A DNA stretch of 64,000 nucleotides from contig VBIU01000021.1 of assembly GCA_005880945.1 (NCBI GenBank), positions 1 to 64,000 on the forward strand. The letters are read 5' to 3'. Shown here one piece after another: positions 1-64,000 of the stretch. The stretch is from Chloroflexota bacterium. GTDB taxonomy: Bacteria; Chloroflexota; Dormibacteria; Dormibacterales; Dormibacteraceae. The first letter of the stretch is position 1; each line of letters begins with the position of its first letter. Position numbers and translations under genes: made by a program. A model generated the notes under the pieces. It searched no databases. It had not been told where the DNA came from and worked only from the letters and a program-made list of their open reading frames with translations.

Positions 1-3760
<3,760 letters not shown>

Positions 3761-3767
3761 CAAAAAA

Positions 3768-3802
3768 CTCCTTCCCGGCCTCTCAGGGACCGGACTTAAA
3801 GG
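3768..3802 (-). promoter_or_regulatory. Putative PyrR-binding hairpin over the pyrB ribosome binding site
   Basis: The leader read on the minus strand has CTTTAAGTCC, then the stem CCGG-U-CC / GG-CCGG (3793-3787 with 3780-3775) closed by a CUGAGA loop, then AAGGAG. This resembles the known PyrR-binding loop consensus ARUCCNGNGAGGYU with one extra base in the loop. The first bases of the Shine-Dalgarno sequence (3774-3775) lie in the stem, so protein binding could block translation directly. No separate terminator is seen between this hairpin and the ATG. Function is inferred from sequence resemblance and from pyrR being in the same operon. Confidence 0.6.
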
Positions 3803-3847
3803 ACCTCGGCGCACGTGCGGCGCTCGGCGGATTGTACCTTAGAGCGG

Positions 3848-4210
3848 ATGAACAGGCGACCGGGGCACGTCGTGGTCACGACAGAGGTTGCGGTCTGCTC
3901 GTTCTGCGGCAGACCACGCACCTTGCGGACCGAGCAGCATCAGCTCGGCGCGCTCGTGCGCACCATCGTGACCTGCGAGACCTGTCACCGCACGCTGTCG
4001 AGCTCAATCGGCGTGGCGAGCCTCGAGCCTGATGCGCTCGAACCCGTTGCGGTGTCGCCTGAGCGGCCGTCGGCGCCTCCTGCAAACGTGCCGCCGCCGA
4101 GGGCCGCGCCGCAAAAGCCGGCCGCCAAACCGGCGGCGCGGAGCAAGGCCACGGGCGGCACGACGAAGGGAGCCGCTTCCAAGAGCCGGGCACCAAAGAA
4201 GACCCGGTGA
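3848..4210 (+). CDS. Small zinc-ribbon protein with Ala/Pro/Lys-rich tail
   Basis: 120 aa. The first half holds two CxxC pairs (CSFC at about residue 15 and CETC at about 41) separated by about 25 residues, the pattern of a zinc ribbon. The second half is low complexity, rich in Pro, Ala, Lys and Arg (PKPAAKPAARSKATG), likely disordered and basic, so nucleic acid binding is possible but not shown. The ATG at 3848 has no Shine-Dalgarno but a TACCTT box ends 7 nt upstream, suggesting a leaderless message. The stop overlaps the next gene's GTG (GTGA), so it is probably cotranscribed with the ABC exporter. Family not recognised. Confidence 0.7.
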   Translation: MNRRPGHVVVTTEVAVCSFCGRPRTLRTEQHQLGALVRTIVTCETCHRTLSSSIGVASLEPDALEPVAVSPERPSAPPANVPPPRAAPQKPAAKPAARSKATGGTTKGAASKSRAPKKTR

Positions 4211-4932
4211 CCGCCGCGGCGGTCGCGGTCGAGCGCCTGGAGAAGACGCTCGGAACGAACAAGGTGCTGCGCGGTGTCTCTTTCGAGGCCAAGCCCGGCG
4301 AGATCTTCGGGCTGCTCGGTCCGAACGGTGCGGGCAAGACAACCACCCTCCGGATCATCTGCACGCTGCTGTCGCCCGACGCCGGGACTGTCGAGGTGAT
4401 GGGCTTCGGCACTCGGAAGGCTCCGGAGGAGGTGAGGCGCCGGATCGGCGTGGTGACGGCCGACATCGGAGTCTATCCACGCCTGTCGGCGCGCGAGAAC
4501 ATCGAATATCTCGGGAGGCTGTGCGGCCTTTTTGGTGGCGAACTGACTCGCCGAGTCGACGGCGTGATGGAACGCCTGGATATGGGCTCATTCGCGAAGC
4601 AGCGCGCCGAAAGCCTTTCTTCAGGTCAGAAGCAGAAGGTCGCCATAGCGCGGGCCATCGTCCACGACCCGGACGTGCTGATGTTTGACGAGCCAACGTC
4701 CAACCTGGACGTTCTCGCTTCCAAGGAGGTCCGCGAGTTCATGGTCGAGGCCAAGGGCCGCGGCAAGTGCGTGATCTTCTCCACGCATGTGATGCACGAC
4801 GCAGAGCGCCTGTGCGACCACATGACGATCCTCCATCACGGTCGCGTGATCGCCAGCGGTTCCACCGACGAGGTGCGCGGTGGCCGCCGTGACCTGGAGG
4901 ACTCGTTTCTCGCGCTGGTCGAGGCCAACTGA
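4207..4932 (+). CDS. ABC-2 exporter ATP-binding protein (NatA-like)
   Basis: 241 aa single nucleotide-binding domain. Walker A GPNGAGKTTT is at about residue 38, the signature LSSGQKQKVAIARA near 135, Walker B VLMFDEPTSNLD near 157 and the switch His in FSTHVM near 190. The order and the YPRLSARENIEYLG segment match the NatA/CcmA-type subfamily that works with ABC-2 permeases. It would supply ATP hydrolysis to the permease encoded immediately downstream, whose ATG overlaps this stop codon. NatA/NatB exports sodium in Bacillus; the substrate here cannot be read from sequence. Confidence 0.92.
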   Translation: MTAAAVAVERLEKTLGTNKVLRGVSFEAKPGEIFGLLGPNGAGKTTTLRIICTLLSPDAGTVEVMGFGTRKAPEEVRRRIGVVTADIGVYPRLSARENIEYLGRLCGLFGGELTRRVDGVMERLDMGSFAKQRAESLSSGQKQKVAIARAIVHDPDVLMFDEPTSNLDVLASKEVREFMVEAKGRGKCVIFSTHVMHDAERLCDHMTILHHGRVIASGSTDEVRGGRRDLEDSFLALVEAN

Positions 4933-6068
4933 TGCTCCCGGCGTGGATCGTGTATCGGAAGGAGCTGCTGGAGATCGTGCGGGATCGACGGACGCTGATG
5001 GCCATAGGACTCGCCGCGCTGGTCACGCCACTCGTGCTGATCGTCGTCTCGCAGGTTTCGACCAGGACGGCCACCCAGACGTACACGATCGGCTACTCGG
5101 GCGAAATTCCGGTTGGGCTCGACATATTGCTTCGCGCTACCGGGCTCAAGCTGGTGACAGTGGCCGACCCATCGGAGGCGGCAAAACATGAGGTGGACCT
5201 CGGGGTCGCGTTTCTTCCGGCGCAGATCGACGAGTACTTCGACCCCAACCGGCAGAGCGCGCAGATCGCCGACGTGCGCCTGCAAACTGTGCTCGGCCAA
5301 TACGACGCGGCGCAGGCGGCGGCGGCGCTCAAGAGTCGGGGCATCGATCCCGGCATCCTCACCCCGATGCGGTTGGTGTCGCATCCATTGAGCTCGCCAG
5401 TCCAGGCGGCGTCGAACGCCTTCCTGAGCTTCTTCCTGCCGTACATCCTCATCACGATGATCCTCACCGGCGGCTTCTCCGCCGCCCTCGACAGCTCGGC
5501 GGGCGAGCGCGAGCGCAGGACCGTGGAGAGCCTGCTGCTCACGCCGGCGCCACGAATCCAGGTTCTGCTGGGCAAGATCGCGGCGATCACGACCATCAGC
5601 CTGGTCGCCGCCGTGGCCGCCATCGGCTCGATGTTCGTGGCGCTGACTCAGATCGCGATTCCAGGGCCGGGCGGATCGGCCGGTCACATCGTTTTGAGCC
5701 CAGCGGCGGCTCCCGTGATGATCTGGTTGGCTCTCCTCATCGCCATGAGCTTCAGCGCGCTGACGCTGGCGCTGGGCACGCTCGCCAAGAGCTTCCGCCA
5801 GGGCCAGGCGTACGTCACGCCGCTGTACTTCATCACGATCCTTCCGGCGTCGCTGATCCTGTTCATCCCTGACTTCAATCCCTCGCTTGCCTACTACCTC
5901 ATCCCGATCCTGAACGCCGTCCTCGTCCTCCGGGACGCCATCGTGCATAACACTGTCGCGTGGCCGGCCCTCGGGGTCACCACGATCAGCCTTCTGGCGA
6001 CGGGCGCCCTTTCCTGGTTCGCCGCCTTTCGCCTCTTCGCACGTGAGGCTCTGCTCACCAGGTCCTAG
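4932..6068 (+). CDS. ABC-2 type permease (NatB-like)
   Basis: 378 aa. One membrane segment lies near residues 22-42, followed by a roughly 120-residue non-membrane region and a C-terminal block of five or six hydrophobic helices beginning near 168 (FLSFFLPYILITMILTGGF). The segment SSAGERERRTVESLLLTPAP is characteristic of NatB/YhaP-type ABC-2 permeases. It forms the membrane part of the exporter with the preceding ATPase; the genes overlap as TGATG. The long extracytoplasmic loop also fits the NatB group. Substrate unknown. Confidence 0.9.
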   Translation: MLPAWIVYRKELLEIVRDRRTLMAIGLAALVTPLVLIVVSQVSTRTATQTYTIGYSGEIPVGLDILLRATGLKLVTVADPSEAAKHEVDLGVAFLPAQIDEYFDPNRQSAQIADVRLQTVLGQYDAAQAAAALKSRGIDPGILTPMRLVSHPLSSPVQAASNAFLSFFLPYILITMILTGGFSAALDSSAGERERRTVESLLLTPAPRIQVLLGKIAAITTISLVAAVAAIGSMFVALTQIAIPGPGGSAGHIVLSPAAAPVMIWLALLIAMSFSALTLALGTLAKSFRQGQAYVTPLYFITILPASLILFIPDFNPSLAYYLIPILNAVLVLRDAIVHNTVAWPALGVTTISLLATGALSWFAAFRLFAREALLTRS

Positions 6069-6124
6069 GGACGCCAAACGGCGCGCGAAGTGGCAGACTG
6101 AAGCTGGAGCGATTGACCTTGACA

Positions 6125-6406
6125 ATGCCGCCGCGTGAGGAGCTGCGCAGCCTCGATCGGCGGCGCATGTACGAGATCTTCGCCCCTCTTGACGCCGACG
6201 AGCGCCTTCCGCGTGAGCTCCTCCTCGAAGGGAGGCGCTTCCGCTCGGTGGGACGCCGCGAAGCCGCCGGTTTTCTATGGCTCCCGGCCCTGCTCCTGTC
6301 TCTTACCGCGGTTGCGTGGATGGGCGGCAGCGCGCCGGCCGCGATTGGAGTGGCCGCCGTCGTGCTTGCGTCGCTCTGGCTGTTCGCCCATTCGGGCAAG
6401 CGCTAG
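6125..6406 (+). CDS. Small two-helix membrane protein, function unknown
   Basis: 93 aa from the ATG at 6125. In-frame TTG starts at 6113 and 6119 are possible, and GGAG at 6106-6109 is better spaced for 6119. The N-terminal 55 residues are charged and soluble (EELRSLDRRRMYEIFAPLDADERLP). Two hydrophobic segments follow (FLWLPALLLSLTAVAWMGG and AIGVAAVVLASLWLFA), and the protein ends in a short basic tail. It follows the ABC exporter by about 55 bp and may be transcribed with it. No family recognised. Confidence 0.55.
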   Translation: MPPREELRSLDRRRMYEIFAPLDADERLPRELLLEGRRFRSVGRREAAGFLWLPALLLSLTAVAWMGGSAPAAIGVAAVVLASLWLFAHSGKR

Positions 6407-6418
6407 GGCGCAGCAGCG

Positions 6419-6424
6419 GATAAT
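6419..6424 (+). promoter_or_regulatory. Candidate -10 box for a leaderless thiolase mRNA
   Basis: GATAAT ends exactly 6 nt before the thiolase ATG at 6431 and no Shine-Dalgarno is present. The same arrangement recurs in this window: CATACT before 46015, TATCCT before 35133 and GATAAT before 47888. This suggests transcription starting at or next to the A of the start codon. Confidence 0.5.
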
Positions 6425-6430
6425 TCGGAC

Positions 6431-7594
6431 ATGAACAGTGCTGTGATCGTTGCCTGCGGCCGCTCCGCGATCGGTAGGGCTCGCAAGGGATCTCTGGTCG
6501 ACGTCCGGCCCGACGATCTCGCCGCCCATGTGGTGACGAAAGTCCTGGAACAGGTTCCACAGCTCGACCGCTCCGAGATCGAAGACCTCATCTGCGGCTG
6601 CGGCCTGCCGGGAGGAGAGCAAGGCCACAACATAGGCCGCGTCGTGTCCATCCTGGCGCGCCTCGACGTCCCAGGCGTCACCGTCAACCGGTACTGCTCG
6701 TCTTCGTTGATGACCACCCGTATGGCCGCGCACGCAATCGAGGCAGGCGAGGGCGACGCATTCCTGTCCGTCGGGGTCGAATGCGTTTCGCGTTACGGCA
6801 GCGGTTATCCCGACGCACCAGACACGTACAACGCCAAGCTCGTCAGGGGCAACGCCGAGGAGTACCCGGACATCTACATCGCGATGGGCGAGACCGCCGA
6901 GAACGTGGCCGGCCGGGAGAAGATCAGCCGGGACGAGCAGGACCGCTACGCGGTCAAGAGCCAGACTGCGGCGGTCAACGCGCGAGACAACGGCTTTTTC
7001 GATCGCGAGATCATCCCTGTGCCACTCCCCAACGGCGAGGTTTTCACCAAGGACGACAGTCCACGGCCGGGAACGACGGTCGAGGTGCTGGCGACCCTGA
7101 AGCCCGCCTTTCGCGAGAACGGCACGGTGACCGCGGGAAACGCGTGCCCCCTAAACGACGGAGCCGCCGCCGTGGTGGTGATGTCCGAGCGCCGGGCCAG
7201 GGAGCTTGGAATCAAGCCCCTCGCGCGCGTGGTCTCGACCGGACTCACCGCGCTGGAACCCGAGCTCATGGGCCTCGGACCGATCGAAGCGTCGAAGCAG
7301 GCGCTCAAGCGGGCGAAGATGAGCATCGGCGACATCGACATCGTCGAGATCAACGAAGCGTTTGCTGCGCAGGTCATCCCTTCAGCCCGAGGCATTGGGG
7401 TCGACCCGTTCAGCGACAGGCTCAATCCTCACGGCGGCGCGATCGCCCTGGGTCATCCTTTCGGAATGACCGGCGCACGCATCCTCTGCACGCTTCTCAA
7501 CGGCCTACGCGAGAAGGACAAGACATACGGACTCGAGACGATGTGTGTCGGCGGCGGCCAGGGGATGGCCATGATCGTCGAGCGTCTGAACTAA
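6431..7594 (+). CDS. Thiolase (acetyl-CoA acyltransferase)
   Basis: 387 aa, normal for the family. Thiolases either cleave 3-ketoacyl-CoA in beta-oxidation or condense two acetyl-CoA. The acylated Cys is in VNRYCSSSL at about residue 90, the NEAFA motif near 310, the catalytic His in GHPFGMTGAR near 340 and the second Cys in CVGGGQG near 375. NRYCSSSL resembles the acyltransferase (FadA) branch. No acyl-CoA dehydrogenase or hydratase lies next to it, so the direction used in the cell is open. A PHA-type regulator at 40653 makes acetoacetyl-CoA supply another possibility. Confidence 0.93.
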   Translation: MNSAVIVACGRSAIGRARKGSLVDVRPDDLAAHVVTKVLEQVPQLDRSEIEDLICGCGLPGGEQGHNIGRVVSILARLDVPGVTVNRYCSSSLMTTRMAAHAIEAGEGDAFLSVGVECVSRYGSGYPDAPDTYNAKLVRGNAEEYPDIYIAMGETAENVAGREKISRDEQDRYAVKSQTAAVNARDNGFFDREIIPVPLPNGEVFTKDDSPRPGTTVEVLATLKPAFRENGTVTAGNACPLNDGAAAVVVMSERRARELGIKPLARVVSTGLTALEPELMGLGPIEASKQALKRAKMSIGDIDIVEINEAFAAQVIPSARGIGVDPFSDRLNPHGGAIALGHPFGMTGARILCTLLNGLREKDKTYGLETMCVGGGQGMAMIVERLN

Positions 7595-7603
7595 CAGCTC
7601 AGG

Positions 7604-9082
7604 TCAGGCGGCGTCTTCGGCGGTAGCCTCGTCGCGGAATTCCTCTGATGCCTGCCTTGCGGTGCCGGTTCTCAGGACGGTGGCGGCGAGAAGAATGCCG
7701 GCGACGAGCAGTGCCGTGCTGATCGCAAAGACCAGGCGGAACCCGCCTGTCAACGCGGACGCGGCATTCTCGCCCTCGGCCAGCAATAGGCCGGTTTGAG
7801 ATGCCGCCACCGTGGCGAGGACGGCGAGACCCAGCGCCCCACCGACCTGCGCTGTCGTGTTGAGGAGGCCTGAGGCAAGGCCCGAGTCGCTTTCGGTCGC
7901 GCTCGACATGGCAAGCGTTGCAAGGGCCGGAAAGGTAAGGCCGGCGCCGATGCCCAGCAGCACCATTCCGGGCAGAAGATCGAGGAGATAGGTGCTCTGA
8001 ACGGGCACGCGGATGTAAAGCGCGAGCCCGATCGCGACCAGGATCAAGGACGGGAGCAGGATCCTTCGAGCGCCGAACCGCGCCGTCAGGCGCGCCGACA
8101 TGCCGAGCGAGAGGGCCCCAATGGTCAGCGCGACCGGCATGAAGGCGATCCCGATCTGCAATGGATCGAGACCGAGAACCCGCTGCAGATACAGGGAGCT
8201 CATGAAAAAGAAACCAAGCATCCCAGCGACCAGCAGGAACTGGATCAGGTTGGCTCCCCACACATTGCGCGGCCGGAACATGCTCAAAGGCAGAAGCGGG
8301 TTCTGCGCCGTTGCCTGGCGCGCGACGAACCCCACCAGCAGCAGAACCGAAAGCAAGCCGAATCCGATGGTATGGACGGAGGCCCAACCATAGGCTGCGG
8401 TTTCCACGATGGTGTAGACGCCGAGCATGAGAGAGGCGGTCACAAGAACCGCCCCGACCACATCGGCGCCGTTGCCCAGCCCGATGCCGCGATCGGATCG
8501 GAGCAGCCGCCACGAAAGGAGCGCCGCAGCGATGCCGATGGGAACGTTGACGAAGAAGATCCAGTGCCAGCTGATGGCTTGCGTCAGGATCCCGCCGGCA
8601 AGGAGCCCGATCGAGGCCCCCGCCGAGGCGACGAAGCTGTACACGCCGAATGCACGAGCCTGCTCACGCGGCTCGGGGAACATCGTCACGATCATCCCCA
8701 GGGCCACGGCCGAGCTCAGCGCACCGCCGACTCCCTGGACGAATCGCGCAGCGATGAGCACCTCGGGGCTCATCGACAGGCCGCAAAGGAGCGACGCGGC
8801 GGTGAACACGCCCAGGCCCGCGAGCAGGATGCGCTTGCGGCCGATCAGGTCCCCGAGCCGTCCCGCCAGCAGGAGCAGCCCGCCGAACGCGATGAGGTAA
8901 GAGTTCACCACCCACGCAAGGCTCGATTGCGAAAACCCGAGGTCGCTCTGGATCGATGGAAGCGCCACGTTGACGATGGTGCCGTCGAGGATGATCATCA
9001 AGATCCCGGCGCAGAGCACGTAGAGAGCCGCCCAGCGCCGTTCGCCCAGGCCCGCGAAACCAGAAGGCTTGGAGGCTTTCAC
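7604..9082 (-). CDS. MFS transporter, DHA2 (EmrB/QacA) family
   Basis: 492 aa with about 14 hydrophobic helices, typical of drug:proton antiporters of the DHA2 family. Helix 1 contains LDGTIVNVALPSIQSDLG (family motif D1 near residue 33), helices 2-3 carry GRLGDLIGRKRILLAGL (MFS motif A), and an antiporter-type motif C region lies near SAGASIGLLAGGILT. The C-terminal tail is acidic and Ala-rich. The start is GTG at 9082. It is convergent with the thiolase. Export of drugs or metabolites is a family-level inference; substrate not readable. Confidence 0.92.
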   Translation of the reverse strand: MKASKPSGFAGLGERRWAALYVLCAGILMIILDGTIVNVALPSIQSDLGFSQSSLAWVVNSYLIAFGGLLLLAGRLGDLIGRKRILLAGLGVFTAASLLCGLSMSPEVLIAARFVQGVGGALSSAVALGMIVTMFPEPREQARAFGVYSFVASAGASIGLLAGGILTQAISWHWIFFVNVPIGIAAALLSWRLLRSDRGIGLGNGADVVGAVLVTASLMLGVYTIVETAAYGWASVHTIGFGLLSVLLLVGFVARQATAQNPLLPLSMFRPRNVWGANLIQFLLVAGMLGFFFMSSLYLQRVLGLDPLQIGIAFMPVALTIGALSLGMSARLTARFGARRILLPSLILVAIGLALYIRVPVQSTYLLDLLPGMVLLGIGAGLTFPALATLAMSSATESDSGLASGLLNTTAQVGGALGLAVLATVAASQTGLLLAEGENAASALTGGFRLVFAISTALLVAGILLAATVLRTGTARQASEEFRDEATAEDAA

Positions 9083-9138
9083 AACCTCTAGAACGGACGA
9101 GCACCCGCGCCTAATTCCGCCGGGCGCGATCTAAACGT

Positions 9139-9276
9139 ATGGGCGGCATAGCCGCGGCGTGCGTGGCGGTCGGTTTGCTGACAGTGCTGGTGTTCCTGCG
9201 CTCGCACGGCCGCGTCCGCAGGGATGCGGCGATCAGGCGACCCTCGGCGGCCGAGGGTGCGGCGGAGGCTGCCTAG
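9139..9276 (+). CDS. Possible 45-aa single-pass membrane peptide
   Basis: An open frame from ATG 9139 to TAG 9274-9276 encodes one hydrophobic helix (GIAAACVAVGLLTVLVFL) followed by an Arg-rich stretch (RSHGRVRRDAAIRR), the layout of many small bacterial membrane peptides. It overlaps the 3' end of the opposite-strand ankyrin gene by 44 bp, no clear Shine-Dalgarno is visible, and codon evidence is weak at this length. It is listed because it fills the MFS-ankyrin gap and has a sensible topology. Confidence 0.22.
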   Translation: MGGIAAACVAVGLLTVLVFLRSHGRVRRDAAIRRPSAAEGAAEAA

Positions 9277-9832
9277 CCGGTTCGAATAATCCCGCGAGGT
9301 CGGGGCGGTCCATGTCCTCGGCCAGCTGGCGGGCGCCGCGGCCCTGGTAGTCGGGCAGGGTTGGGTCGGCCCCTCTCTCGAGCAGCAGGCGGACCATGTG
9401 CGCGGAACCGCCCATTACCGCGCCATGGATGGGCGACGCCGCCTCCGCCCGTTGGTTGACATCCGCGCCTGCCGCGAGCAGGCGTTCCGCGATCGTGACG
9501 CTGCCGCCGATGGCTGCGAAGTAGAGAGCCGGCAGGTCGTGAACGCCTCGTGCTTTGGCGCGTGCTTGGTCGGCGGCCAGCTCGGAGTCCACCTGCTCGA
9601 GGCGTCCCAGCACGCAGGCGGTGAAGAAGTCAACCGGCGCGCCGCGCTCCAGCAGCAGGTCGAGGATCGGCTTGTTCCCCATCTGCGTCGCCGCCTCAAC
9701 GGCTGTCTCATTCCACGGTGCACGCATGTTCAACGCATCGGGGTGGACGTCAAGAAGGTCGCGCACCCGGGCGAGGTTGCCGTGGGCGTTTCCGACCAGC
9801 TCCTCGATCACAGCTGGTTCGACCTCCGCCAT
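9233..9832 (-). CDS. Ankyrin-repeat protein
   Basis: 199 aa from the ATG at 9832, which has GGAGG about 8 nt upstream; a longer frame to 9955 lacks this support. At least four ankyrin units are visible, including TAVEAATQMGNKPILDLLLERGA, LPALYFAAIGGS with AERLLAAGADVN, and SPIHGAVMGGS with VRLLLERGADPT. It has no signal peptide or membrane segment, so it is probably a cytoplasmic protein-protein interaction module. The first unit is preceded by a small helical cap (PAVIEELVGNAHGNLARV). Partner unknown. Confidence 0.85.
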   Translation of the reverse strand: MAEVEPAVIEELVGNAHGNLARVRDLLDVHPDALNMRAPWNETAVEAATQMGNKPILDLLLERGAPVDFFTACVLGRLEQVDSELAADQARAKARGVHDLPALYFAAIGGSVTIAERLLAAGADVNQRAEAASPIHGAVMGGSAHMVRLLLERGADPTLPDYQGRGARQLAEDMDRPDLAGLFEPARQPPPHPRPPRVA

Positions 9833-9957
9833 CAGCGCGCCTCCATTGGGCTCAGTATCGCCGCCTCCGGCGCCGGTGTGGAACGAAATAAGCTGAGGTT
9901 CGCCACAGGTTGGATGTTTGAACACACAAGTAGCTGATTGGGGCAAGGAGGACACCT

Positions 9958-10893
9958 ATGCGCGCCTTCGCTGTCGACGAATTCGGCCAGCCTGGTTCGA
10001 TTCACGATCTGCCCGACCCGAAGCCCGGCGATGGCGAGGTACGGGTCCGAGTGGCCGCGGCTTCGCTGAACCCCTTCGACAACTTCGTGATCCAGGGATA
10101 CCTCAAGGATCGAATGGAGCACCGCTTTCCTGTGATCCCCGCCGGCGATTTGGCGGGAACCATTGACGCTCTCGGCCCGAACGTTCAACAGTTCAAGGTC
10201 GGAGACCACGTTTTCGGCGTCACTGGAAGGATGGTTTTAGGCGAAGGCACGCTCGCCGAGCGGACTGCAGCGTCGACCGGCACGATCGCCAAGCGCCCCC
10301 AAGCTCTGGGTGACGTCGACGCCGCGGCCATGCCGCTCGCGGGGGTTTCTGCGCTGATGTCGGTGGAGGCTGCCGCACCAAAGCCAAACGATGTGGTCGT
10401 GGTGATCGGGGCCTCCGGAGGAATCGGCAGCTATGCGGTGCAGCTGGCGGCGATTGCCGGCGCGCGCGTCATCGGTGTCACGAGCTCGGCCAACCAGGAG
10501 TACGTCAAGAGCCTTGGTGCGCACGAGGTGATCGATCGCACCGCAGGCGACGTCCTGGATGCGCTGAAGTCAAAGCACCCTGATGGCGTCGCCTCGATCA
10601 TCGACACGGCGAGCGACGCGCCTTCGCTCGCTCGCTTGAGCGAGGTCGTGCGCAGCGGCGGGACCATCACCTCGATGAAGGGCTCGGCTGCCGTCGAAGA
10701 GCTGGCGAAGCGCGGTATCACCGGAGTGAACATTGCCACGCAGGTGACGACCGCCAGACTCGCCCACCTCGCGGACCTGGCGGCGGGCGGAAAGCTGAAG
10801 GCACCTCGCATCCGCACGTTCCCGCTCGAGCAAGCCGGAGACGCATTCAAAGTCCTCGGCAGCAGCGGCGGCAAGCTGGTGGTGAAGGTCTGA
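9958..10893 (+). CDS. NADPH:quinone reductase-like MDR oxidoreductase
   Basis: 311 aa, zinc-free medium-chain dehydrogenase/reductase of the quinone oxidoreductase type. The N-terminal GroES-like fold is seen in GEVRVRVAAASLNPFDNFV, and the Rossmann nucleotide-binding motif in VVVIGASGGIGSYAVQLA at about residue 155. No structural zinc Cys cluster is present. Start ATG 9958 is well supported by AAGGAGG upstream. It reduces quinones or other electrophilic carbonyls with NADPH in the family; the physiological substrate is not evident. It stands alone, convergent with the S9 peptidase. Confidence 0.9.
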   Translation: MRAFAVDEFGQPGSIHDLPDPKPGDGEVRVRVAAASLNPFDNFVIQGYLKDRMEHRFPVIPAGDLAGTIDALGPNVQQFKVGDHVFGVTGRMVLGEGTLAERTAASTGTIAKRPQALGDVDAAAMPLAGVSALMSVEAAAPKPNDVVVVIGASGGIGSYAVQLAAIAGARVIGVTSSANQEYVKSLGAHEVIDRTAGDVLDALKSKHPDGVASIIDTASDAPSLARLSEVVRSGGTITSMKGSAAVEELAKRGITGVNIATQVTTARLAHLADLAAGGKLKAPRIRTFPLEQAGDAFKVLGSSGGKLVVKV

Positions 10894-10909
10894 CGCGACG
10901 CAGCCGGGG

Positions 10910-12733
10910 TCAGTCCAGGAGGTAGCGCTCCAGGAACTCGGTGGTTCGTTCGTGCACCAGGACCTGGTTTTCGCGCCGCGAGAAGCCATGGCCTTCCCCT
11001 TCGAACGTGAGGTATTCGACCGGGCGCCCCAGGGCGCGGAGGCGCTCGACCACCTGGTCCGATTCCTCGCGCGGTACCCGCGGATCGTTGTCGCCCTGGA
11101 TCACCAGCAGCGGGCACCTCACGTTGTCGATGTAGGTGATCGGCGACCGTGCTATCAACTTCTCTCGATCGGTTTCGAGGTCGCCGATCCAGAGCTTGTT
11201 CCACCGGCGCCAGTTCGGCGGGTCGTTCTCGAGCATCGTCACGAGGTTGGACGGCCCGTAAACGTCGACTGCGCAGCACCAGTACTCAGGAAGTCTTGTG
11301 ACGCACGTCAGGGTCGCGAAGCCACCGTAGGAACCGCCGTACACGGCGAGGCGCTCCGGGTCGAAGTCGGGCTGCGTGCGCATCCAGCCGGCGATAGAAC
11401 GTAGATCGGCCAAGTCGATCCCGCCCCAGTCACGGTGAATCCGGGTCTGCCAGGACTTGCCGAAGCCTGTCGAGCCGTGGATGTTCGGCACCACTATCGC
11501 GACACCCTTGTCAAGCAACGCCGCGCTCAACCCGTGTGTCAGCTGCGGTCTCGACTGGCCCTCCGGCCCGCCGTGCACGACGAGCACGGCCGGGAAGCGG
11601 CGCGCAGGGCCGGCAGGCCGGTACACGTAACAGGGAATGTCGCCTTCGGTCCCCGGGATTCGAATCGACTCAGGCCGCGGTGGATAGCGCGGCAGGGCCT
11701 CGCCGCGCACCAGGAGCCGGTCCTGCCCGCCCGTCAGGTCGAGGACTCGGATCTCGACCGGTCTGCCGATGGGCGACAGCGTGTATGCGCACCGACTGCC
11801 GTCGTGCGAGAGGACGATGTCGCCGACGGTCCCATCGGTGGCGAGCTCCTCGGCGGCACCGCCGTCCAGTCGCCAGCGCAGCCTCGAGTAGCCGTCCTCA
11901 TTGATGCTCCAGACAACCCCACGTCCGTCGGCCGACGTGGTCGCCAGCTCCACGTCCCAGTCCGTGCGGTCGTAGACCCGCCGATCGCCACTGTGCACGT
12001 CGATCGCCTCGAGGTGCAGGAACTCGCTGCCGTTATTCGTGATCGCGAGCAGGCGCCCGTCGGCGAGCCAGCCAGCCGGCACGTTCTGCATCTCCCCTGT
12101 GTGGGCTGTCAGCTCTGCCAGCTCGCCCGAATCAAGGTCCACAGCCAGCAGGTCCTGGTCGGTGTTCTGGGCGACGCGCATCACGCACAGCCAGCGGCCG
12201 TCGGGCGACCAGCCGCCGGCGACGTGCCACGCGGGGCCCGAGGCGACCAATCGCTGCCGGCCGGTCACTGCATCGACGACCGCGACGTCCACGTCGCCCG
12301 CGTCGCGGCTGTTTGTGCTGATTGCGACCAGGCTTCCATCGGGAGATGTCGCATACCGCGAAAGGTGATGCTGCACGCGATCGCCTTCGCTCACCGCAAA
12401 GTCCTGGACCCGACCGTCGGGCCGCCGCACGTAGACCTGCCAGCGTTCGGTGCCACCGCGGTGGGCGGTGGCGTAGAGGTCGCCCGACTGCGACCAGGAG
12501 AGCCCGTGCGCTGCCGCGCCTTCGATGGCGAACGATGTTCGAGGCTCGCCACCAGCGACGGGTACCTCGCACACAACCGCGGGACCGTCTTTGGGAGACA
12601 CGAAGGCGAGCGTCGAGCCGTCGGGCGAGAAGGCGAGCGGCGCCGGCCCCGAATAACGCCGCGTCGTGTTGAACATGAACGCGATGAGGGGCCGGGGCGG
12701 CGCGGCAGGCACACGCTTGGCGGCGCTGCTCAT
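10910..12733 (-). CDS. S9 family prolyl oligopeptidase / acylaminoacyl peptidase
   Basis: 607 aa: an N-terminal seven-bladed WD40/PD40-like propeller (repeated SPDGSTLAF, SPDGSLVAI, SPDGRWLCV) and a C-terminal alpha/beta-hydrolase. The catalytic Ser is in YGGSYGGFATL (about 467), Asp in QGDNDPRVP (about 545) and His in EGEGHGFS (about 580). No signal peptide follows the chosen ATG 12733, so it is probably cytoplasmic and trims short or N-acylated peptides. This ATG overlaps the stop of the small Cys-rich gene upstream (ATGA); an in-frame upstream ATG at 12766 lies inside that gene and is less likely. Confidence 0.92.
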   Translation of the reverse strand: MSSAAKRVPAAPPRPLIAFMFNTTRRYSGPAPLAFSPDGSTLAFVSPKDGPAVVCEVPVAGGEPRTSFAIEGAAAHGLSWSQSGDLYATAHRGGTERWQVYVRRPDGRVQDFAVSEGDRVQHHLSRYATSPDGSLVAISTNSRDAGDVDVAVVDAVTGRQRLVASGPAWHVAGGWSPDGRWLCVMRVAQNTDQDLLAVDLDSGELAELTAHTGEMQNVPAGWLADGRLLAITNNGSEFLHLEAIDVHSGDRRVYDRTDWDVELATTSADGRGVVWSINEDGYSRLRWRLDGGAAEELATDGTVGDIVLSHDGSRCAYTLSPIGRPVEIRVLDLTGGQDRLLVRGEALPRYPPRPESIRIPGTEGDIPCYVYRPAGPARRFPAVLVVHGGPEGQSRPQLTHGLSAALLDKGVAIVVPNIHGSTGFGKSWQTRIHRDWGGIDLADLRSIAGWMRTQPDFDPERLAVYGGSYGGFATLTCVTRLPEYWCCAVDVYGPSNLVTMLENDPPNWRRWNKLWIGDLETDREKLIARSPITYIDNVRCPLLVIQGDNDPRVPREESDQVVERLRALGRPVEYLTFEGEGHGFSRRENQVLVHERTTEFLERYLLD

Positions 12734-12879
12734 CGGACCGCCACCTGCTTCTTGTAGAAACGGCATGGAGGAGACTCCGCCGTGGTGTGGAAGTTCCAGT
12801 GCCGGCACCAGGCGGTCCCATCGAACATCCTGCACGTCCCGCATGTGACGCGAGGATTGTCGACGTGCGTCTTCTTCAT
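12730..12879 (-). CDS. 49-aa cysteine-rich putative metal-binding protein
   Basis: Starts MKKTHVDNPRVTCGTCRMFDG and contains four Cys (CGTC, then WCRHWNFH, then PPCRFYKK) plus two His, a plausible single zinc or other metal site. Its stop overlaps the S9 peptidase start (ATGA), so the two are translationally coupled. Upstream in-frame ATG at 12939 would enter the tryptophan dioxygenase gene and is less likely. I do not recognise the family. The coupling suggests it acts with the peptidase or sets its translation, which is inference. Confidence 0.6.
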   Translation of the reverse strand: MKKTHVDNPRVTCGTCRMFDGTAWCRHWNFHTTAESPPCRFYKKQVAVR

Positions 12880-12914
12880 GTGGTGCTCAGCCCGCTCGCC
12901 CGCGAAGCCTTCCG

Positions 12915-13661
12915 TCAAAGCTGCGAGCGAACCTCCCACAGCTCCGGATAGAACCTCTTGTCGAGGGTCGAGCGCAGGTACTTCGCGCCGCTGCTGCCCC
13001 CAGTGCCGGGCTTGGATCCTATCTGCCGTTCAACCATCAAAACGTGCCGGGCGCGCCAGTGCGCGAAAGCCTCATCGTGGTCGAGCATCGCCTCGCAAAG
13101 GTCGAACAGATCGCCGTAGCGCTCGCGGTCCCTGAAGATCTCGAGCAGGGACGGTGAGCCACGACGCTCCACGAGCGAGTGGAAGGAATCCAGGAGAGAC
13201 CGGTCGTCAAGACGCCGCTGCAACCGCGCCATCTCGTCTGGGGTCCCTTCGATGCGCGAGAGGTATTTCGGCTCTTTCAATCCGGACAGAAACTCGATCT
13301 CGCGGAACTGGACCGATTGGAACCCGCTGGCGGGCGCGAGCTGCGACCGAAACGCAAGGAAGTCCTGCGGCGACATGGTTTCCAGGACCTCGATCTGCTG
13401 AACGAGCAGGCGCTCGATGACGTGCACGCGTCGAAGATGGTGGCGGGCGAAGAAGATGTCGTCCCGATCGATTCGGCCTCGCGCGGCCTCGAGCTCGTCG
13501 AGCACCACCTTGAACCACAGCTCATAGACCTGGTGCGCGACGATGAAGAGGAGCTCGTCGTGCTCCTCGCTCAAACCGTGCTGAAGGTTGAGGAGCTCGG
13601 GCACGTTCAGATACGAGCCGTATGAAAGCCTGCGACCCTCCTCGCCGAATCGAGATCCCAC
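12915..13661 (-). CDS. kynA: Tryptophan 2,3-dioxygenase
   Basis: 248 aa, all-helical heme dioxygenase that opens the indole ring of tryptophan to N-formylkynurenine. The family N-terminus LSYGSYLNVPELLNLQ, the distal His segment HQVYELWFKVVLDE near residue 40, the proximal heme His region HWRARHVLMVERQIG near 200 and GTGGSSGAKYL near 220 are all present. The GTG start at 13661 lies 6 nt after the purH stop, so it reads as the last gene of the purine operon. No kynurenine formamidase or kynureninase is nearby. The link to purines could be one-carbon supply from formyl release, or simple read-through; neither is shown. Confidence 0.93.
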   Translation of the reverse strand: MGSRFGEEGRRLSYGSYLNVPELLNLQHGLSEEHDELLFIVAHQVYELWFKVVLDELEAARGRIDRDDIFFARHHLRRVHVIERLLVQQIEVLETMSPQDFLAFRSQLAPASGFQSVQFREIEFLSGLKEPKYLSRIEGTPDEMARLQRRLDDRSLLDSFHSLVERRGSPSLLEIFRDRERYGDLFDLCEAMLDHDEAFAHWRARHVLMVERQIGSKPGTGGSSGAKYLRSTLDKRFYPELWEVRSQL

Positions 13662-13667
13662 CGCGGA

Positions 13668-15194
13668 TCAGTGCTTGAAGTGGCGCTGGCCGGTCATGAC
13701 CATCGCGATTCCCGCGTTGTCCGCGACAGCGATCACCTCGGCGTCTTTCATCGAGCCACCCGGCTGTATGGCGGCGGTCACGCCCGCGCGTATGCCCTCT
13801 TCCAGGCCGTCAGGGAACGGGAAGAAGGCGTCCGACGCCATCACCGATCCCTTCGCGCGATGCGCGGCGCGCCGGACGGCTATCTGCACCGCCTCCACCC
13901 TCGACATCTGACCGGCGCCCACGCCGACCGCCGCACAGTCCCGGAACAGGACTATCGCATTGGACTTCACGTGCTTGACCGCGACCCAGGCGAGCCCGAG
14001 CTGTTCCCATTCCACCTCGGTCGGGGCGCGTTTGGTCACGACCCTGGCCGCCTTGCGATCGAAGCCGGCACGATCCCAATCCTGAACCAGGAATCCGCCT
14101 GGAACCGAGCGCACGTCGTAGTCGAAGAGCCCTGATCGAGGAGGCTGCGCTGCGAGGACGATCATCCCTTTGCGGCGCGCCAGCACCTCGAGAGTCTCAT
14201 CGAGGACCTCGGGCGCGATGACCAGATGGGTCACGATCTGGACGATCTGCTCGGCGGTCGAGCGGTCCAGCGGCCGGTTAACGGCCACGATGCTTCCGAA
14301 GGCCGAGGTCGGGTCGCATTCGTACGCGCGCACATAGGCCTGCGCGATGTCGTCAGCGATCGCCAGGCCGCATGGGTTCATGTGCTTGACGATCGCTGCA
14401 GCGGGCCGGTCGAAGTCACTGACCAGCTGGAATGCGGCGGCAGCGTCCTGGATGTTGTTGAAGCCGAGCTCGTTGCCCTGCACCTGGTGGGCGCCGCCAA
14501 GGCCACCAGGGTCCGGACCGAATCTGTAGAACGCAGCACGCTGATGCTCGTTCTCGCCGTACTTCAACGGCTGCGCGAGCCGCCCTGCGAATGTCACCTC
14601 TTGTGGGAAGCCGGCCTCTGCGCCGCGCCGCATATAGGCCGCGATCCACGCGTCATAGGCTGCGGTGTGCGCGTACGCCTCGGCGGCGAGGCGGCGGCGC
14701 ATGTCCTTGTCCGGGCCGCCGGAATGCAGCGCGCTTAGTGTCTCGGCATAGCGCTCCGGGCGCACCACCACGACCACCGACTCGTGGTTCTTGGCCGCGG
14801 CACGGATCATCGCCGGCCCGCCAATGTCGATCTGCTCCACCGCTTCCTCGAAGGTGACGCCTTCGCGGGTCACCGTCTCCACGAACGGATAGAGATTGCA
14901 GCACAAGACGTCGATCTCGTTGAGCCCGTGCTCCCGCAGCGCATCCATGTGCTCCGGCCTGTCTCGCCGAGCGAGAAGACCTGCGTGGACGCCTGGGTGA
15001 AGAGTCTTGATGCGTCCGTCCATCATCTCCGGGAAGCCGGTCAGGTCGGACACGGGCCTCGCATCGACTGCCGCATCGACAATCCCTGTAAGCGTGCTGC
15101 CGGTGGCGAAGATCTCGTATCCGAGCCGGTGTAGGCCGCGCGCGAACCCGCTCAGCCCGGTCTTGTCGCTAACCGACAGCAGGGCTCTTGGCAA
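13668..15194 (-). CDS. purH: Bifunctional AICAR formyltransferase / IMP cyclohydrolase
   Basis: 508 aa, full-length. The N-terminal IMP cyclohydrolase (MGS-like) domain contains LSVSDKTGL and DGRIKTLHPGVHAGLL. The C-terminal formyltransferase domain carries LKYGENEHQRA, the catalytic KHMNPCG at about 275 and SDAFFPFPDG near 455, ending in the usual RHFKH. It performs the last two steps to IMP. The start is a TTG at 15194 with GGAGG upstream, lying inside purN in another frame (26-bp overlap), which implies coupled translation. Confidence 0.96.
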   Translation of the reverse strand: MPRALLSVSDKTGLSGFARGLHRLGYEIFATGSTLTGIVDAAVDARPVSDLTGFPEMMDGRIKTLHPGVHAGLLARRDRPEHMDALREHGLNEIDVLCCNLYPFVETVTREGVTFEEAVEQIDIGGPAMIRAAAKNHESVVVVVRPERYAETLSALHSGGPDKDMRRRLAAEAYAHTAAYDAWIAAYMRRGAEAGFPQEVTFAGRLAQPLKYGENEHQRAAFYRFGPDPGGLGGAHQVQGNELGFNNIQDAAAAFQLVSDFDRPAAAIVKHMNPCGLAIADDIAQAYVRAYECDPTSAFGSIVAVNRPLDRSTAEQIVQIVTHLVIAPEVLDETLEVLARRKGMIVLAAQPPRSGLFDYDVRSVPGGFLVQDWDRAGFDRKAARVVTKRAPTEVEWEQLGLAWVAVKHVKSNAIVLFRDCAAVGVGAGQMSRVEAVQIAVRRAAHRAKGSVMASDAFFPFPDGLEEGIRAGVTAAIQPGGSMKDAEVIAVADNAGIAMVMTGQRHFKH

Positions 15195-15741
15195 GTCGTG
15201 CCTCCATCAAACGAATTGCCTCGGGAAGAATTCGATATTCGGCTTCGTGGATCCGCGCGCGAAGCGTCTCCAGCGTATCGCCGGCCAGCACCGGCACAGC
15301 CTCCTGGACGAGGATGGGGCCCGCATCGAGCTCGCCAGTGACAACATGCACCGTCGCCCCGCTCACTGGTGCGGCGGCCTTCAGTGCCTGCTCCACCGCG
15401 TCCATTCCACCGCCGAAGTCCGGGAGCAGCGAGGGGTGCACGTTGACGATCCGGCCGCTGAACGCCTCGAGAAATGGCCTGGTGTGGATGCGGTCGTAGC
15501 CCGCGTCGACGACCAGCTCCACGCCGTGGACCTTGAAGAAGTCGCGCATTGCGGTGTCGCGATCCTCGGCCGAGGCGAAGGCCTTTTGCGCAAGCTCACC
15601 GAGAGGAATTCCTCGCTCGCGTGCAAATTCGGCCCCTCCACAGGACGGACGGTTGGTGGCCACAGCTACCACCTCGAAGCCCCTGTCGACGAGGTTCCGC
15701 AGGTTCGATCCTCGGCCGGAAACGGCGACTCCCAGTCTCAT
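15169..15741 (-). CDS. purN: Phosphoribosylglycinamide formyltransferase
   Basis: 190 aa from ATG 15741; it formylates GAR with 10-formyl-THF. VAVSGRGSNLRNL near residue 5 binds phosphate. Catalytic Asn and His are in NVHPSLLPDFGGG, and the conserved Asp is in ELDAGPILVQEAVPV. The family's usual LAGYMRI reads DAGYDRI. A longer open frame to 15813 runs back through the palindromic repeat and into purM, but ATG 15741 aligns with family N-termini. It lies between purM (40-bp gap) and purH (26-bp overlap). Confidence 0.95.
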   Translation of the reverse strand: MRLGVAVSGRGSNLRNLVDRGFEVVAVATNRPSCGGAEFARERGIPLGELAQKAFASAEDRDTAMRDFFKVHGVELVVDAGYDRIHTRPFLEAFSGRIVNVHPSLLPDFGGGMDAVEQALKAAAPVSGATVHVVTGELDAGPILVQEAVPVLAGDTLETLRARIHEAEYRILPEAIRLMEARLAKSPAVG

Positions 15742-15742
15742 A

Positions 15743-15775
15743 GGGGTCCCAGCAAAATCGCAGATTTTGTGGGGT
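15743..15775. repeat. Short palindromic repeat, copy 1 (purM-purN junction)
   Basis: On the minus strand the arms CAAAATC / GATTTTG (15769-15763 and 15759-15753) flank a 3-nt loop and are followed by GCTGGGACCCC just before the purN ATG. A close copy at 53227-53264 lies inside the helicase gene, with arms CGAAATC / GATTTCG and the same GGGACCCC tail. One stem pair differs as A-T versus G-C, so pairing is kept. It could be a dispersed REP-like element or a stem in the purN leader. Confidence 0.5.
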
Positions 15776-15781
15776 GAAGCG

Positions 15782-16762
15782 TCAGCTGACCACCACCCGG
15801 TCCGGCCCGGCATGGCGCACGACCTCTCCGATCACACGCGCCTCGGGGGGAACGTCCTTGCCATCGACGACCACGATCATGCCCAGGCCCATGTTGAACG
15901 TCCCGAGCATCTCATCGTCCGAGATCCTGCCTCGCTTGCGTACCAGGCGGAAGATCGGCGGCTCAGTCCAAGATTTTCGCTGCAGGCGCGCCCCCAGGCC
16001 CTCCGGGAGGCATCTTGGAAGGTTGCCCAGGATCCCACCGCCTGTGATGTGAGCGGCCGCTTTCCAACGCATCTTGCCCAGTGGCTCGAGGTACGAGCGA
16101 TGAGGTTCCAAAAGCTCCTCGCCCAGCGGTCGCCCGAGCTCCGGGAACACCTTGGTCAGCGGCACATCCTCGAACACCTTTCGCACCAGGGAGTAGCCGT
16201 TGGTGTGAAGGCCGCTTGACGGCAGCCCGACGATCGCGTCGCCGGCGCGGATGGCGCTGGGATCGGGGTGAGCGCCGGGATCGACCAGCCCGACTATGAA
16301 ACCCGCCAGGTCGTAGTCGCCGAGCGCGTACATGCCCGGCATCTCGGCGGTCTCGCCTCCAAGCAACGCACACCCCGCCTCCCGGCAGGCCTCGGTCATG
16401 CCGTCGACGACCTGGGCGAAGGCTTCGGGGTCGAGCTTCCCGGTGGCGAAATAATCGAGAAAGAAGAGCGGCCGGGCGCCGGCGGTGGCGATGTCGTTGA
16501 CGCAGTGATTGACGATGTCCTTGCCGATTCCGCGGTGCGATCCGGCGGCGATCGCGACCTTTATCTTCGTGCCGACACCATCCGCGCTCGCCGCGAGGTG
16601 GCCGCCTCCCGGCAACGCATAGAGACCGGCGAACGGGCCGACGCCGACCGCGACCTCTTTGCCGTGCGTGGCAGCTATCAGGGGTTTGATGCGCTCTAGA
16701 ACGCGCTCGTACGCCTCGATGTCGACGCCGGCCGCGGCGTACGACAGACCTTCGTCCCTCAT
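15782..16762 (-). CDS. purM: Phosphoribosylformylglycinamidine cyclo-ligase (AIR synthetase)
   Basis: 326 aa. It closes the imidazole ring, turning FGAM to AIR with ATP. PurM/PurL-superfamily motifs are visible: DGVGTKIKVA near residue 60, NHCVNDIATAGARPLFFLDY near 85, GCALLGGETAEMPGMY near 132 and AHITGGGILGNLPR near 240. The ATG at 16762 overlaps the purF TAA by one base. Spacing to purN is 40 bp and holds the palindromic repeat. Confidence 0.96.
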   Translation of the reverse strand: MRDEGLSYAAAGVDIEAYERVLERIKPLIAATHGKEVAVGVGPFAGLYALPGGGHLAASADGVGTKIKVAIAAGSHRGIGKDIVNHCVNDIATAGARPLFFLDYFATGKLDPEAFAQVVDGMTEACREAGCALLGGETAEMPGMYALGDYDLAGFIVGLVDPGAHPDPSAIRAGDAIVGLPSSGLHTNGYSLVRKVFEDVPLTKVFPELGRPLGEELLEPHRSYLEPLGKMRWKAAAHITGGGILGNLPRCLPEGLGARLQRKSWTEPPIFRLVRKRGRISDDEMLGTFNMGLGMIVVVDGKDVPPEARVIGEVVRHAGPDRVVVS

Positions 16763-18228
16763 TAGGCCTTGGGTTCGGCGAGCATCAGCGAGGGTGGGCC
16801 CGGGATGTGGTCGGACTTCGGGGGCATCTCGAACTGCATCTTGTCCATCTCGAGCTGCTGCGGGACGGGCACCGGGTACGACCCGTCGAAGCAGGCGCGG
16901 CAGAACTCCTGTGCGGGCCCGCGGCCGATCGCGCGCATGAGCCCCTGGATCGACAGGTACTGGAGGCTGTCGGCGCCCAGGTGCTCGCGCACCTCCTCGA
17001 CGGTGCGGCCGGCGGCGATCAGCTCTTTGGTGGAACCGATGTCGACGCCCATGAAGCAGGGGTAGCGCATCGGCGGGCTCGAGATCCGCATGTGGATCTC
17101 CTTGGCGCCGGCCGCGCGCAGGCGCTCGATGATCCGCCGGGACGTGGTGCCGCGCACTATCGAGTCGTCAACCGCGATCAGGCGCTTGCCTCGGATGGAT
17201 CGCGGCAGGGCGTTCAGCTTCAGCATCACGCCTGCTTCGCGCAGCGTCTGGTCGGGTTGGATGAAGGTGCGGTTGATGTAACGGCTCTTCATCAACGCTT
17301 CGCGGAAGGGGATCCCGGCCGCCTCCGCATATCCGATCGCAGCAGGCGTGCCCGAGTCGGGGAAGGCGATGACCATGTCCGCCTCGACCGGGGCTTCCTT
17401 CGCGAGCTCATGGCCCATCCGGATGCGGGCCTCCTCGAGCTCGCAGTTCTTGAGGATGGAATCCGGCCGCGCAAAGTAGATGAACTCGAAAACACACATG
17501 GCGTGCTTGCTGGAGGTCTGGAAGGTGACGCTGTGGACGCCGTGCTCGTCCATTACCACCATCTCGCCCGGTTGAACCTCGCGGACGAAAGTGGCGTGGA
17601 CGGTGTCGAGGGCGCACGTCTCCGATGCGATCACGTGCGCGGGCTGTCCCGGCAGCGGGATGTAGCCGATGCACAGGGGCCGGAAACCATATGGGTCGCG
17701 CAGCGCGATCAGCTGAGTGGGAGTGATGATGCCGCACGAGTAAGCGCCGACGACGCGGGCGAAGGTCTTGCGGATCACCTCCTCCCAGGTGCGGCCGTGG
17801 GTGTGCTCGATGAGGCGCGCCATCACCTCTGTGTCGAGTGAGGTGTCGAACTCGGCGCCCTCTTCCTCGAGCTGGCGCCGCAGGGCTTCGGCGTTCAAGA
17901 GGTTCCCGTTGTGCGCTATCGCCCCGGGGCCGAGCTGCGGGTGGTGGAACGGAAGTGGGTGGGCGTTCTCGGCGCGGCTCGCACCCGTTGTCGAGTAGCG
18001 CGTGTGCCCGAGCGCGAGGATCGAACCTGGGCCCATGTCATGCACTGTCGCCGGCGAGAAGACCTGGGCCACGAGGCCCATCCCGCGATGAACGCGAACG
18101 GACGTCCCGTCCGAAACGGCGATCCCCGCCGACTCCTGCCCACGATGCTGCAGCGAGAACAGGCCGAAGTACGTGAGATTCGCGACGTCGATCCCGTGCG
18201 ATGCGCAGATCCCGAACACCCCGCACAT
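16762..18228 (-). CDS. purF: Amidophosphoribosyltransferase (glutamine PRPP amidotransferase)
   Basis: 488 aa from ATG 18228. It commits PRPP to purine synthesis by adding the glutamine amide. Residue 2 is the Ntn nucleophile (MCGVFGIC), exposed after Met removal; RGQESAGIAV, GHTRYSTTG and HNGNL follow in the glutaminase half. The PRPP loop is RLIAVDDSIVRGTTS at about residue 365. Cys residues in the C-terminal half (CFMG, CRACFDG) could hold an Fe-S cluster as in the Bacillus-type enzyme. A longer upstream frame is not used, because Cys must be residue 2. It starts 2 nt after the purL stop. Confidence 0.96.
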   Translation of the reverse strand: MCGVFGICASHGIDVANLTYFGLFSLQHRGQESAGIAVSDGTSVRVHRGMGLVAQVFSPATVHDMGPGSILALGHTRYSTTGASRAENAHPLPFHHPQLGPGAIAHNGNLLNAEALRRQLEEEGAEFDTSLDTEVMARLIEHTHGRTWEEVIRKTFARVVGAYSCGIITPTQLIALRDPYGFRPLCIGYIPLPGQPAHVIASETCALDTVHATFVREVQPGEMVVMDEHGVHSVTFQTSSKHAMCVFEFIYFARPDSILKNCELEEARIRMGHELAKEAPVEADMVIAFPDSGTPAAIGYAEAAGIPFREALMKSRYINRTFIQPDQTLREAGVMLKLNALPRSIRGKRLIAVDDSIVRGTTSRRIIERLRAAGAKEIHMRISSPPMRYPCFMGVDIGSTKELIAAGRTVEEVREHLGADSLQYLSIQGLMRAIGRGPAQEFCRACFDGSYPVPVPQQLEMDKMQFEMPPKSDHIPGPPSLMLAEPKA

Positions 18229-18230
18229 CT

Positions 18231-20420
18231 CTAGGTCACCGTTCCTTCCCAAGCTTGACGCATCTCTGCGAGCGAAACCCGGAACTGGCCCTCGAACTCG
18301 ATGACATCCCCGCCGGCGAGGCCGAGCATCGTGACCTCGACATGATGGCGCCGCGCCAGCGTCTGCATCTCCGGCATCGCGCGTGAGGGGACGCTGACTA
18401 TGAAGCGGCTCGGCGACTCGCCGAAAAAGGCAGCATCGGTCCGGACCGGACCCTCTGACTGCACCGGCGGGCACCGAACCCCGATGCCTCCCAGCAGGCA
18501 GCATTCGGCGAGCGCGACCAGCATCCCGCCGTCGGAGCAGTCATGCGCCGATCGAAGCAGGCCTCCCCCCGCCGCGGCAAGCATCAGCTTGTGGACGGCT
18601 CTCTCGCGGGTGAGGTCGAGCGCCGGCGGCCGGCCGGCGATGCGGCCGTGCTCGACCTTGAGGTATTCACTGCCTCCGAGGTCGTTGTGGCTGGAGCCGA
18701 CGAGCAGCACGAAGTCGCCTTCGCTGCGCAGGCCTGCCTCGAGCCGCCGGCCGTAATCCTCGAGCAGGCCGATCATCCCGATCACCGGCGTGGGGTAGAT
18801 GGCCGACTCGCCGGAGGACTCGTTGTAAAGGCTGACATTCCCACTCACGATCGGAAGCTCGAGAACCCTGCACGCCTGCGCGAGGCCCGCAATCGTCTCC
18901 TCGAGCTCCCAGTAAACCTCCGGGCGGTCCGGGTTGGCGAAGTTCAGGCAGTCGGTGACGGCCAGCGGCTGCGCGCCGGTGGCGACGATGTTGCGTGCGG
19001 CCTCCGCAACCGCCAGCTGGGCGCCGAGATTCGGGTCCAGGTGGCAGTAGCGGCTGTTGCAGTCGGTGGTCATCGCCAGACCGAGACGTGTGCCCTTGAT
19101 GCGAAGAACCGCGGCGTCGCCGCCAGGTGGCACCACCGTCGAGTCACCAACCATGTGGTCGTAGCGGCGGAAGATGCCCCGACGGCTGCTGAGGTTGGGG
19201 CTCGCCAGCAACCTCAGCAGCGCGGCGCCGGGGTCCACCAGCGGCGCGAGCTCGTCCAGGTCCAGCGCAGGCCGCTGCGCCGGCGCTACTCCAACCAGAC
19301 GGCGGAGCGGCGCTCCGTCCGTCAGAAGGGCCACCGGCAGCTGCGCCACCTCGCGCCCTCCGTCGACGACAGTCAGGCAGCCGTCATCGGTGACCTCCCC
19401 GATCACGGCCGAAGTGAGGTCCCAGGCCTGGAAGATGCTTTCGACCTCGGCTTCACGACCGCGCTGCACCACGACCAACATGCGTTCTTGCGATTCAGAG
19501 AGCATCACGTGGTAGGGGGTCATGCCCTTCTCACGTCGCGGTACCAGCGAAACGTCGATGCGCGCGCCGGCTCCACGGACACGACCCGCACATTCGGCGA
19601 CGGATGATGTTAGCCCCGCTGCACCGAGGTCCTGGATCGCGACGACCGCGTCGGTGTGAGCCAGGTCCATGCAGGCCTCGAGCAGGCATTTCTCGAGGAA
19701 GGGATTGCCAACCTGCACCGCCGGCCTGCGCTGCGAGCTGTTCTCGTCGAGCTCCACCGATGCGAACGAAGCGCCGTGGATGCCGTCACGACCGGTGTCC
19801 GCGCCGACGAGCAGCAGGCTGTTGCCCGTTCCCTCGGCCCGAGCGCGCATCAGCCTGTGTACGGGCACCAGGCCGACACACATCGCGTTTACCAGCGGGT
19901 TCTGGGCATAACAGTCCTCGAAGTAGATCTCGCCGGCGACTGTCGGGATGCCGATGCAGTTTCCGTACCCGCCGATCCCCGCCACGACCCCGTCCACGTG
20001 ATGACGGGACGCAGGCAGCGGGCCGAAACGAAGCGAATCGAGGAGGGCGATCGGGCGTGCGCCCATCGCAATGACGTCTCGAATGATTCCACCGACCCCG
20101 GTGGCGGCGCCCTGATAGGGCTCGATCGCCGAGGGGTGGTTGTGCGACTCGATCTTGAAGACGGCGGCCCAGCCCTCGCCGATGTTGACGGCGCCGGCGT
20201 TCTCGCCCGGGCCTTGCAGCACAGAGGCTCCACTTGACGGCAGGCGGCGAAGCAGCGCTTTCGAGCTCTTGTACGAGCAGTGCTCGGACCAGAGCACGCC
20301 GAGCATGCCGAGCTCGACCTCATTGGGCGCTCGCTTCAGCTGGTCGACGATGGCGCTGTACTCGTCCGGGGTGAGGGCGACCTCCCGCAGGCGCCGCTCG
20401 TCTAACTGTTCGACCTTCAA
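18231..20420 (-). CDS. purL: Phosphoribosylformylglycinamidine synthase, small PurL subunit
   Basis: 729 aa, the small type that needs PurQ (glutaminase) and PurS, both encoded immediately upstream. It amidates FGAR to FGAM with ATP. Motifs: [16 protein letters not shown] near residue 40, [21 protein letters not shown] near 92, [15 protein letters not shown] in the first half and [17 protein letters not shown] near 635. The ATG overlaps the purQ stop (ATGA) and the stop is 2 nt from purF, so PurS, PurQ and PurL should be made in step. Confidence 0.96.
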
Positions 20421-21121
20421 GACACCAAGGCCCGAGTCGCGGATTCGACCACCGAGCGGAACAGCTTGAGGCCGTCGGTGCCGCCAAGCTCAGGCTCGGA
20501 GCAGCGCTCCGGGTGGGGCATCATCCCGAGCACGTTACCGCGCTTGTTGACGATGCCCGCGATGTTGTGCAGGGATCCGTTCGGGTTGGCGCCCGGAGTC
20601 ACTCGCCCGTCCGCATCGCAGTAACGGAAGACGACCTGGCCGTTCTGTTCGAGGCGCGAGAGCGTTGCGGGGTCGGCGAAATAGCTGCCCTCGCCGTGGG
20701 AGATTGGGACACGGATCACCTCACGCTCCGCGCACTGCGATGTGTAGGGCAGATCGTTGCGGTCGACCATCAGATTGGTCCACTGGCAGCGAAACTCGAG
20801 GGAGGCGTTGCGGATCAGCGCGCCTGGCAGGAGTCCCGCCTCGCACAGGATCTGGAAGCCGTTGCAGATGCCCCAGACAAGACCGCCCCGGTCCGCGAAC
20901 TCTCCCACTTTTTCCATGACCGGTGCAAACCGCGCGATCGCCCCCGTGCGCAGGTAGTCACCATAGGCAAAGCCGCCGGGCAGGATGACGCAATCGCATC
21001 CTTTGAGGTCCGCGTCCTTGTGCCACAGGTAGGTCAGCTGCTCGCCGAGCACCTGGTCGACGACCCAGCCGCAGTCGCGATCGGACCACGTGCCCGGGAA
21101 GACGAGAACTCCGAACTTCAT
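20417..21121 (-). CDS. purQ: FGAM synthase glutaminase subunit
   Basis: 234 aa class I amidotransferase feeding ammonia to Pur[15 protein letters not shown] starts the fold, [15 protein letters not shown] forms the oxyanion region, the nucleophile is Cys in [10 protein letters not shown] near residue 88, and the His/Glu pair is in [11 protein letters not shown] near 205. The start at 21121 was chosen over a longer frame because the family begins [10 protein letters not shown] and because ATGA overlaps the purS stop. Confidence 0.96.
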
Positions 21122-21378
21122 CGTTGGTGGCGCCCTTCGTGCTCGATCTCGAAGTGAAAGTCCTCGATGACGTGGTTGGCGAGCAGCTGCTGGCACATCG
21201 CCTCCACGCGCTGCCTGGCTTCGTGCTCGCTCGGCGCATCCAGGCTCACCTCGATGTACTTGCCGACCCTGACGTCGGACACCTCCCGAAACCCCAGCGA
21301 GGCGAGGCCCTGCTTGACCGTGTTTCCCTGGGGGTCGTTGACGACCGGCTTCGGGGTAACGATCACCTTGGCAATCAC
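21118..21378 (-). CDS. purS: FGAM synthase accessory subunit PurS
   Basis: 86 aa, the usual PurS size. It bridges PurL and PurQ in the FGAM synthase complex. The pattern [28 protein letters not shown] near the start and [10 protein letters not shown] are diagnostic. The GTG start at 21378 overlaps the purC stop as GTGA; the longer frame to 21504 runs inside purC and is not used. Its stop overlaps purQ as ATGA. Confidence 0.94.
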
Positions 21379-22292
21379 TCGTTCCGGGCCTTCGGTGGGA
21401 ACAGGGGCTTGCCGACCAGTCGCTGGTATGCGGTGAGATATCGCTCGCGGGTCTGGGCCACTATGTCGTTGGGAAGCTCTGGCGGTTCCGATTCCTTGTC
21501 CCAACCGGAGCGCGTGAGCCAGTCACGGACGAACTGCTTGTCGTACGAGTCCGGCGTGGCGCCCGCCAGGTAGGTCGACGACTCCCAGAAACGCGAGCTG
21601 TCAGGGGTGAGCGCCTCGTCGATGAGGATCAGCTCGCCATCGATAGTGCCGAACTCGAACTTGGTGTCCGCGAGAATCAGGCCCCTCCGCGAGGACAGCT
21701 CCGCGGCGAACTTGTAGAGCTCGATGCTCGCGTCGCGAAGCTTGGTGGCCAGCTCGTCTCCGAGCTCCTTCTTCAGTCGCGTGAAGGACACGTTCTCGTC
21801 GTGGCCCGTCTCGGCCTTCGTCGCCGGCGAGAAGATCGGAATCGCGAGCCGCTCGCTCTGCCGGAGTCCAGGCGGCATCTTCTCGCCGGCGAGTGATTGC
21901 GAATCCTCGTACTCCTTCCACGCGCTGCCGGCCAGGTACCCGCGCACAACGCATTCGAAGTCGATGCGCTTCGCCTTGCGCACGATCATGAAGCGGCCGG
22001 CGAGCTCCTCGCGGCGGTCGCGGAGCTCCGACGGCAGGTCCGGCACCATGCCCGACACCAGGTGGTTGTCCTGGAAGAAGTCGGTCTGCGAGAACCAGAA
22101 GATCGACAGCTGGGTCAGGACCTTGCCCCGGTCGGGAATTCCGTTCGGCAGAACGTGATCGAAGGCGGAGATGCGATCGGTGGCGACCATCAGCAGCCTG
22201 TCGTCTCCGAGCTCATAGGTGTCTCGGACCTTGCCGCGGGCGAAGAGCTTCAACGGCAGATCGGTCTTGACCAGAGCAGGTCCAGCGATCAT
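21375..22292 (-). CDS. purC: SAICAR synthase
   Basis: 305 aa, the longer form of the enzyme (about 300 residues) rather than the 240-aa form common in Bacillus and E. coli. It joins CAIR and aspartate with ATP. Motifs: [29 protein letters not shown] at the start, [14 protein letters not shown] near 115, and [11 protein letters not shown] followed by [14 protein letters not shown] near 205-235. The stop overlaps purS (GTGA) and the start overlaps the purB stop (ATGA). Confidence 0.96.
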
Positions 22293-23596
22293 TTCGCTTT
22301 GGCCCCCAGACCTAGTCGGTCGTAGGCGAGGTCCGTGTGCTCGAGGCCGGTCCAGGGATCGAAGACCTCTTCCATCCGCGACCCAATCCGCTTCATCACC
22401 TCTTCGTCCTTCTCCAGCATCGTGCGAAAGCCAGGTCCGTCCTCCGCCATGGCGCGCATCGCGGACTTCTGCACGACAAGATAGGCGTCCTCGCGGGACA
22501 TACCGCTGTCGACGAGAGCGAGAAGCACACGTTGCGAGAACACGACCCCGCCCGCGAACTGCAGGTTGCGCAGCATACGTTCAGGTCGGACCTCGAGCCC
22601 GCCCAGCACCTTGGCCATCTCCTGCGCCATGTAATCGACGGCGGCGCACGCGTCGGGAAAGATGATCCTTTCCGCGGACGAGTGACTGATATCGCGTTCG
22701 TGCCACAGCGCGGTCTTCTCGAGCGCAGTTACAAGATGGCCTCGCACGACGCGGGCGAGGCCGCAAACTCGCTCGGTGAGCACCGGGTTGCGCTTGTGGG
22801 GCATTGCCGAGCTGCCCTTCTGCTCCTTGCCAAAGGGCTCGAACGCCTCGCCGACCTCGCTCCGCTGGAGGTGGCGGATCTCAGTCGCGATCCTTTCCAG
22901 GGTCCCGGCCACCGAAGCGAGGGCTGACATGTAGGCCGCGTGCCTGTCCCTGGCGACGACCTGGGTCGAGACGGTGTCGGGCGTCAGGCCAAGCTCTTTG
23001 CAAACGTGCTCCTCGACCTTCGGGTCTATCGTGGCGTGCGTGCCCACCGCGCCGCTCACGCGGCCGACCGCGACATCATCGGCCGCCCGCTGGAGACGCG
23101 CCCTCGATCGATCGAGCTCCGCCACCCACCCGGCCACTTTGAAGCCGAACGTGATGGGCTCTGCGACGACGCCGTGCGTACGGCCTGCCATCAGCGTGCG
23201 GCGGTGACGCACGGCAAGCTCTGCTGCGGCATCCCGGACGGTGGTGAGGTCAGCGTCGATGATCCGCGCCGACTCACGCAGCTGCACCGCCATGGCGGTG
23301 TCGTTGAGGTCCTGGCTGGTCATGCCGAGATGCACGTAGCGCGCCTCAGGCTGGCCGATGGAATCGTTGACGACCGTCAAGAACGCGATCACGTCGTGGC
23401 CGACGCGCTCTTCGGCCTCGGCAATTTTGGCAGCGTCGAAGGTCGCTTTGCGGATCTTGGGCAGGGCCGATGCCGGAATGCGGCCTAAGCTCGCCCAGGC
23501 CTCACACGCCAGAATCTCTATGCGAAGCCACAGTTCGAACCGGTGCTGGTCGGACCATACCGCCCGAATCGCAGGCGGAGAGTATCGCTCGATCAA
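22289..23596 (-). CDS. purB: Adenylosuccinate lyase
   Basis: 435 aa. It splits SAICAR and adenylosuccinate, so it acts in both IMP and AMP synthesis. The N-terminus is IERYSPPAIRAVWSDQHRF. HLGMTSQDLNDTAMA holds substrate contacts near residue 85, TLMAGRTHGVVAEPITFG the general acid His, and SSAMPHKRNP the mobile signature loop near 262. The TTG at 23596 fits family N-termini; a longer frame to 23695 would cross the TATAAT promoter. GGGAG lies about 12 nt upstream. First gene of the purine operon. Confidence 0.95.
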   Translation of the reverse strand: MIERYSPPAIRAVWSDQHRFELWLRIEILACEAWASLGRIPASALPKIRKATFDAAKIAEAEERVGHDVIAFLTVVNDSIGQPEARYVHLGMTSQDLNDTAMAVQLRESARIIDADLTTVRDAAAELAVRHRRTLMAGRTHGVVAEPITFGFKVAGWVAELDRSRARLQRAADDVAVGRVSGAVGTHATIDPKVEEHVCKELGLTPDTVSTQVVARDRHAAYMSALASVAGTLERIATEIRHLQRSEVGEAFEPFGKEQKGSSAMPHKRNPVLTERVCGLARVVRGHLVTALEKTALWHERDISHSSAERIIFPDACAAVDYMAQEMAKVLGGLEVRPERMLRNLQFAGGVVFSQRVLLALVDSGMSREDAYLVVQKSAMRAMAEDGPGFRTMLEKDEEVMKRIGSRMEEVFDPWTGLEHTDLAYDRLGLGAKAK

Positions 23597-23636
23597 ATAA
23601 GGCGCCGGCTCCCAATCAACAATGGGGGACGTCAGG

Positions 23637-23642
23637 ATTATA
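23637..23642 (-). promoter_or_regulatory. Candidate -10 box of the purine operon
   Basis: A perfect TATAAT on the minus strand lies about 40 nt before the purB TTG, giving an untranslated leader of roughly 30 nt. No good -35 match is seen at 16-18 bp, so the promoter may depend on an activator or on extended -10 contacts. The inverted repeat at 23669-23695 lies just upstream. Confidence 0.6.
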
Positions 23643-23668
23643 ACGGTTGCCGGTCGTCGAAGCAGATG

Positions 23669-23695
23669 TTGTGGGTGGGTATCCGATGCCCACAA
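23669..23695. promoter_or_regulatory. Inverted repeat between purB and sigma-factor promoters
   Basis: TTGTGGG (23669-23675) and CCCACAA (23689-23695) form 7-bp arms 13 nt apart, and GTGTGGGTC follows at 23702-23710 as a partial third arm. The repeat lies upstream of the purB -10 box in the 230-bp divergent gap. An operator for a purine or sigma-operon regulator is one reading; no known consensus was matched. Confidence 0.35.
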
Positions 23696-23826
23696 GATGA
23701 TGTGTGGGTCAGCTCAAACCGCCAGGAAGGCGGGCCGGCCCTCCATAATCGCGGGCGATCTCATGGCATCGCCTCGTAACCAGCTTGCTGGACTCCCCGT
23801 TTGAACCCGCACAGGCTGTACTGCCG

Positions 23827-24384
23827 GTGAGCGATCTGCAACGCGACGACGAGCGAGAGCTCGTTGAACGCGCCAAGCGGGATCCCCGAGAGTTCGGGGC
23901 GCTCTACGACCGGCACTTTCAGCAAATTTACAGGTTCGTGTATTCAAGAGTGAGGGAGCAAACCGCGGCTGAGGATGTGACTTCGGAGATCTTTATCAAG
24001 GCTCTGAAGGCGATGCCCCGATACCAGGACACGGGGCGGCCTTTTGCTGCCTGGCTGTACCAGATCGCGGTGAACGCCATCGCGGACCGCTACCGCACGC
24101 TCCGCCCAGCTCAGTCGCTCGACGATTTCCACGACCTGTCGGTCGCGGGCCCGGCGCTTGAGGACCTGGCGTCGCACCGAGATGAGCTGCGGCGGATCTG
24201 GGCGCTGGTGGAGCAGCTGCCCGGCCAGCAGAAGACGGCGCTGGTCCTCAAGTTCCAGGAGGACATGAAGATCGAGGACATCGCGCTTGCGATGGGCAAG
24301 TCAGCCGGCGCTGTGAAGCTGCTCATCCATCGCGGAGTCAGCCGCCTCCGCCAGGACGCCGGCGCCCTGAGGCCCGTCGAATGA
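23827..24384 (+). CDS. ECF-type RNA polymerase sigma factor
   Basis: 185 aa from GTG 23827; TTG at 23785 would add 14 residues. Region 2 is seen in ALYDRHFQQIYRFVYSRV and AEDVTSEIFIKALKAMPRYQ near residues 25-75, with WLYQIAVNAIADRYR (region 2.4) after it. Region 4 is LPGQQKTALVLKFQEDMKIEDIA followed by the helix-turn-helix KSAGAVKLLIHRGVSRLR. There is no region 1 or 3, as in group 4 sigma factors. The stop overlaps the next gene's ATG (ATGA), and that protein is anti-sigma-like. A CATAAT box at 23744-23749 may be its promoter. Confidence 0.92.
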   Translation: MSDLQRDDERELVERAKRDPREFGALYDRHFQQIYRFVYSRVREQTAAEDVTSEIFIKALKAMPRYQDTGRPFAAWLYQIAVNAIADRYRTLRPAQSLDDFHDLSVAGPALEDLASHRDELRRIWALVEQLPGQQKTALVLKFQEDMKIEDIALAMGKSAGAVKLLIHRGVSRLRQDAGALRPVE

Positions 24385-26573
24385 GCATGCACCACGACCC
24401 CGAGCTCGACGACGTCCTGCAGGACGACGAGCTCGTGCGCATCGCCAACCTTTTGAAGGCCACCCGCAGGGCCGAGCCTCCGCTTGACGAGGCATTTCGC
24501 TCAGCGCTCCGGCGCCAGCTGATGCAGCAGGCGTGGGGGGCTCGCGAAGCCCGCACGCCGTGGTGGAGCCGTCTCGCTGCGCCGCCGTCGATGGCCTGGG
24601 TCGGCGCGGCCGCGGGCGTCGTGCTCATCGCATCGGTGGTCGTGTTCATGGCCTATCAGCAGCCCGGACAGAACGACCTGGTCATCACGAGCCCGATCGC
24701 AGACGCGCACGCCGTGCAGCTGCAGCAGCCGATTCTCGTGAGCTTCAACCAGCCGATGGACCACCCTTCCACCGAGGCGGCTGTGCAGATCGAGCCTGCG
24801 ACATACGTCTCCTTCTCCTGGTCGGGGAACACGCTGGCCGTTCATCCGAGAAGCGGAAACCTCGCGCCGAACACGCAGTACGAGGTGACGATCGGGCCGG
24901 GTGCCAGGACCCGCGCGGGCCAGCTGCTTCTGGCCCGCCCGAAGGTCATCACGTTTGTGACCCAACCGTCGTCTCCTGTTCCGTCGCCGAGGCCGACCAG
25001 CCTTCCGACGCCTACCTCGCTCCTGAACGGCGAGCACCGCCTCGCCGACCTTCCGACGGGCATCTCTTACACGCCACAGTGGTCGGCCGACTCGTCGACG
25101 ATCTACTTCGTCGGCGACAACGGCGCACTCCAGGCAGTCCACGTCAACGGCCGCGCCGGCGTCGTCGTCCCGGACGGAGTCTCGTATCCCGCCATCGCAC
25201 CCGTCGGGGACCGAATCGCTTACGTGCGCGGAGGCAAGATCGAGATCCTCACGCTTGCCACCGGATCGATAGCGGACCTCACGTCTGCAACCGACGTGAC
25301 GGCTTTGAGCTGGGCGGGAGATCAGCTGCTCTGGGCAGCGGGCAACGGCATCTTCAAAGCAGGCTCCGACGGCCCGGTGCAGGTGGCTTCGATACCCCGC
25401 AACGTCGCCGGCCCGGTGTCGATCTCGCCGGACGGCACTCACGCCGCTTACCAGGGAGGGCAATCCCTGATGCTGCTCGACCTCGCCACCTCGACAACCA
25501 TTCGGCTGGGAGCGAGCGGCGGAACCGGAGCGTTCCTGGGTTGGTCCCCAGACGGGTCCCGCGTCCTGTACAAGGCCGGCGAATCAACAGTTGTCGCGGA
25601 CACCCAGGGTCAACCTATCGCGACGTTCATCTCAGGCGACTCGAGCTGGTCGAGCCAGGATGTGATCCTGGTCGGAACCGACACCGAACTGTACGCGGTG
25701 CGCCCTGACGGCTCCGAGCGGACGAGGCTGAGCGCGGGCACGTACCGCTCCCCAGTCTGGGCACCGAACGGAACCACGTTCGCGTTCGTCCGCGGCGGTG
25801 CGCTCTGGAGCGCGAACGCCACGCCTCTTCCAGGAGAGTCGTCGGCACTGGACCTCGCCGCGGCGGTGGTGAGCTCCTTCATGACCGCGCGTTTGAACCA
25901 GCAGCCCATCCAGGCCATGACCTACCTCGACGACAGTGGAAAGCAGGCCTATTCGACCGGTGGCGTGGCCCTGCTCATCAGGGGCGATGCAAGATTCTCC
26001 CGCTATTACGTGGTCACCCAGGAGATCACGGGCAGCCGGCCGGCGACGGCCAGGTTTGTGGTTCGGTTGGTGCTGACAAAGGGCGCCCGGGACGTGAGCG
26101 AGTACGAGGAGACCTTGATCCTGCAGCGCGAGCTGTCCAGCCAACCGTTCCTGATCGACCAGGCGACCGCCGGGCCCACGCGTGACCTTGGCAGGGGAGC
26201 GGTGGTCGTAGGCGTCGAGGTTGGGGTCGGCACCATCAAAGTCGCTTTCGACAGCGACCTGGTCCCTGAAACGGTCCCGGATGGAGTCGTCTTGCTGGAC
26301 GGGTCTGGAAAGCGCGTCGGCGGACGATCCACCTACGCGAATCGGACAGCGACCATCACCGGCCTGCAGCTGGCGGCCGGCGCTTCCTACAAGCTGGTGG
26401 TGCTGACGTCGGTGCAAGACGTGAGCGGCCGGAATGTGGCCAGCGAGTACGACCTCAACCTGGTCGGGCCGGACCCAGTCTTCCAGCTCGGTGGTCAGGG
26501 AACTGTCGTCAACCCGTCGCCGGGACCAGGCATCCGGCCATCACCGTCCCCGGTGAGAAGCCACACCCCCTAG
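24381..26573 (+). CDS. Membrane-anchored anti-sigma-like protein with extracytoplasmic propeller
   Basis: 730 aa. The cytoplasmic head, about 68 residues, contains DDVLQDDELVRIANLLKATRRAEPPLDEAFRSALRRQL and could bind the sigma factor. One membrane helix follows at about 70-93 (MAWVGAAAGVVLIASVVVFMAY). Outside, a Big_5/SbsA-like Ig domain (ITSPIADAHAVQLQQPILVSFNQPM, NTQYEVTIGPG) leads to a Pro/Thr linker, a TolB/PD40-type propeller (YTPQWSADSSTIYFVGDNG, ISPDGTHAAYQGG, WSPDGSRVLYKAG) and a second Ig-like domain near the end. The translational coupling to the sigma gene supports an anti-sigma role. No ZAS zinc motif (HxxxCxxC) is seen, so the head would be a different type. Its stop shares a CTAG palindrome with the convergent Nudix gene's stop. 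Confidence 0.8.
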   Translation: MSMHHDPELDDVLQDDELVRIANLLKATRRAEPPLDEAFRSALRRQLMQQAWGAREARTPWWSRLAAPPSMAWVGAAAGVVLIASVVVFMAYQQPGQNDLVITSPIADAHAVQLQQPILVSFNQPMDHPSTEAAVQIEPATYVSFSWSGNTLAVHPRSGNLAPNTQYEVTIGPGARTRAGQLLLARPKVITFVTQPSSPVPSPRPTSLPTPTSLLNGEHRLADLPTGISYTPQWSADSSTIYFVGDNGALQAVHVNGRAGVVVPDGVSYPAIAPVGDRIAYVRGGKIEILTLATGSIADLTSATDVTALSWAGDQLLWAAGNGIFKAGSDGPVQVASIPRNVAGPVSISPDGTHAAYQGGQSLMLLDLATSTTIRLGASGGTGAFLGWSPDGSRVLYKAGESTVVADTQGQPIATFISGDSSWSSQDVILVGTDTELYAVRPDGSERTRLSAGTYRSPVWAPNGTTFAFVRGGALWSANATPLPGESSALDLAAAVVSSFMTARLNQQPIQAMTYLDDSGKQAYSTGGVALLIRGDARFSRYYVVTQEITGSRPATARFVVRLVLTKGARDVSEYEETLILQRELSSQPFLIDQATAGPTRDLGRGAVVVGVEVGVGTIKVAFDSDLVPETVPDGVVLLDGSGKRVGGRSTYANRTATITGLQLAAGASYKLVVLTSVQDVSGRNVASEYDLNLVGPDPVFQLGGQGTVVNPSPGPGIRPSPSPVRSHTP

Positions 26574-27166
26574 CCTCCGTGCGACGAGGGCGAGAGCCCT
26601 CCCATCACTTTCTCGAGGGCGCGGGCCGCGCGGCACAGCGCCGTCACCGAGCCGGAGTGGACGATGGTCCCCGCAAGCGCCGCCTCCAGGGCGTCCACGA
26701 ACGGAAGGCGCAGGACCTCCATGTCCTGTTCGTATGTCTCCGGGCTGCGCTCCGACTCCGTGATGGATTGCGCCAGGAACATGTGCGCGCGGCCGGTCAG
26801 GAACGCGGCCCCGTGCACGCTGCCCAGGCTCGTGTAGCTCGCGGCGACGAGCCCGGTCTCCTCCATCAGCTCGCGACGGGCGCACTCGAGCGGGTCCTCG
26901 TCTCCGTCGAACGTGCCTGCCGGCACCTCCCAGGAGGACTCGTCCCATGCGTGGCGCCACTGGCGGACGAGCATCGTGTCGCCGTCGTCGAAGTAAGGGA
27001 CGACGAAAGCCGAGTCAGGGTTGGCCAGGACTGTGTAGAGCGCCTCCGCCCCGTCGGGAAAGCGGATCACGTCCCCGCGCAGCGTGAACGGGCCCGATTT
27101 ACCCGCGACCGAGGAAGTCTTGACCTCGAACGGCCTGCCGGTGGTTGGGTGCGGGAGCCCTCTCAG
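26570..27166 (-). CDS. Nudix hydrolase, ADP-ribose pyrophosphatase-like
   Basis: About 198 aa. A complete Nudix box GTFDGDEDPLECARRELMEE (continuing TGL) sits near residue 85, preceded by VVPYFDDGDTMLVRQWRHA, the usual ADP-ribose pyrophosphatase layout. It hydrolyses nucleoside diphosphates linked to another moiety. The start is unclear: the family needs residues upstream of FEVKTSSV, where the frame has no ATG, GTG or TTG after the accC stop. A CTG at 27166 overlaps that stop as CTGA, like the ATGA junctions nearby, and is the best guess. A GTG within GDVIRFPDG would lose the first strand. Last gene of the guaB operon. Confidence 0.85.
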   Translation of the reverse strand: MRGLPHPTTGRPFEVKTSSVAGKSGPFTLRGDVIRFPDGAEALYTVLANPDSAFVVPYFDDGDTMLVRQWRHAWDESSWEVPAGTFDGDEDPLECARRELMEETGLVAASYTSLGSVHGAAFLTGRAHMFLAQSITESERSPETYEQDMEVLRLPFVDALEAALAGTIVHSGSVTALCRAARALEKVMGGLSPSSHGG

Positions 27167-28623
27167 TGCTTCTGCACCACCACCGCCACCGCGGCTGCGG
27201 CTGCCGCGATGTGGCGTGGGTCGGGGCCGTAGTCGAAAGGCGAGGTGTCGCCCGCAAACCTCTTGGCCCGGTCGACCAGCTCCGGGTGATCGTCGATGAA
27301 GCGGGTGCTCAGCTTGCCGGCGCGGAAGTCGGCGCTGTCGAGGATCGCGCGGTGGTAGCTGATGGTCGTCGCCGGTCCGACGACGACGAACTCGCGAAGG
27401 GCGCGCGACGCACGAGCGATGGCCTCGGCGCGATCGCTCCCGTGAACGATCAGCTTGGCGACCAGCGAGTCGTAGTTGGGAGGCACCTCGGAGCCGGGAC
27501 CGAAGCCTGAGTCGACACGCACTCCGGGCCCGGCAGGCGCAACCCATCGCGCGATCCGTTTTGGGTTGGGCATGAACTTACGCAGCGGGTCCTCCGCGTT
27601 GATGCGCATCTCGATCGCGTGGCCGGTCCACGTCACGTCGTCCTGGGTGAAGCCCAGCTCCATGCCCGCCGCAACGCGGATCTGTTCTTTGACCAGGTCG
27701 ATGCCGGTGACGGCTTCGGTGATCGGGTGCTCGACCTGGAGTCTCGCGTTCACCTCGAGAAAGTAGAAGTCGCCCTCGCTGAAGATGAACTCCACGGTTC
27801 CAGCATTGACGTAGCCGGCCGCCCTGGCGGCGCGAATGGCGGCCTCGCCCATCGCGGATCGGATCTCGGGGGTCACCGCCGGCGACGGGGTCTCTTCCAT
27901 GATCTTCTGATGGCGCCGCTGGATGGAGCATTCGCGCTCGCCAAGGTGCACGGCGTTGCCATGGCTGTCACAGATGACCTGGATCTCGACATGGCGAGGT
28001 TTGCGTACGTAGCGCTCGAGGTAGACGGTCCCATCGCCGAAGGCGGAACGCGCGGCCTGGGCGCTGCTCTCGACAGCCGCGACCAGGTCCGCCTCGGACT
28101 CGACCACCTTCATTCCGATTCCACCGCCGCCGCCGGAAGGCTTCACCATCACGGGGAAGCCGATTTCGCGGGCCGCGGCAACAGCAGCCGCGGCATCGGC
28201 GACCGCGCCACTGCCCGGGGTCACGGGGACGCCGTTGTCGACGGCCATCTTTCGGGCTGCCAGCTTCGAGCTCAGCGCGCGCATGGCCGAGGCCGGCGGT
28301 CCGATGAACTGGATGCCCGCCTTCGCACATGCGTCGGGAAACGCCGGCTTCTCCGACAGGAACCCGTATCCGGGGTGGATCGCCTCCGCGCCGCAATCGT
28401 GCGCGACCTTGACGATGCGCTCGAGCTGCAGGTAGGACTCCGCGGGCGGGGCGCCACCGATGTGGTGTGCCTCATCCGCATATCGCGTGTGGATCGCATT
28501 GCGGTCCGCGTCGGAATAGACGGCGGCGGTCGCGATCCCGAGCTCGCGGCACGCGCGCATGACCCGGATGGCGATCTCGCCTCGGTTCGCGATGAGGACT
28601 TTCTTGAAGAGCTTGCCTTTCAC
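27163..28623 (-). CDS. pycA: Biotin carboxylase subunit of pyruvate/acyl-CoA carboxylase
   Basis: 486 aa ATP-grasp biotin carboxylase that carboxylates the biotin on its partner. Motifs: KKVLIANRGEIAIRVMRACRE at the start, HPGYGFLSEK near 85, the Gly-rich lid PSGGGGGIGMKVVE near 165, ERECSIQRRHQKIMEE near 235 and FLEVNARLQVEHPITE near 290. Biotin carboxylases of acetyl-CoA and pyruvate carboxylases look alike; the preceding pycB makes the two-subunit pyruvate carboxylase the best fit. The start is a GTG 7 nt after the pycB stop. A C-terminal Ala/Val-rich tail follows the last conserved domain. Confidence 0.92.
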   Translation of the reverse strand: MKGKLFKKVLIANRGEIAIRVMRACRELGIATAAVYSDADRNAIHTRYADEAHHIGGAPPAESYLQLERIVKVAHDCGAEAIHPGYGFLSEKPAFPDACAKAGIQFIGPPASAMRALSSKLAARKMAVDNGVPVTPGSGAVADAAAAVAAAREIGFPVMVKPSGGGGGIGMKVVESEADLVAAVESSAQAARSAFGDGTVYLERYVRKPRHVEIQVICDSHGNAVHLGERECSIQRRHQKIMEETPSPAVTPEIRSAMGEAAIRAARAAGYVNAGTVEFIFSEGDFYFLEVNARLQVEHPITEAVTGIDLVKEQIRVAAGMELGFTQDDVTWTGHAIEMRINAEDPLRKFMPNPKRIARWVAPAGPGVRVDSGFGPGSEVPPNYDSLVAKLIVHGSDRAEAIARASRALREFVVVGPATTISYHRAILDSADFRAGKLSTRFIDDHPELVDRAKRFAGDTSPFDYGPDPRHIAAAAAAVAVVVQKH

Positions 28624-28630
28624 CGCGTTA

Positions 28631-30436
28631 TCAGCCGACGGCCAGAAGCGCCTGGCTCGGCGTCACGACCTCGCCCTCTTTGACGTAGACCTCCAGCACC
28701 CTCCCCGCCACCGTGGTGACGATGTCGTTCTGCATCTTCATCGCCTCCAGGACCGCGACCACGTCGCCGAGCTTTACATCGTCGCCCGTCTTGACAGGGA
28801 CTCTGACGATCAGGCCCTGCATCGGTGCGATCACAGTGCCCTCCCCCGTGCGCGGCGGCGGGGGAGCAGAGGTTGCCGGTGCGGTGGAGGCGACGCCGGC
28901 CCCCGGCGCGACAGTGATGCCCGCTCCGCTGACCCGGACCTTGAATACCTCGCCCTCGACCTCCACGTCGAACTCGGCTGACGCGTTGGTGGAGGGCGCC
29001 GGCGCGGGCGGAGCCGGTGGCGGTGTCTTGGCGGCTGGTGCTGGAGGCTCGGTCGCCACCACCGGAGCCTGCGGAGATGCCTTGGCCTCGGGCGCAGGGC
29101 CGCGCAAGAAGTCGGGGGCAAGCTGAGGAAAGAGGAGGTGGATGAGAACCGAGTCGTCGGTGGGTTCGAAGCCCATCTTCTTTAGTTGCTGCCGCGCGCC
29201 CTCGACCTGCGGCTCGAGCAGGTCGGCCGGGCGGATCGTGATTGGTTCTTCGCGCCCCAGCACGAGCCTGCGCAGCTCATGGTCGGCCGGTACAGGCGGC
29301 CTTCCGTACAGACCCTGCAGGTAGTCCTTCAGCTCCTGGGTCACGGTCGCGTAGCGGTCGCCGCCGATCACGTTGTAGACGGCCTGGGTGGCGATCATCT
29401 GCCGGATCGGGGCGACCAGTGGCGGATAACCGAGCTCCAAGCGCACGCGGTTCGCCTCCTCGAGGACCTCGGCCATGCGGCCGCCCGCATTGTGCGCGGC
29501 CAGCTGGCGATAAACCTCTTCGAGCATCAGGCCGGGCATCTGGTAGCGGAGGATGCTCGCGTCGACGCGGTCCGCAACGGGGCTGAGATGCTCGATGTGC
29601 TTGCGCTTGAGGACCTCCACGTCGTGCTGGACGTCCCACATCTTCTCCAGGTCGAGCCCGGTGTCGTACTCGCCTCCCTTCAGGGCTGCGACGACGCTTT
29701 CGACCGCCGGCTGCGACGTCCCCCAAGCCAGCGGCGACATCGCAACGTCCAGGATCTCGGCGCCCGCTTCCACCGCGGCCATGTAGGCCATGGGCGCCAT
29801 CCCGCTCGAGCAGTGCGAATGCACGTCGATGGGCACCTTGACCACCTCCTTGAGAGCGGTCACCAGCTCCCAGGTCGCCTGCGGGCTCAGGAGGCCCGAT
29901 GTGTCCTTGACGACGACCTCGTGGCAGCCCATGTTGACAAGCCCCTTTGCTAGCGAGCACCAGAGCTCGAGGTTGTGCGCGGGGGATATCGCGTAGCTCA
30001 GAGCGCCCTGCACCTTTTTCTTCGCTTTCAGCGCTGCCGCGACCGTCGCCTCCATGTTGCGGAGGTCGTTGAGCGGATCGAAGACGCGGAACACGTCGAC
30101 GCCGCACTTGGCCGCGTGTCTGACGAACAGCTCGACCACGTCGTCGGGAAAGTTGCGATTGGCGAGCAGGTTCTGTCCCCTGATCAGCGCCTGGATAGGG
30201 GTGTGGGGCGTGGCCTTGGACAGGTTTCGGAGATACTCCCAAGGGTCCTCGCGGCGGCGGACCTGCGTTTCAAATGTCGCTCCACCGAAAGCCTCCATGG
30301 CTGTGAAGCCGATCGCATCCATCTTCGCGGCTATCGGCACTATCTCGTCACCGCGCAGGTGACCGCCCAGCAATGACTGCTGCGCGTCACGAAACGTAGT
30401 GTCGATGAGCCGCAGGCGCGGAACTTTTTTGGCCAT
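28631..30436 (-). CDS. pycB: Pyruvate carboxylase subunit B (carboxyltransferase + biotinyl domain)
   Basis: 601 aa. The HMG-lyase-like carboxyltransferase TIM barrel starts with LIDTTFRDAQQSLLGGHLR. It has GGATFETQVRRREDPWEYLR near 50, the carbamylated metal-ligand Lys region HEVVVKDTSGLLSP near 170 and DVHSHCSSGMAP near 205. A PYC/OADA conserved domain follows, then an Ala/Pro-rich hinge (near 460-500) and a C-terminal biotinyl domain with the acceptor Lys in VLEAMKMQND. With the downstream biotin carboxylase it converts pyruvate to oxaloacetate. An oxaloacetate decarboxylase alpha subunit is the alternative, but no beta/gamma membrane subunits are present. The ATG overlaps the purE stop (TGATG); GTG 30439 adds one residue. 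Confidence 0.92.
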   Translation of the reverse strand: MAKKVPRLRLIDTTFRDAQQSLLGGHLRGDEIVPIAAKMDAIGFTAMEAFGGATFETQVRRREDPWEYLRNLSKATPHTPIQALIRGQNLLANRNFPDDVVELFVRHAAKCGVDVFRVFDPLNDLRNMEATVAAALKAKKKVQGALSYAISPAHNLELWCSLAKGLVNMGCHEVVVKDTSGLLSPQATWELVTALKEVVKVPIDVHSHCSSGMAPMAYMAAVEAGAEILDVAMSPLAWGTSQPAVESVVAALKGGEYDTGLDLEKMWDVQHDVEVLKRKHIEHLSPVADRVDASILRYQMPGLMLEEVYRQLAAHNAGGRMAEVLEEANRVRLELGYPPLVAPIRQMIATQAVYNVIGGDRYATVTQELKDYLQGLYGRPPVPADHELRRLVLGREEPITIRPADLLEPQVEGARQQLKKMGFEPTDDSVLIHLLFPQLAPDFLRGPAPEAKASPQAPVVATEPPAPAAKTPPPAPPAPAPSTNASAEFDVEVEGEVFKVRVSGAGITVAPGAGVASTAPATSAPPPPRTGEGTVIAPMQGLIVRVPVKTGDDVKLGDVVAVLEAMKMQNDIVTTVAGRVLEVYVKEGEVVTPSQALLAVG

Positions 30437-30897
30437 CACGGTCTGGCGAGCGCCGCGCGCTTTTCGCTGTGGCGCGCTTCAACTTCCCTATCGCTGAGGC
30501 CGAGGATGCGTGCCGCCAGCCACGCCGCATTCTTCGCACCCGGCTCGCCGATCGCGACAGTGGCCACGGGAATCCCGGCCGGCATCTGGACGATGGAGTA
30601 GAGGGAGTCGGCCCCCCCGAGGTGCTGCGTGGGCACGGGCACGCCGATCACCGGCAGGTCGGTCCATGCGGCCACGACGCCGGGGAGATGGGCCGCGCCG
30701 CCGGCGGCGGCGATGACGACTTTGATCCCCCGCTCGCGCGCGGAGACGGCCCATTCCATCACACCACGCGGGTTTCGGTGCGCCGAGCAGACCTTTACCT
30801 CGTGCTCGATGCCGAGCTCCTCGAGGACTTTGACGCACGACTCCATCAACGGAAGATCGGACTTGGAGCCGAGGATGACGCCGACGACTGGAGTCAA
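30436..30897 (-). CDS. purE: N5-carboxyaminoimidazole ribonucleotide mutase
   Basis: 153 aa. PurE shifts the carboxyl group of N5-CAIR to give [25 protein letters not shown] opens the fold, SAHRNP holds the catalytic His near 40, and the flexible loop is [25 protein letters not shown]. The class I type normally needs PurK to make N5-CAIR; purK is not in the window. TTG 30897 overlaps the purD stop as TTGA. Confidence 0.94.
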
Positions 30898-32168
30898 ATA
30901 ACCGCCTCCGCAGCAATGTCCGAACGGAAAAACGCCCCGGGGAATCGTACCTGTCGGGCCCCGGCCAGCGCCTTTTCGCGCGCTTCCGCGACCGTGTCAC
31001 CGAGGGCGGCGGAGGTCACGACGCGGCCCCCGTCGGTTACCAGGCCCGTGCCCGGCTCGAACCGGGTGCCGGCGTGGAAGATCAGCGCGCCTCGAGGGAT
31101 CTCCGCCAGGCCCCTGATCTGAAGGCCGAGCTTCATGGCGGCATCGTCAGGGTAGTTCCCTGAGGCGACCACGATGGCGACCGACGCTTGAGGGCTCCAA
31201 CGCAGTTCAGGGAAGTTCGCCAGCGTGCCCTTCGAGCACGCCAGCGCCAGTGCCACCAGGTCCGTCTCGAGGCGCGGCAGCACGACCTGTGCCTCCGGGT
31301 CGCCGAAGCGTGCGTTGAACTCGATGGTTCGGATGCCGGACTTCGTCAGCATCAGCCCTGCATACAGGACCCCCCGGAACTCGTCGCCGGACGCCGCGAG
31401 CTCCCGAACGGCAGGGCGCAGCACCCTGTCGACAACCTCGCGCACCACATCGTCGCCGACACCGAGCGGCGGCGAGTAGGCGCCCATGCCACCAGTGTTC
31501 GGACCCTGGTCGCCCTCGTGGGCTCTCTTGAAATCTCTGGCTGGTGCCAGCGGGACGATATCCGTTCCGTCGGTAACCCCAAGCAGCGACAGCTCGGGTC
31601 CTTCGAGCAGCTCTTCGACCACCACGGTGGCCCCGCTGCGCCCGAATCGCTTCTGCACGAGCATGGCGTCGATGGCGGCATCCGCCTCCCTGACGTCGGC
31701 GCAGACGATGACTCCCTTGCCACGGGCGAGGCCATCGGCTTTGACGGCAACCTTTCCATCGCGCTGTGCAGCCCACTCCTTCGCCGGCAGGGGGTCAATG
31801 AAGACCCCGAACTCCGCGGTGGGAATGCCGGCCCGAACCATCAGTTGCTTGGCGAACGACTTGCTGGACTCGATGCGGCCGGCGCCGCGATTCGGCCCGA
31901 ACACGTTGAAGCCCGCGCTGCGAAGGGCATCGCCGACGCCGGCGTCGACAGAGGCTTCGGGACCGAGGATGACCAGGCCCAGGCGCTCGCGCTTGGAGAA
32001 CTCGACGATCCGCACCACGTCGGCGACTCCGATCGGGATGTTTCGCGCCATACCGCCGGTGCCCCCGTTTCCCGGAGCGCAGTAGACGCGCTCGACGAGG
32101 TCCGACTGGACGCATTTCCAAACGAGCGCATGCTCGCGAGCCCCCGAACCGACGACGAGGACCTTCAC
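30894..32168 (-). CDS. purD: Phosphoribosylamine-glycine ligase
   Basis: 424 aa ATP-grasp enzyme making GAR from phosphoribosylamine and glycine. Motifs: [16 protein letters not shown] at the start, APGNGGTGG near 35, [14 protein letters not shown] near 145, [12 protein letters not shown] near 225 and [14 protein letters not shown] near 285. The start is GTG at 32168, 32 bp after guaA. It completes the early IMP steps that the other purine operon lacks. Confidence 0.95.
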
Positions 32169-32200
32169 CCGAGACCTATTGGATCACGCGTCGGAGCGCG

Positions 32201-33727
32201 CTATTCCCACTCGATGGTCCCGGGCGGCTTGCTCGTGATGTCGAACACGACCCGGTTGACGCCCTTGACCTCGTTGACGATCCGGTTGCTGATACGCGCG
32301 AGCACCTCATACGGGACGCGCGCCCAGTCTGCCGTCATCGCGTCTTCGCTGGTCACGACTCTCACGGCGACCACGTTGGCGTACGTCCGAAAGTCGCCCA
32401 TCACCCCGACGGTCTCGAGCGGAGTCAACACCGCAAACGACTGCCAGACCTGGCGGTAGAGGCCGTTTCGCTTGATCTCGTCGACAACGACCCAGTCGGC
32501 GTTGCGGAGTATCTCGAGCCTTTCGGGGGTGACCTCGCCAAGGCAGCGGATCGACAGGCCGGGGCCGGGGAACGGCTGCCGGTAGACCATCTCCTCCGGC
32601 ATCCCCAGCTCAAGGCCGACAGCGCGCACCTCGTCCTTGAACAGGTAACGGAGGGGCTCGATGAGCTGAAACCTGAGGCCCGGAGGGAGGCCGCCCACGT
32701 TGTGGTGAGTCTTGATCTTGACGGCGGTCGAAGCCACGTCAGGCGCCGTGGACTCGATCACGTCGGGATAGAGGGTTCCCTGGGCCAGAAAGTCGATGCG
32801 GCCGAGGCTATGGGCCTCCGCCTCGAACACCGTGATGAACTCCCGGCCGACGATTCGTCGCTTCTGCTCCGGGTCGATGACCCCGCGTAGAGCATCCAGG
32901 AACCGCTCGGTCGCGTCCACGTAGCGGATGTTCATGTCAAGGTTTCCGTGCATCACCGCCAGTACGCGCTCCGGCTCCTCTTTGCGCAGGAGCCCGTTGT
33001 TGACGAACACGCAAGTGAGCTGGTCGCCCACCGCGCGGTGAACCAACATTGCGGCGACCGCCGAGTCGACGCCACCCGACAGTGCGCAGATCACCCGGCC
33101 GCCGCCGACCTGGGCTCGAATGCTGTCTGTCGCCTCGGCGATGAAGGAGCCCGCGGTCCACGATGCCTCGCAGTGGCAGACGCGATAGAGGAAGTTGCGT
33201 AGCACCTCACGGCCGCTCGGCGTATGCACCACCTCGGGGTGGAACTGGATGCCATAGATGCCGCGGCCGTCCGTGAACGCGGCGACCGGCGAGTTGCCGC
33301 TTGAGGCGAGCGAGTGGAAGCCCGGAGGCAGCTCGCTGACGTGGTCCCCGTGGCTCATCCACACAGGCAGCTCGTCGTTCAGGCCTTCGAAAAGACCCCC
33401 CGGTTGGCGGACCGCGAGGAGGGCCGGCCCGTACTCGCGCGCGTGGCCCGGGTCGACCTTGCCGCCGAGGTGGTGGGCGATCAGCTGCATGCCGTAGCAG
33501 ATCCCGAGCACAGGAACTCCCGCGCGCAGCGCTTCCGGGTCGACCTGGGGCGCGCCGCTCTCGTAGACGCTGGCCGGACCGCCGCTGAGGATGAGCCCGG
33601 ACGGGTGCCGCTCCTTCAGCTCTGCCCACGGCGTTGTACCTGGGACGAGCTCGCAGTAGACGCTGGCCTCGCGAACGCGTCGCGCGATCAGCTGGCTGAA
33701 CTGAGAGCCGAAGTCGAGCACCAGCAC
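32201..33727 (-). CDS. guaA: GMP synthase (glutamine-hydrolysing)
   Basis: 508 aa from GTG 33727. Converts XMP to GMP. The class I amidotransferase starts [19 protein letters not shown] with nucleophile Cys in [15 protein letters not shown] near 80 and His/Glu in [10 protein letters not shown] near 165. The ATP pyrophosphatase P-loop is [13 protein letters not shown] near 220, and the C-terminal dimerisation domain ends [12 protein letters not shown]. An upstream CTG at 33799 overlaps the guaB stop as CTGA and is in frame, so a 24-residue longer N-terminus is possible. guaB lies just upstream, giving the IMP-XMP-GMP steps in order. Confidence 0.94.
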
Positions 33728-33795
33728 TGTCTGCTGACGAGCTCCGCCCTTCGTCTCCTTTCGAGGCCGGGCGGCAGTGGCGGTCTTGACCAGGG

Positions 33796-34980
33796 TCAGC
33801 CTTTCCCCATACCCACGTGCTGGGCTTGCTGGAGGCTCTTGCCCTCGGACGTGATGGCGGGCGCGATCACCATCTCCACGTGCTGGAAATCTGGGATGTC
33901 GGCTGCCCCACACACTCCCAGCGCGGAGCGCAAGGCGCCGGCGAAGTTCTGGCTGCCGTCGTCCACGCGCGCCGGACCGAGAAGGATCTCCTTGAGAGTC
34001 GCCTTGGTGCCGACCTGGATGCGCGTCCCTCGCGGCAGGTTGGGGTCGGGCGTCGCCATCCCCCAGTTGAAGCCCTTCGAGGCCGATTCCTCCGCCCCCG
34101 CGAGTGGGGTTCCGATCATGACTGCGTCTGCGCCCGACGCGAATGCCTTGCAGACATCGGCGCCAATGCGCATGCCGCCGTCGGTGATCACCGCGACACG
34201 CATGCCTCCCCTCCGCATGTGCTCGTCACGCGCGGCCGCGACGTCGGCGGTCGCTGTGACCTGCGGCACTCCAACCCCGAGAACGCCACGCGTCGTGCAT
34301 GCGGCTCCAGGGCCGACGCCGACGAGTATGCCGGCGATCCCGGTTTCCATCAGCTCCAACGCCGTCTCGTAATGGACGCAGTTGCCAACGACGACGGGAA
34401 CGTCACAGGCCCTCACCAGCTTCTCGAACGACAGCTGGTGATAGGACTTGGACGAGTGGCGCGCAGTGAGAACTGTGCCCTGGACGACAAGGACGTCGGC
34501 CCCCGCCTTCTGCACCATCTCGGCTCGCTCTTCGGCGCGCGCCGGGATGCTCGAAACCGCGCACGGCACGCCGGCGGCCTTGATCGCCAGGATGCGTTCG
34601 GAGATCAGCTTGGGCTTGACCGGTTCGCGGTAGACCTCTTTGAGGAGCGCGTTGACCGATGCCTTGTCCGCATCCGCGATTCGCTTGATGATCGGAGACG
34701 AGTCTTCGTACCGGGTGTGCACTCCGTCGAGGTTCAGGACCGCGAGGCCGCCGAGCTTTCCCATCGCAATCGCGAACTCGACGTCGACCACGCCGTCCAT
34801 CGCCGCTCCCCAGATCGGTATCGGAAGCTTGAGGCGATCGCCCAACGCGAACGATATGTCGACCTCGTCAGGGTTCAGCGTCACGCCACCGGGCACGAGT
34901 GCGACCTCGTCGAAACCGTAAGAACGCCGCGCGTGCCGCCCGATCCCTATCTCGAGGCCAGACTGCTCCCCGGGAACCAC
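33796..34980 (-). CDS. IMP dehydrogenase, GuaB3-type (no CBS domains)
   Basis: 394 aa, shorter than classical IMPDH (about 490) because the two CBS domains are absent. The N-terminus [20 protein letters not shown] and [25 protein letters not shown] match the GuaB3 family. The catalytic loop is [15 protein letters not shown] with the active Cys near 230, followed by [22 protein letters not shown]. The family was long called IMPDH-related; being placed directly before guaA argues that it supplies XMP here. Start GTG 34980. First gene of the operon. Confidence 0.9.
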
Positions 34981-35046
34981 TCCGCGGGTTGCGAGCCGAC
35001 TCTGATTCAGGGTGTGTTTACTCCATTTGTGGCGGGGGTTCGCACG

Positions 35047-35052
35047 ATTATA
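35047..35052 (-). promoter_or_regulatory. Candidate -10 box of the guaB-guaA-purDE-pyc operon
   Basis: A perfect TATAAT on the minus strand lies about 67 nt upstream of the guaB GTG, the only such hexamer in the 152-bp divergent gap. The predicted leader is about 60 nt. No purine riboswitch structure was recognised in it, and no strong -35 is visible. Confidence 0.55.
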
Positions 35053-35132
35053 CGAGATGCAGGTAGCGCGACAGGGGTTCAGTGGCGTCGGTGGCGCGCA
35101 CGGCCGCGCACCTTCAAACCTATCCTTTATCT

Positions 35133-35555
35133 ATGTATCGGACCCTGGAGTACCTGCGCGGGATCTCCGACGACGACGTGCGGCGCCTGCGATCGCGCGG
35201 CATTCAGCACACCAACCAGCTCCTGCACCGGACTTCGCTCGCCATCGATCGCGAGAGGCTTTCGAAGAGGACCGGCATCAGTCCCGAGCGCCTGCTCGAG
35301 TTCGCGCACCAGTGCACGCTGCTCGAGGTTTCGGGGATGGAGCGGCACCTGCCGGTCATCCGCCGTCTCGGCATCGAGTCGATGAAGGATCTGCGCGCCC
35401 AGGATGCAGCGGAGCTGCACGCAAAGCTGGCCGATGCGATCGGACTTGCGGGATCACCCAGCCAATCCGACGTTCAGTACTGGATCAGCCAGGCAACCGC
35501 CCTCGACATCGTCGAGGAACCTGAGGAAACGGCCGCCGTCCCGGTAATCAGCTAA
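35133..35555 (+). CDS. DUF4332-like helix-hairpin-helix protein
   Basis: 140 aa. Two tandem helix-hairpin-helix-like units are visible: LEYLRGISDDDVRRLRSRGIQHTNQLL with TGISPERLLEFAHQC, and LLEVSGMERHLPVIRRLGIESMKDL with DVQYWISQA. This matches the DUF4332 pattern, whose biochemical role is unknown; HhH units usually contact DNA backbone non-specifically. ATG 35133 has no Shine-Dalgarno, but TATCCT ends 6 nt upstream, so a leaderless message is likely. The structured repeat starts 15 nt after its stop. Confidence 0.8.
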   Translation: MYRTLEYLRGISDDDVRRLRSRGIQHTNQLLHRTSLAIDRERLSKRTGISPERLLEFAHQCTLLEVSGMERHLPVIRRLGIESMKDLRAQDAAELHAKLADAIGLAGSPSQSDVQYWISQATALDIVEEPEETAAVPVIS

Positions 35556-35570
35556 ACGATTCGCCCGAAG

Positions 35571-35743
35571 GCCAGCGTTGCAGGGTTGGCCGGGGTCCCC
35601 CCGGCCATGACTTTGTCCATCTCAACCCCCAGCGTCGCGAGGAGAAACTCTTCTAAAACAATCCCATCGATATACCGGAATGGGAGTAGCCGCGCGCGAA
35701 GCGCCCGGCGATGAGGGAAAACCATCCGGGTTTTCCCTTATAC
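35571..35743. repeat. Structured 173-bp repeat, copy A (unknown element)
   Basis: Begins GCCAGCGTTGCAGGGTTGG and ends CCCTTATAC. It contains three hairpins: GGCCGGGG/CCCCGGCC (35588-35606), GCCG/CGGC (35689-35692 with 35706-35709) around the 13-nt core CGCGCGAAGCGCC, and AGGGAAAACC/GGTTTTCCCT (35714-35738). A second copy in the same orientation lies at 46315-46489. Four stem pairs differ between copies with both partners changed. It fills the gap between the stop codons of two convergent genes. Either strand could be transcribed. No homology to a known riboswitch or ncRNA was recognised. Confidence 0.75.
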
Positions 35744-35745
35744 GT

Positions 35746-36798
35746 CTAAACGAATACGCCCCGGCGGCGCTTCAGGTTCTGGTAGACGCCGGCCTGGATC
35801 GTGTCCCGGACCTCGTCAGCGATTGCCATCACCAGGTTGCGATCCTCAGCCGCTTCTGGCGGATACGTCTCGACGTGGACCGGAGGGTGGAACTGGATCC
35901 GCCACTTGCTCGGCAGAGGGATCAGACCGAGCGGGCCCAGCCACGGCCAGAACGGCGTCACAGGCAGGTACGGCAGACCGAAAGTGCGAGCCACAGGCGC
36001 CAGGTCCGCGATCATCGGGTAGATCTCCTCAGAGCCGACCACCGAGATGGGGATGATCGGAGCGCCGGCGCGGATCGCGGTCGCGACGAAGCCGCCTCGA
36101 CCGAATCGGCGCAGCCGGTAGCGTTCCTTGAAAGGCTTGCCTGTTCCTTTGACGCCCTCCGGAAAGACGAGGACGAGCTCGTCGCGCTCGAGGAGCCGCC
36201 GCGTGTCGTCGGGGTGACCGACGGTCTGGCCGGTGCGACGCAGGAACCAGCTGATCATGGGCATGCCCATGAAGAGGCTCGCGACAAGCGCACGCACATG
36301 GCGGGGCTGGGAGTGCTCTACGAACATCGCCGTCTTGATCATCGTCCCGTCCCACGGCAGAACGCCGGCGTGGTTGGAGACGAGGAGCCCACGCCCGGTG
36401 GCGGGGACGTGCGCGATGCCGGTGGTCTCGACTCGCCAGTAGTCGCGATACAGCACTTTGAAGACGCCGAGGAACGATTCCGTCCATTGCGGGTCAAACC
36501 CGAATTCGTCGACTGCGTAGTCGGCTCCGCGGCGAGAGAGCTCGCGCTGCTGGTACGCGAACTGAACGAATTCCATCACCCGGTTCAGGTCGATGACCTC
36601 CCGGCCCGTCATCTGGCGCAAACGCGTCGAGAGATCGACCAGCCCCTGCATCGCGTACGTGGGCGCATTCCGCTGGAGACGCCGGATCACCCTGGGCAAC
36701 CGTGCGCCGGGAGGACGCGGGGCCACGATCTCGGCTTTCCGGCTGCGGCGCCGAAGCTGCTTCGGCTCGATGTGGACCTCGACGGGCTCTGCGCTCAC
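35746..36798 (-). CDS. Lysophospholipid acyltransferase family protein (PlsC-like)
   Basis: 350 aa. It should transfer an acyl chain to a lysophospholipid or similar alcohol at the membrane. The acceptor-site motif reads SNHAGVLPWDGTM near residue 140, a wider His-Asp spacing than the classic HX4D, as in a branch of larger LPLATs. FPEGVKGTGKPF near 217 is the second conserved block, and PIIPISVVGSEEIYP the third. There is no clear transmembrane helix, but amphipathic segments are present. Its ATG overlaps the stop of the upstream epimerase (ATGA), so the two act as an operon, perhaps making a modified lipid. Confidence 0.87.
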   Translation of the reverse strand: MSAEPVEVHIEPKQLRRRSRKAEIVAPRPPGARLPRVIRRLQRNAPTYAMQGLVDLSTRLRQMTGREVIDLNRVMEFVQFAYQQRELSRRGADYAVDEFGFDPQWTESFLGVFKVLYRDYWRVETTGIAHVPATGRGLLVSNHAGVLPWDGTMIKTAMFVEHSQPRHVRALVASLFMGMPMISWFLRRTGQTVGHPDDTRRLLERDELVLVFPEGVKGTGKPFKERYRLRRFGRGGFVATAIRAGAPIIPISVVGSEEIYPMIADLAPVARTFGLPYLPVTPFWPWLGPLGLIPLPSKWRIQFHPPVHVETYPPEAAEDRNLVMAIADEVRDTIQAGVYQNLKRRRGVFV

Positions 36799-37871
36799 TG
36801 CCGCCCCATCAATGCCTTCCCGCCTCGATGGCCGATGTGCTCCTGCCGCCGGCGTCGTTGCAGGTAGACCTGCAGCTCGTACTCCTGGGGCGGCGACGGC
36901 GCCTCGATGACCTCGGCTTCCTTCCCACGAGCGAAAGCGTCCATCACCGCGCGAGTCGGATAGGCCGGGCTCCAGCCAAACTCGGCGGTGAGCCGGGCGC
37001 AGTCAGCCACCGAGCCGAACGCGAGGACATCGGCGACGTGACCGGGCAGGTCGATCCCGGTCAGGGCTTTCAGGCCGAACCGCGCCATCCAGCGCGCGTA
37101 CGGAAACAGCACCGGCGCGGCGCGGCCTCCCATGATCGCGATCGCCTGACTCAGCAGCACAACCCCGGCGCCGGCAACGTTGTAGACGCCCGGGTGGGCG
37201 CCGATCGCAGCGCGCACAATCGCCTCGGCGGCGTCTTCCTCGGCGACCAGCTGGAGTCGGGGATCGAAGCCGGTGAACGTCGGCACGATGGGAAGTGACA
37301 GGTATTTCGCCAGCATCGTTTCCGCAGTCACCCGATAACCCAGGCGCAGGACGGTGACGCGGCTCATTGAATTTCTGAGCGCGAACTCGCTGACGAGCGA
37401 CTCCATCTCGCGCAGGTCGCGCGTGGCGAGCGACCCCTGTCGCTCTGAGCCGACCATGTCCTCGGAGAAGAAGGAAGGATCCGTTGGGCCGGCGCCGTAG
37501 ATCGCCTGGCTCGACTTGACTACGACTCTGGTGACCGGGCTGGCCGGCACTGTGCAGCCGGCGAGAACGTTCATCGTGCCGATCACGTTGGTCTCGTGGG
37601 CGGCGCGATCCTCGCGGGCGGAGTCCACAGTCACTGCCATGTGCACGACGGTGTCGATCCGAAGCTGTCGCACCAGCTTTCCGATCACCGCGTGGCGCGT
37701 GTCGGCATGCACGAAGTCCATGTCCTCGAGCGCGCTCACCGGGTCCGCCACATCGCACCCGAACAGGTATGGGACCTGGGGTGCGAGGCGACGGGCCACC
37801 TCGGCTCCAAGCGGATTGGAGACACCGGTGATGAGAACGCGGCGAGGAACGGCCAGGGCTTCGGAGGTCAT
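36795..37871 (-). CDS. NAD-dependent epimerase/dehydratase (extended SDR)
   Basis: 358 aa. The Rossmann motif is RVLITGVSNPLGAEVARRL near residue 12, with VVHMAVTVDS and ETNVIGTMNVLAG further on. The usual catalytic YxxxK is not obvious: the segment after VVKSSQAIYGAG carries no clear pair, so activity cannot be assumed. A GATAAT box lies 9 nt upstream of ATG 37871 with GGGAGAGG as Shine-Dalgarno. It is coupled to the PlsC-like acyltransferase by a 4-bp overlap. A sugar- or polyketide-type substrate is a guess from the family. Confidence 0.82.
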   Translation of the reverse strand: MTSEALAVPRRVLITGVSNPLGAEVARRLAPQVPYLFGCDVADPVSALEDMDFVHADTRHAVIGKLVRQLRIDTVVHMAVTVDSAREDRAAHETNVIGTMNVLAGCTVPASPVTRVVVKSSQAIYGAGPTDPSFFSEDMVGSERQGSLATRDLREMESLVSEFALRNSMSRVTVLRLGYRVTAETMLAKYLSLPIVPTFTGFDPRLQLVAEEDAAEAIVRAAIGAHPGVYNVAGAGVVLLSQAIAIMGGRAAPVLFPYARWMARFGLKALTGIDLPGHVADVLAFGSVADCARLTAEFGWSPAYPTRAVMDAFARGKEAEVIEAPSPPQEYELQVYLQRRRRQEHIGHRGGKALMGRQ

Positions 37872-37912
37872 CCTCTCCCGATTATCGAGCTTGGCCTATC
37901 CCGCCCACCTGG

Positions 37913-37931
37913 CCTCTCCTGGAGGGAGAGG
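37913..37931. repeat. CCTCTCC palindrome after gdhA
   Basis: CCTCTCC/GGAGAGG arms with a 5-nt loop sit 3 bp past the gdhA stop. A longer relative is at 39254-39281. In the gdhA direction no U-run follows, so it is at most a weak terminator; a dispersed palindromic repeat is the other reading. Confidence 0.4.
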
Positions 37932-37933
37932 GT

Positions 37934-39190
37934 CTACGGATAGATGCCCCGAACCAGCGTGGCGTTCGCGACACGCTGCACTGCGAGAACGTATGCAGCA
38001 AGCCGCATGTCGATGCGCTTGTTCACCGAGGTGTGAAGGATCTCGTAGAACGCGCGCGTGATGACGTGGTGCAGCTTGGTATTGATCTCCTCCTCCTCCC
38101 AGAAGAAAGCCTGGAGATCCTGCACCCACTCGAAGTAGGAGACGATCACGCCGCCCGCGTTGGCGATGATGTCGGGGACGACAAAGATTCCACGGTCATG
38201 CAGGATGGGGTCGGCCTCGGGCGTGACGGCGGCGTTGGCCCCCTCGGTGATCAACCTCGCGCGAATCCTGCCCGCATTCTCGACGGTGATCTGGTCCTGC
38301 ACGGCGGCCGGCACGAGCACTGTCACCGGCAGCTCCAGGAGGTCGGCGTTGCTGATGTTCTCCGCCTTCTTGAAGCCGCCCACACCACCACGCACCTGGC
38401 GATGCTCCTCCAGCGAGGCGAGGTCGAGACCTTTGGGGTTGTAGACGCCGCCCCTGGAGTCGCTCACTGCGACCACGCACAGGCCGGCCTCCGAAAGGAG
38501 GCGTGCGGTCGACCTTCCGACCTGGCCGTAACCCTGCACCGCCATCGTCGGCGTCTCATCGTCCACATGCAGGTACTTGAGGGCTTCGAGCGTCAGGTAC
38601 GTCGCGCCGCGCCCAGGTGCGTCGACGCGTCCCTCTGAACCCCCGACGTCGACTGGCTTGCCGGTGACCGACGCCGTCACCGAGTGGCCGGCATGCATCG
38701 AGATCGTGTCCATGATCCAGGCCATGACCTGTGGATTGGTGCCCATGTCGGGAGCAGGGATGTCCTTCTCCGGGCCGAGAAGGATGGCGATCTCGGTTGC
38801 ATATCGACGGGTGAGGTGCTCGAGCTCACTTTTCGAGAGCTTCATGGGATCGCATGCGACAGCGCCTTTGGATCCGCCATACGGCAGGCCCACCGCTGCG
38901 CACTTCCAGGTCATCAGCATGGCAAGCGCCTTGACGAGGTCGAGGGTGACGTCGGGGTGGTATCGGATCCCGCCCTTGGCGGGCCCGCGACTGATGTTGT
39001 GCTGAACCCGCCAGCCGGTGAAGACGCGAACAGAGCCGTCGTCCATATGGACCGGGAAGTGGACGGTCAGCTCGCGCTTGATGTCCCGAAGGCCACTGCG
39101 AGCGTCGTCGGAAAGTCCGATTACGTCAGCCGCTGCGTCAAAGCGCTGCTGGGCGGTCTGGAAGGCGGAGGCGCGGGTTTCGACCGCCAT
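37934..39190 (-). CDS. gdhA: Glu/Leu/Phe/Val dehydrogenase (glutamate dehydrogenase)
   Basis: 418 aa hexameric-type enzyme that interconverts glutamate and 2-oxoglutarate plus ammonia. The substrate pocket is seen in HNISRGPAKGGIRYHP near residue 65 and GLPYGGSKGAVACDP (catalytic Lys) near 105. PAPDMGTN holds the catalytic Asp, and the nucleotide fold is MAVQGYGQVGRSTARLL near 215. NAAVTPEAD and PDIIANAGGVIVSYFEWVQ close the pattern. Coenzyme preference is not decided here. It is flanked by CCTCTCC palindromes on both sides and stands as a single gene. Confidence 0.95.
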   Translation of the reverse strand: MAVETRASAFQTAQQRFDAAADVIGLSDDARSGLRDIKRELTVHFPVHMDDGSVRVFTGWRVQHNISRGPAKGGIRYHPDVTLDLVKALAMLMTWKCAAVGLPYGGSKGAVACDPMKLSKSELEHLTRRYATEIAILLGPEKDIPAPDMGTNPQVMAWIMDTISMHAGHSVTASVTGKPVDVGGSEGRVDAPGRGATYLTLEALKYLHVDDETPTMAVQGYGQVGRSTARLLSEAGLCVVAVSDSRGGVYNPKGLDLASLEEHRQVRGGVGGFKKAENISNADLLELPVTVLVPAAVQDQITVENAGRIRARLITEGANAAVTPEADPILHDRGIFVVPDIIANAGGVIVSYFEWVQDLQAFFWEEEEINTKLHHVITRAFYEILHTSVNKRIDMRLAAYVLAVQRVANATLVRGIYP

Positions 39191-39253
39191 TTGCGGTTTC
39201 CGATACTACTCTGCCGCCAACCCGTTCGTCCCAACTTACGCCCCTCTCCCTGG

Positions 39254-39281
39254 CCCTCTCCCCCGAGGGGGAGAGGGTTTT
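39254..39281 (+). terminator. Strong GC hairpin with T-run upstream of the DUF881 genes
   Basis: Eleven-bp arms CCCTCTCCCCC / GGGGGAGAGGG with a GA loop, then TTTT. It looks like an intrinsic terminator read on the plus strand, yet no plus-strand gene lies upstream of it. It could stop antisense reads out of gdhA, or be a member of the same palindromic repeat as 37913-37931. Confidence 0.45.
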
Positions 39282-39303
39282 CCCTTTGCGTGAGAATGGC
39301 GTC

Positions 39304-40026
39304 ATGTCGCGCAGGCGGGTCGGCAGCATATTCGTGGTCGCGGCGGTGGCCCTGGCGACCGGTTTCCTGGTCGCCGGACAGGTCAAGGTCCAGCTCTTGA
39401 CGCCATCCAACCAGGTCGCCAGGTACCAGGCCCTTGTGCGCAGCGTCCAGGAGCTCGAGGCGAGCAATGCCCAGTCGCGCCTGAAGATCGCGGTGCTCCG
39501 CTCGCAGATCGACGCACTGGAGGCTGCAGCGGCGCAGAGGTCGGCGGCCACGCAAGCCCTCCAGAGCCAGGTCGCCGACCTGCGGTTGCATGCCGGCTTG
39601 ACCCCGCTGCACGGGCCTGGAGTCGAGATTGACATCGCCAACGGCGTTCCAGGCGCGGACTCCGGAGGCGAAGTCGGCTACCTCGTCAACTTCAAAGACG
39701 TCCAGGACCTGGTCAACCTCCTGGTCGCGAACGGAGCTGAGGGGATAGCGGTGAACGGCAGGCGCATCACGCCTTTGAGCGCGTTCTCCGGCTCAGGCGG
39801 CCAGGTGATAATCGACCAGGGTCCGCCCGTCAGCGCGCCGATCATGGTCCTGGCGGTGGGCGACCGTCTTCGGATGGAAGCCGCCCTTGGCGACCCCTCG
39901 GGTTTGCCCGACATCCGCGCTCGTGAGGTCCAGTACCAGCTGCAGATCAGCTTCCGCGGGCGACCGGACCTCGCCCTCCCCGCTTACGACTCGAGCCTGG
40001 ACACGCGCCATGTCGGCACGCTATAG
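39304..40026 (+). CDS. DUF881 family protein, copy 1
   Basis: 240 aa. One N-terminal membrane helix (SIFVVAAVALATGFLVAGQV) is followed by a coiled-coil stretch (VRSVQELEASNAQSRLKIAVLRSQIDALEAAA) and a DUF881 domain with GLTPLHGPGVEIDIAN, VNGRRITPLSAF and GPPVSAPIMVLAVG. In Gram-positive relatives DUF881 proteins sit near division or envelope genes; no such genes are next to it here. ATG 39304 is chosen; TTG 39286 adds six residues. It overlaps copy 2 by 17 bp. Confidence 0.85.
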   Translation: MSRRRVGSIFVVAAVALATGFLVAGQVKVQLLTPSNQVARYQALVRSVQELEASNAQSRLKIAVLRSQIDALEAAAAQRSAATQALQSQVADLRLHAGLTPLHGPGVEIDIANGVPGADSGGEVGYLVNFKDVQDLVNLLVANGAEGIAVNGRRITPLSAFSGSGGQVIIDQGPPVSAPIMVLAVGDRLRMEAALGDPSGLPDIRAREVQYQLQISFRGRPDLALPAYDSSLDTRHVGTL

Positions 40027-40684
40027 AAACCGAGCGGGCGGCCGCGTGCTGGGCGTCTGGCTGATAGCGCTTCTGGTCGCGCTCGTGGCGACAGTGCAAA
40101 TCCGAAGCCAGGTCGAGGTTGAGCGCAGCTTCGCCGGGACCGACACCGCCTCTCTTGCATTCCTGATCGACAACCTCCATCGCGCCAACGACTCACTGCA
40201 AGCCGAGACCGCGGACCTGACGCAGCGGCAGCTCACTCTGCAGTCGGGCAGCGACACGGCCGCGGACCAGGTGCTGACCGACGAGGCGACTCGGCTGCGG
40301 GCGGCCGAAGGCCTGGTCCCGGTGCATGGGCCCGGGGTGGTGCTCGTCGTGAGCGCCGCCGGCCTGCAGGCCCTCGACCTGCAGGACGCGCTCAACAACC
40401 TCGCAGTCGGCGGCGCGGAGGCGATGTCGGTCAACGATCGCCGGGTCGTCCTGGGCGTGCCGGTCCAGCAGACCCCGGGCGGCGTCACGATCGGCGGCGT
40501 GCAGGTGCAGCCGCCGTGGACCATCTCGGCGATCGGCGACGCCAACCGCCTGGCACAGGCGGCGGATTTGATGACTCAGCAGATGCGCGCGGACCGGCGC
40601 GTGCGTCAGGCGACCTACCGGGTCGAGGCCGACCTCGTCATCCGGGCCATCGTCACCGAGCGGCCTTTCGTTTACGGCTCCTAG
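40010..40684 (+). CDS. DUF881 family protein, copy 2
   Basis: 224 aa with the same layout as the preceding protein: membrane helix LGVWLIALLVALVATVQIRSQ, a helical segment (FLIDNLHRANDSLQAETADLTQRQLTL), then the DUF881 domain (GLVPVHGPGVVLVVSAAG, MSVNDRRVVLGVPV, WTISAIGDANRL). It probably arose by tandem duplication; the two may form a heteromeric envelope complex. Its last 32 bp overlap the end of the convergent PhaR-like gene. Confidence 0.85.
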   Translation: MSARYRNRAGGRVLGVWLIALLVALVATVQIRSQVEVERSFAGTDTASLAFLIDNLHRANDSLQAETADLTQRQLTLQSGSDTAADQVLTDEATRLRAAEGLVPVHGPGVVLVVSAAGLQALDLQDALNNLAVGGAEAMSVNDRRVVLGVPVQQTPGGVTIGGVQVQPPWTISAIGDANRLAQAADLMTQQMRADRRVRQATYRVEADLVIRAIVTERPFVYGS

Positions 40685-41153
40685 CCGTCTCCGAAGCGCC
40701 TGCGCGTTTCAGCTGGGCCGACAGCTGGTCGAGGCGCTTGTTGATTTTGTCGAGGTCGTTGCGACTCGGGATTCTCAGCCGACGCAGCGCACGCTCGATC
40801 GCTTCGTCAAAGACTCCTTCGAGGTCGCCCCGCCGCCGCTCCATCTGATTGACCAGGTCCGACGGGACATTCAGCGTCTTGCGCACGTAATCGAGCAGCG
40901 CCTGCCCTCGTTCTTGCAGCACGCCTCCGTCGACAAGACGCGATGGGCCGCGCTTCTCTTCAGAAAGCACGATCTGCGACAGCGTCACCTGTGTCAGATC
41001 CTGCCCCGTCTCGCGGTCGACAACCTTGATCTCGTGACCGTCACGCACAAGTCCCGCGATGCCTTCAAGGGTGATGTAGCTGCTCGTCCTGGTGTCGTAG
41101 AGCTTGCGATTCGCGTACTTCTTGATAAGGTGTCTTTCGGGAGCTGTCGGCAT
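40653..41153 (-). CDS. phaR: PhaR-like polyhydroxyalkanoate synthesis regulator
   Basis: 166 aa. The N-terminal PHB/PHA accumulation regulator DNA-binding domain is clear: HLIKKYANRKLYDTRTSSYITLEGIAGLV and IKVVDRETGQDLTQVTLSQIV. In PhaR proteins this domain binds DNA and PHA to repress phasin genes. The C-terminal part is a charged helix (LDKINKRLDQLSAQLKRAGAS) ending in a basic tail (RSRKRKAAR). It faces a phasin-like gene across 65 bp. No PHA synthase gene is in the window, so the control target beyond that neighbour is unknown. Confidence 0.85.
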   Translation of the reverse strand: MPTAPERHLIKKYANRKLYDTRTSSYITLEGIAGLVRDGHEIKVVDRETGQDLTQVTLSQIVLSEEKRGPSRLVDGGVLQERGQALLDYVRKTLNVPSDLVNQMERRRGDLEGVFDEAIERALRRLRIPSRNDLDKINKRLDQLSAQLKRAGASETARSRKRKAAR

Positions 41154-41218
41154 CTCGCCGGCCCATTCTAACGCGGTGCGTTATGCGGACCGCTTCGCAT
41201 GTTGATGGAGGTTGGTGC

Positions 41219-41665
41219 ATGGCCACCAGGAAGCGCGCGTCAACGCGATCGAAGCTTCTGAAGCGAGCAGTCAAGGCCGGTAGATCCGCCCTGCGCGAAG
41301 CCGAGAGGCGGATGCCGCCGGACGTTCGCAAGCAGCTCGAGCGGACCATAAAGGATGGGCAGAAGACGATCCACAGTGCGATCAAGGACGTGCGGACGCG
41401 CCTCGATCGGACAGCCCGTCAGGCAGACCTCGACAAGGCGATGAAGCGCCTGGACGCCTTGAGCAAGCAGGTCCGCAACCTGGCTACCCGTCCCGCTGCG
41501 TCGACCACCGCTCGGACGCGCCGCAAGCCGGCAGCGAGAAAGGCAGCGGCGCGAAAGCCGGCGACCAGGCGCAAGCCGGCGGCCAGGCGAGCCACGTCAA
41601 GGTCGGTTCCCGCGGCCCCGGCCGCGATGCCTCCTGAGCCGACGCCCGAAACTGGTCCGTTCTAG
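41219..41665 (+). CDS. Phasin-like protein with histone H1-like tail (PhaF-like layout)
   Basis: 148 aa. Residues 1-90 are amphipathic helix rich in Lys and Arg (LLKRAVKAGRSALREAERRM, DLDKAMKRLDALSKQVRNL). Residues 95-135 are an Ala/Arg/Lys/Pro repeat tail (RRKPAARKAAARKPATRRK) like the DNA-binding tail of Pseudomonas PhaF. This combination and the divergent PhaR-like gene suggest a granule- and nucleoid-binding phasin. Sequence similarity of the N-terminal part to known phasins was not testable. GGAGG precedes ATG 41219. Confidence 0.6.
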   Translation: MATRKRASTRSKLLKRAVKAGRSALREAERRMPPDVRKQLERTIKDGQKTIHSAIKDVRTRLDRTARQADLDKAMKRLDALSKQVRNLATRPAASTTARTRRKPAARKAAARKPATRRKPAARRATSRSVPAAPAAMPPEPTPETGPF

Positions 41666-43195
41666 CTAGAGGCTTCCGTAAACACGGGCTCCGCCCAGGA
41701 GAACAGCCATTGGGCGGAGTCGATCCCAGGTAGTCGATGGTTCGCTGAGAGGATCTCGCTCGTAGACCTGCAGGTCTGCAACCATGCCGGGGTCGAGCGT
41801 CCCTTTGAAGCCCTCCTCGAAGCTGGCGAACGCCCCGCCATAGGTGTACGCCCGCAGAGCCTGAAGCAAGGTGATGCCGTTGACCTGGTCCTCTGTCGCA
41901 GCGCGGATTCCAGGCCATGGGTTGGGATCCGTGGTGACGGGGAGGTCCGAGCTGAACGCGAGCGCAACCCCCGCTTTCAGAAGCGGAGCATGTGGCGCCA
42001 GGTGAGTGCGGTCCCTAGCTGGAAAGAAGAGCGCTGACGCGACGCGGCCGAAGCGCGCCGCCAGCGGCTGCATCACCGCGACCATCCGCAGCCTGCCCAG
42101 CCTGGCCTGCAGGTCTGGCGGACAGATCGTGCAGTGCTCGACTCGGTGTCGAAGGGCAACGCCCCCGGCCGCTTCGACAGCGTCGCACATGGCTTCGATG
42201 GCGCCGTCTCCGATCGCATGCGCAGCTACTTGCAAACCGGCGCTGGTGGCAGTTGCAACGAGCTCGCGTAGCTCATCAGGCGCCGTTCGCCAGACGCCGC
42301 CGCCCGAGCGCATCGCCACTCGCTCTGCTCCGCCGTCGACGAAAACCTTGATCGGTCCCCCCCGGAGGATCGGGCCGCCAAAAGCGGCACGGACGCCGAG
42401 GCCCGAGGCAGCCTCCAGCAGCTCCCAGGACAAAAACCCGTTGACGCGCATCTTGAGCTGCGCGCCTTCGGCGAGCCGCTGGTAGGCGCGCAGGTCGTCC
42501 GCGAATCCTCTGTTAACCGCGGCGCCGACCGACGTGACGCCGCGCGAGAGGAACAGCCCTTGCGCGGCCAGGATCCCCTGCTCGCGGCGATCGATCCGAG
42601 GCGGCGGCTCGACGTCGGCGACCAGCCTCATCGCGGATTCGAGTAGCAGTCCGTTCGGCAACCCGTTTCGGTCGCGGACGATCCGCCCGCCCGGCGGGTC
42701 CGCGCCGGGCGCCATAAGGCCAGCCGCCTCCAACGCCGCTGTGTTCGCCACGCGAGAGTGACCGCCGCGTTCGTCGATGTAGGCAGGCCGGCCGCCCGTG
42801 GCCAGGTCAAGCTCGGTCCTGTGGGGCGCCCGGAGCTCGGCCAGCTCATCTCCGCGGTAGCCCATGCCGTGCTGCCATTCGCCCTTCTTGAGAGCACGCC
42901 CGTGGACGCGTAGGCGGGCCGCGATATCGGCGACGCTGCGCGCGCCACCAAGGTCCGCGCCGAAGCGCGTCAGGCCGTAGTACACGACGTGCGCGTGCGC
43001 GTCGTTGAAGCCCGGCAGGACAGCCGCTCCCCCAAGGTCGATCATGCGCGTGCGCGGGCCCTTGAGCCCCACCACCTCGGACCCGCCGGCGGCCATCACT
43101 CGCCCGCCCGCAATCGCAAGATGGCTGTGCGGCTGGAGTCCGGCGCGCCCGAGCGTGCGAATCACACCGCGGGCGAGGATCAGGTCGGCTTTCAC
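41666..43195 (-). CDS. Amidohydrolase, YtcJ-like
   Basis: 509 aa metal-dependent hydrolase. The metal-site HxH is GFNDAHAHVVYYG near residue 65. The second block is in LQVAAHAIGDGAIEAM near 330, with RHRVEHCTICPP near 365 and the Asp in ALAFSSDLPVTTDPNP near 430. The small N-terminal beta domain begins LILARGVIRTLG. YtcJ-type enzymes hydrolyse varied amides or hydantoin-like rings; the substrate is not readable. GTG 43195 lies 24 bp from the divergent threonine aldolase ATG. Confidence 0.88.
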   Translation of the reverse strand: MKADLILARGVIRTLGRAGLQPHSHLAIAGGRVMAAGGSEVVGLKGPRTRMIDLGGAAVLPGFNDAHAHVVYYGLTRFGADLGGARSVADIAARLRVHGRALKKGEWQHGMGYRGDELAELRAPHRTELDLATGGRPAYIDERGGHSRVANTAALEAAGLMAPGADPPGGRIVRDRNGLPNGLLLESAMRLVADVEPPPRIDRREQGILAAQGLFLSRGVTSVGAAVNRGFADDLRAYQRLAEGAQLKMRVNGFLSWELLEAASGLGVRAAFGGPILRGGPIKVFVDGGAERVAMRSGGGVWRTAPDELRELVATATSAGLQVAAHAIGDGAIEAMCDAVEAAGGVALRHRVEHCTICPPDLQARLGRLRMVAVMQPLAARFGRVASALFFPARDRTHLAPHAPLLKAGVALAFSSDLPVTTDPNPWPGIRAATEDQVNGITLLQALRAYTYGGAFASFEEGFKGTLDPGMVADLQVYERDPLSEPSTTWDRLRPMAVLLGGARVYGSL

Positions 43196-43205
43196 GCGCG
43201 CCGCT

Positions 43206-43212
43206 TAGAGTA
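43206..43212. promoter_or_regulatory. Overlapping divergent -10 boxes (amidohydrolase / threonine aldolase)
   Basis: TAGAGTA: TAGAGT on the plus strand ends 8 nt before ATG 43220, and TACTCT on the minus strand ends 11 nt before GTG 43195. Only 24 bp separate the two start codons, so each -35 must lie inside the other gene. Confidence 0.45.
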
Positions 43213-43219
43213 GCGGTGG

Positions 43220-44248
43220 ATGGTCATCGACCTTCGCTCAGACACCGTGACGCAGCCGACGCCCGAGATGCGTCACGCGATGACCACCGCACCGCTCGGC
43301 GACGACGTGTTCGGCGACGACCCCACAGTGAACCGGCTCGAGGAGGTCGCGGCGGCGCGCCTCGGCAAAGAGGCATCGGTGTTCCTGCCCAGCGGGACGA
43401 TGGGCAACCTGGTCGGCGTGGCGGTCCATGCCCGGTCCGGCGAAGAGATCATCGCCGACGCCGAATCTCACGTCTTTCTATATGAGGCGGCCGGCTCGGC
43501 CGCTGTCGCCGGGGTGCAGATCCGGCCAGTCACGACTCAGGCGGGCGTCATGTCCCCCGAGCAGGTCGAAGCCGCAGTGCGACCGCGCGACGACCCGCAC
43601 GTCCCCCTGACCGCTGCGCTGTTCCTTGAGAACACGCATAACGTTCATGGCGGCGTCGTATGGCCGCTCGATGCGCTGCGTGCTGCGTCGGCGGCGGCTC
43701 GAGGCCAGGGGTTACGAGTGCACCTCGACGGAGCGCGCATCTTCAATGCCTCCGTCGCTCTCGGGGTCGCCGTCGCCGACGTCGCCGCGCAGGCCGACAC
43801 CGTAACGTTCTGCTTGTCCAAAGGCCTGGGCTGCCCGGCCGGAAGCCTTTTCTGCGGCAGCCGGGAGGCCGTCGACCAAGGGCGGCGGTGGCGCAAGCGC
43901 CTTGGCGGCGCGATGCGCCAGACCGGCGTGCTGGCCGCGGCGGGCCTGATCGCGCTGGACACGATGGTCGACCGCCTCGCCGAGGATCATGCCAACGCGC
44001 GGACGCTTGCCGAAGGACTCGACGAGCTGCCCGGCCTCAGCTGCGATTTGACACGCGTTCAGACCAACCTCGTCTACTTCGACGTGGCGAAGGGGTCGGC
44101 GGCGAAGTTTCAGGACGGATGCCGCCGGCGCGGCCTGCTGGGCGAGGCGACCGACAAGCACCGCGTGCGGTTCGTGACGCACCACGGGATAACCTCAGCC
44201 GACATCCAGTCCGCGCTGGCCATCTGCGAGGAGGTCGTCTCTGCCTGA
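43220..44248 (+). CDS. ltaE: Low-specificity L-threonine aldolase
   Basis: 342 aa PLP enzyme of fold type I that splits threonine to glycine and acetaldehyde. IDLRSDTVTQPTPEMRHAM opens it, GDDVFGDDPTVNRLEE is the family signature, the PLP-contacting Asp is in RVHLDGARIFNA near 165, and the Schiff-base Lys is in FCLSKGLGCPAGSLFCG near 195. Its stop is 8 bp downstream of the next gene's probable start, so they overlap and are cotranscribed. A threonine dehydratase lies 0.7 kb further on. Confidence 0.94.
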   Translation: MVIDLRSDTVTQPTPEMRHAMTTAPLGDDVFGDDPTVNRLEEVAAARLGKEASVFLPSGTMGNLVGVAVHARSGEEIIADAESHVFLYEAAGSAAVAGVQIRPVTTQAGVMSPEQVEAAVRPRDDPHVPLTAALFLENTHNVHGGVVWPLDALRAASAAARGQGLRVHLDGARIFNASVALGVAVADVAAQADTVTFCLSKGLGCPAGSLFCGSREAVDQGRRWRKRLGGAMRQTGVLAAAGLIALDTMVDRLAEDHANARTLAEGLDELPGLSCDLTRVQTNLVYFDVAKGSAAKFQDGCRRRGLLGEATDKHRVRFVTHHGITSADIQSALAICEEVVSA

Positions 44249-44912
44249 CCTGATCCTGTCCGATGACGGCCTGTACTACTGGGACGGGCAGCGCTGGGTC
44301 ACCACCCTGTCCAACGACGGACGCTCACGGTGGAATGGGACGGCCTGGGTCCCGGTCGGAGCGGCGCCGGCGCCTGGCTACTTTCAGCCCCAACGACGAG
44401 CCCGGGTGCCAACCGGCTGGACGAGGCCTCTTCAATATTCGGTCGTCGCCTGGTACCTGATCCAGGCGATCTATGCGATCACATTGCCTTTCTTGATGGC
44501 GGGCCCGATGGCGGACTACTTCAACCAGGTCATCCAGCAGCAGGCGCGGCTCAGCCCGAACACGACGCCGCCACCCGCCGAGTTCCTGTCGATGATGACG
44601 ACGGTGATGACCTGGAGCCTGGCGATCGGCGCCGCGATCGGCGTCGCCATCTCCGCTGTCGCCATCATCGGCGCGCTGCGGAGATGGACCTGGGTGTTCT
44701 ACGTGGTGCTGGTCCTCCTGGGACTGCAGACCATCTCGTTTCCGTTCACCGTGATCAGCGCGTTCGCGAGCTCGACGCTGAATCCAGTAAAGCTGCCGAC
44801 CGAGCTGACCGCGAGCTCGGTTGCGCTCGGAATCCCGGCGATCGCTCTGTTCGTGTGGATGTTGATCGCAGCGATCAGGCGGGGGCCCTGGGCGATGAGG
44901 AGAGCCGGCTAG
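44241..44912 (+). CDS. Four-helix membrane protein with W-D-G-x-x-W N-terminus
   Basis: About 223 aa if started at CTG 44241, which has GAGGAGG 6 nt upstream; the first GTG is at 44406. The N-terminus carries two short aromatic repeats, LYYWDGQRWVTTL and SRWNGTAWVPV, as in DUF2510-like and other WDGxxW modules. The upstream repeats are lost if GTG 44406 is used, which argues for CTG. Four hydrophobic helices follow (WYLIQAIYAITLPFLM, WSLAIGAAIGVAISAVAII, WVFYVVLVLLGLQTISF, ALGIPAIALFVWMLIAAI). An RDD protein at 60544 ends with the same motif. Function unknown. Its stop shares CTAG with the convergent gene. Confidence 0.65.
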   Translation: MPDLILSDDGLYYWDGQRWVTTLSNDGRSRWNGTAWVPVGAAPAPGYFQPQRRARVPTGWTRPLQYSVVAWYLIQAIYAITLPFLMAGPMADYFNQVIQQQARLSPNTTPPPAEFLSMMTTVMTWSLAIGAAIGVAISAVAIIGALRRWTWVFYVVLVLLGLQTISFPFTVISAFASSTLNPVKLPTELTASSVALGIPAIALFVWMLIAAIRRGPWAMRRAG

Positions 44913-45817
44913 CCAAGGAGCTGGGCCAGCAGCTTCGGGTCGATGTTGCCGCCGCTCACCACGGCGACCGTGGGCGGCCCTGGCTCCAGCTGCTCCAGCG
45001 CCGCAAAGGCGAGGGCGCCCGCGCCTTCGGCCACCACCTTGGCAGCGGCCGCCAGCTCTGGGATGGCGGTGCGGAGGCGCGGTTCCGGCACAGTCAGCCA
45101 GCGGTCCACGCATTCCTTCAGGAGCTCGAACATGCGAGCGTCGAAGGGCGCGGTGGTGCCGTCGGCGATCGTCTCCGGCTTGACCGTCACCGGCCCGCCC
45201 GCGGCCAGACATCGCGTCCACAGCGCATAGCCGTCCGACTGCACCCCGATCACCTCGACACCGGGGCGTATTGCCTTGAGCGCGGAGGCGATGCCGCCGA
45301 TCAATCCGCCACCGCCGACCGGCACGAGAACGCGCGACAGGTCGGGCACGTCCTCCAGCAGCTCCAGGCCCAGGCCGCCGTGGCCCGCGATGACCTCAGG
45401 CTCGGCGAAGGGATGGATGAACGACTCAGGCTCCGATCGCCAGCCTTCGCTCGCCAGCCATTCCAGCATCGCTTCCCGAGGCATCAGGATCGGGGTGGCC
45501 CCCCATCGCTTCACGCCTTCGACCTTCGTGGCGGGCGCGGTGTCGTACATCACCACCCGGCAGGACACACCGAGGGTCCTGGCCGCATACGCGCAAGCCT
45601 GGGCCGCGTTGCCCGCGCTGACAGTGATCAAGCCGCGTCGCAGCGTTTCTGCGGGCATACCCAGTGCCGCCGCGAAGAAGCCGCGCACCTTGAAGCTCCC
45701 GGTCGGTTGAAGGCACTCGAGCTTCAGCAGCGCGCCCTCGACAGGAACGAGCGGCGTCCGCTGAACGTGCTTTCGCGCCCGATCCGCGGCCGCTCGGATG
45801 CGCTCGATTGCTATCAC
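44909..45817 (-). CDS. Threonine/serine dehydratase (PLP fold type II)
   Basis: 302 aa, a single catalytic domain without the C-terminal ACT-like regulatory domain of biosynthetic IlvA, so closer to catabolic TdcB or serine racemase. The Schiff-base Lys is in CLQPTGSFKVRGFFAA near residue 35, the PLP-binding loop is VSAGNAAQACAYAA near 67, the phosphate-binding Gly loop is VPVGGGGLIGGI near 160, and VAVVSGGNIDP is near the end. It deaminates threonine or serine to the 2-oxoacid. The GTG at 45817 is favoured; an in-frame extension to 45955 is not family-like. GATTAT lies 5 nt upstream of it. Confidence 0.9.
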   Translation of the reverse strand: MIAIERIRAAADRARKHVQRTPLVPVEGALLKLECLQPTGSFKVRGFFAAALGMPAETLRRGLITVSAGNAAQACAYAARTLGVSCRVVMYDTAPATKVEGVKRWGATPILMPREAMLEWLASEGWRSEPESFIHPFAEPEVIAGHGGLGLELLEDVPDLSRVLVPVGGGGLIGGIASALKAIRPGVEVIGVQSDGYALWTRCLAAGGPVTVKPETIADGTTAPFDARMFELLKECVDRWLTVPEPRLRTAIPELAAAAKVVAEGAGALAFAALEQLEPGPPTVAVVSGGNIDPKLLAQLLG

Positions 45818-46014
45818 TTCGCATAATCGTAAAGAGGGTGCCCGGAGGCCACGGCGAGAGATTCGGTGGCCAGGTGGTCCAGCTGCTAGGCGCGGCCGAG
45901 CACCACAGCGCGCGCATCGATAGATTCGTAAGCGAGGAGCGGAGTGCCGCAACAACGCAGATGGGCCGCATGGGCGCCGAAGATCCGTCGGGGATCTCCG
46001 GGCATACTCTTCTA

Positions 46015-46275
46015 GTGCCGATTTATGAGTACCGGTGCGAGGAGTGCGGTAAGCGCTCTTCGGCGCTGCTCCCGAGGTTCTCTTCGCCCGACCCGCTCTG
46101 CCCGCATTGCGGCAAGGCGGGGCTGCGCCGGTTGGTCTCGACCTTCGCGACAGTGCAGTCGGGTGACGACGGCGGAGGCGATGACTTCGGGGGCGGCGAC
46201 GACTTCGGCGGGGATGACGATTTCAGCGGCGGCGACGACGACTCGGGCGGCGGCTACGGCGACGACGACTTCTAG
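46015..46275 (+). CDS. FmdB-type zinc-ribbon protein with acidic Gly/Asp tail
   Basis: 86 aa. The start PIYEYRCEECGKRSSALLPR is the FmdB family pattern; two CxxC pairs (CEEC near 8, CPHC near 29) form the zinc ribbon. The second half is nearly all Asp and Gly (DDGGGDDFGGGDDFGGDDDF), likely disordered. FmdB-like ribbons are small regulatory or unknown-function proteins. GTG 46015 lacks a Shine-Dalgarno, but CATACT ends 6 nt upstream (leaderless). Repeat copy B begins 39 nt after its stop. Confidence 0.85.
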   Translation: MPIYEYRCEECGKRSSALLPRFSSPDPLCPHCGKAGLRRLVSTFATVQSGDDGGGDDFGGGDDFGGDDDFSGGDDDSGGGYGDDDF

Positions 46276-46314
46276 CTAGCCAAAGCCTCGTCTACGCAAG
46301 CCAGCCTGCACCAA

Positions 46315-46489
46315 GCCAGCGTCGCAGGGTTGGCCGGGGTTTCCCCGGCCAAAACTTTGTTTCGATGCCCTCCAGTCGTCGCAGGGAGAGACTAATCCGT
46401 AGATAAGTCCCATCGATATGCCGGAAAGAGAGCAGGCGCGCGCGAAGCGCCCGCCGATGAGAGGGAACCATTTGGGTTCCCTCTTATAC
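46315..46489. repeat. Structured 175-bp repeat, copy B (unknown element)
   Basis: Same orientation and order of blocks as copy A at 35571: GCCAGCGTCGCAGGGTTGG, hairpin TTGGCCGGGG/CCCCGGCCAA (46330-46352), ACTTTGT, GTCGCAGGGAGAGACT, CCCATCGATATGCCGGAA, hairpin GGCG/CGCC (46435-46438 with 46452-46455) around the same 13-nt core, and terminal hairpin AGAGGGAACC/GGTTCCCTCT (46460-46484). It lies between the stops of the convergent FmdB and HD genes. No T-run follows the last hairpin on either strand. Confidence 0.75.
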
Positions 46490-46505
46490 CTTGCGACGAT
46501 GACTT

Positions 46506-47888
46506 CTAGATAGCCAGTACCTCATTGGCCGCCTTGATCAGCTGAGGGCTGTGAGCGTCGTCGCGGGCGAAGATGCGGAACAGCGCCATGCGCACAGGCA
46601 GGCGCTTGAAGATCTCCAGCACCCGGCTCTGCTGGTACCGGTCCTCCAGAGGCTCATATATAAGGATGTCGGCGGTCTCCGTCATCGGGTTGAAGGCCCG
46701 CGACTCCTGGGCGGCCACATCGACCTCGAACTCGATGCCACGGAGCTTGCCCGGCAACCTCTCCCTCAGCTGGCTTGCGAACTGCTCCCTGGTGACGCTG
46801 AGCGCTCCAGTCGGTATCTCCCTCGCGTCTGTGAGGCCCTGGTAGATGAGCTTCCACTTGAGCTTGCGGGCAACGACGTCGGCCCACGCCTGGCCCAGCT
46901 CCCTTCGCGCCGCGTCCACGTCGCCGGTCGCCCAACGGTCCACCTCCGACAGCAGCGACCACTCCGTCAGTGACTGGTAGCGATCCAGCCGCTCCAGAGG
47001 GTTGCCGCCGAGCACGACCTCCAACGTCGGCCGGAACACCTCCCGAAGCTGCAGATCGATGCGCCTGACCGTGCGGTGGAAGTAGACCTGGTGATAGAGG
47101 TAGAGGCGCGCATTCAAGAACATGTACAGCGCCTCGGTCGCGTGCGCGTGCAGGGTGAGGCCGCGTTCGGAGACAAACGAATAGTGGAGGATGCGCTGTA
47201 CGTCGACCGGCCCGGTGGCGACGCCACATATATAAGAGTCGCGAGGGACGTAGTCCATGTTGTCGGCCGAGTAGGCGCCGACCATTGCGGGCTTGAGGGC
47301 CGCGAGCCACTCAGGCGGTCGGAAACCCACCAGCTCCGCCGATGAGATGAGGTAAGCGACCCACCTCGGGTCGATGAGCTCGCCATGCTCGAAGTCGGCG
47401 CTCGGCGACGCTCCAAGACCGCCGATCACGGGAGCCAGCGGGCCTGTGATCAGGGTCCGCCCGATGACCTCGTGGTCGATCCGCCACGTGTCGAGGTAGT
47501 TCTCATCGAAGAAGTGGCCGAACGGCCCGTGCCCCACGTCATGAAGGAGGCCCGCGATGCGCATCGTCTCCTCCACCAACCCGGCCGAAGGAGTGTCTTT
47601 GCAGCAGGCCTTCAGCGTCGGGTACAGGTGTCGCGCCCACTCACCGGCCAGGTGCATCGCGCCGAGCGCGTGCTGGAAGCGCGAGTGCTCGGCGGTGGCG
47701 AACACCCACCATGCGCTCTGGAGCTGATGGATGCGACGGAGGCGCTGGAGCCACGCGCTGTCGACGAGATCCTGCTCGGCCGCCTGTCCCGGCGCGCCGC
47801 CGGCGCCGCCCTTCGTGATGCGAAGGTATCGATATATGGGATCGCTGGACAGGTTGACGCGTGAGTACTCGAGCGGTACGTCCTTCAC
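46506..47888 (-). CDS. HD-superfamily phosphohydrolase (dGTPase/SAMHD1-like)
   Basis: 460 aa from GTG 47888. The HD metal site is built from SRFQHALGAMHLAGEWARH near residue 70, GLLHDVGHGPFGHFF near 115 and YSADNMDYVPRDS near 215. This order of H...HD...D is the deoxynucleotide triphosphohydrolase-like pattern, so dNTP hydrolysis is the best family-level guess. The C-terminal 150 residues are helical and mixed and lack an obvious second domain. GATAAT ends 6 nt before GTG with no Shine-Dalgarno. A longer frame to 47966 would overlap the divergent DUF309 gene and is not used. Confidence 0.87.
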   Translation of the reverse strand: MKDVPLEYSRVNLSSDPIYRYLRITKGGAGGAPGQAAEQDLVDSAWLQRLRRIHQLQSAWWVFATAEHSRFQHALGAMHLAGEWARHLYPTLKACCKDTPSAGLVEETMRIAGLLHDVGHGPFGHFFDENYLDTWRIDHEVIGRTLITGPLAPVIGGLGASPSADFEHGELIDPRWVAYLISSAELVGFRPPEWLAALKPAMVGAYSADNMDYVPRDSYICGVATGPVDVQRILHYSFVSERGLTLHAHATEALYMFLNARLYLYHQVYFHRTVRRIDLQLREVFRPTLEVVLGGNPLERLDRYQSLTEWSLLSEVDRWATGDVDAARRELGQAWADVVARKLKWKLIYQGLTDAREIPTGALSVTREQFASQLRERLPGKLRGIEFEVDVAAQESRAFNPMTETADILIYEPLEDRYQQSRVLEIFKRLPVRMALFRIFARDDAHSPQLIKAANEVLAI

Positions 47889-47893
47889 CTGCC

Positions 47894-47900
47894 GATTATC
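47894..47900. promoter_or_regulatory. Overlapping divergent -10 boxes (HD hydrolase / DUF309)
   Basis: GATTATC: read on the minus strand GATAAT ends 6 nt before GTG 47888; on the plus strand GATTAT ends 4 nt before ATG 47904. Only 15 bp lie between the two divergent start codons, leaving no room for any ribosome-binding leader on either side. Confidence 0.6.
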
Positions 47901-47903
47901 GCC

Positions 47904-48248
47904 ATGACGACCGGTCTCCAGGAGGGAATCGAACTCTTCAACCGAGGGCTTTACTGGGAGGCTCACGAGGCCTGGGAGGGCGACTGGATGCCAGACCGGA
48001 AAGGGCCTGACTCAGGTTTCTTCAAGGGTTTGATCCAGGTCGCGGCCGGTTGTCTCCACTACTCGCGACGCAACCGCCGCGGAGCAGTCAACAAATGGCG
48101 GAGCGGCGCGGACTACCTCCGTCCTTACCTGCCCGCCCACCGAGGCGTCAAGCTGGCACCCCTTGTGGAGGCGATCGACAGAGACCTCGCCGCGATGGGT
48201 GGGCGTGAATGGCCGGACTTGAAGATGCCGGCCATCAGTCAGGAGTAA
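47904..48248 (+). CDS. DUF309 family protein
   Basis: 114 aa. Matches the DUF309 pattern: EGIELFNRGLYWEAHEAWEGDWM near the start, then DSGFFKGLIQVAAGCLHYSRRNRRGAVNKW. Helical, soluble, conserved His and Glu suggest a metal or catalytic site, but no function is known for the family. It is divergent from the HD hydrolase with 15 bp between start codons, and its last 10 bp overlap the convergent molybdopterin-binding gene. Confidence 0.85.
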   Translation: MTTGLQEGIELFNRGLYWEAHEAWEGDWMPDRKGPDSGFFKGLIQVAAGCLHYSRRNRRGAVNKWRSGADYLRPYLPAHRGVKLAPLVEAIDRDLAAMGGREWPDLKMPAISQE

Positions 48249-49228
48249 GGCGGAAAGCGGCGACCGGCCGCCGACTCGATCAAGCCGCCGTGGCCCAGGC
48301 GCAGCAGGTCGCCGGCGTCGGCCCGGCCGTAAGCGAAGACGAACGGCAGCAGCAGGTCGAGCGAGCTAGACCTACCGAAGCCCGCGCAGGACGCCACGCC
48401 GACGACGGCTGCGTCGCCCAGCCGGCCCAGCCACAGCATGCTTCCAGGGTGCATCGGGGCACCAAGCTGTAGCAGGCGCCCGCCGGCGCTGGTCAGCTCC
48501 GCGTAGGCGGGATCGAGCGGATCGATCGCGGACGCGCCCGCGAAAAGCACGAGCTGCGCATCCGTCGCTGTCGCCTCGGCATACGCCGCGGCCACCGCTT
48601 CGTCGGTTCGCGCGACCTCTCGGACCGCGAGCACCTCCGCGCCGTACCACCCGAGCTTGGCTGTGACCGCCGCCCGGAAGAGCTCGCGCGCCTTGGGCTT
48701 CAAGCGCTCCGTCGCAACCACGAACGTGCGGAGGGGCCGGAAGGCAAGCACCTCCACCACCGGACCGCTCGTCCTGCACATCTGCTCGGCTGCGGCGATC
48801 AAGTGTCCTGGCACCGCGACCGGTGTGACCTTGCACCCCGCGACCTCTTCGCCTTCGGCGACAGCCTGGCCGTCCATGAGTGTGAAAACCGAGATGAAGC
48901 CCAATGCGTTGATGGCGTCGACGAGGTCGGCCCGCACGCGTACGAGGCCGCGATGCGTCGCGGTCAGCCGAGCCTGGCTCTGCACCGGAGGCTGGGACTC
49001 GAGGCCGGGTCCTGACAGCGCAGCGGCCAGCCGCTGTGCGGCGGCGTCTTCGTGGACGTCGCCGGGCTCGAGCTCGACGACGTGCACATCGCCGGCCTCC
49101 TGGACGCGCGCAAGGTGCTCGGCGGACAGCACAGTCCCCTTGCGCAGGTCGGGACCGAGATCGTGGACGAGCACCCGCCCCGTGACATCCTGCACCCGGG
49201 CCTCTCTTCCAAGGCGGTGCGCCTTCAT
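48239..49228 (-). CDS. Molybdopterin-binding domain protein (MoeA/MoCF-like)
   Basis: 329 aa from ATG 49228; ATG 49240 is four residues longer. The first 100 residues read like a molybdopterin-enzyme preface (DVTGRVLVHDLGPDLRKGTVLSAEHLARV). The rest follows the MoaB/Mog fold used by proteins of the molybdenum-cofactor pathway (VLAVREVARTDEAVAAAYAEATATDAQLVLFAGASA). The active-site acidic cluster of true MoeA is not clear, so a substrate-binding or accessory role is as likely. No molybdoenzyme gene is nearby. A TATGCT box ends 7 nt before 49228 (leaderless). Divergent from cysS with 21 bp between start codons. Confidence 0.75.
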   Translation of the reverse strand: MKAHRLGREARVQDVTGRVLVHDLGPDLRKGTVLSAEHLARVQEAGDVHVVELEPGDVHEDAAAQRLAAALSGPGLESQPPVQSQARLTATHRGLVRVRADLVDAINALGFISVFTLMDGQAVAEGEEVAGCKVTPVAVPGHLIAAAEQMCRTSGPVVEVLAFRPLRTFVVATERLKPKARELFRAAVTAKLGWYGAEVLAVREVARTDEAVAAAYAEATATDAQLVLFAGASAIDPLDPAYAELTSAGGRLLQLGAPMHPGSMLWLGRLGDAAVVGVASCAGFGRSSSLDLLLPFVFAYGRADAGDLLRLGHGGLIESAAGRRFPPYS

Positions 49229-49235
49229 TACTGGC

Positions 49236-49245
49236 AGCATAGATT
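49236..49245. promoter_or_regulatory. Overlapping divergent -10 boxes (MoCF protein / cysS)
   Basis: AGCATAGATT: TATGCT on the minus strand ends 7 nt before ATG 49228, and TAGATT on the plus strand ends 4 nt before TTG 49250. The two hexamers share two base pairs. Same compact design as at 47894 and 43206. Confidence 0.45.
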
Positions 49246-49249
49246 CGGT

Positions 49250-50674
49250 TTGGAACCGCCTGCCGGAGTCCGGCTCTACAACACCCTGACGCGGGCCAAG
49301 GAAGAGCTCCATCCGGTCAGCGCCGGAAACGTGGGCATGTACTCCTGCGGCCCGACCGTCTACCGCTACGTGCACATCGGCAACCTGCGCACCTTCATGA
49401 TTCCCGACCTCCTTTGCCGGACCCTCGAATACCTCGGCCACCGGACGCGGCAGGTCATGAACATCACCGACGTCGGCCACCTCACCGACGACACCTTCGA
49501 CCGCGGCGAGGACAAGATGCTCGTTTCGGCACGCCTGGAGAAAAAATCACCCGAGGAGATCGCCGCCTTCTACACCCAGGCGTTTCGGGAGGATGCCGCC
49601 ACCTTGAACATCAGGCCCGCGGCGGAGTATCCGCGGGCCAGTCACTACATCCCGCAGATGATCGAGCTGACAACAAAGCTCATCGAGAAGGGACACGCCT
49701 ATGAGGTGGACGGCACCGTTTACTACGACATCGCGAGCTTCCCCGCGTACGGCAGGCTGTCGGGGAACAGCACCGACAAGCTCCTGGCCGGCGTGCGTGG
49801 CGAGGTCGATCCGAGGAAGCGGCATCCTGGCGACTTCACACTCTGGAAGGCAGCTGGCGAGCACCGCCTGCAGGTCTGGCCGAGCCCGTGGGGTCCGGGA
49901 TTCCCCGGCTGGCACATCGAGTGCTCCGCGATGTCGATGTCGCTGCTGGGCGACCGATTCGACGTTCACTCAGGCGGCGCCGACAACATCTTTCCGCATC
50001 ACGAGGCGGAGATCGCCCAGTCGGAGGGGGTCACAGGTCACCGCGTGGTGAGCTGCTGGATGCACGGCGGCCTGCTCCTGCTCGCCGGGTCGCGGATGGC
50101 CAAGTCGGCAGGCAACTTCTTTCGAATTCGCGAGCTCGAAGAGCAGGGATTCGACCCTCTGGCGTTTCGCTACCTGGCGCTGCAGGCGAAATACCGCACC
50201 AAGCTCAACTTCAGCACCGATGGGCTCGCGGGCGCAGACCGCGCGCTGCGCAATATCCGGGAGCACCTCATTGAATGGACGCGCGCGGGAGATGTGGCCG
50301 CCGGCGAGGGGACTGACGACGCCGCCCTGGAGAAGCGATTCCGCTCAGCGATCGCCGACGACCTCGATCTGCCTGAAGCGATGGCCCTGGTGTCTGAGCT
50401 GACCCGCTCGAAAGTGGCTCCGGGCGTGAAAGCCAGACTGCTGCGCAGCTGGGATCGTGTGCTCGGATTGGACCTCGAACGGCCCGAGCCAAGGCGTGCT
50501 CTGCCCCCCGGCGCAGCGGAGGTGCTGGCCGCTCGGGAGAAGGCCAGGGCGGCGAAGGACTTCGCGAGGTCGGACCAGCTTCGAGACGAGCTGGCCTCGC
50601 TGGGGATCGCGGTCATCGACACGCCCGAAGGCCAGCGCTGGAGAGTCCAAGCGGTGAGGCAGGGTTCGAAATGA
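49250..50674 (+). CDS. cysS: Cysteinyl-tRNA synthetase
   Basis: 474 aa class I synthetase. The core begins RLYNTLTRAKEELHPVSAGNVG. The HIGH motif reads VHIGNLRTF near residue 42. Zinc ligands are Cys in GMYSCGPTVY, Cys in GWHIECSAMS and His in HHEAEIAQSE, and the KMSKS loop reads RMAKSAGNFF near 283. The C-terminal helical DALR-like domain follows. Length and order match CysRS rather than the related mycothiol ligase MshC, which is shorter. TTG 49250 is used because upstream in-frame codons run into the divergent gene. Confidence 0.95.
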   Translation: MEPPAGVRLYNTLTRAKEELHPVSAGNVGMYSCGPTVYRYVHIGNLRTFMIPDLLCRTLEYLGHRTRQVMNITDVGHLTDDTFDRGEDKMLVSARLEKKSPEEIAAFYTQAFREDAATLNIRPAAEYPRASHYIPQMIELTTKLIEKGHAYEVDGTVYYDIASFPAYGRLSGNSTDKLLAGVRGEVDPRKRHPGDFTLWKAAGEHRLQVWPSPWGPGFPGWHIECSAMSMSLLGDRFDVHSGGADNIFPHHEAEIAQSEGVTGHRVVSCWMHGGLLLLAGSRMAKSAGNFFRIRELEEQGFDPLAFRYLALQAKYRTKLNFSTDGLAGADRALRNIREHLIEWTRAGDVAAGEGTDDAALEKRFRSAIADDLDLPEAMALVSELTRSKVAPGVKARLLRSWDRVLGLDLERPEPRRALPPGAAEVLAAREKARAAKDFARSDQLRDELASLGIAVIDTPEGQRWRVQAVRQGSK

Positions 50675-50731
50675 GTGGGGCCAGGCCTTGCGGCCCAGCC
50701 CCGCTTGAGGAAGGGTTCTAACTAGCCCCGA

Positions 50732-51163
50732 TCAGCCTCCGGACTCGACCTCGGGCGAGTTGTCGGGCTTGTTGCCGGTCTGGCCGTTGCCGTGACCGTT
50801 GCCCTTGCCTTTCCCGTTGCCATTGTTGCTCTTGTCCTTGGCGTGGCCGTTGGCGTTGGCATTGCCGTTGCCGTGGTTCTCGCGCGCGCCACTTGCGCGG
50901 TGCTCGGCGGACACCAGCTTTCCGTGCTGCGATGCGAAAGCGCTGACGCACTGACCGATGCCGTGCTGCCCGGCCTCGAGCTCAGCCTTGCACGCGGCGA
51001 CCTGTTGCTTGACCTGCTGCCCCCAATCCGCGGGGTTGAGGCTGCCCGTGATCGTCGCCTCGGTGGCGGCGCCGGCCGCCGTTGCCGCGAGCGCCGCGAC
51101 CGCGAAGCCGGTGAGCGCTTTGACTACGAGTGCGGCGCCAGCGCCGCCCAGAATTCTCTTCAC
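50732..51163 (-). CDS. Secreted or surface low-complexity Asn/Gly/Lys-rich protein
   Basis: 143 aa from GTG 51163, which has GGAGG 4 nt upstream. The N-terminus is hydrophobic (GGAGAALVVKALTGFAVAALAATAAGAA), fitting a signal peptide or membrane anchor ending near residue 33. The middle holds two Cys (QQVAACKAELEAG, GIGQCVSAFASQ). The C-terminal third is a tandem Gly-Asn-Lys low-complexity stretch (ENHGNGNANANGHAKDKSN) that is probably disordered. No family recognised; a DUF5667-like or cell-wall function would be a guess. Confidence 0.6.
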   Translation of the reverse strand: MKRILGGAGAALVVKALTGFAVAALAATAAGAATEATITGSLNPADWGQQVKQQVAACKAELEAGQHGIGQCVSAFASQHGKLVSAEHRASGARENHGNGNANANGHAKDKSNNGNGKGKGNGHGNGQTGNKPDNSPEVESGG

Positions 51164-51302
51164 GTTTCCTCCCTGCCAGCGCTGTAGGCGCCGGTCGAGA
51201 AAAAGAGACAACTGAGGCCGGCGAACTACCCATTTTGCGAGCCCAGGTGCGTCCCGCCGGGCTTGACTACGAACGCATGTTCGTCTAACGTCCCTGGCGA
51301 GG

Positions 51303-53597
51303 ATGCCCGCCTTTCCCCGGTTCGCCGCTACCGATTTCCAGGGTGACGTGACGCTGGACCATGTGATCCCTGCCGCCGAGGCGAGGTTCGCCCCGCTGCC
51401 GGACGACCTCCGGCCCGAGCTCGCCGCGGCACTGGCCAGGCGGGGCGTGGAACGCCTCTACTCTCACCAGGCGCAGTCGTATGAGGCTGTCCGGCGGGGC
51501 CGCCATCTCGTCGTGGTGACGCCGACCGCCAGCGGTAAGACGCTGTGCTACAACCTGCCGGTCCTCCAGCGTCTCCTCGAGCGCCCCGACCGGCGAGCCC
51601 TGTTCGTGTATCCGACCAAGGCCCTGGCGCAAGACCAGCTGGCCGAGCTGAGCGCGCTGAAGCACGGCCTTCCAGTCGATCTTCGCGTCGACACCTACGA
51701 CGGCGACACGTCGCCAGGACGGCGCACCGCGATCAGAGAAGCGGGGCACATCGTCATGACCAACCCCGACATGCTCCATTCCGGCCTGCTTCCTCACCAC
51801 ACCCGCTGGCGCCGGCTGTTCTCCAGCCTCGACTTTGTCGTCATCGACGAGCTTCACATGTACCGCGGGCTGTTCGGCAGCCAGGTCGCCAACGTCATCC
51901 GGCGCCTGAAGAGAATCTGCGCCTTTTACGGATCGTCCCCGACGTTTATCTGCGCCTCAGCGACCATCGCCAATCCGCTGCAGCTGGCGCAGAAATTGCT
52001 GGAGGAGGAGAACATCGAGCTCGTGGAGCGCAACGGCGCGCCGCGCGGCGAGCGACGTCTGATCTTTTACAACCCACCCCTCCTCAATCGCGAGACTGGT
52101 GTCCGTCGCAGCTCGATGCTCGAGGCTCGTCGCATCGCCGCGCCATGGATCCGGTCCGGCACCCAGACCATCGTGTTCTGCCGCAGCCGACTGCAGGTCG
52201 AGGTGATGCTGAGCTACCTGCGCCAGGACCTCGCACCGCGACTCGACGCGACCCAGCGCGTGCGCGGCTATCGGGCCGGCTACCTGCCTCTTCATCGCAG
52301 GGAGATCGAGGCCGGCTTGCGCAGCGGAGAGATCACCAGCGTCGTCAGCACCAACGCGCTGGAGCTCGGGATCGACATCGGCAGCCTGCAGACCGCGATC
52401 CTGGTCGGCTACCCGGGGACGATCGCATCCACGTGGCAGCAGCTGGGAAGGGCTGGACGTCGATCCGGCTCGGTCGGCGTCTTCGTCGCATCGAGCTCGC
52501 CGCTCGACCAGTTCATCGTCAGGCACCCGGAGTACTTCCTCAGTGCGGACCCGGAGGAGGGCCTCATCGACCCCGACAACCTCTTGCTGCTCGCGGGTCA
52601 TCTGCAGGCGGGATTGTTCGAGCTGCCCTTTGAAGAAGATGAACGTCTCGGACGCGCCGACGTGCGCGAGCTGCTCGAGCTGTTCGAGGAGGACGGCTCC
52701 GCCTCGCGTTCGGCCGGAAGGTGGTTCTGGAGCCGTCAGGCTTTTCCGGCCGACGAGATCCACCTGCGGCGCATCGCCGCCGACAACGTCGTGATCATCG
52801 ACAAGTCACAACCGAGACCCAGGGTCATAGGCGAGATGGACCAGTTCACAGCCCCAGTGCTCCTGCACGAAGAGGCCGTCTACCTCCATGAGGGCGCGCA
52901 ATTCCACGTCGAGCGCCTCGACTGGGAGGAGAAGAAGGCGTACGTGCACCCGGTGGAGGTCGACTACTACACCGACGCCCTCGCCTCTGTGACGGTGCAG
53001 GTGCTCGACACGTTCGCAGGTCCTGATTCTTCCGGCCTCTCACGAAGTCATGGCGAGCTGAAGATCACCGCCCTCGCGAGCATGTTCAAGAAGATCCGGT
53101 TCCACACTCACGAGAACATCGGCTCTGGACCGATCCACCTGCCGGAGCAGACGCTTCACACGACGGGCTACTGGATCACCGTCGAGGAGGAGCTCTGGCG
53201 CTCGCTCGGTCGAGAGACCTTGGACCACCCGACGAAATCTGGCGATTTCGCGGGGACCCCGATGGAGGCAGGCCTGCAGGGGATGGCGCATTCACTTCGG
53301 CACGTCGCCAGCCTGCGACTGATGTGCGACCCGCGCGACCTCGGCTCTGTGGCCGAGGTGCGCTCGGTGACGACGCGCCTCCCGACGGTGACCGTGTACG
53401 AGATGTATCCGGGCGGCGTCGGTTATTCGATCCGCATGTTCGAGCTCCATCGCGAGCTGCTCGAGCACGCCGCCGCCCTGGTTCGCGACTGTCAGTGCCT
53501 GGCGGGATGTCCTTCCTGCATCGGCCCCCTGCATCTCGTGGAAGGAGCCAAGGAGGCATGTCTTCAGTTGCTCTCCGCGAGCGCCTTAACCGTCTAG
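51303..53597 (+). CDS. mrfA: MrfA/YprA-type DEAD-box helicase with C-terminal Cys4 domain
   Basis: 764 aa. Motif I is VTPTASGKTLCY near residue 77, DEAD-type motif II reads VIDELHMYRG near 180, motif III CASATIAN near 218, and motifs V and VI are in STNALELGIDIG and QQLGRAGRRSG near 355-385. After the helicase core comes a long unique region and a C-terminal zinc-like site (CQCLAGCPSCIGP) near 735, the MrfA layout. In Bacillus, MrfA and MrfB repair mitomycin C lesions; the nuclease gene follows here. A palindromic repeat encodes TKSGDFAGTPM inside it. Start ATG 51303 with GCGAGG upstream. Confidence 0.9.
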   Translation: MPAFPRFAATDFQGDVTLDHVIPAAEARFAPLPDDLRPELAAALARRGVERLYSHQAQSYEAVRRGRHLVVVTPTASGKTLCYNLPVLQRLLERPDRRALFVYPTKALAQDQLAELSALKHGLPVDLRVDTYDGDTSPGRRTAIREAGHIVMTNPDMLHSGLLPHHTRWRRLFSSLDFVVIDELHMYRGLFGSQVANVIRRLKRICAFYGSSPTFICASATIANPLQLAQKLLEEENIELVERNGAPRGERRLIFYNPPLLNRETGVRRSSMLEARRIAAPWIRSGTQTIVFCRSRLQVEVMLSYLRQDLAPRLDATQRVRGYRAGYLPLHRREIEAGLRSGEITSVVSTNALELGIDIGSLQTAILVGYPGTIASTWQQLGRAGRRSGSVGVFVASSSPLDQFIVRHPEYFLSADPEEGLIDPDNLLLLAGHLQAGLFELPFEEDERLGRADVRELLELFEEDGSASRSAGRWFWSRQAFPADEIHLRRIAADNVVIIDKSQPRPRVIGEMDQFTAPVLLHEEAVYLHEGAQFHVERLDWEEKKAYVHPVEVDYYTDALASVTVQVLDTFAGPDSSGLSRSHGELKITALASMFKKIRFHTHENIGSGPIHLPEQTLHTTGYWITVEEELWRSLGRETLDHPTKSGDFAGTPMEAGLQGMAHSLRHVASLRLMCDPRDLGSVAEVRSVTTRLPTVTVYEMYPGGVGYSIRMFELHRELLEHAAALVRDCQCLAGCPSCIGPLHLVEGAKEACLQLLSASALTV
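53227..53264. repeat. Short palindromic repeat, copy 2 (inside mrfA)
   Basis: Arms CGAAATC / GATTTCG (53233-53239 and 53244-53250) with a 4-nt loop, then CGGGGACCCC, in the coding sequence of the helicase, reading in frame. It resembles the purM-purN junction copy at 15743-15775, with one stem pair exchanged. It may have inserted into a permissive loop between conserved blocks of the C-terminal region. Confidence 0.5.
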
Positions 53598-54754
53598 GCG
53601 CTCCACCCCGCCCTCGCGCGCATTTCGAGCGCGCTCTGCCCCGTGGGTTCGAGCTCGTGCCGACTCCTTTCGGAGAAGCTGCGCTGCGCCAGGACGTGAT
53701 CCCGCTCCCGGCTCTCGAGCCTGATCCAGGCTCGGTGGCATACGTCGACACCGAGACCACCGGCCTGTCGGGCGGCGCCGGGACCTATGTTTTCGCGGCC
53801 GCCGTCGCGCGGCCGATCGACAGCGGTCTTCGCGTCGCCCAGCTCTTTCTCCCGCAGCCCGGAATGGAGGCTGCGTTCCTGCACGCACTGGGGGGCGAGA
53901 TGGCGCCGGCCGTTGCGGTGTCAACCTTCAACGGAAGCTCGTTCGACCTGCCGGTGTTGCGGACGCGCTGGGTGATGGCGCGCATGCCTGGCGAGCTGCC
54001 CTGTCCTCTGCACGTCGACCTGCTCACCCTGGTCCGGGCCCTCTACAAGCACCGATTGGAAAACTGCAACCTGCGCTCGGTGGAGGAGCGGGTGCTGGGA
54101 TACGAGCGGGAAGAACCCATATCCAGCGCGCTGGTACCGGACGCGTACTTCGAGTACCTGCGCCACGGCTTCAGCCCGCTGCTCGAGGCCGCACTCGAGC
54201 ACAACCGGCTGGACGTCATCAGCCTCGTCTACCTCCATTCGCGGCTGCTGCGCCGGCTGCGCGGCGGCGACGCCGACATGGACGCTGCCGACTGGCTGGC
54301 GCTCGGCCGCCACCGTTACCGGCGCGGCGCGCGCGCGGACGGCTGGCGCGCACTGCGTAACGCGACGAGCTTTGCCGAGGGAGAGGCGGCAGCGACGGCC
54401 GGCCTGCTCATGGCCCGGCGCCTCATCCGGCGCGGCTCCGTCGGCGCAGCCGACACATTGCTGGGTTGGCTGGAGGCGAGGGCGTCCGACGACATGCGGG
54501 TCTCAGTCGCGAGGGCGAGGCTGTTCGAATGGCGGCGTCGCGATCCTCAGCTTGCCCTGGCGGTGGTCGAGGCCGCTCAGCAGCGGATGCCCGAGCACGC
54601 GACCGGCCTAGAGGGACGCCGCCTGCGGCTCCGGCGGAAGGTCGACAACCGGTTGCGCGACCGCCGGCAGCGCAAGGTCCGGGGTGACCAGATCGAGGCT
54701 CCCATCTCTTATGGCGCGGCTCAGCGCCTCGACGATCGCCGGGTCGAACTCTGA
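53558..54754 (+). CDS. mrfB: MrfB/YprB-like 3'-5' exonuclease (RNase H fold)
   Basis: 398 aa. DEDD-type active site residues are in AYVDTETTGLSGGAGTYVF near residue 70, VSTFNGSSFDLPVLRTRW near 130 and the closing HNRLDVISLVYLHSRLL near 225. The C-terminal 150 residues are Ala/Arg-rich tetratricopeptide-like helices (LLMARRLIRRGSVGAADTLLG). ATG 53558 has AAGGAGG upstream and overlaps the helicase stop by 40 bp, so the two are coupled. In Bacillus this nuclease acts with MrfA on crosslink damage. The final 147 bp overlap the convergent GGDEF gene. Confidence 0.85.
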   Translation: MSSVALRERLNRLGAPPRPRAHFERALPRGFELVPTPFGEAALRQDVIPLPALEPDPGSVAYVDTETTGLSGGAGTYVFAAAVARPIDSGLRVAQLFLPQPGMEAAFLHALGGEMAPAVAVSTFNGSSFDLPVLRTRWVMARMPGELPCPLHVDLLTLVRALYKHRLENCNLRSVEERVLGYEREEPISSALVPDAYFEYLRHGFSPLLEAALEHNRLDVISLVYLHSRLLRRLRGGDADMDAADWLALGRHRYRRGARADGWRALRNATSFAEGEAAATAGLLMARRLIRRGSVGAADTLLGWLEARASDDMRVSVARARLFEWRRRDPQLALAVVEAAQQRMPEHATGLEGRRLRLRRKVDNRLRDRRQRKVRGDQIEAPISYGAAQRLDDRRVEL

Positions 54755-56800
54755 GCCGGAGCCCTCGAATATTCGCGCCAGGGCTTCGTTCGGCGCCTGG
54801 CGCTCGAAGCCGCGGCCGGCGGTCAGAGCCTCGAACGTCTCGGCGACGGCGATGATGCGCGCCGACTGCGGGATCTTCTCTCCCGCCAGGCCATCCGGCT
54901 TGCCGGAGCCGTCCCACCGCTCGTGGTGGCTGCGAACTGCCGCCGTCACCTCGGTCGAGAACTTCGCCCGGCGGAGTATCTTCTCGCCCGCCTCTGCGTG
55001 GCCGGGTACCTCGAAGCCCTGGCCGGCGGTCAACGTCATGTGCCCGACGTCGTGGAGGAAAGCGGCGGTGCGCAGGTCCTCGACCCGGATGGCGGGCAGG
55101 CTCGACCGGCGGGCGGCGGCGTCGGCGATGGTGACCACACGGCTCGAGTGGCCCTGGGTGAGGGGGCTTCGGTGGTCGACAGCGTGGGCGACGGCCACCA
55201 CCACCTGCGGGCCGGCCTCGGCCAGCGTGGCGAAAAGGCTGACATCGTCCAGCTCCAGCTCGGTCACCAGCTGCGGGAAGGTGCACGCCCGGTCCTTGCC
55301 CTCTCGCTTGGCGAGGTAAAGCGCCTGGTCCGCCGCCGCCACCAGCTCCACCGCGGTCAGCGCATCGTCGGGGTACGTGGCAACACCGACGCTGAACGTC
55401 AGGTGATTGCCAGGGGTCGTGGAGATGGAGGCGGCGCGCGCGGCTTCCACGATCCGCCGCGCGAGGTTCTGTGAACCGCTCGGCGTGCTGTCGGTGGTGA
55501 TCACAGCCAGCTCGTCTCCTCCATACCGGGCTACCAGGTCCTGCGCGCGGGCAGCCGAGCGCACGATCCTGGCCCCGAGCTGCAGAACCAGGTCGCCGTG
55601 CTGGTGGCCGACCTGGTCGTTCACGGACTTGAAGTGGTCGAAATCGACAAGGAGCACCGAGAACGAGGCCGAGCGCCGGTCCGGGCTCGCGAACGTCGCT
55701 GCCAGGCGCCGCCGAAACTCTCGGGCGTTGGCCAGGCCGGTAAGCGAGTCGGTGGTCGCCTCCTGGGTGCTGCGGTGGTAGCGAAGCGCGTTCGCTAGAG
55801 GCACCGCCGAGCTTCCCGACAGGGCGGAGACAGAGAAGAGATCCTGGTTTGTGAACGTCCCGTTTAGGCGAGTTAGATCGAGTAGGGCTGTCACGCCCTC
55901 GCCAGAGGCGATGGGGATGATCAGCGACTTGTGGTCGGGGCCGATGGCCGCCTCGCCCGTTCGGGCCGCCTTGGACAGCCTCTCCTCGTCGAAGAACTCG
56001 GGTCCGACCGCTTCGTCGGGAGCGCGCGCTCCGACGTCGAAGCCCTCCTGCGAAGCAAGGATCAGGCGGCCCTGGTCCGCGAGCGTCATCTGCACTGCGT
56101 GGTTGACCACGAGCTTGAAGACGTCCTTGATGTCTGTGTCGCTGACCATGGCGAGGCTCAGCTCGCGCAGCGAGTCGGCCTGGGCCGCCCGCTCCACGGC
56201 CTGCCGGCGCTCGCGTTCCAGCTCGCGGGTCATGTAGCCGGTCGCCAGCGCCACCACCAGGAACAGGAAGATCTTGCCGATAGTCGCGTTTGGGTCGGTG
56301 GTGAAGTTGGCCGGCGTGAAAGAGCCGCCCACGAACAGGTAGATGAAGGAGATGACCACCGCGGACACGATGCAGGCGGCGGCGCCGAAGCGGACGGCGT
56401 TGGTTATGACGGCCAGAAAGAGAGCGAGAAAGAAAGGGCTCGAGAATCCGTCAGATAGGTAGACCAATCCAGTGGCGAAGAAAATGTCCAAAGACATCGT
56501 GCTCAGGCTGAACTGCTTTCCCGGCTGGTATCCCCGGGCGAGCAGGACGTTGACGACCACGTTCATGACCGACCAGGCGCCCAGCAGGATGTCGACGGTG
56601 CCGCGGGCTTCGGCGCTGGTCACCGTCGTGACGTTGTTCAGCACCGCCAGGACGATGAGGAACAGCCAGCGAAAGCTGACGGCCACCCTCTCGCCGACGC
56701 GGCGGCGGTCGGCGTCGAACTTGGCATCCATCGCTCGCGCCCGGACGTCCTGCCAGCTTCGAGACGCCGCCCGCCCGCCAGGCTTGGCTTTCACCGCCAC
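54608..56800 (-). CDS. Membrane GGDEF + HD-GYP-like c-di-GMP signalling protein
   Basis: 730 aa. Five or six hydrophobic helices (residues about 40-205) precede a GAF-like domain (about 215-340), a diguanylate cyclase domain with variant ARYGGDELAVI near 445, and an HD domain with HDVGHM near 600. The inhibitory I-site RAQD five residues before GGDEL is intact. The HD-GYP signature, normally GSGYPDGL, reads WDGSGKPDGL, so phosphodiesterase activity is uncertain. It may make and/or bind c-di-GMP at the membrane, near the Tad-like locus. Start GTG 56800. The stop lies 147 bp inside the convergent nuclease gene. Confidence 0.87.
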   Translation of the reverse strand: MAVKAKPGGRAASRSWQDVRARAMDAKFDADRRRVGERVAVSFRWLFLIVLAVLNNVTTVTSAEARGTVDILLGAWSVMNVVVNVLLARGYQPGKQFSLSTMSLDIFFATGLVYLSDGFSSPFFLALFLAVITNAVRFGAAACIVSAVVISFIYLFVGGSFTPANFTTDPNATIGKIFLFLVVALATGYMTRELERERRQAVERAAQADSLRELSLAMVSDTDIKDVFKLVVNHAVQMTLADQGRLILASQEGFDVGARAPDEAVGPEFFDEERLSKAARTGEAAIGPDHKSLIIPIASGEGVTALLDLTRLNGTFTNQDLFSVSALSGSSAVPLANALRYHRSTQEATTDSLTGLANAREFRRRLAATFASPDRRSASFSVLLVDFDHFKSVNDQVGHQHGDLVLQLGARIVRSAARAQDLVARYGGDELAVITTDSTPSGSQNLARRIVEAARAASISTTPGNHLTFSVGVATYPDDALTAVELVAAADQALYLAKREGKDRACTFPQLVTELELDDVSLFATLAEAGPQVVVAVAHAVDHRSPLTQGHSSRVVTIADAAARRSSLPAIRVEDLRTAAFLHDVGHMTLTAGQGFEVPGHAEAGEKILRRAKFSTEVTAAVRSHHERWDGSGKPDGLAGEKIPQSARIIAVAETFEALTAGRGFERQAPNEALARIFEGSGSEFDPAIVEALSRAIRDGSLDLVTPDLALPAVAQPVVDLPPEPQAASL

Positions 56801-56930
56801 GGTCTATCCGGGGCAAAATCACCGCCGCCGGCTACTCGAAATCGCACAGCGACCTGAAATCGCCCCCAGTCCGTTATTCGAATACACATGCTGCAACCTA
56901 ATGGTCGATCGGTTTGAATAACGCCCACAA

Positions 56931-57539
56931 ATGATGGCCCAGGCCGTTCCAACACGCACTTCCACTCGGCAAAGGGGCCAGTCGCTGGTCGAGTTCGCGA
57001 TCTCGTCGCTGGTCCTGATCCTGCTGCTCATGGGGCTGCTGGACCTGTCGCGAGCCTTTTACTACTCGGTGAACATCCAGGGGGCCGCCCGCGAGGGCGC
57101 TCGGCATGGGGCCTGGTTTGACACGGCTAGCCGTGCCAACAAGTACCTGGATGACGACGACGTCATGCTGGCTATCAAGCAGGCCATGGCCGGCGCGGGG
57201 TTCGACGGAGTGAACCTTCCCCTCCCGACGCAGGTGAAATCAGCCTCATGCCTGAGCCCGACCGACGGCAACGGTTTCAACAACAAGCCATACCCGTCCG
57301 CCGCGGTTCCGGGGACCACGAACAGGGTCAACGTGTATGTCTGCTACACCTACCCCGGGGGCGCGATGCAGACAGGCACCATGCCGACTCCTCCCACTGA
57401 CGCGTCCTGGCGGCTTGGCGACATCAACGTCGCCATCGTGATGAACTTCGCTCTCATCACTCCCTTCATCCAGAACATGTTCGGCAACGGAATTCCGCTT
57501 GCATACAACGAGCACTTCACGATCCAGGGCCAGCCATGA
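56931..57539 (+). CDS. TadE-like pseudopilin 1
   Basis: 202 aa. The N-terminus RQRGQSLVEFAISSLVLILLLMGLLDLSRAFYY has the TadE pattern: basic start, Gly-x-Ser-x-x-Glu-Phe, then one hydrophobic helix. The rest is an extracytoplasmic Gly/Pro/Asn-rich domain with a Cys pair (ASCLSP and VCYTYP). TadE proteins are minor pseudopilins of Flp/Tad systems. The start codon ATG 56931 lacks a Shine-Dalgarno; AT-rich TTGAATAA lies upstream. Its stop overlaps the next start (ATGA). Confidence 0.85.
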   Translation: MMAQAVPTRTSTRQRGQSLVEFAISSLVLILLLMGLLDLSRAFYYSVNIQGAAREGARHGAWFDTASRANKYLDDDDVMLAIKQAMAGAGFDGVNLPLPTQVKSASCLSPTDGNGFNNKPYPSAAVPGTTNRVNVYVCYTYPGGAMQTGTMPTPPTDASWRLGDINVAIVMNFALITPFIQNMFGNGIPLAYNEHFTIQGQP

Positions 57540-58141
57540 AAAGGCGATTGGCGGCCTGGTTCCGCAGCCAGCGCTCGCAGGGCATCACCGAGTTCGCGTT
57601 GATCGCGCCGGTCATCCTTCTGATGACCTTCGGGATCATCGACTTCGGCCGCGGCCTCTACTTCTACATCACCCTCCAGCAGGCGGCCAACGAAGGCGCG
57701 CGCGTCGCCGTGAGGGCGTCGTACTTCATCGACCCGAACGGGGCCACGCACACCTGGCCGACCGATGCCGACGTCGCCACCGCGGTCCAGGTGCACGCCG
57801 TGAGCGAGGTCCTCGCGAACCCTTGTCCCAACGGACCCATCCCCAACGGCGGAGTCGCGGCGGGCTCGCCTCAGCTGCCCCCGTCGAACACCGGATGGAT
57901 ATTCGTCACCGACCCGAGCGCCGCGGGAAACGGCACGCCCAACGGACCGCGCGGAGGCCTCGGCACGCTGCCCGCGCCGGGCCCAGGCTGCAACACCATC
58001 ACGCCCGCGGTCGGCAATGAGCCCATCAAGGTGACGCTCTGGTTCAACTTCCAGCCCATCACTCCATTGATCCAGCAAGTAGTTGGCAACAAGATCGTCA
58101 TCGTTGCATATGCGGTTTACCGTGCCGAATACTCGAACTAA
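57536..58141 (+). CDS. TadE-like pseudopilin 2
   Basis: 201 aa with the same layout: basic N-terminus, SQGITEFALIAPVILLMTFGIIDFGRGLYFYI helix, then an exported domain rich in Pro, Gly and Asn (NPCPNGPIPNGG, GNGTPNGPRGGLG). It shares the QQAANEGARVA segment after the helix with its neighbour (QGAAREGARHG), so the pair is probably an old duplication. It begins at the overlap with TadE-like 1. Confidence 0.85.
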   Translation: MKRRLAAWFRSQRSQGITEFALIAPVILLMTFGIIDFGRGLYFYITLQQAANEGARVAVRASYFIDPNGATHTWPTDADVATAVQVHAVSEVLANPCPNGPIPNGGVAAGSPQLPPSNTGWIFVTDPSAAGNGTPNGPRGGLGTLPAPGPGCNTITPAVGNEPIKVTLWFNFQPITPLIQQVVGNKIVIVAYAVYRAEYSN

Positions 58142-58202
58142 ACGTGCAGCACGCCGCGCGCGCGGCGCGAACTTGCGCTCTTTTGCCGGCGGCGAGCTGC
58201 GC

Positions 58203-60365
58203 ATGAAGACGGCAGAGAGACGCTTGCAGGAAGGCCAGGCCATCGTGCTGATCGCCCTCCTGATCCTGGTGCTGTTCGCGATGCTCGGACTGGCCATCGA
58301 CTCCGGCCGCGCCTACGTCGACCGTCGCGACCAGCAGGCGGCAATCGACGCCGCGGCCCTCGCGGCCGGCGACTGGTACGAGAACTACCAGAGCGTGCGC
58401 GGAAGCGCCAACAGCGCGATACCGCAGGCGGCGCAGATCTACCAGAACAACCTTCACCTTTACGCGGGTCCTACTTCCGATACCTGGTCGACGGCAAAGG
58501 TCGGCGTCGGCAACAACCTCGACCAGACCACCGAGGTGTTCGGTTACTCGGGCGGCTACCAGCTGACCGTCGTGGCGACCAACACCCAGTTCAACGGGTA
58601 CCAGTTCACTCTCTCGACGACGCACCCGCTGCCTCTTGCCTTCATGCAGATATTCGGCGGCCCGACGACAGTGACCATCAACGCCACCGCCACCGCCATC
58701 GTCGGCAACCAGCGGCAGACTCCTGCGCTGCTCACCCTCAGCAGCAACAGCTGCGCACTCGTGCTCACTGGCGCCGCTGAGCTGACCGTGCTCGGCGACG
58801 TTTACACGAACGGCAGCGCCTGTATCGACTCCAACCTGCACGAGGCCGGAAACTGCTACGGCGGGGCCGGCTCGAACTGCAACGTGGCGCAGTACTTCTG
58901 CTACAACTCGACCCCGGGATTCGTCCCGTACCCGCCACCTTGCCTCCCCGGCGACATCCAGGGGACAGCAGTTGTGCCCGCGCCCACCTTGCCCGACCCT
59001 GGCTACCTGGCCCCGTCGGTGCCGTACTACCCCACAGTTCAGGGTTTCAACCAGAACAACCGGGACACGTGGACAGAGATGTACCCGGGCCGCTATGGGA
59101 CCTTCCACCTCTCGGGTGGTGCCGGCTGCGCCTTCCTCGACCCCGGCGTGTATACGTGGACGAGCGACTACAAGTCCGACTCCAACGGGAGCCTGCTCTC
59201 GAATGAGCTCAAGCCACCCGACGAGGAGAGCGCGACCGCACCAGGCACGACAGCAATCGCGGCCAAGCAGTTCTGGAACATGAACGGCGTCGGCTGCGCC
59301 GGCTCCTTCAACCTCGACGTCACGCCGGCCCCCGGCTTGGCGATGAAGCACCAGGGCGGCGCCGGCAACTGGGGCATCGAGCTGACATCGGTCAGGTACG
59401 ACCAGTTCGTCGACCCCAACATCGGCCCCAACCCGTGCTTCGCCGCTCCCGGCTGCCGGCGTGAGAGCGCCCCGTCCGCCTGCAAGGCAATCAGCACGGC
59501 TGACGCGAGCAACCAGGGGATCATAGTCAACATCACCCAGAACTCACCGGGCGCCCAGTACTACAACGTGTACATCAATCCCAACGGCTGCAACGGCAAC
59601 GCCAATGATTTCTCCTTCGTCAACCGATACCGCGCCCCGGGTTTCGTGGACGGCGGCGGTCCTCCCGCGTCTCCGGTCGGGCCGTACCCCAACGGCGCCA
59701 ACAAGCCTCTGCTGCTCGGAACCGGAGGCTGGCCGTGCGCGTTGGCTACAGCCACGATCTGCAGCATCGCTTACAACGGCCTTTCGCCGAACAACCTCTG
59801 CTTCGCGCAGGTGCGGACGCAGCTCTGCCAGACCCCTGACGACGAGACCCCGCCCCAGTGCTTCAGCAACTGCCCGCCTCCGGTCGGCTTGCTGTCGCAG
59901 GAAAACGCCCCTATGAACCTCCAGTACCCGCCCTCCACAGGCGGCGACGTGTCCAACGAGAACTACTGCGTGGTCTCGCCCAACCCTGGCGACGTCAACT
60001 CGCCTTGCGCGACGGCCAGGGTGACGGCAGGGGCCGTGCAGTTCTACTTCACAAACGGGTCGTGCCTGGACCAGAACTCTGGAGGCGCCACCTACGTGTA
60101 TGCAGGAGAGCAGTACAACTGGATCGTCATCTACGAGGTTCCGGGCAGCACCTGTTCGAACAACCTGAACGGCGGCGCGTCCACCCAGTTCATCGGCACC
60201 ATCTACAGCCCGTCTGCCACATGGGACATCAGCGGTGGCAACCGATCGCCGCTCGCGGGCCAGGTGATCTGCTACGAAGCCAAGGTTTCCGGCTCGGCTG
60301 CTGTTGGCATCGACTTCAACCCCAACTACGCGCCCGCGCCACCCGCAGCCCGGCTGATCAACTAG
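58203..60365 (+). CDS. Large TadG-like exported protein, cysteine-rich
   Basis: 720 aa from ATG 58203; ATG 58110 is an alternative overlapping the previous gene. The N-terminus EGQAIVLIALLILVLFAMLGLAIDSGRAYVDRRDQQAAIDAAALAAG is the TadG/TadE-like anchor followed by the putative Flp-processing region. The remaining 650 residues form an extracellular domain with about 23 Cys, most likely disulphide-bonded, and Gly/Asn/Pro-rich blocks with no recognised enzymatic motif. Such proteins often sit at the tip or surface of Tad systems. The length and Cys number are well above the family norm. Confidence 0.8.
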   Translation: MKTAERRLQEGQAIVLIALLILVLFAMLGLAIDSGRAYVDRRDQQAAIDAAALAAGDWYENYQSVRGSANSAIPQAAQIYQNNLHLYAGPTSDTWSTAKVGVGNNLDQTTEVFGYSGGYQLTVVATNTQFNGYQFTLSTTHPLPLAFMQIFGGPTTVTINATATAIVGNQRQTPALLTLSSNSCALVLTGAAELTVLGDVYTNGSACIDSNLHEAGNCYGGAGSNCNVAQYFCYNSTPGFVPYPPPCLPGDIQGTAVVPAPTLPDPGYLAPSVPYYPTVQGFNQNNRDTWTEMYPGRYGTFHLSGGAGCAFLDPGVYTWTSDYKSDSNGSLLSNELKPPDEESATAPGTTAIAAKQFWNMNGVGCAGSFNLDVTPAPGLAMKHQGGAGNWGIELTSVRYDQFVDPNIGPNPCFAAPGCRRESAPSACKAISTADASNQGIIVNITQNSPGAQYYNVYINPNGCNGNANDFSFVNRYRAPGFVDGGGPPASPVGPYPNGANKPLLLGTGGWPCALATATICSIAYNGLSPNNLCFAQVRTQLCQTPDDETPPQCFSNCPPPVGLLSQENAPMNLQYPPSTGGDVSNENYCVVSPNPGDVNSPCATARVTAGAVQFYFTNGSCLDQNSGGATYVYAGEQYNWIVIYEVPGSTCSNNLNGGASTQFIGTIYSPSATWDISGGNRSPLAGQVICYEAKVSGSAAVGIDFNPNYAPAPPAARLIN

Positions 60366-60543
60366 AAGCCCAGGCTCGTTTCGCCGGGACCGAGGACCCA
60401 GCGGCTGGGCCGAACGTCCGGGTTGTTGCGGCACCAGCGGCCGCCTACCATCATCGAGCCGGCGTCGGATCGAGCGCTGTGCGGATGAACTTGCAAATCA
60501 AGAGCCAGCCCTGGACAGAATTCGCAAGCACGGATGGCTGCCG

Positions 60544-61074
60544 GTGTCCACACTGATCGGCCATCCATACGGGGGCTTCTGGAGGAGGCTGGCGGCCTAT
60601 CTCATCGACGGCTTGCTGCTGGGTTCGATACAGGTGATGCTCGCGATCATCGTCCAGACAATCGCGCCCAATGATCTTCGAGCGCTGGCGAACATCGCCC
60701 CGGTGGGCATCCTCCTCGGCTGGGCGTACTTCTCGCTGCTCGAGAGCTCGCCGGCTCAGGCCACCGTCGGAAAGCTCGCCCTCGGCATCTACGTGACCGA
60801 TCGCGATGGGGATCCAATTGACTTCCGGAAGGCGAGCATCCGGTACTGGGCCAAGCTGCTCTCCACCCTGGTGCTGATGCTCGGCTGGCTGATGGCGGCC
60901 TTCACGCCAGGCAAGCGCGCCCTTCATGACTATGTGGCTGGAACGCTCGTCCTCAGGCGCGCAACGGTTGCTGTGACGCCGTCGTACGCGGATCCCGGAG
61001 CTGGAGCGGGCCAGTACTGGGACGGGAGTCGATGGTCTTCGGAGCCAGGCGTCTTCCTGACCAGGTCCCAGTAG
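60544..61074 (+). CDS. RDD family membrane protein with WDGxxW tail
   Basis: 176 aa. Three hydrophobic helices frame the RDD pattern: RLAAYLIDGLLLGSIQVM, FSLLESSPAQATVGKLALGIYV and TLVLMLGWLMAAFTPGKRALHDYVAG. The tail YWDGSRWSSEP repeats the motif seen in the protein at 44241. RDD proteins have been linked to Na+/H+ antiport and to membrane chaperone roles; no function is assigned. It follows the TadG-like gene at 178 bp and starts with GTG 60544. Confidence 0.8.
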   Translation: MSTLIGHPYGGFWRRLAAYLIDGLLLGSIQVMLAIIVQTIAPNDLRALANIAPVGILLGWAYFSLLESSPAQATVGKLALGIYVTDRDGDPIDFRKASIRYWAKLLSTLVLMLGWLMAAFTPGKRALHDYVAGTLVLRRATVAVTPSYADPGAGAGQYWDGSRWSSEPGVFLTRSQ

Positions 61075-61092
61075 CCCCACCGCTCTCGCGTT

Positions 61093-61150
61093 CCTAAGTT
61101 CTGGGCGTTCAACCCAAGAACTAGGACGAATGTCCAAACGACATCCGTCC
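61093..61150. promoter_or_regulatory. Two overlapping inverted repeats upstream of cpaB
   Basis: CCTAAGTTCTGGG / CCCAAGAACTAGG (61093-61125, 7-nt loop, two bulged A) and GGACGAATGTC / GACATCCGTCC (61124-61150, 5-nt loop, one mismatch). They share two bases, so only one can form fully at a time. They lie 120 bp before the cpaB GTG in a 196-bp gap also containing TTATTACATATCC (61153-61165). A terminator/antiterminator or protein-binding site is possible. Confidence 0.4.
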
Positions 61151-61270
61151 AGTTATTACATATCCTCGTTGGGCTGGGCGCTTGACCCATAGGGCCATGA
61201 AATCTGGATCCAAATCTGTGTCTCCACAATCGCGTGCGCAAGGCGCCAGTGACCAGCCGGGAGGTTGCGG

Positions 61271-62116
61271 GTGGCTGTAGCGCCCGTTTCATTTCAGCCG
61301 CCACGCGTCCAGCGTTCCAATCGAACGCTGATCTTCGCGCTCGGCGCCGGCATGGCTGCCCTGGCATTCATCGCTGTGTTTGTCATCGGAGCGGTATTGG
61401 CGCCCGGCACTTCTGCGACTCGCCAGGTGACAGCGGTGGTTGCCCTTCGAGACATCCCACCGCGTGAGCCGATCACCCCGGCATCGGTTGCGCTCACCCA
61501 GGTTCCCGCCGCTGCTCTTCCGCCCCACGCGATAGTGAGGATGGCCGACCTTGTGGGATTCACAGCGCTGGTGACGATCTACAAGGGTCAGGTCGTCAGC
61601 CAGAGCGTCGTCGCCTCCTCTCCGGACCAGATCGACCAGGCAGCTTCGTCGTACCTACCTATCCCCGAAGGCTTCGTGGCGATCACCATCCCTACCAACG
61701 AGGTGCAGGGAGTAGGCGGCTACATTTCGGCAGGGGACTACATCAACATCATCGCCTCGGTGAACGTTTCCCTGCTGACCGTTTACAGGGGCCAGGTGGT
61801 CAACCAGAGCGTCGGAACTGTGACGCGGACGGTGTTCACATCGGTCAGGGTCATCAGGATCGGGCCGCCGACGGTTGCACCGAAGACCGGCCAGCAGCTG
61901 GGGGTCGCGTCGAGCCTGACGATCGTCGTCTCGGAGTGCGACGCGCAATACCTGAACTGGTTCGAGAACAACGCAACGCTCAAGTACGTGCTCCTGTCGT
62001 GGACGGATAACTCCCTGGGTCCCGCGAGCGCCGATGCGACGTGCCCTCCAACCGTTGCACCCCCGGCGGTCGGGCCGGCGCAAGTGAACGCGCGCTGGAG
62101 CTTCATAAAGGGTTAG
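61271..62116 (+). CDS. cpaB: CpaB/RcpC-like Flp pilus assembly protein
   Basis: 281 aa. An N-terminal membrane helix (LIFALGAGMAALAFIAVFVIG) is followed by an SAF-type domain (VTAVVALRDIPPREPITPASVALTQVPAAALP) and a RcpC-like C-terminal domain (YLPIPEGFVAITIPTNEVQGVGGYISAGDYINIIASV). This is the order in Flp/Tad CpaB proteins, which sit in the periplasm or cell envelope and help anchor the pilus machinery. GTG 61271 has GGGAGG 6 nt upstream; TTG 61265 lies two codons earlier. Confidence 0.87.
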   Translation: MAVAPVSFQPPRVQRSNRTLIFALGAGMAALAFIAVFVIGAVLAPGTSATRQVTAVVALRDIPPREPITPASVALTQVPAAALPPHAIVRMADLVGFTALVTIYKGQVVSQSVVASSPDQIDQAASSYLPIPEGFVAITIPTNEVQGVGGYISAGDYINIIASVNVSLLTVYRGQVVNQSVGTVTRTVFTSVRVIRIGPPTVAPKTGQQLGVASSLTIVVSECDAQYLNWFENNATLKYVLLSWTDNSLGPASADATCPPTVAPPAVGPAQVNARWSFIKG

Positions 62117-62123
62117 GTCGGGA

Positions 62124-63530
62124 TTGATTGAGTCGAGGGTAACCAGCCACGAAGGCCCGTCCAATGGAAGCTGGGAGCGCTCCCCCCGCCGGGTGACGCT
62201 GCGCCCAGTCGGGACGCCGGAATTCGAAGGACCGCCTCGCAGCCGCCGGCGACGGAGTAGCAATTCCCCGTCGCCCTCGGAGACTGCTGCCGGCTTCAAC
62301 GTGCTGGCGCAGGCGGCGGTGTTTTACGCGCTGCCCGATGGCGTTCTTCGATCGATCGCCCGAAGGCTTCGACACTTGCGCGTTCCGAAAGGCTCGGTGA
62401 TTACATCGCAAAACGAAACCGGTGACTGCATCTTCTTCGTGGCAGAGGGACGCTGCCAGCTCGCGATCGAGCGCGCCGCCGGCCACCGGGTGGCGGTGGC
62501 GGTTCTCGCTGAAGGCGATTTCTTTGGAGAGGCCGCTTGTGTGTTGAGCGAGCGCAATCAAGCATCGGCTGTCGCCCTGTCGGACTGCAAACTGCTCGCC
62601 CTCGACCGGGCAAGCCTGTTCGCGGTGCTGTCTCAATCCTCACCCGAGATCGCGCACCTGTCGCGGCTGGCGCAGCAACGCAAGGCCGCCTTCGCCGAGA
62701 CCGCCGCCCAGGCCAGCTGGGGCATCCTCCTGGGGGAGGCGCCTGTGGTCGCCGTGTACTCGCCGAAGGGTGGCTCCGGCGGAACCACAGTGGCGCTGAA
62801 CCTCGTTGGCGCACTGTCGCGACGGTATCCCGGCCAGGTCCTGCTCCTCGATCTGGACCTGCCGTACAACCATGCAGCGCTGCTGGCCAACCTGGTGCCA
62901 ACCACATGCCTTGCACGCACTGCCCAAACCTCGCCCGAAGCCTTCGAAGAGGTGCTCCTGAGCGCCGTGCTCTATCACGCCGGCGGACCCATGATCCTTC
63001 CGGGCGCCCTCAAACCGGAAGAGGCTGACCTCGTCACACCAGAGCTCCTGGCGCGAGCCATCGGCGTCCTTCGCAGGTCGTTCCGTTACGTGATCGTCGA
63101 CCTCGGCGTCGCCCTGAGCGAAAGCGTGTTGGCCGTCGTCGACCACGTCCAGCACGTGGTGCTCGTGGTCACGCCGGAGATCTCAGCAGTCAAGGCGTCG
63201 GCAGATGCGCTCGAGATCCTGGTGACCCTGGGCCTGCCACCAGATCAGGTGAGCGTGCTGCTGAATCACCGGAGTCCAAAGCCGGCGGTCCTTCGGTCAA
63301 GCCTCGAGCGAATGCTGGGGAGGCCGGTCGACGTCGAGATGCTCTTCGACGGCGCCCGACCCGACGAAGCGGCGCTGCACGGCAACATCCTGAGCCTCAC
63401 CGATCCGAAGAGTGAGGTGACCAGGGGCGCGGAAACCCTCGCCCACCTCCTCGAGGCAACGCAGCCGCTGGCGGCAATCGCCAAAGGATCGACCTCTGGG
63501 CAGGTTCCACATCCGGACGGTGGCTCGTGA
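62124..63530 (+). CDS. Cyclic-nucleotide-binding domain fused to CpaE/MinD-type ATPase
   Basis: 468 aa. Residues about 1-55 are basic and disordered. A cNMP-binding-like beta-roll follows (VPKGSVITSQNETGDCIFFVAEGRC, VAVLAEGDFFGEAACVLSERN) near 90-185. In place of the family Pro-Arg-Ala the pocket has ERNQAS, so ligand binding may be altered. From about 205 a MinD/CpaE-type ATPase begins: VAVYSPKGGSGGTTVALNL deviant Walker A, LLLDLDLPYNHAAL, YVIVDLGVALSESV Walker B-like. CpaE positions Tad pili; a regulatory domain fused to it is unusual. TTG 62124 is the tentative start. It follows cpaB by 7 nt. Confidence 0.82.
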   Translation: MIESRVTSHEGPSNGSWERSPRRVTLRPVGTPEFEGPPRSRRRRSSNSPSPSETAAGFNVLAQAAVFYALPDGVLRSIARRLRHLRVPKGSVITSQNETGDCIFFVAEGRCQLAIERAAGHRVAVAVLAEGDFFGEAACVLSERNQASAVALSDCKLLALDRASLFAVLSQSSPEIAHLSRLAQQRKAAFAETAAQASWGILLGEAPVVAVYSPKGGSGGTTVALNLVGALSRRYPGQVLLLDLDLPYNHAALLANLVPTTCLARTAQTSPEAFEEVLLSAVLYHAGGPMILPGALKPEEADLVTPELLARAIGVLRRSFRYVIVDLGVALSESVLAVVDHVQHVVLVVTPEISAVKASADALEILVTLGLPPDQVSVLLNHRSPKPAVLRSSLERMLGRPVDVEMLFDGARPDEAALHGNILSLTDPKSEVTRGAETLAHLLEATQPLAAIAKGSTSGQVPHPDGGS

Positions 63531-64000
63531 AAGCCCGCAACCGGCTCGTTCGCCCGCTCCAAACTGCACTCAAGAGATCCAGGCTCACGCGGAGTGTTCG
63601 CGCCGTTGCCGCCGGGACGGCAAGCACCCTCGATGTCGATCTGAGCGACCCAGAGCTTGATCCAGGCCCGGTCTTCCTGCTCGTGACGCGGTCGCTCCCT
63701 GCGGGGTCGCCGGTCCTGGCTCGCCTGGTCGGAGCGCTCCGGTCATCTGGGACTGTCGACGACTTGATGGACGGCCTGATTGGCCATGACCCCCGCCGAC
63801 GCGAACGATGCGCGCGAATGGTGGGCGCCCTCCGATTTGATCCGGCGGTGCCATGGCTGGGCATGCAGCTGAATGCCGCAGAGCGCCCTGTGCGGCGGGC
63901 GGCCGCACGAGCTCTTGGACGCATTGGCGGCGCCCGCAGCGCCGACCTTCTGCTTGGTGCGCTCCGGACGCGGCGCCTACCGTCGAGCAGGCTCGTGATC
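63527..64000 (+). CDS. HEAT-repeat-like protein, 3' end outside window
   Basis: 158 codons are visible from GTG 63527, which overlaps the CNB-CpaE stop as GTGA. The N-terminus is basic (KARNRLVRPLQTALKRSR), and HEAT-like units appear in DDLMDGLIGHDPRRRERCARMVGALRFD and RPVRRAAARALGRIGGARSADLLLGAL. No membrane helix is seen in the visible part. HEAT proteins are scaffolds; position right after a CpaE-like ATPase suggests a structural or assembly partner. The rest lies beyond the window. Confidence 0.65.
   Translation, partial: MKARNRLVRPLQTALKRSRLTRSVRAVAAGTASTLDVDLSDPELDPGPVFLLVTRSLPAGSPVLARLVGALRSSGTVDDLMDGLIGHDPRRRERCARMVGALRFDPAVPWLGMQLNAAERPVRRAAARALGRIGGARSADLLLGALRTRRLPSSRLVI

Follow-up and report, generated by a model that had tools for sequence, protein, structure and literature searches.

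A likely mobile, non-autonomous structured repeat inserted at gene 3′ ends in one family of Dormibacterota

Two copies of the same structured element lie between convergent genes 10.7 kb apart, and their presence raises the question of what the element is and how it reached these sites. In the window (the whole stretch of 64,000 nucleotides that was analysed), copy A occupies positions 35571..35742 and copy B positions 46315..46488. Both lie on the plus strand and span positions 1–174 of covariance model R1, which served as the search model for repeat copies (194.9 and 193.5 bits, respectively). The alignment of the two copies runs their whole length, about 174 positions, and their match is far above chance (for one motif, 0 in 100 shuffles). 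Gene context bears out the statement of the initial annotation that each copy sits between the stop codons of a convergent gene pair. According to gene calls and orthologous sites, the stop codon abutting copy A belongs to a minus-strand gene at 35746..36798, acyltransferase-like by eye, and the gene whose 3′ end faces copy B is a minus-strand gene at 46506..47966, HD-domain-like by eye. That annotation was right on the positions and strand of the two copies, but the element is not limited to two: at least 27 were found in the genome of the window (G000). Our preferred reading is that the element is probably a mobile but non-autonomous repeat, structured, intergenic and about 174 bp long, which is confined to one Dormibacterota family and inserts preferentially at gene 3′ ends.

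A covariance-model search of the genome and its relatives, which the initial annotation had suggested, proved productive. Besides the copies in G000, R1 detected at least 66 in G001, 55 in G020 and 52 in G011, mostly spanning the full model, and it gave matches in 36 of the 42 genomes of one Dormibacterota family and none in the other six; counts per genome are lower bounds, and all genomes compared are MAGs. Judging by these sequences, the repeat is multi-copy, mostly full length, modular and patchy at orthologous sites. Its hosts are one family of uncultured soil bacteria within Dormibacterota: among 101 genomes, BLAST revealed no match outside this family, and in a pattern scan of GTDB contigs 85 of 86 repeat stretches came from MAGs titled Dormibacterota or Chloroflexi. 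A full copy on contig JANWJC010000121.1 (L239; L-numbers denote repeat loci) belongs to a MAG titled Acidobacteria, reflecting misbinning, misnaming or transfer. Carriage of the repeat by phages or plasmids was rejected, as viral, phage and plasmid collections gave no match. The comparison with Rfam proposed for a structured ncRNA returned no matching family, which leaves a known structured ncRNA unsupported. No description of this repeat was found in the literature searched, the coverage of which was partial and does not prove novelty.

The three hairpins described initially were recovered by folding and covariation. In copy A, the 5′ hairpin TGGCCGGGG-TCC-CCCCGGCCA is located at 35587..35607 (helix 1 of the covariation analysis), the middle hairpin GCCG-c-GCGC-GAA-GCGC-c-CGGC, with a C-C mismatch at pair 5 and a GNA triloop, at 35689..35709, and the terminal hairpin of 13 bp, evident from sequence, fold and helix 4 covariation, at 35711..35741. 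Their counterparts in copy B, seen in both sequence and fold, are the 5′ hairpin at 46331..46351, the middle hairpin GGCG-c-GCGC-GAA-GCGC-c-CGCC at 46435..46455 and the 13-bp terminal hairpin at 46457..46487; all six lie on the plus strand. The sequences confirm that the terminal stems differ in three pairs, each changed on both sides, and that the middle stem passes from GCCG/CGGC to GGCG/CGCC around an identical 13-nt core. Terminal inverted repeats are absent from the repeat, as had been noted, and its ends, GCYAGCG and CTCATA, are unrelated. No sigma-70-like promoter was found near copy A. When folded as RNA, copies A and B were more stable than every shuffle (z −4.6 and −5.1), as was copy A when folded as DNA (z −4.2).

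Across 94 distinct sequences, pairing was retained in 97.2% of cells, and double changes occurred in 24 of 29 pairs, with 328 double-changed cells versus 98 in shuffles; the covariation score was 0.319 in register and did not exceed 0.097 when the partner was shifted by any number of columns. These values uphold the initial interpretation of the compensatory changes as a mark of conserved structure, and the alignment strongly supports three real hairpins maintained by compensatory change. Gene conversion between copies could mimic such change at one site, but not family-wide. The stems also remain paired at old shared sites, which could reflect a host function or conversion between copies. A peptide read from the ATG at the start of the minus strand (TATGAG) was rejected because the ATG frame is no more open than the +2 frame; the stem and loop lengths also vary out of frame.

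The pairing pattern is informative about the strand and the nucleic acid that fold. The middle hairpin occurs with dozens of different stems of 8–12 bp; nevertheless, among 161 copies the C-C mismatch at the fifth pair was kept in 136 and the GNA triloop in 150 (GAA 103, GCA 25, GGA 13 and GTA 9), and the stem pairs comprised 1450 Watson-Crick versus 4 G-T pairs. Near-strict Watson-Crick pairing and GNA loops fit a single-stranded DNA hairpin, the form that we consider likelier than an RNA. Since G-T exceeds A-C on the plus strand in both the terminal hairpin (43 versus 14) and the 5′ hairpin (16 versus 6), the plus strand is the folding strand.

Comparison with orthologous regions indicates that the repeat copies are mobile. 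The window is syntenic with contig C7 of G001, where copy A is missing; conversely, two G001 copies are missing from the window, and copy B is common to both but has a rebuilt middle. Filled and empty sites are seen between two species of one genus. Both copies in the window are flanked by direct repeats, which the initial annotation had missed. At site A, the left repeat (35552..35566, plus strand, CTAAACGATTCGCCC) includes the TAA with which the left gene stops, and the right repeat (35746..35761, plus strand, CTAAACGAATACGCCC) has the stop codon of the minus-strand gene at its first base; flank alignment shows that these 15–16 bp begin exactly at that stop codon and are present once at the empty G001 site. 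The 3-nt spacer CGT between copy A and the stop codon (35743..35745, plus strand) is non-native by comparison with the empty site. In G022, too, the stop codon marks the start of the left duplicate at this site, with 14 identical positions in 17 columns.

Duplication is seen most clearly at copy B, where about 31 bp are repeated on both sides (31-column alignment). The left duplicate (46259..46289, plus strand) contains the stop codon of the left gene and the right one (46493..46523, plus strand) that of the minus-strand gene, the latter stretch being single at empty orthologous sites. Where relatives have this gene pair, the two convergent genes touch or overlap by their stop codons; GACGACGACTTCTAGCC is single in eight relatives and double, on both sides of the element, in the window. 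Because the target stands on both sides of the element, both genes retain intact ends. The left gene ends in GGCGACGACGACTTC units, and the duplication alignment extends beyond them.

Direct repeats were then scored for the 235 copies with usable flanks. Strong repeats (score of at least 12) flanked 16 of these copies, compared with 14 of 7012 mismatched flank pairs, and the inverted control gave 0. Insertion duplicates a target, the length of which varies between about 9 bp and upwards of 50 bp. Among the longest duplications, a few may be tandem duplications of the element together with a gene end, for example at L021 and L164. At L021 (G000:C194:22082-22626), two copies stand in tandem, and about 75 nt of 3′-terminal sequence from the upstream gene (elongation factor P-like by eye) has been duplicated along with the repeat; L164 (G011:C4:241986-242586) consists of three tandem copies with a period of about 210 bp. 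Among the points that weigh against reading the repeat as mobile, no mobilising enzyme was found, and a strong duplication is still visible in only about 7% of copies.

Gene context was assessed for 255 copies with a simple codon-usage finder, for which stop positions are exact provided that the frame is correct. In the orientation of the element, 97 sites were convergent, 108 were <<, 32 were >> and 18 were divergent, so that in 205 of the 255 the 3′ end of the repeat faces an opposite-strand stop codon. The orientation bias at same-direction pairs (108 versus 32, p 8e-11) persists when one element per family of abutting genes is counted (61 versus 23, p 4e-5); deduplicated counts were used because orthologous copies are not independent. 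The distance from the 3′ end to the stop codon has a sharp peak at 1, 2, 3 or 4 nt (84 copies), and in another 31 copies the neighbouring gene takes its stop, TGA or TAA, from the end of the element itself. A distance of 1–4 nt was observed in 42 gene clusters versus 11.5 expected under a uniform position within the same gap; for the 5′ end, copies between convergent genes gave no peak of this kind. Bare TAA, TAG or TGA trinucleotides were rejected as the target: away from gene ends they show no enrichment at this spacing, which identifies the gene end rather than a motif as the target. Taken together, the 3′ end of the inserted repeat is strongly biased to a position just past a gene 3′ end, antisense to the gene. 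Targeting of gene ends is a preference, since half of the duplication-bearing copies are not at a stop codon.

Site A illustrates this placement, as copies in three genera (G000, G022 and G011) all lie exactly 3 nt past the stop codon of the same gene. In the same genera, the site is empty in G001, G015, G002, G029, G020 and G024 (it is masked in G025); ancestral presence followed by many losses is possible but less economical. Several copies come after terminator-like T runs. At L283 (G020:C64), a repeat at 2526-2695 lies antisense to a tRNA-Thr gene (2698-2773), with 2 nt between the two 3′ ends. At L003 (G000:C84:32796-32969), the adjoining gene seems to have lost its own stop codon and to run on to an internal TGA of the repeat, which makes it a few residues longer than the orthologue in G001.

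The mechanism that we propose for the mobile repeat starts from these junctions, which show a defined repeat 3′ end with 1–4 additional bases. The hairpins would act as recognition signals for a trans-acting machinery, in single-stranded DNA more likely than in RNA. Insertion would begin with the 3′ end of the repeat being joined or copied onto a 3′-OH at or near the gene end, together with 1–4 extra bases; the gene-sense strand, as DNA or RNA, would provide this 3′-OH, and the minus strand of the repeat would be joined to it or copied onto it. The other strand would be broken some distance away, and fill-in of the stagger would leave a duplication of variable length. Variable target duplications are not typical of known bacterial transposases. 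We raise tentatively, as a somewhat improbable extension, that the repeat represents a new class of bacterial mobile repeats in which the element's own 3′ end is joined to a 3′-OH located at a stop codon or where a tRNA or terminator ends (perhaps the 3′ end of the RNA itself), the repeat is copied and a variable stagger is filled. If true, this would be a SINE-like mode of insertion in bacteria, operating without a recognised transposase or reverse transcriptase. With hundreds of full-length copies, many empty orthologous sites and a sharp target rule, the family makes the mechanism testable. Such repeats also reshape gene ends, as they provide stop codons and can part overlapping convergent genes with neither being broken.

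The search for an enzyme covered several families. The Y1 transposase domain (Y1_Tnp, PF01797) is absent from G000 and from every repeat-bearing genome among the 26 family members searched, and was present among them only in G012, which is repeat-free. Reverse transcriptase (RVT_1, PF00078) is missing from G000, G001, G003, G011 and G020 and from 33 of the 42 family genomes, although a highly divergent enzyme would escape this search. The Y2 domain (PF04986), expected of Helitron/IS91-like elements, was found in only 3 of the 42 genomes, none of them repeat-rich, and Cas1 (PF01867), expected of casposon-like elements, only in G012 and G021 among the family genomes, both repeat-free. One of these two Cas1-bearing genomes has 11 Y1 transposase matches. 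Reverse transcriptase, Y2 and Cas1 were rejected as mobilisers because they are missing from repeat-rich genomes; G000, G001, G011 and G020 lack all three as well as Y1. A TnpB omega-RNA or transposon end was also rejected, as the repeat is absent from the ends of the one TnpB in G000. No autonomous, gene-carrying version was seen in a non-systematic look. Ku is encoded in 39 of the 42 genomes, repeat-free ones included, and is a possible source of both end joining and filler bases.

The most substantial alternative to a mobile repeat is a host-functional 3′-end element or ncRNA, the hairpins of which, lying just past the stop codon, would terminate transcription, shield the 3′ end of the mRNA or keep convergent genes apart, with mobility accounting only for its spread. 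The sharp placement 1–4 nt past stop codons in one orientation, the strong folding, the covariation and an orthologous copy with compensated changes at one site (L002 versus L137:3497) all agree with this, and the position of the copies fits the bidirectional 3′-end element proposed initially. However, presence at orthologous gene ends is irregular, most such ends in relatives lacking the repeat, and six genomes of the family gave no match. Furthermore, one of the three stem types can be swapped whole (L010 versus L158), and the GNA loops and G-T bias indicate the plus strand, which is antisense to the abutting gene. We therefore regard this explanation as improbable, and a purely host-functional ncRNA as unlikely. 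Passive spread, by template switching or end-joining capture at breaks that the hairpins merely provoke, needs no dedicated enzyme and would account for the variable duplications and filler bases, given Ku in most genomes, as well as for tandem duplications with gene ends such as L021. It is nevertheless very unlikely, since it leaves the precise 3′ end, the gene-end target and the conserved mismatch and triloop unexplained, and Ku occurs in repeat-free genomes too.

Still less probable is SINE-like retro-insertion, in which a plus-strand RNA would be copied by a reverse transcriptase from the target 3′-OH. The variable duplications, extra junction bases, fixed 3′ end, junction polarity at stop codons and the copy 2 nt from a tRNA 3′ end would suit it, but the distribution of RVT_1 described above, the rarity of 5′-truncated copies and a middle stem nearly without G-U pairs argue against it. 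Least probable of all, and barely credible, is mobilisation by a Y1 transposase of an element of the IS200/IS605 or REP type. The initial annotation had proposed a non-autonomous IS200/IS605-like element; the filled and empty sites and the duplications support its mobile, non-autonomous part, whereas the IS200/IS605 form is contradicted by the lack of Y1 in the repeat-bearing genomes searched and by the duplications themselves. It is true that subterminal hairpins take the place of inverted repeats here, that the hairpin is imperfect with a mismatch and that the GCAG/GTAG foot at the middle hairpin resembles the REP foot GTAG (PMC2817692).

Among known systems, the pneumococcal BOX, RUP and SPRITE repeats are the closest in distribution and build. 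In Streptococcus pneumoniae, these are small, structured repeats with many intergenic copies, found above all where genes converge. BOX is built of modules and, like RUP, carries terminal inverted repeats linked to IS elements, whereas for SPRITE there is no IS with matching ends and no known mobiliser (PMC3049150). The Dormibacterota repeat shares the small size, the many intergenic copies, the common fold and the patchy presence between genomes that mark BOX-like small interspersed structured repeats. Unlike BOX and RUP, it has no inverted repeats, its duplications are long and variable, and its 3′ end lies 1–4 nt from stop codons. REP/BIME elements with RAYT have a similar imperfect hairpin, short foot (GTAG/GCAG), intergenic location and high copy number; they differ from the present repeat, which is 174 bp long with three different hairpins, has duplications and occurs in genomes without Y1 where checked. 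Y1-type insertion is at odds with target duplications (PMC2817692), and duplications of 15 and about 31 bp flank the copies in the window, besides the family-wide excess. Non-autonomous elements derived from IS200/IS605 resemble the repeat in their hairpin ends, lack of inverted repeats and probable single-stranded fold on one strand, but no conserved flanking tetranucleotide was seen here; membership in the IS200/IS605 or REP groups is unsupported.

The IS1202 family comprises 1.5-kb elements with terminal inverted repeats of 24–26 bp that insert at dif sites in one orientation and at a fixed distance from the target (PMC10132070). Orientation and fixed distance are shared with the Dormibacterota repeat, which differs in its length of about 174 bp, the lack of terminal inverted repeats and its location at gene ends. 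For MITEs of DDE transposons, likewise, terminal inverted repeats are missing and the duplication length is not fixed. The likeness to eukaryotic SINEs concerns the footprint only, i.e., a short, structured, non-autonomous element with variable target duplications; truncated copies are rare, and the reverse transcriptase that a SINE-like element or group II intron would need in its host was not found in the repeat-rich genomes. Group IIC introns favour sites past terminators and attC hairpins. In contrast to them, the repeat matches no intron ribozyme in Rfam.

The repeat has optional modules: the terminal hairpin can be preceded by an insert of 38 nt, and the middle one by a hairpin of about 52 nt. 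The 38-nt module, CATTCAGTAGGGCCCATCCTCAACGCCGCTTTGCGCGC, lies between the middle and terminal hairpins at L004, L006, L013 and L017 and at L131:16324, L141, L142, L146 and L159 (G000 and G001). L020 and L135:3089-3227 carry a common alternative central module (CTCTGGGGTCCCCGCGACGCAGTCGCGGGAGGCAGCCC...) with ordinary 5′ hairpins. In G000 and G001, an extra short hairpin with a GAA triloop and a variable stem (e.g., GGCGGGTC-GAA-GACCCGCC) occurs between the stop codon and the repeat at L005, L008, L016, L132, L133, L137:18736 and L144:4118; at L005 it lies inside the duplicated target, and so may be a fourth module. Finally, L010 (G000:C128:48232-48406) and L017 (G000:C162:70-282) are two contig ends from the same locus, one with and the other without the 38-nt module, and their terminal stems differ by a compensated change (GGAGGG/CCCTCC versus AGAGGG/CCCTCT); they are probably strain variants within one MAG.

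Follow-up and report, generated by a model that had tools for sequence, protein, structure and literature searches.

A putative leaderless and probably bidirectional core promoter in the 15-bp gap between HD phosphohydrolase and DUF309 genes of Candidatus Dormibacterota

Bacterial promoters that work in both directions by virtue of the symmetry of their -10 element were reportedly described by Warman et al. in 2021. Such bidirectional promoters share one -10 element in which -11A and -7T are reciprocal between the strands, and their two transcription starts are most often 18 bp apart (PMC10268837, PMC12825309). Leaderless genes of Actinobacteria and Deinococcus have a TANNNT box about 6-7 nt before the start codon and no -35 consensus (PMC3898074, PMC3160421, PMC12340547). 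In M. tuberculosis, the divergent genes Rv1129c and Rv1130 are both leaderless, and closely juxtaposed divergent promoters are described as common in this species (PMC3898074). Among the papers listed by our literature searches, none dealt with bacterial leaderless bidirectional promoters as a group of their own.

Layout of the HD/DUF309 gap and comparison with known promoters

In this study, we analysed a divergent gene pair of Candidatus Dormibacterota, a lineage in which the nearest relatives are metagenome assemblies. Positions refer to the window, i.e. the whole stretch of 64,000 nucleotides that was analysed. The features of the locus are the following:

46506 to 47888, minus strand: HD-domain phosphohydrolase gene, 460 aa, GTG start (Pfam HD PF01966, E 5e-11)
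47904 to 48248, plus strand: DUF309 gene, 114 aa, ATG start (Pfam PF03745, residues 5-62, E 1.2e-21)
47889 to 47903: intergenic region of 15 bp, CTGCCGATTATCGCC on the plus strand
47900 down to 47895, minus strand: -10 element of HD, GATAAT, at 6 nt from the GTG, 5/6 matches to TATAAT
47894 to 47899, plus strand: -10-like GATTAT toward DUF309, overlapping the HD box, 4 nt from the ATG, 4/6 matches to TATAAT
47888, minus strand: predicted HD transcription start at the first base of the GTG, from -7T at 47895 and a 7-bp optimum
47904 to 47906, plus strand: predicted DUF309-ward start zone, from -7T at 47899 (47906 by consensus spacing, 47904 if leaderless)

On the plus strand, the HD GTG reads as CAC at 47886-47888 and the DUF309 ATG occupies 47904-47906. 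Both start codons are credible, because the next in-frame HD start upstream (47966) falls within DUF309, the conserved HD 5′ ends of the family loci align at the GTG, and DUF309 has no alternative in-frame start ahead of its Pfam domain. A different DUF309 start codon was also considered, and none is conserved among the loci with a 15-bp gap. The spacing given in the earlier note, with 15 bp between GTG and ATG, GATAAT 6 nt before one start and GATTAT 4 nt before the other, is correct to the base. Its likening of the -10 symmetry to that of known bidirectional promoters is borne out as well (PMC10268837): A47895 and T47899 each provide -11A on one strand while pairing with -7T on the other, which is the reciprocal pairing in a shared -10 described for these promoters. 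The divergent starts predicted from the sequence would be 16-18 bp apart; starts 7-25 bp apart on opposite strands characterise bidirectional promoters. It had further been stated that any -35 must lie inside the other gene. This is so, and at 17 bp upstream, the only spacing scored, the hexamers found there (TCCTGG for HD, GAGCGG for DUF309) have 1/6 matches each to TTGACA; neither resembles the -35 of a sigma-70 promoter.

Compared with the known bidirectional promoters, the locus shares the reciprocal -11A/-7T, and its consensus starts, 47888 and 47906, are 18 bp apart; it differs in that its start codons lie at the predicted starts, with no leader, and that its coding starts are 16 rather than 18 bp apart. 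From the leaderless genes of Actinobacteria and Deinococcus, which it resembles at HD by the TANNNT spacing and the absent -35 consensus, it departs in the first base of the HD box, a G instead of a T, and in a box that also faces a second gene. The likeness to Rv1129c/Rv1130 would lie in two divergent genes that both have leaderless mRNAs. Given this precedent, and since juxtaposed divergent promoters are described as common in M. tuberculosis, we regard HD/DUF309 as a variant of known promoter types. Its interest lies mainly in the compact class to which it may be related and in a conflict of spacing.

Homologs of the HD protein occur in 41 of 42 family genomes. Its best sequence relatives in the PDB are 2hek, 2o6i and 2q14, all HD-domain phosphohydrolases, and SAMHD1; a dNTPase role is only a guess, since scores against the NCBIfam dGTPase models are far under the cut-offs. 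DUF309 is a Pfam domain of unknown function. Between genomes, the gene diverges 2-4 times more at third codon positions (0.41-0.56) than at first and second ones (0.12-0.25); by this measure it is under purifying selection, and its expression is presumed from that. At the other end of DUF309, a minus-strand ORF (48239-49480) overlaps the end of the gene by about 10 bp with its 3′ end and a cysteinyl-tRNA synthetase frame with its N-terminal part; it has a weak match, under the Pfam cut-off, to a molybdopterin-binding domain.

Leaderless spacing in the lineage and conservation of the HD box

We surveyed 2.14 Mb from six family genomes, comprising 1983 genes called with a home-made GC-codon-position script rather than a standard gene finder, and 5117 candidate starts, which are all in-frame starts in the first 30-40 codons. 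The TANNNT counts for spacers 6, 7, 8 and 9 are 103, 87, 56 and 70, where the background is 19.3 and spacers 0-5 have 10-18 each; a smaller first sample showed the same pattern. Counted by gene, 311 of the 1983 carry the motif at spacers 6-9, versus 50-79 in five other 4-nt windows. This sharp peak 6-9 nt before start codons indicates that leaderless genes are common in the lineage. The floor at spacer 6 is sharp and agrees with the box 6-7 bp before the ORF in Deinococcus (PMC12340547). Start codons as close as those of HD and DUF309 had been called unusual, which is weak for this lineage: among 377 divergent pairs, 16 are 0-15 bp apart and 84 overlap, when the 5′-most starts of naive start calls are used.

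The HD side fits the leaderless pattern, with a spacer of 6 (about 6-7 being expected) and the start codon as the predicted +1. Among 39 distinct family loci with an HD 5′ end, a TATAAT-like box is found at spacer 6 in 30 and at spacers 6-8 in 36, and is absent in one (L096), in a search that retained the highest-scoring box at spacers 5 to 12 of each locus and is thus biased toward a hit. Outside the 39 are seven HD loci of greater distance (L189-L195), in which no such box is visible by eye. The loci are related, and 13 of the 17 with a 15-bp gap belong to one genus, so these counts are not independent events. The box is retained while its flanking bases turn over. Outgroup genera with a distant DUF309 have it, and so do five of six tandem loci of a genus in which DUF309 is inverted and runs into HD. 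The HD promoter thus appears old and independent of DUF309, and the conservation of the box is explained by HD alone, since the box stays upstream of HD where DUF309 is inverted. Altogether, the conserved GATAAT is very probably the promoter of the HD gene, with a leaderless transcript from 47888.

In the genus with inverted DUF309 (L078, L080, L084, L093, L095), the inversion is in place, the DUF309 stop codon overlaps the HD start codon, and the HD -10 box doubles as the final DUF309 codons. Another observation concerns the Phe codon of the DUF309 ELFN motif (47934-47942 in the window), which is TTT in 16 of 20 loci with the box upstream and TTC in all 19 other loci, the window itself having TTC. 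With the TTT codon, a stretch rich in A lies about 50 nt ahead of the HD start. An UP-like element was considered for this stretch, the position of which shifts by 4-5 bp in L097 and L098, and we make no claim for it.

Probable use of the box toward DUF309 and competing explanations

An RTG exactly 4 nt from the box and a gap of 15 bp are found in 17 loci, one of which (L092, at a contig end) was judged by sequence only. Six other divergent loci of the same clade have gaps of 39, 27, 20, 19, 10 and 10 bp. In a tree of the HD protein, the 15-bp form falls within a single clade of good support, to which the 19- and 20-bp loci are sister; in the outgroup, gaps are 32, 41, 53 and 153 bp in four loci and about 1-4 kb, still divergent, in the other six. 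From the tree and the outgroup gaps, the 15-bp form looks derived, and DUF309 probably moved up against an existing promoter. In a locus of the sister lineage, L097, the spacers are 7 and 8, both canonical.

Toward DUF309, the spacer is 4, where about 6-7 would be expected of a leaderless gene and where spacers 0-5 are unenriched in the lineage; consensus spacing from GATTAT would put the start at 47906, the G of the DUF309 ATG. We searched for a DUF309 promoter within the HD gene by scanning 160 nt upstream of DUF309 in the 17 loci, with a strict pattern that weak boxes would escape. GATTAT at spacer 4 is the only plus-strand -10-like site common to 17/17; other such sites occur in three loci (spacer 48) and in one (spacer 65), and a second shared site was not found. 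As no other shared site is seen, DUF309 probably uses GATTAT, sub-optimally. Its symmetry and the lack of another site make it probable that the box also fires toward DUF309, and it is rather doubtful that leaderless transcripts from 47904 make up a useful part of the DUF309 mRNA. The proposal in the earlier note that both mRNAs are leaderless therefore stands very probably for HD, from GATAAT, and is not supported for DUF309, where the spacer of 4 is below the floor of 6 and the consensus start is within the ATG. The analysis establishes the sequence, its conservation, the spacing across the lineage and the TANNNTA enrichment; every transcription start is inferred, as is DUF309's reliance on the box.

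The explanation that we favour as a whole, with a probability of about 0.55, is an old leaderless HD promoter, probably bidirectional, that has become over-compressed toward DUF309. In the 15-bp gap we would see an old core promoter, leaderless and belonging to the HD phosphohydrolase gene. RNA polymerase would bind its GATAAT (47900-47895), touching a -35 little if at all, and start at the G of the GTG (47888). Self-complementarity at -11A/-7T would allow the polymerase to load in the opposite orientation and to transcribe DUF309, which would have come to abut the HD promoter in the clade with the 15-bp gap. In that direction, the box would be about 2 bp too near and 47906 would be favoured as start; an intact ATG would be left to the few transcripts that begin at 47904, a minority, so that DUF309 would be expressed weakly. 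The locus would then be an over-compressed relative of a wider Dormibacterota class, whose paired start codons have no regulatory DNA between them other than a TANNNTA box.

Several observations speak against this explanation and at the same time for a promoter that works one way only, GATAAT serving HD, and DUF309 being transcribed from an unrecognised promoter in the HD gene, with a leader lacking a Shine-Dalgarno sequence, or being near silent. The spacer of 4 is under the floor of the lineage. In L079 and L094, a TTG overlaps the box and the plus-side spacing is gone; since the TTG overlaps the box, DUF309 cannot be leaderless from it in these loci, and yet the gene is kept. Moreover, the conservation of the box follows HD and needs no DUF309. 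A further point against the favoured explanation is that a box too near the start codon gave aberrant expression in Deinococcus (PMC12340547). Against a one-way promoter stand the lack of a second plus-strand -10-like site common to the 17 loci (160 nt, strict pattern) and the expectation that a symmetric box fires both ways at some level (PMC10268837). We hold a one-way promoter to be rather unlikely. Overlapping -10 boxes that yield two leaderless mRNAs on a similar footing, with the DUF309 start exactly at 47904, seem improbable. The exact 15-bp gap with an RTG at spacer 4 in 17 loci would fit them, as would two published accounts, one in which start positions may vary around 7 bp (PMC12825309) and one that places the centres of M. 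tuberculosis boxes 7-12 bp ahead of starts, so that the DUF309 box would fall at the lower end of the range (PMC3898074). Yet across the 5117 candidate starts, TANNNT does not exceed background at spacers 4-5. None of the eight TANNNTA pairs described below has a spacer under 6 either, but there the limit of 6 was preset, so that the evidence is the histogram.

We also considered that CGATTATCG, a perfect 4+1+4 palindrome in the window, is an operator for a regulator and not a -10 box. This was rejected, as conservation is limited to the HD half (ATAATCG); the other arm varies, with G in 10 and A in 8 rows at -12, a tally over 18 rows, namely the 17 loci with a 15-bp gap and L107, which has a gap of 153 and was included in error. 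A fixed distance separates the box from the HD start, as expected of a -10. An operator is very improbable. For a chance AT-rich heptamer between genes, to which we give practically no credence, we found no supporting point: the heptamer is conserved across genera despite third-position differences of 0.41-0.56, and the spacing peak is lineage-wide.

Divergent pairs with a shared TANNNTA box

TANNNTA, a self-complementary -10, lies 6-10 nt from each start codon in 8 of the 377 divergent pairs, with gaps of about 20 bp. Each of 15 other self-complementary 7-mers of the same form gives 0-3 pairs, an altered middle length of the TA motif 0-1, and shuffling of the gaps a mean of 0.36 with a maximum of 3 in 500. 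The eight pairs include orthologs and represent about five independent loci: beta-eliminating lyase/amidohydrolase, LysR regulator/carboxyltransferase, ABC permease/ATPase, phosphoribosyltransferase/DUF503 and small ORF/DNA ligase. The seventh base of the box supplies the -12T for the opposite direction, and after TANNNT it is A in 30/97 close divergent cases, versus 14/156 tandem and 6/63 far divergent ones (31% vs 9-10%; Fisher p 1.3e-5 for close divergent vs tandem, with shared boxes counted twice and orthologs included). This is comparative evidence, from a little-studied phylum, that -10 symmetry is favoured specifically at closely diverging genes.

HD/DUF309 itself falls outside the group defined by TANNNTA with 6-10 nt on each side, having GATTATC and spacers of 6 and 4; L097 has the spacing (7 and 8) and likewise lacks the outer T and A. 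It is tentatively suggested that Dormibacterota use bidirectional core promoters of a leaderless class, where one self-complementary TANNNTA box is the sole DNA between two genes and both start codons are transcription starts, and that HD/DUF309 has been compressed past the limit, so that use of the HD promoter brakes the DUF309 protein. If the brake existed, DUF309-ward polymerase would start abnormally close to the box or clip the start codon. A two-gene promoter could then shrink to about 20 bp without leaders, at HD/DUF309 also without a ribosome-binding site or a -35 box. The locus also offers a natural setting in which to gauge how near to a leaderless start codon a -10 box can lie. Against such a class are the small number of independent loci and raw genome-wide counts: CAY-N6-TANNNTA-N6-RTG occurs 24 times over 42 genomes regardless of gene context, which is no enrichment over two other self-complementary motifs (43 and 54, pattern-count rows summed by hand) and a reversed control (30). 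As a test of the class, this count was set aside as not informative.

Judged by sequence, twelve of the 24 matches seem to represent a single conserved locus ahead of a carboxyltransferase gene, with TACGATA in a gap that is nearly identical across genera (L062:6795-6819; L141:2252-2277). The gene facing this gap is LysR in L141, whereas in the genome of the window there is only a 7-codon frame from the opposite GTG. The window contains a second gap of the bidirectional type:

43196 to 43219: gap with TAGAGTA, spacers 8 (plus) and 11 (minus), between starts at 43195 and 43220
41666 to 43195, minus strand: amidohydrolase gene, divergent from the lyase gene (Pfam PF07969)
43220 to 44248, plus strand: beta-eliminating lyase gene (Pfam PF01212), which we take to be of the threonine-aldolase type

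Its minus-side spacer of 11 is just beyond the 6-10 limit, and TANNNTA is present at 26 of 30 family loci of this gap, counted by eye.
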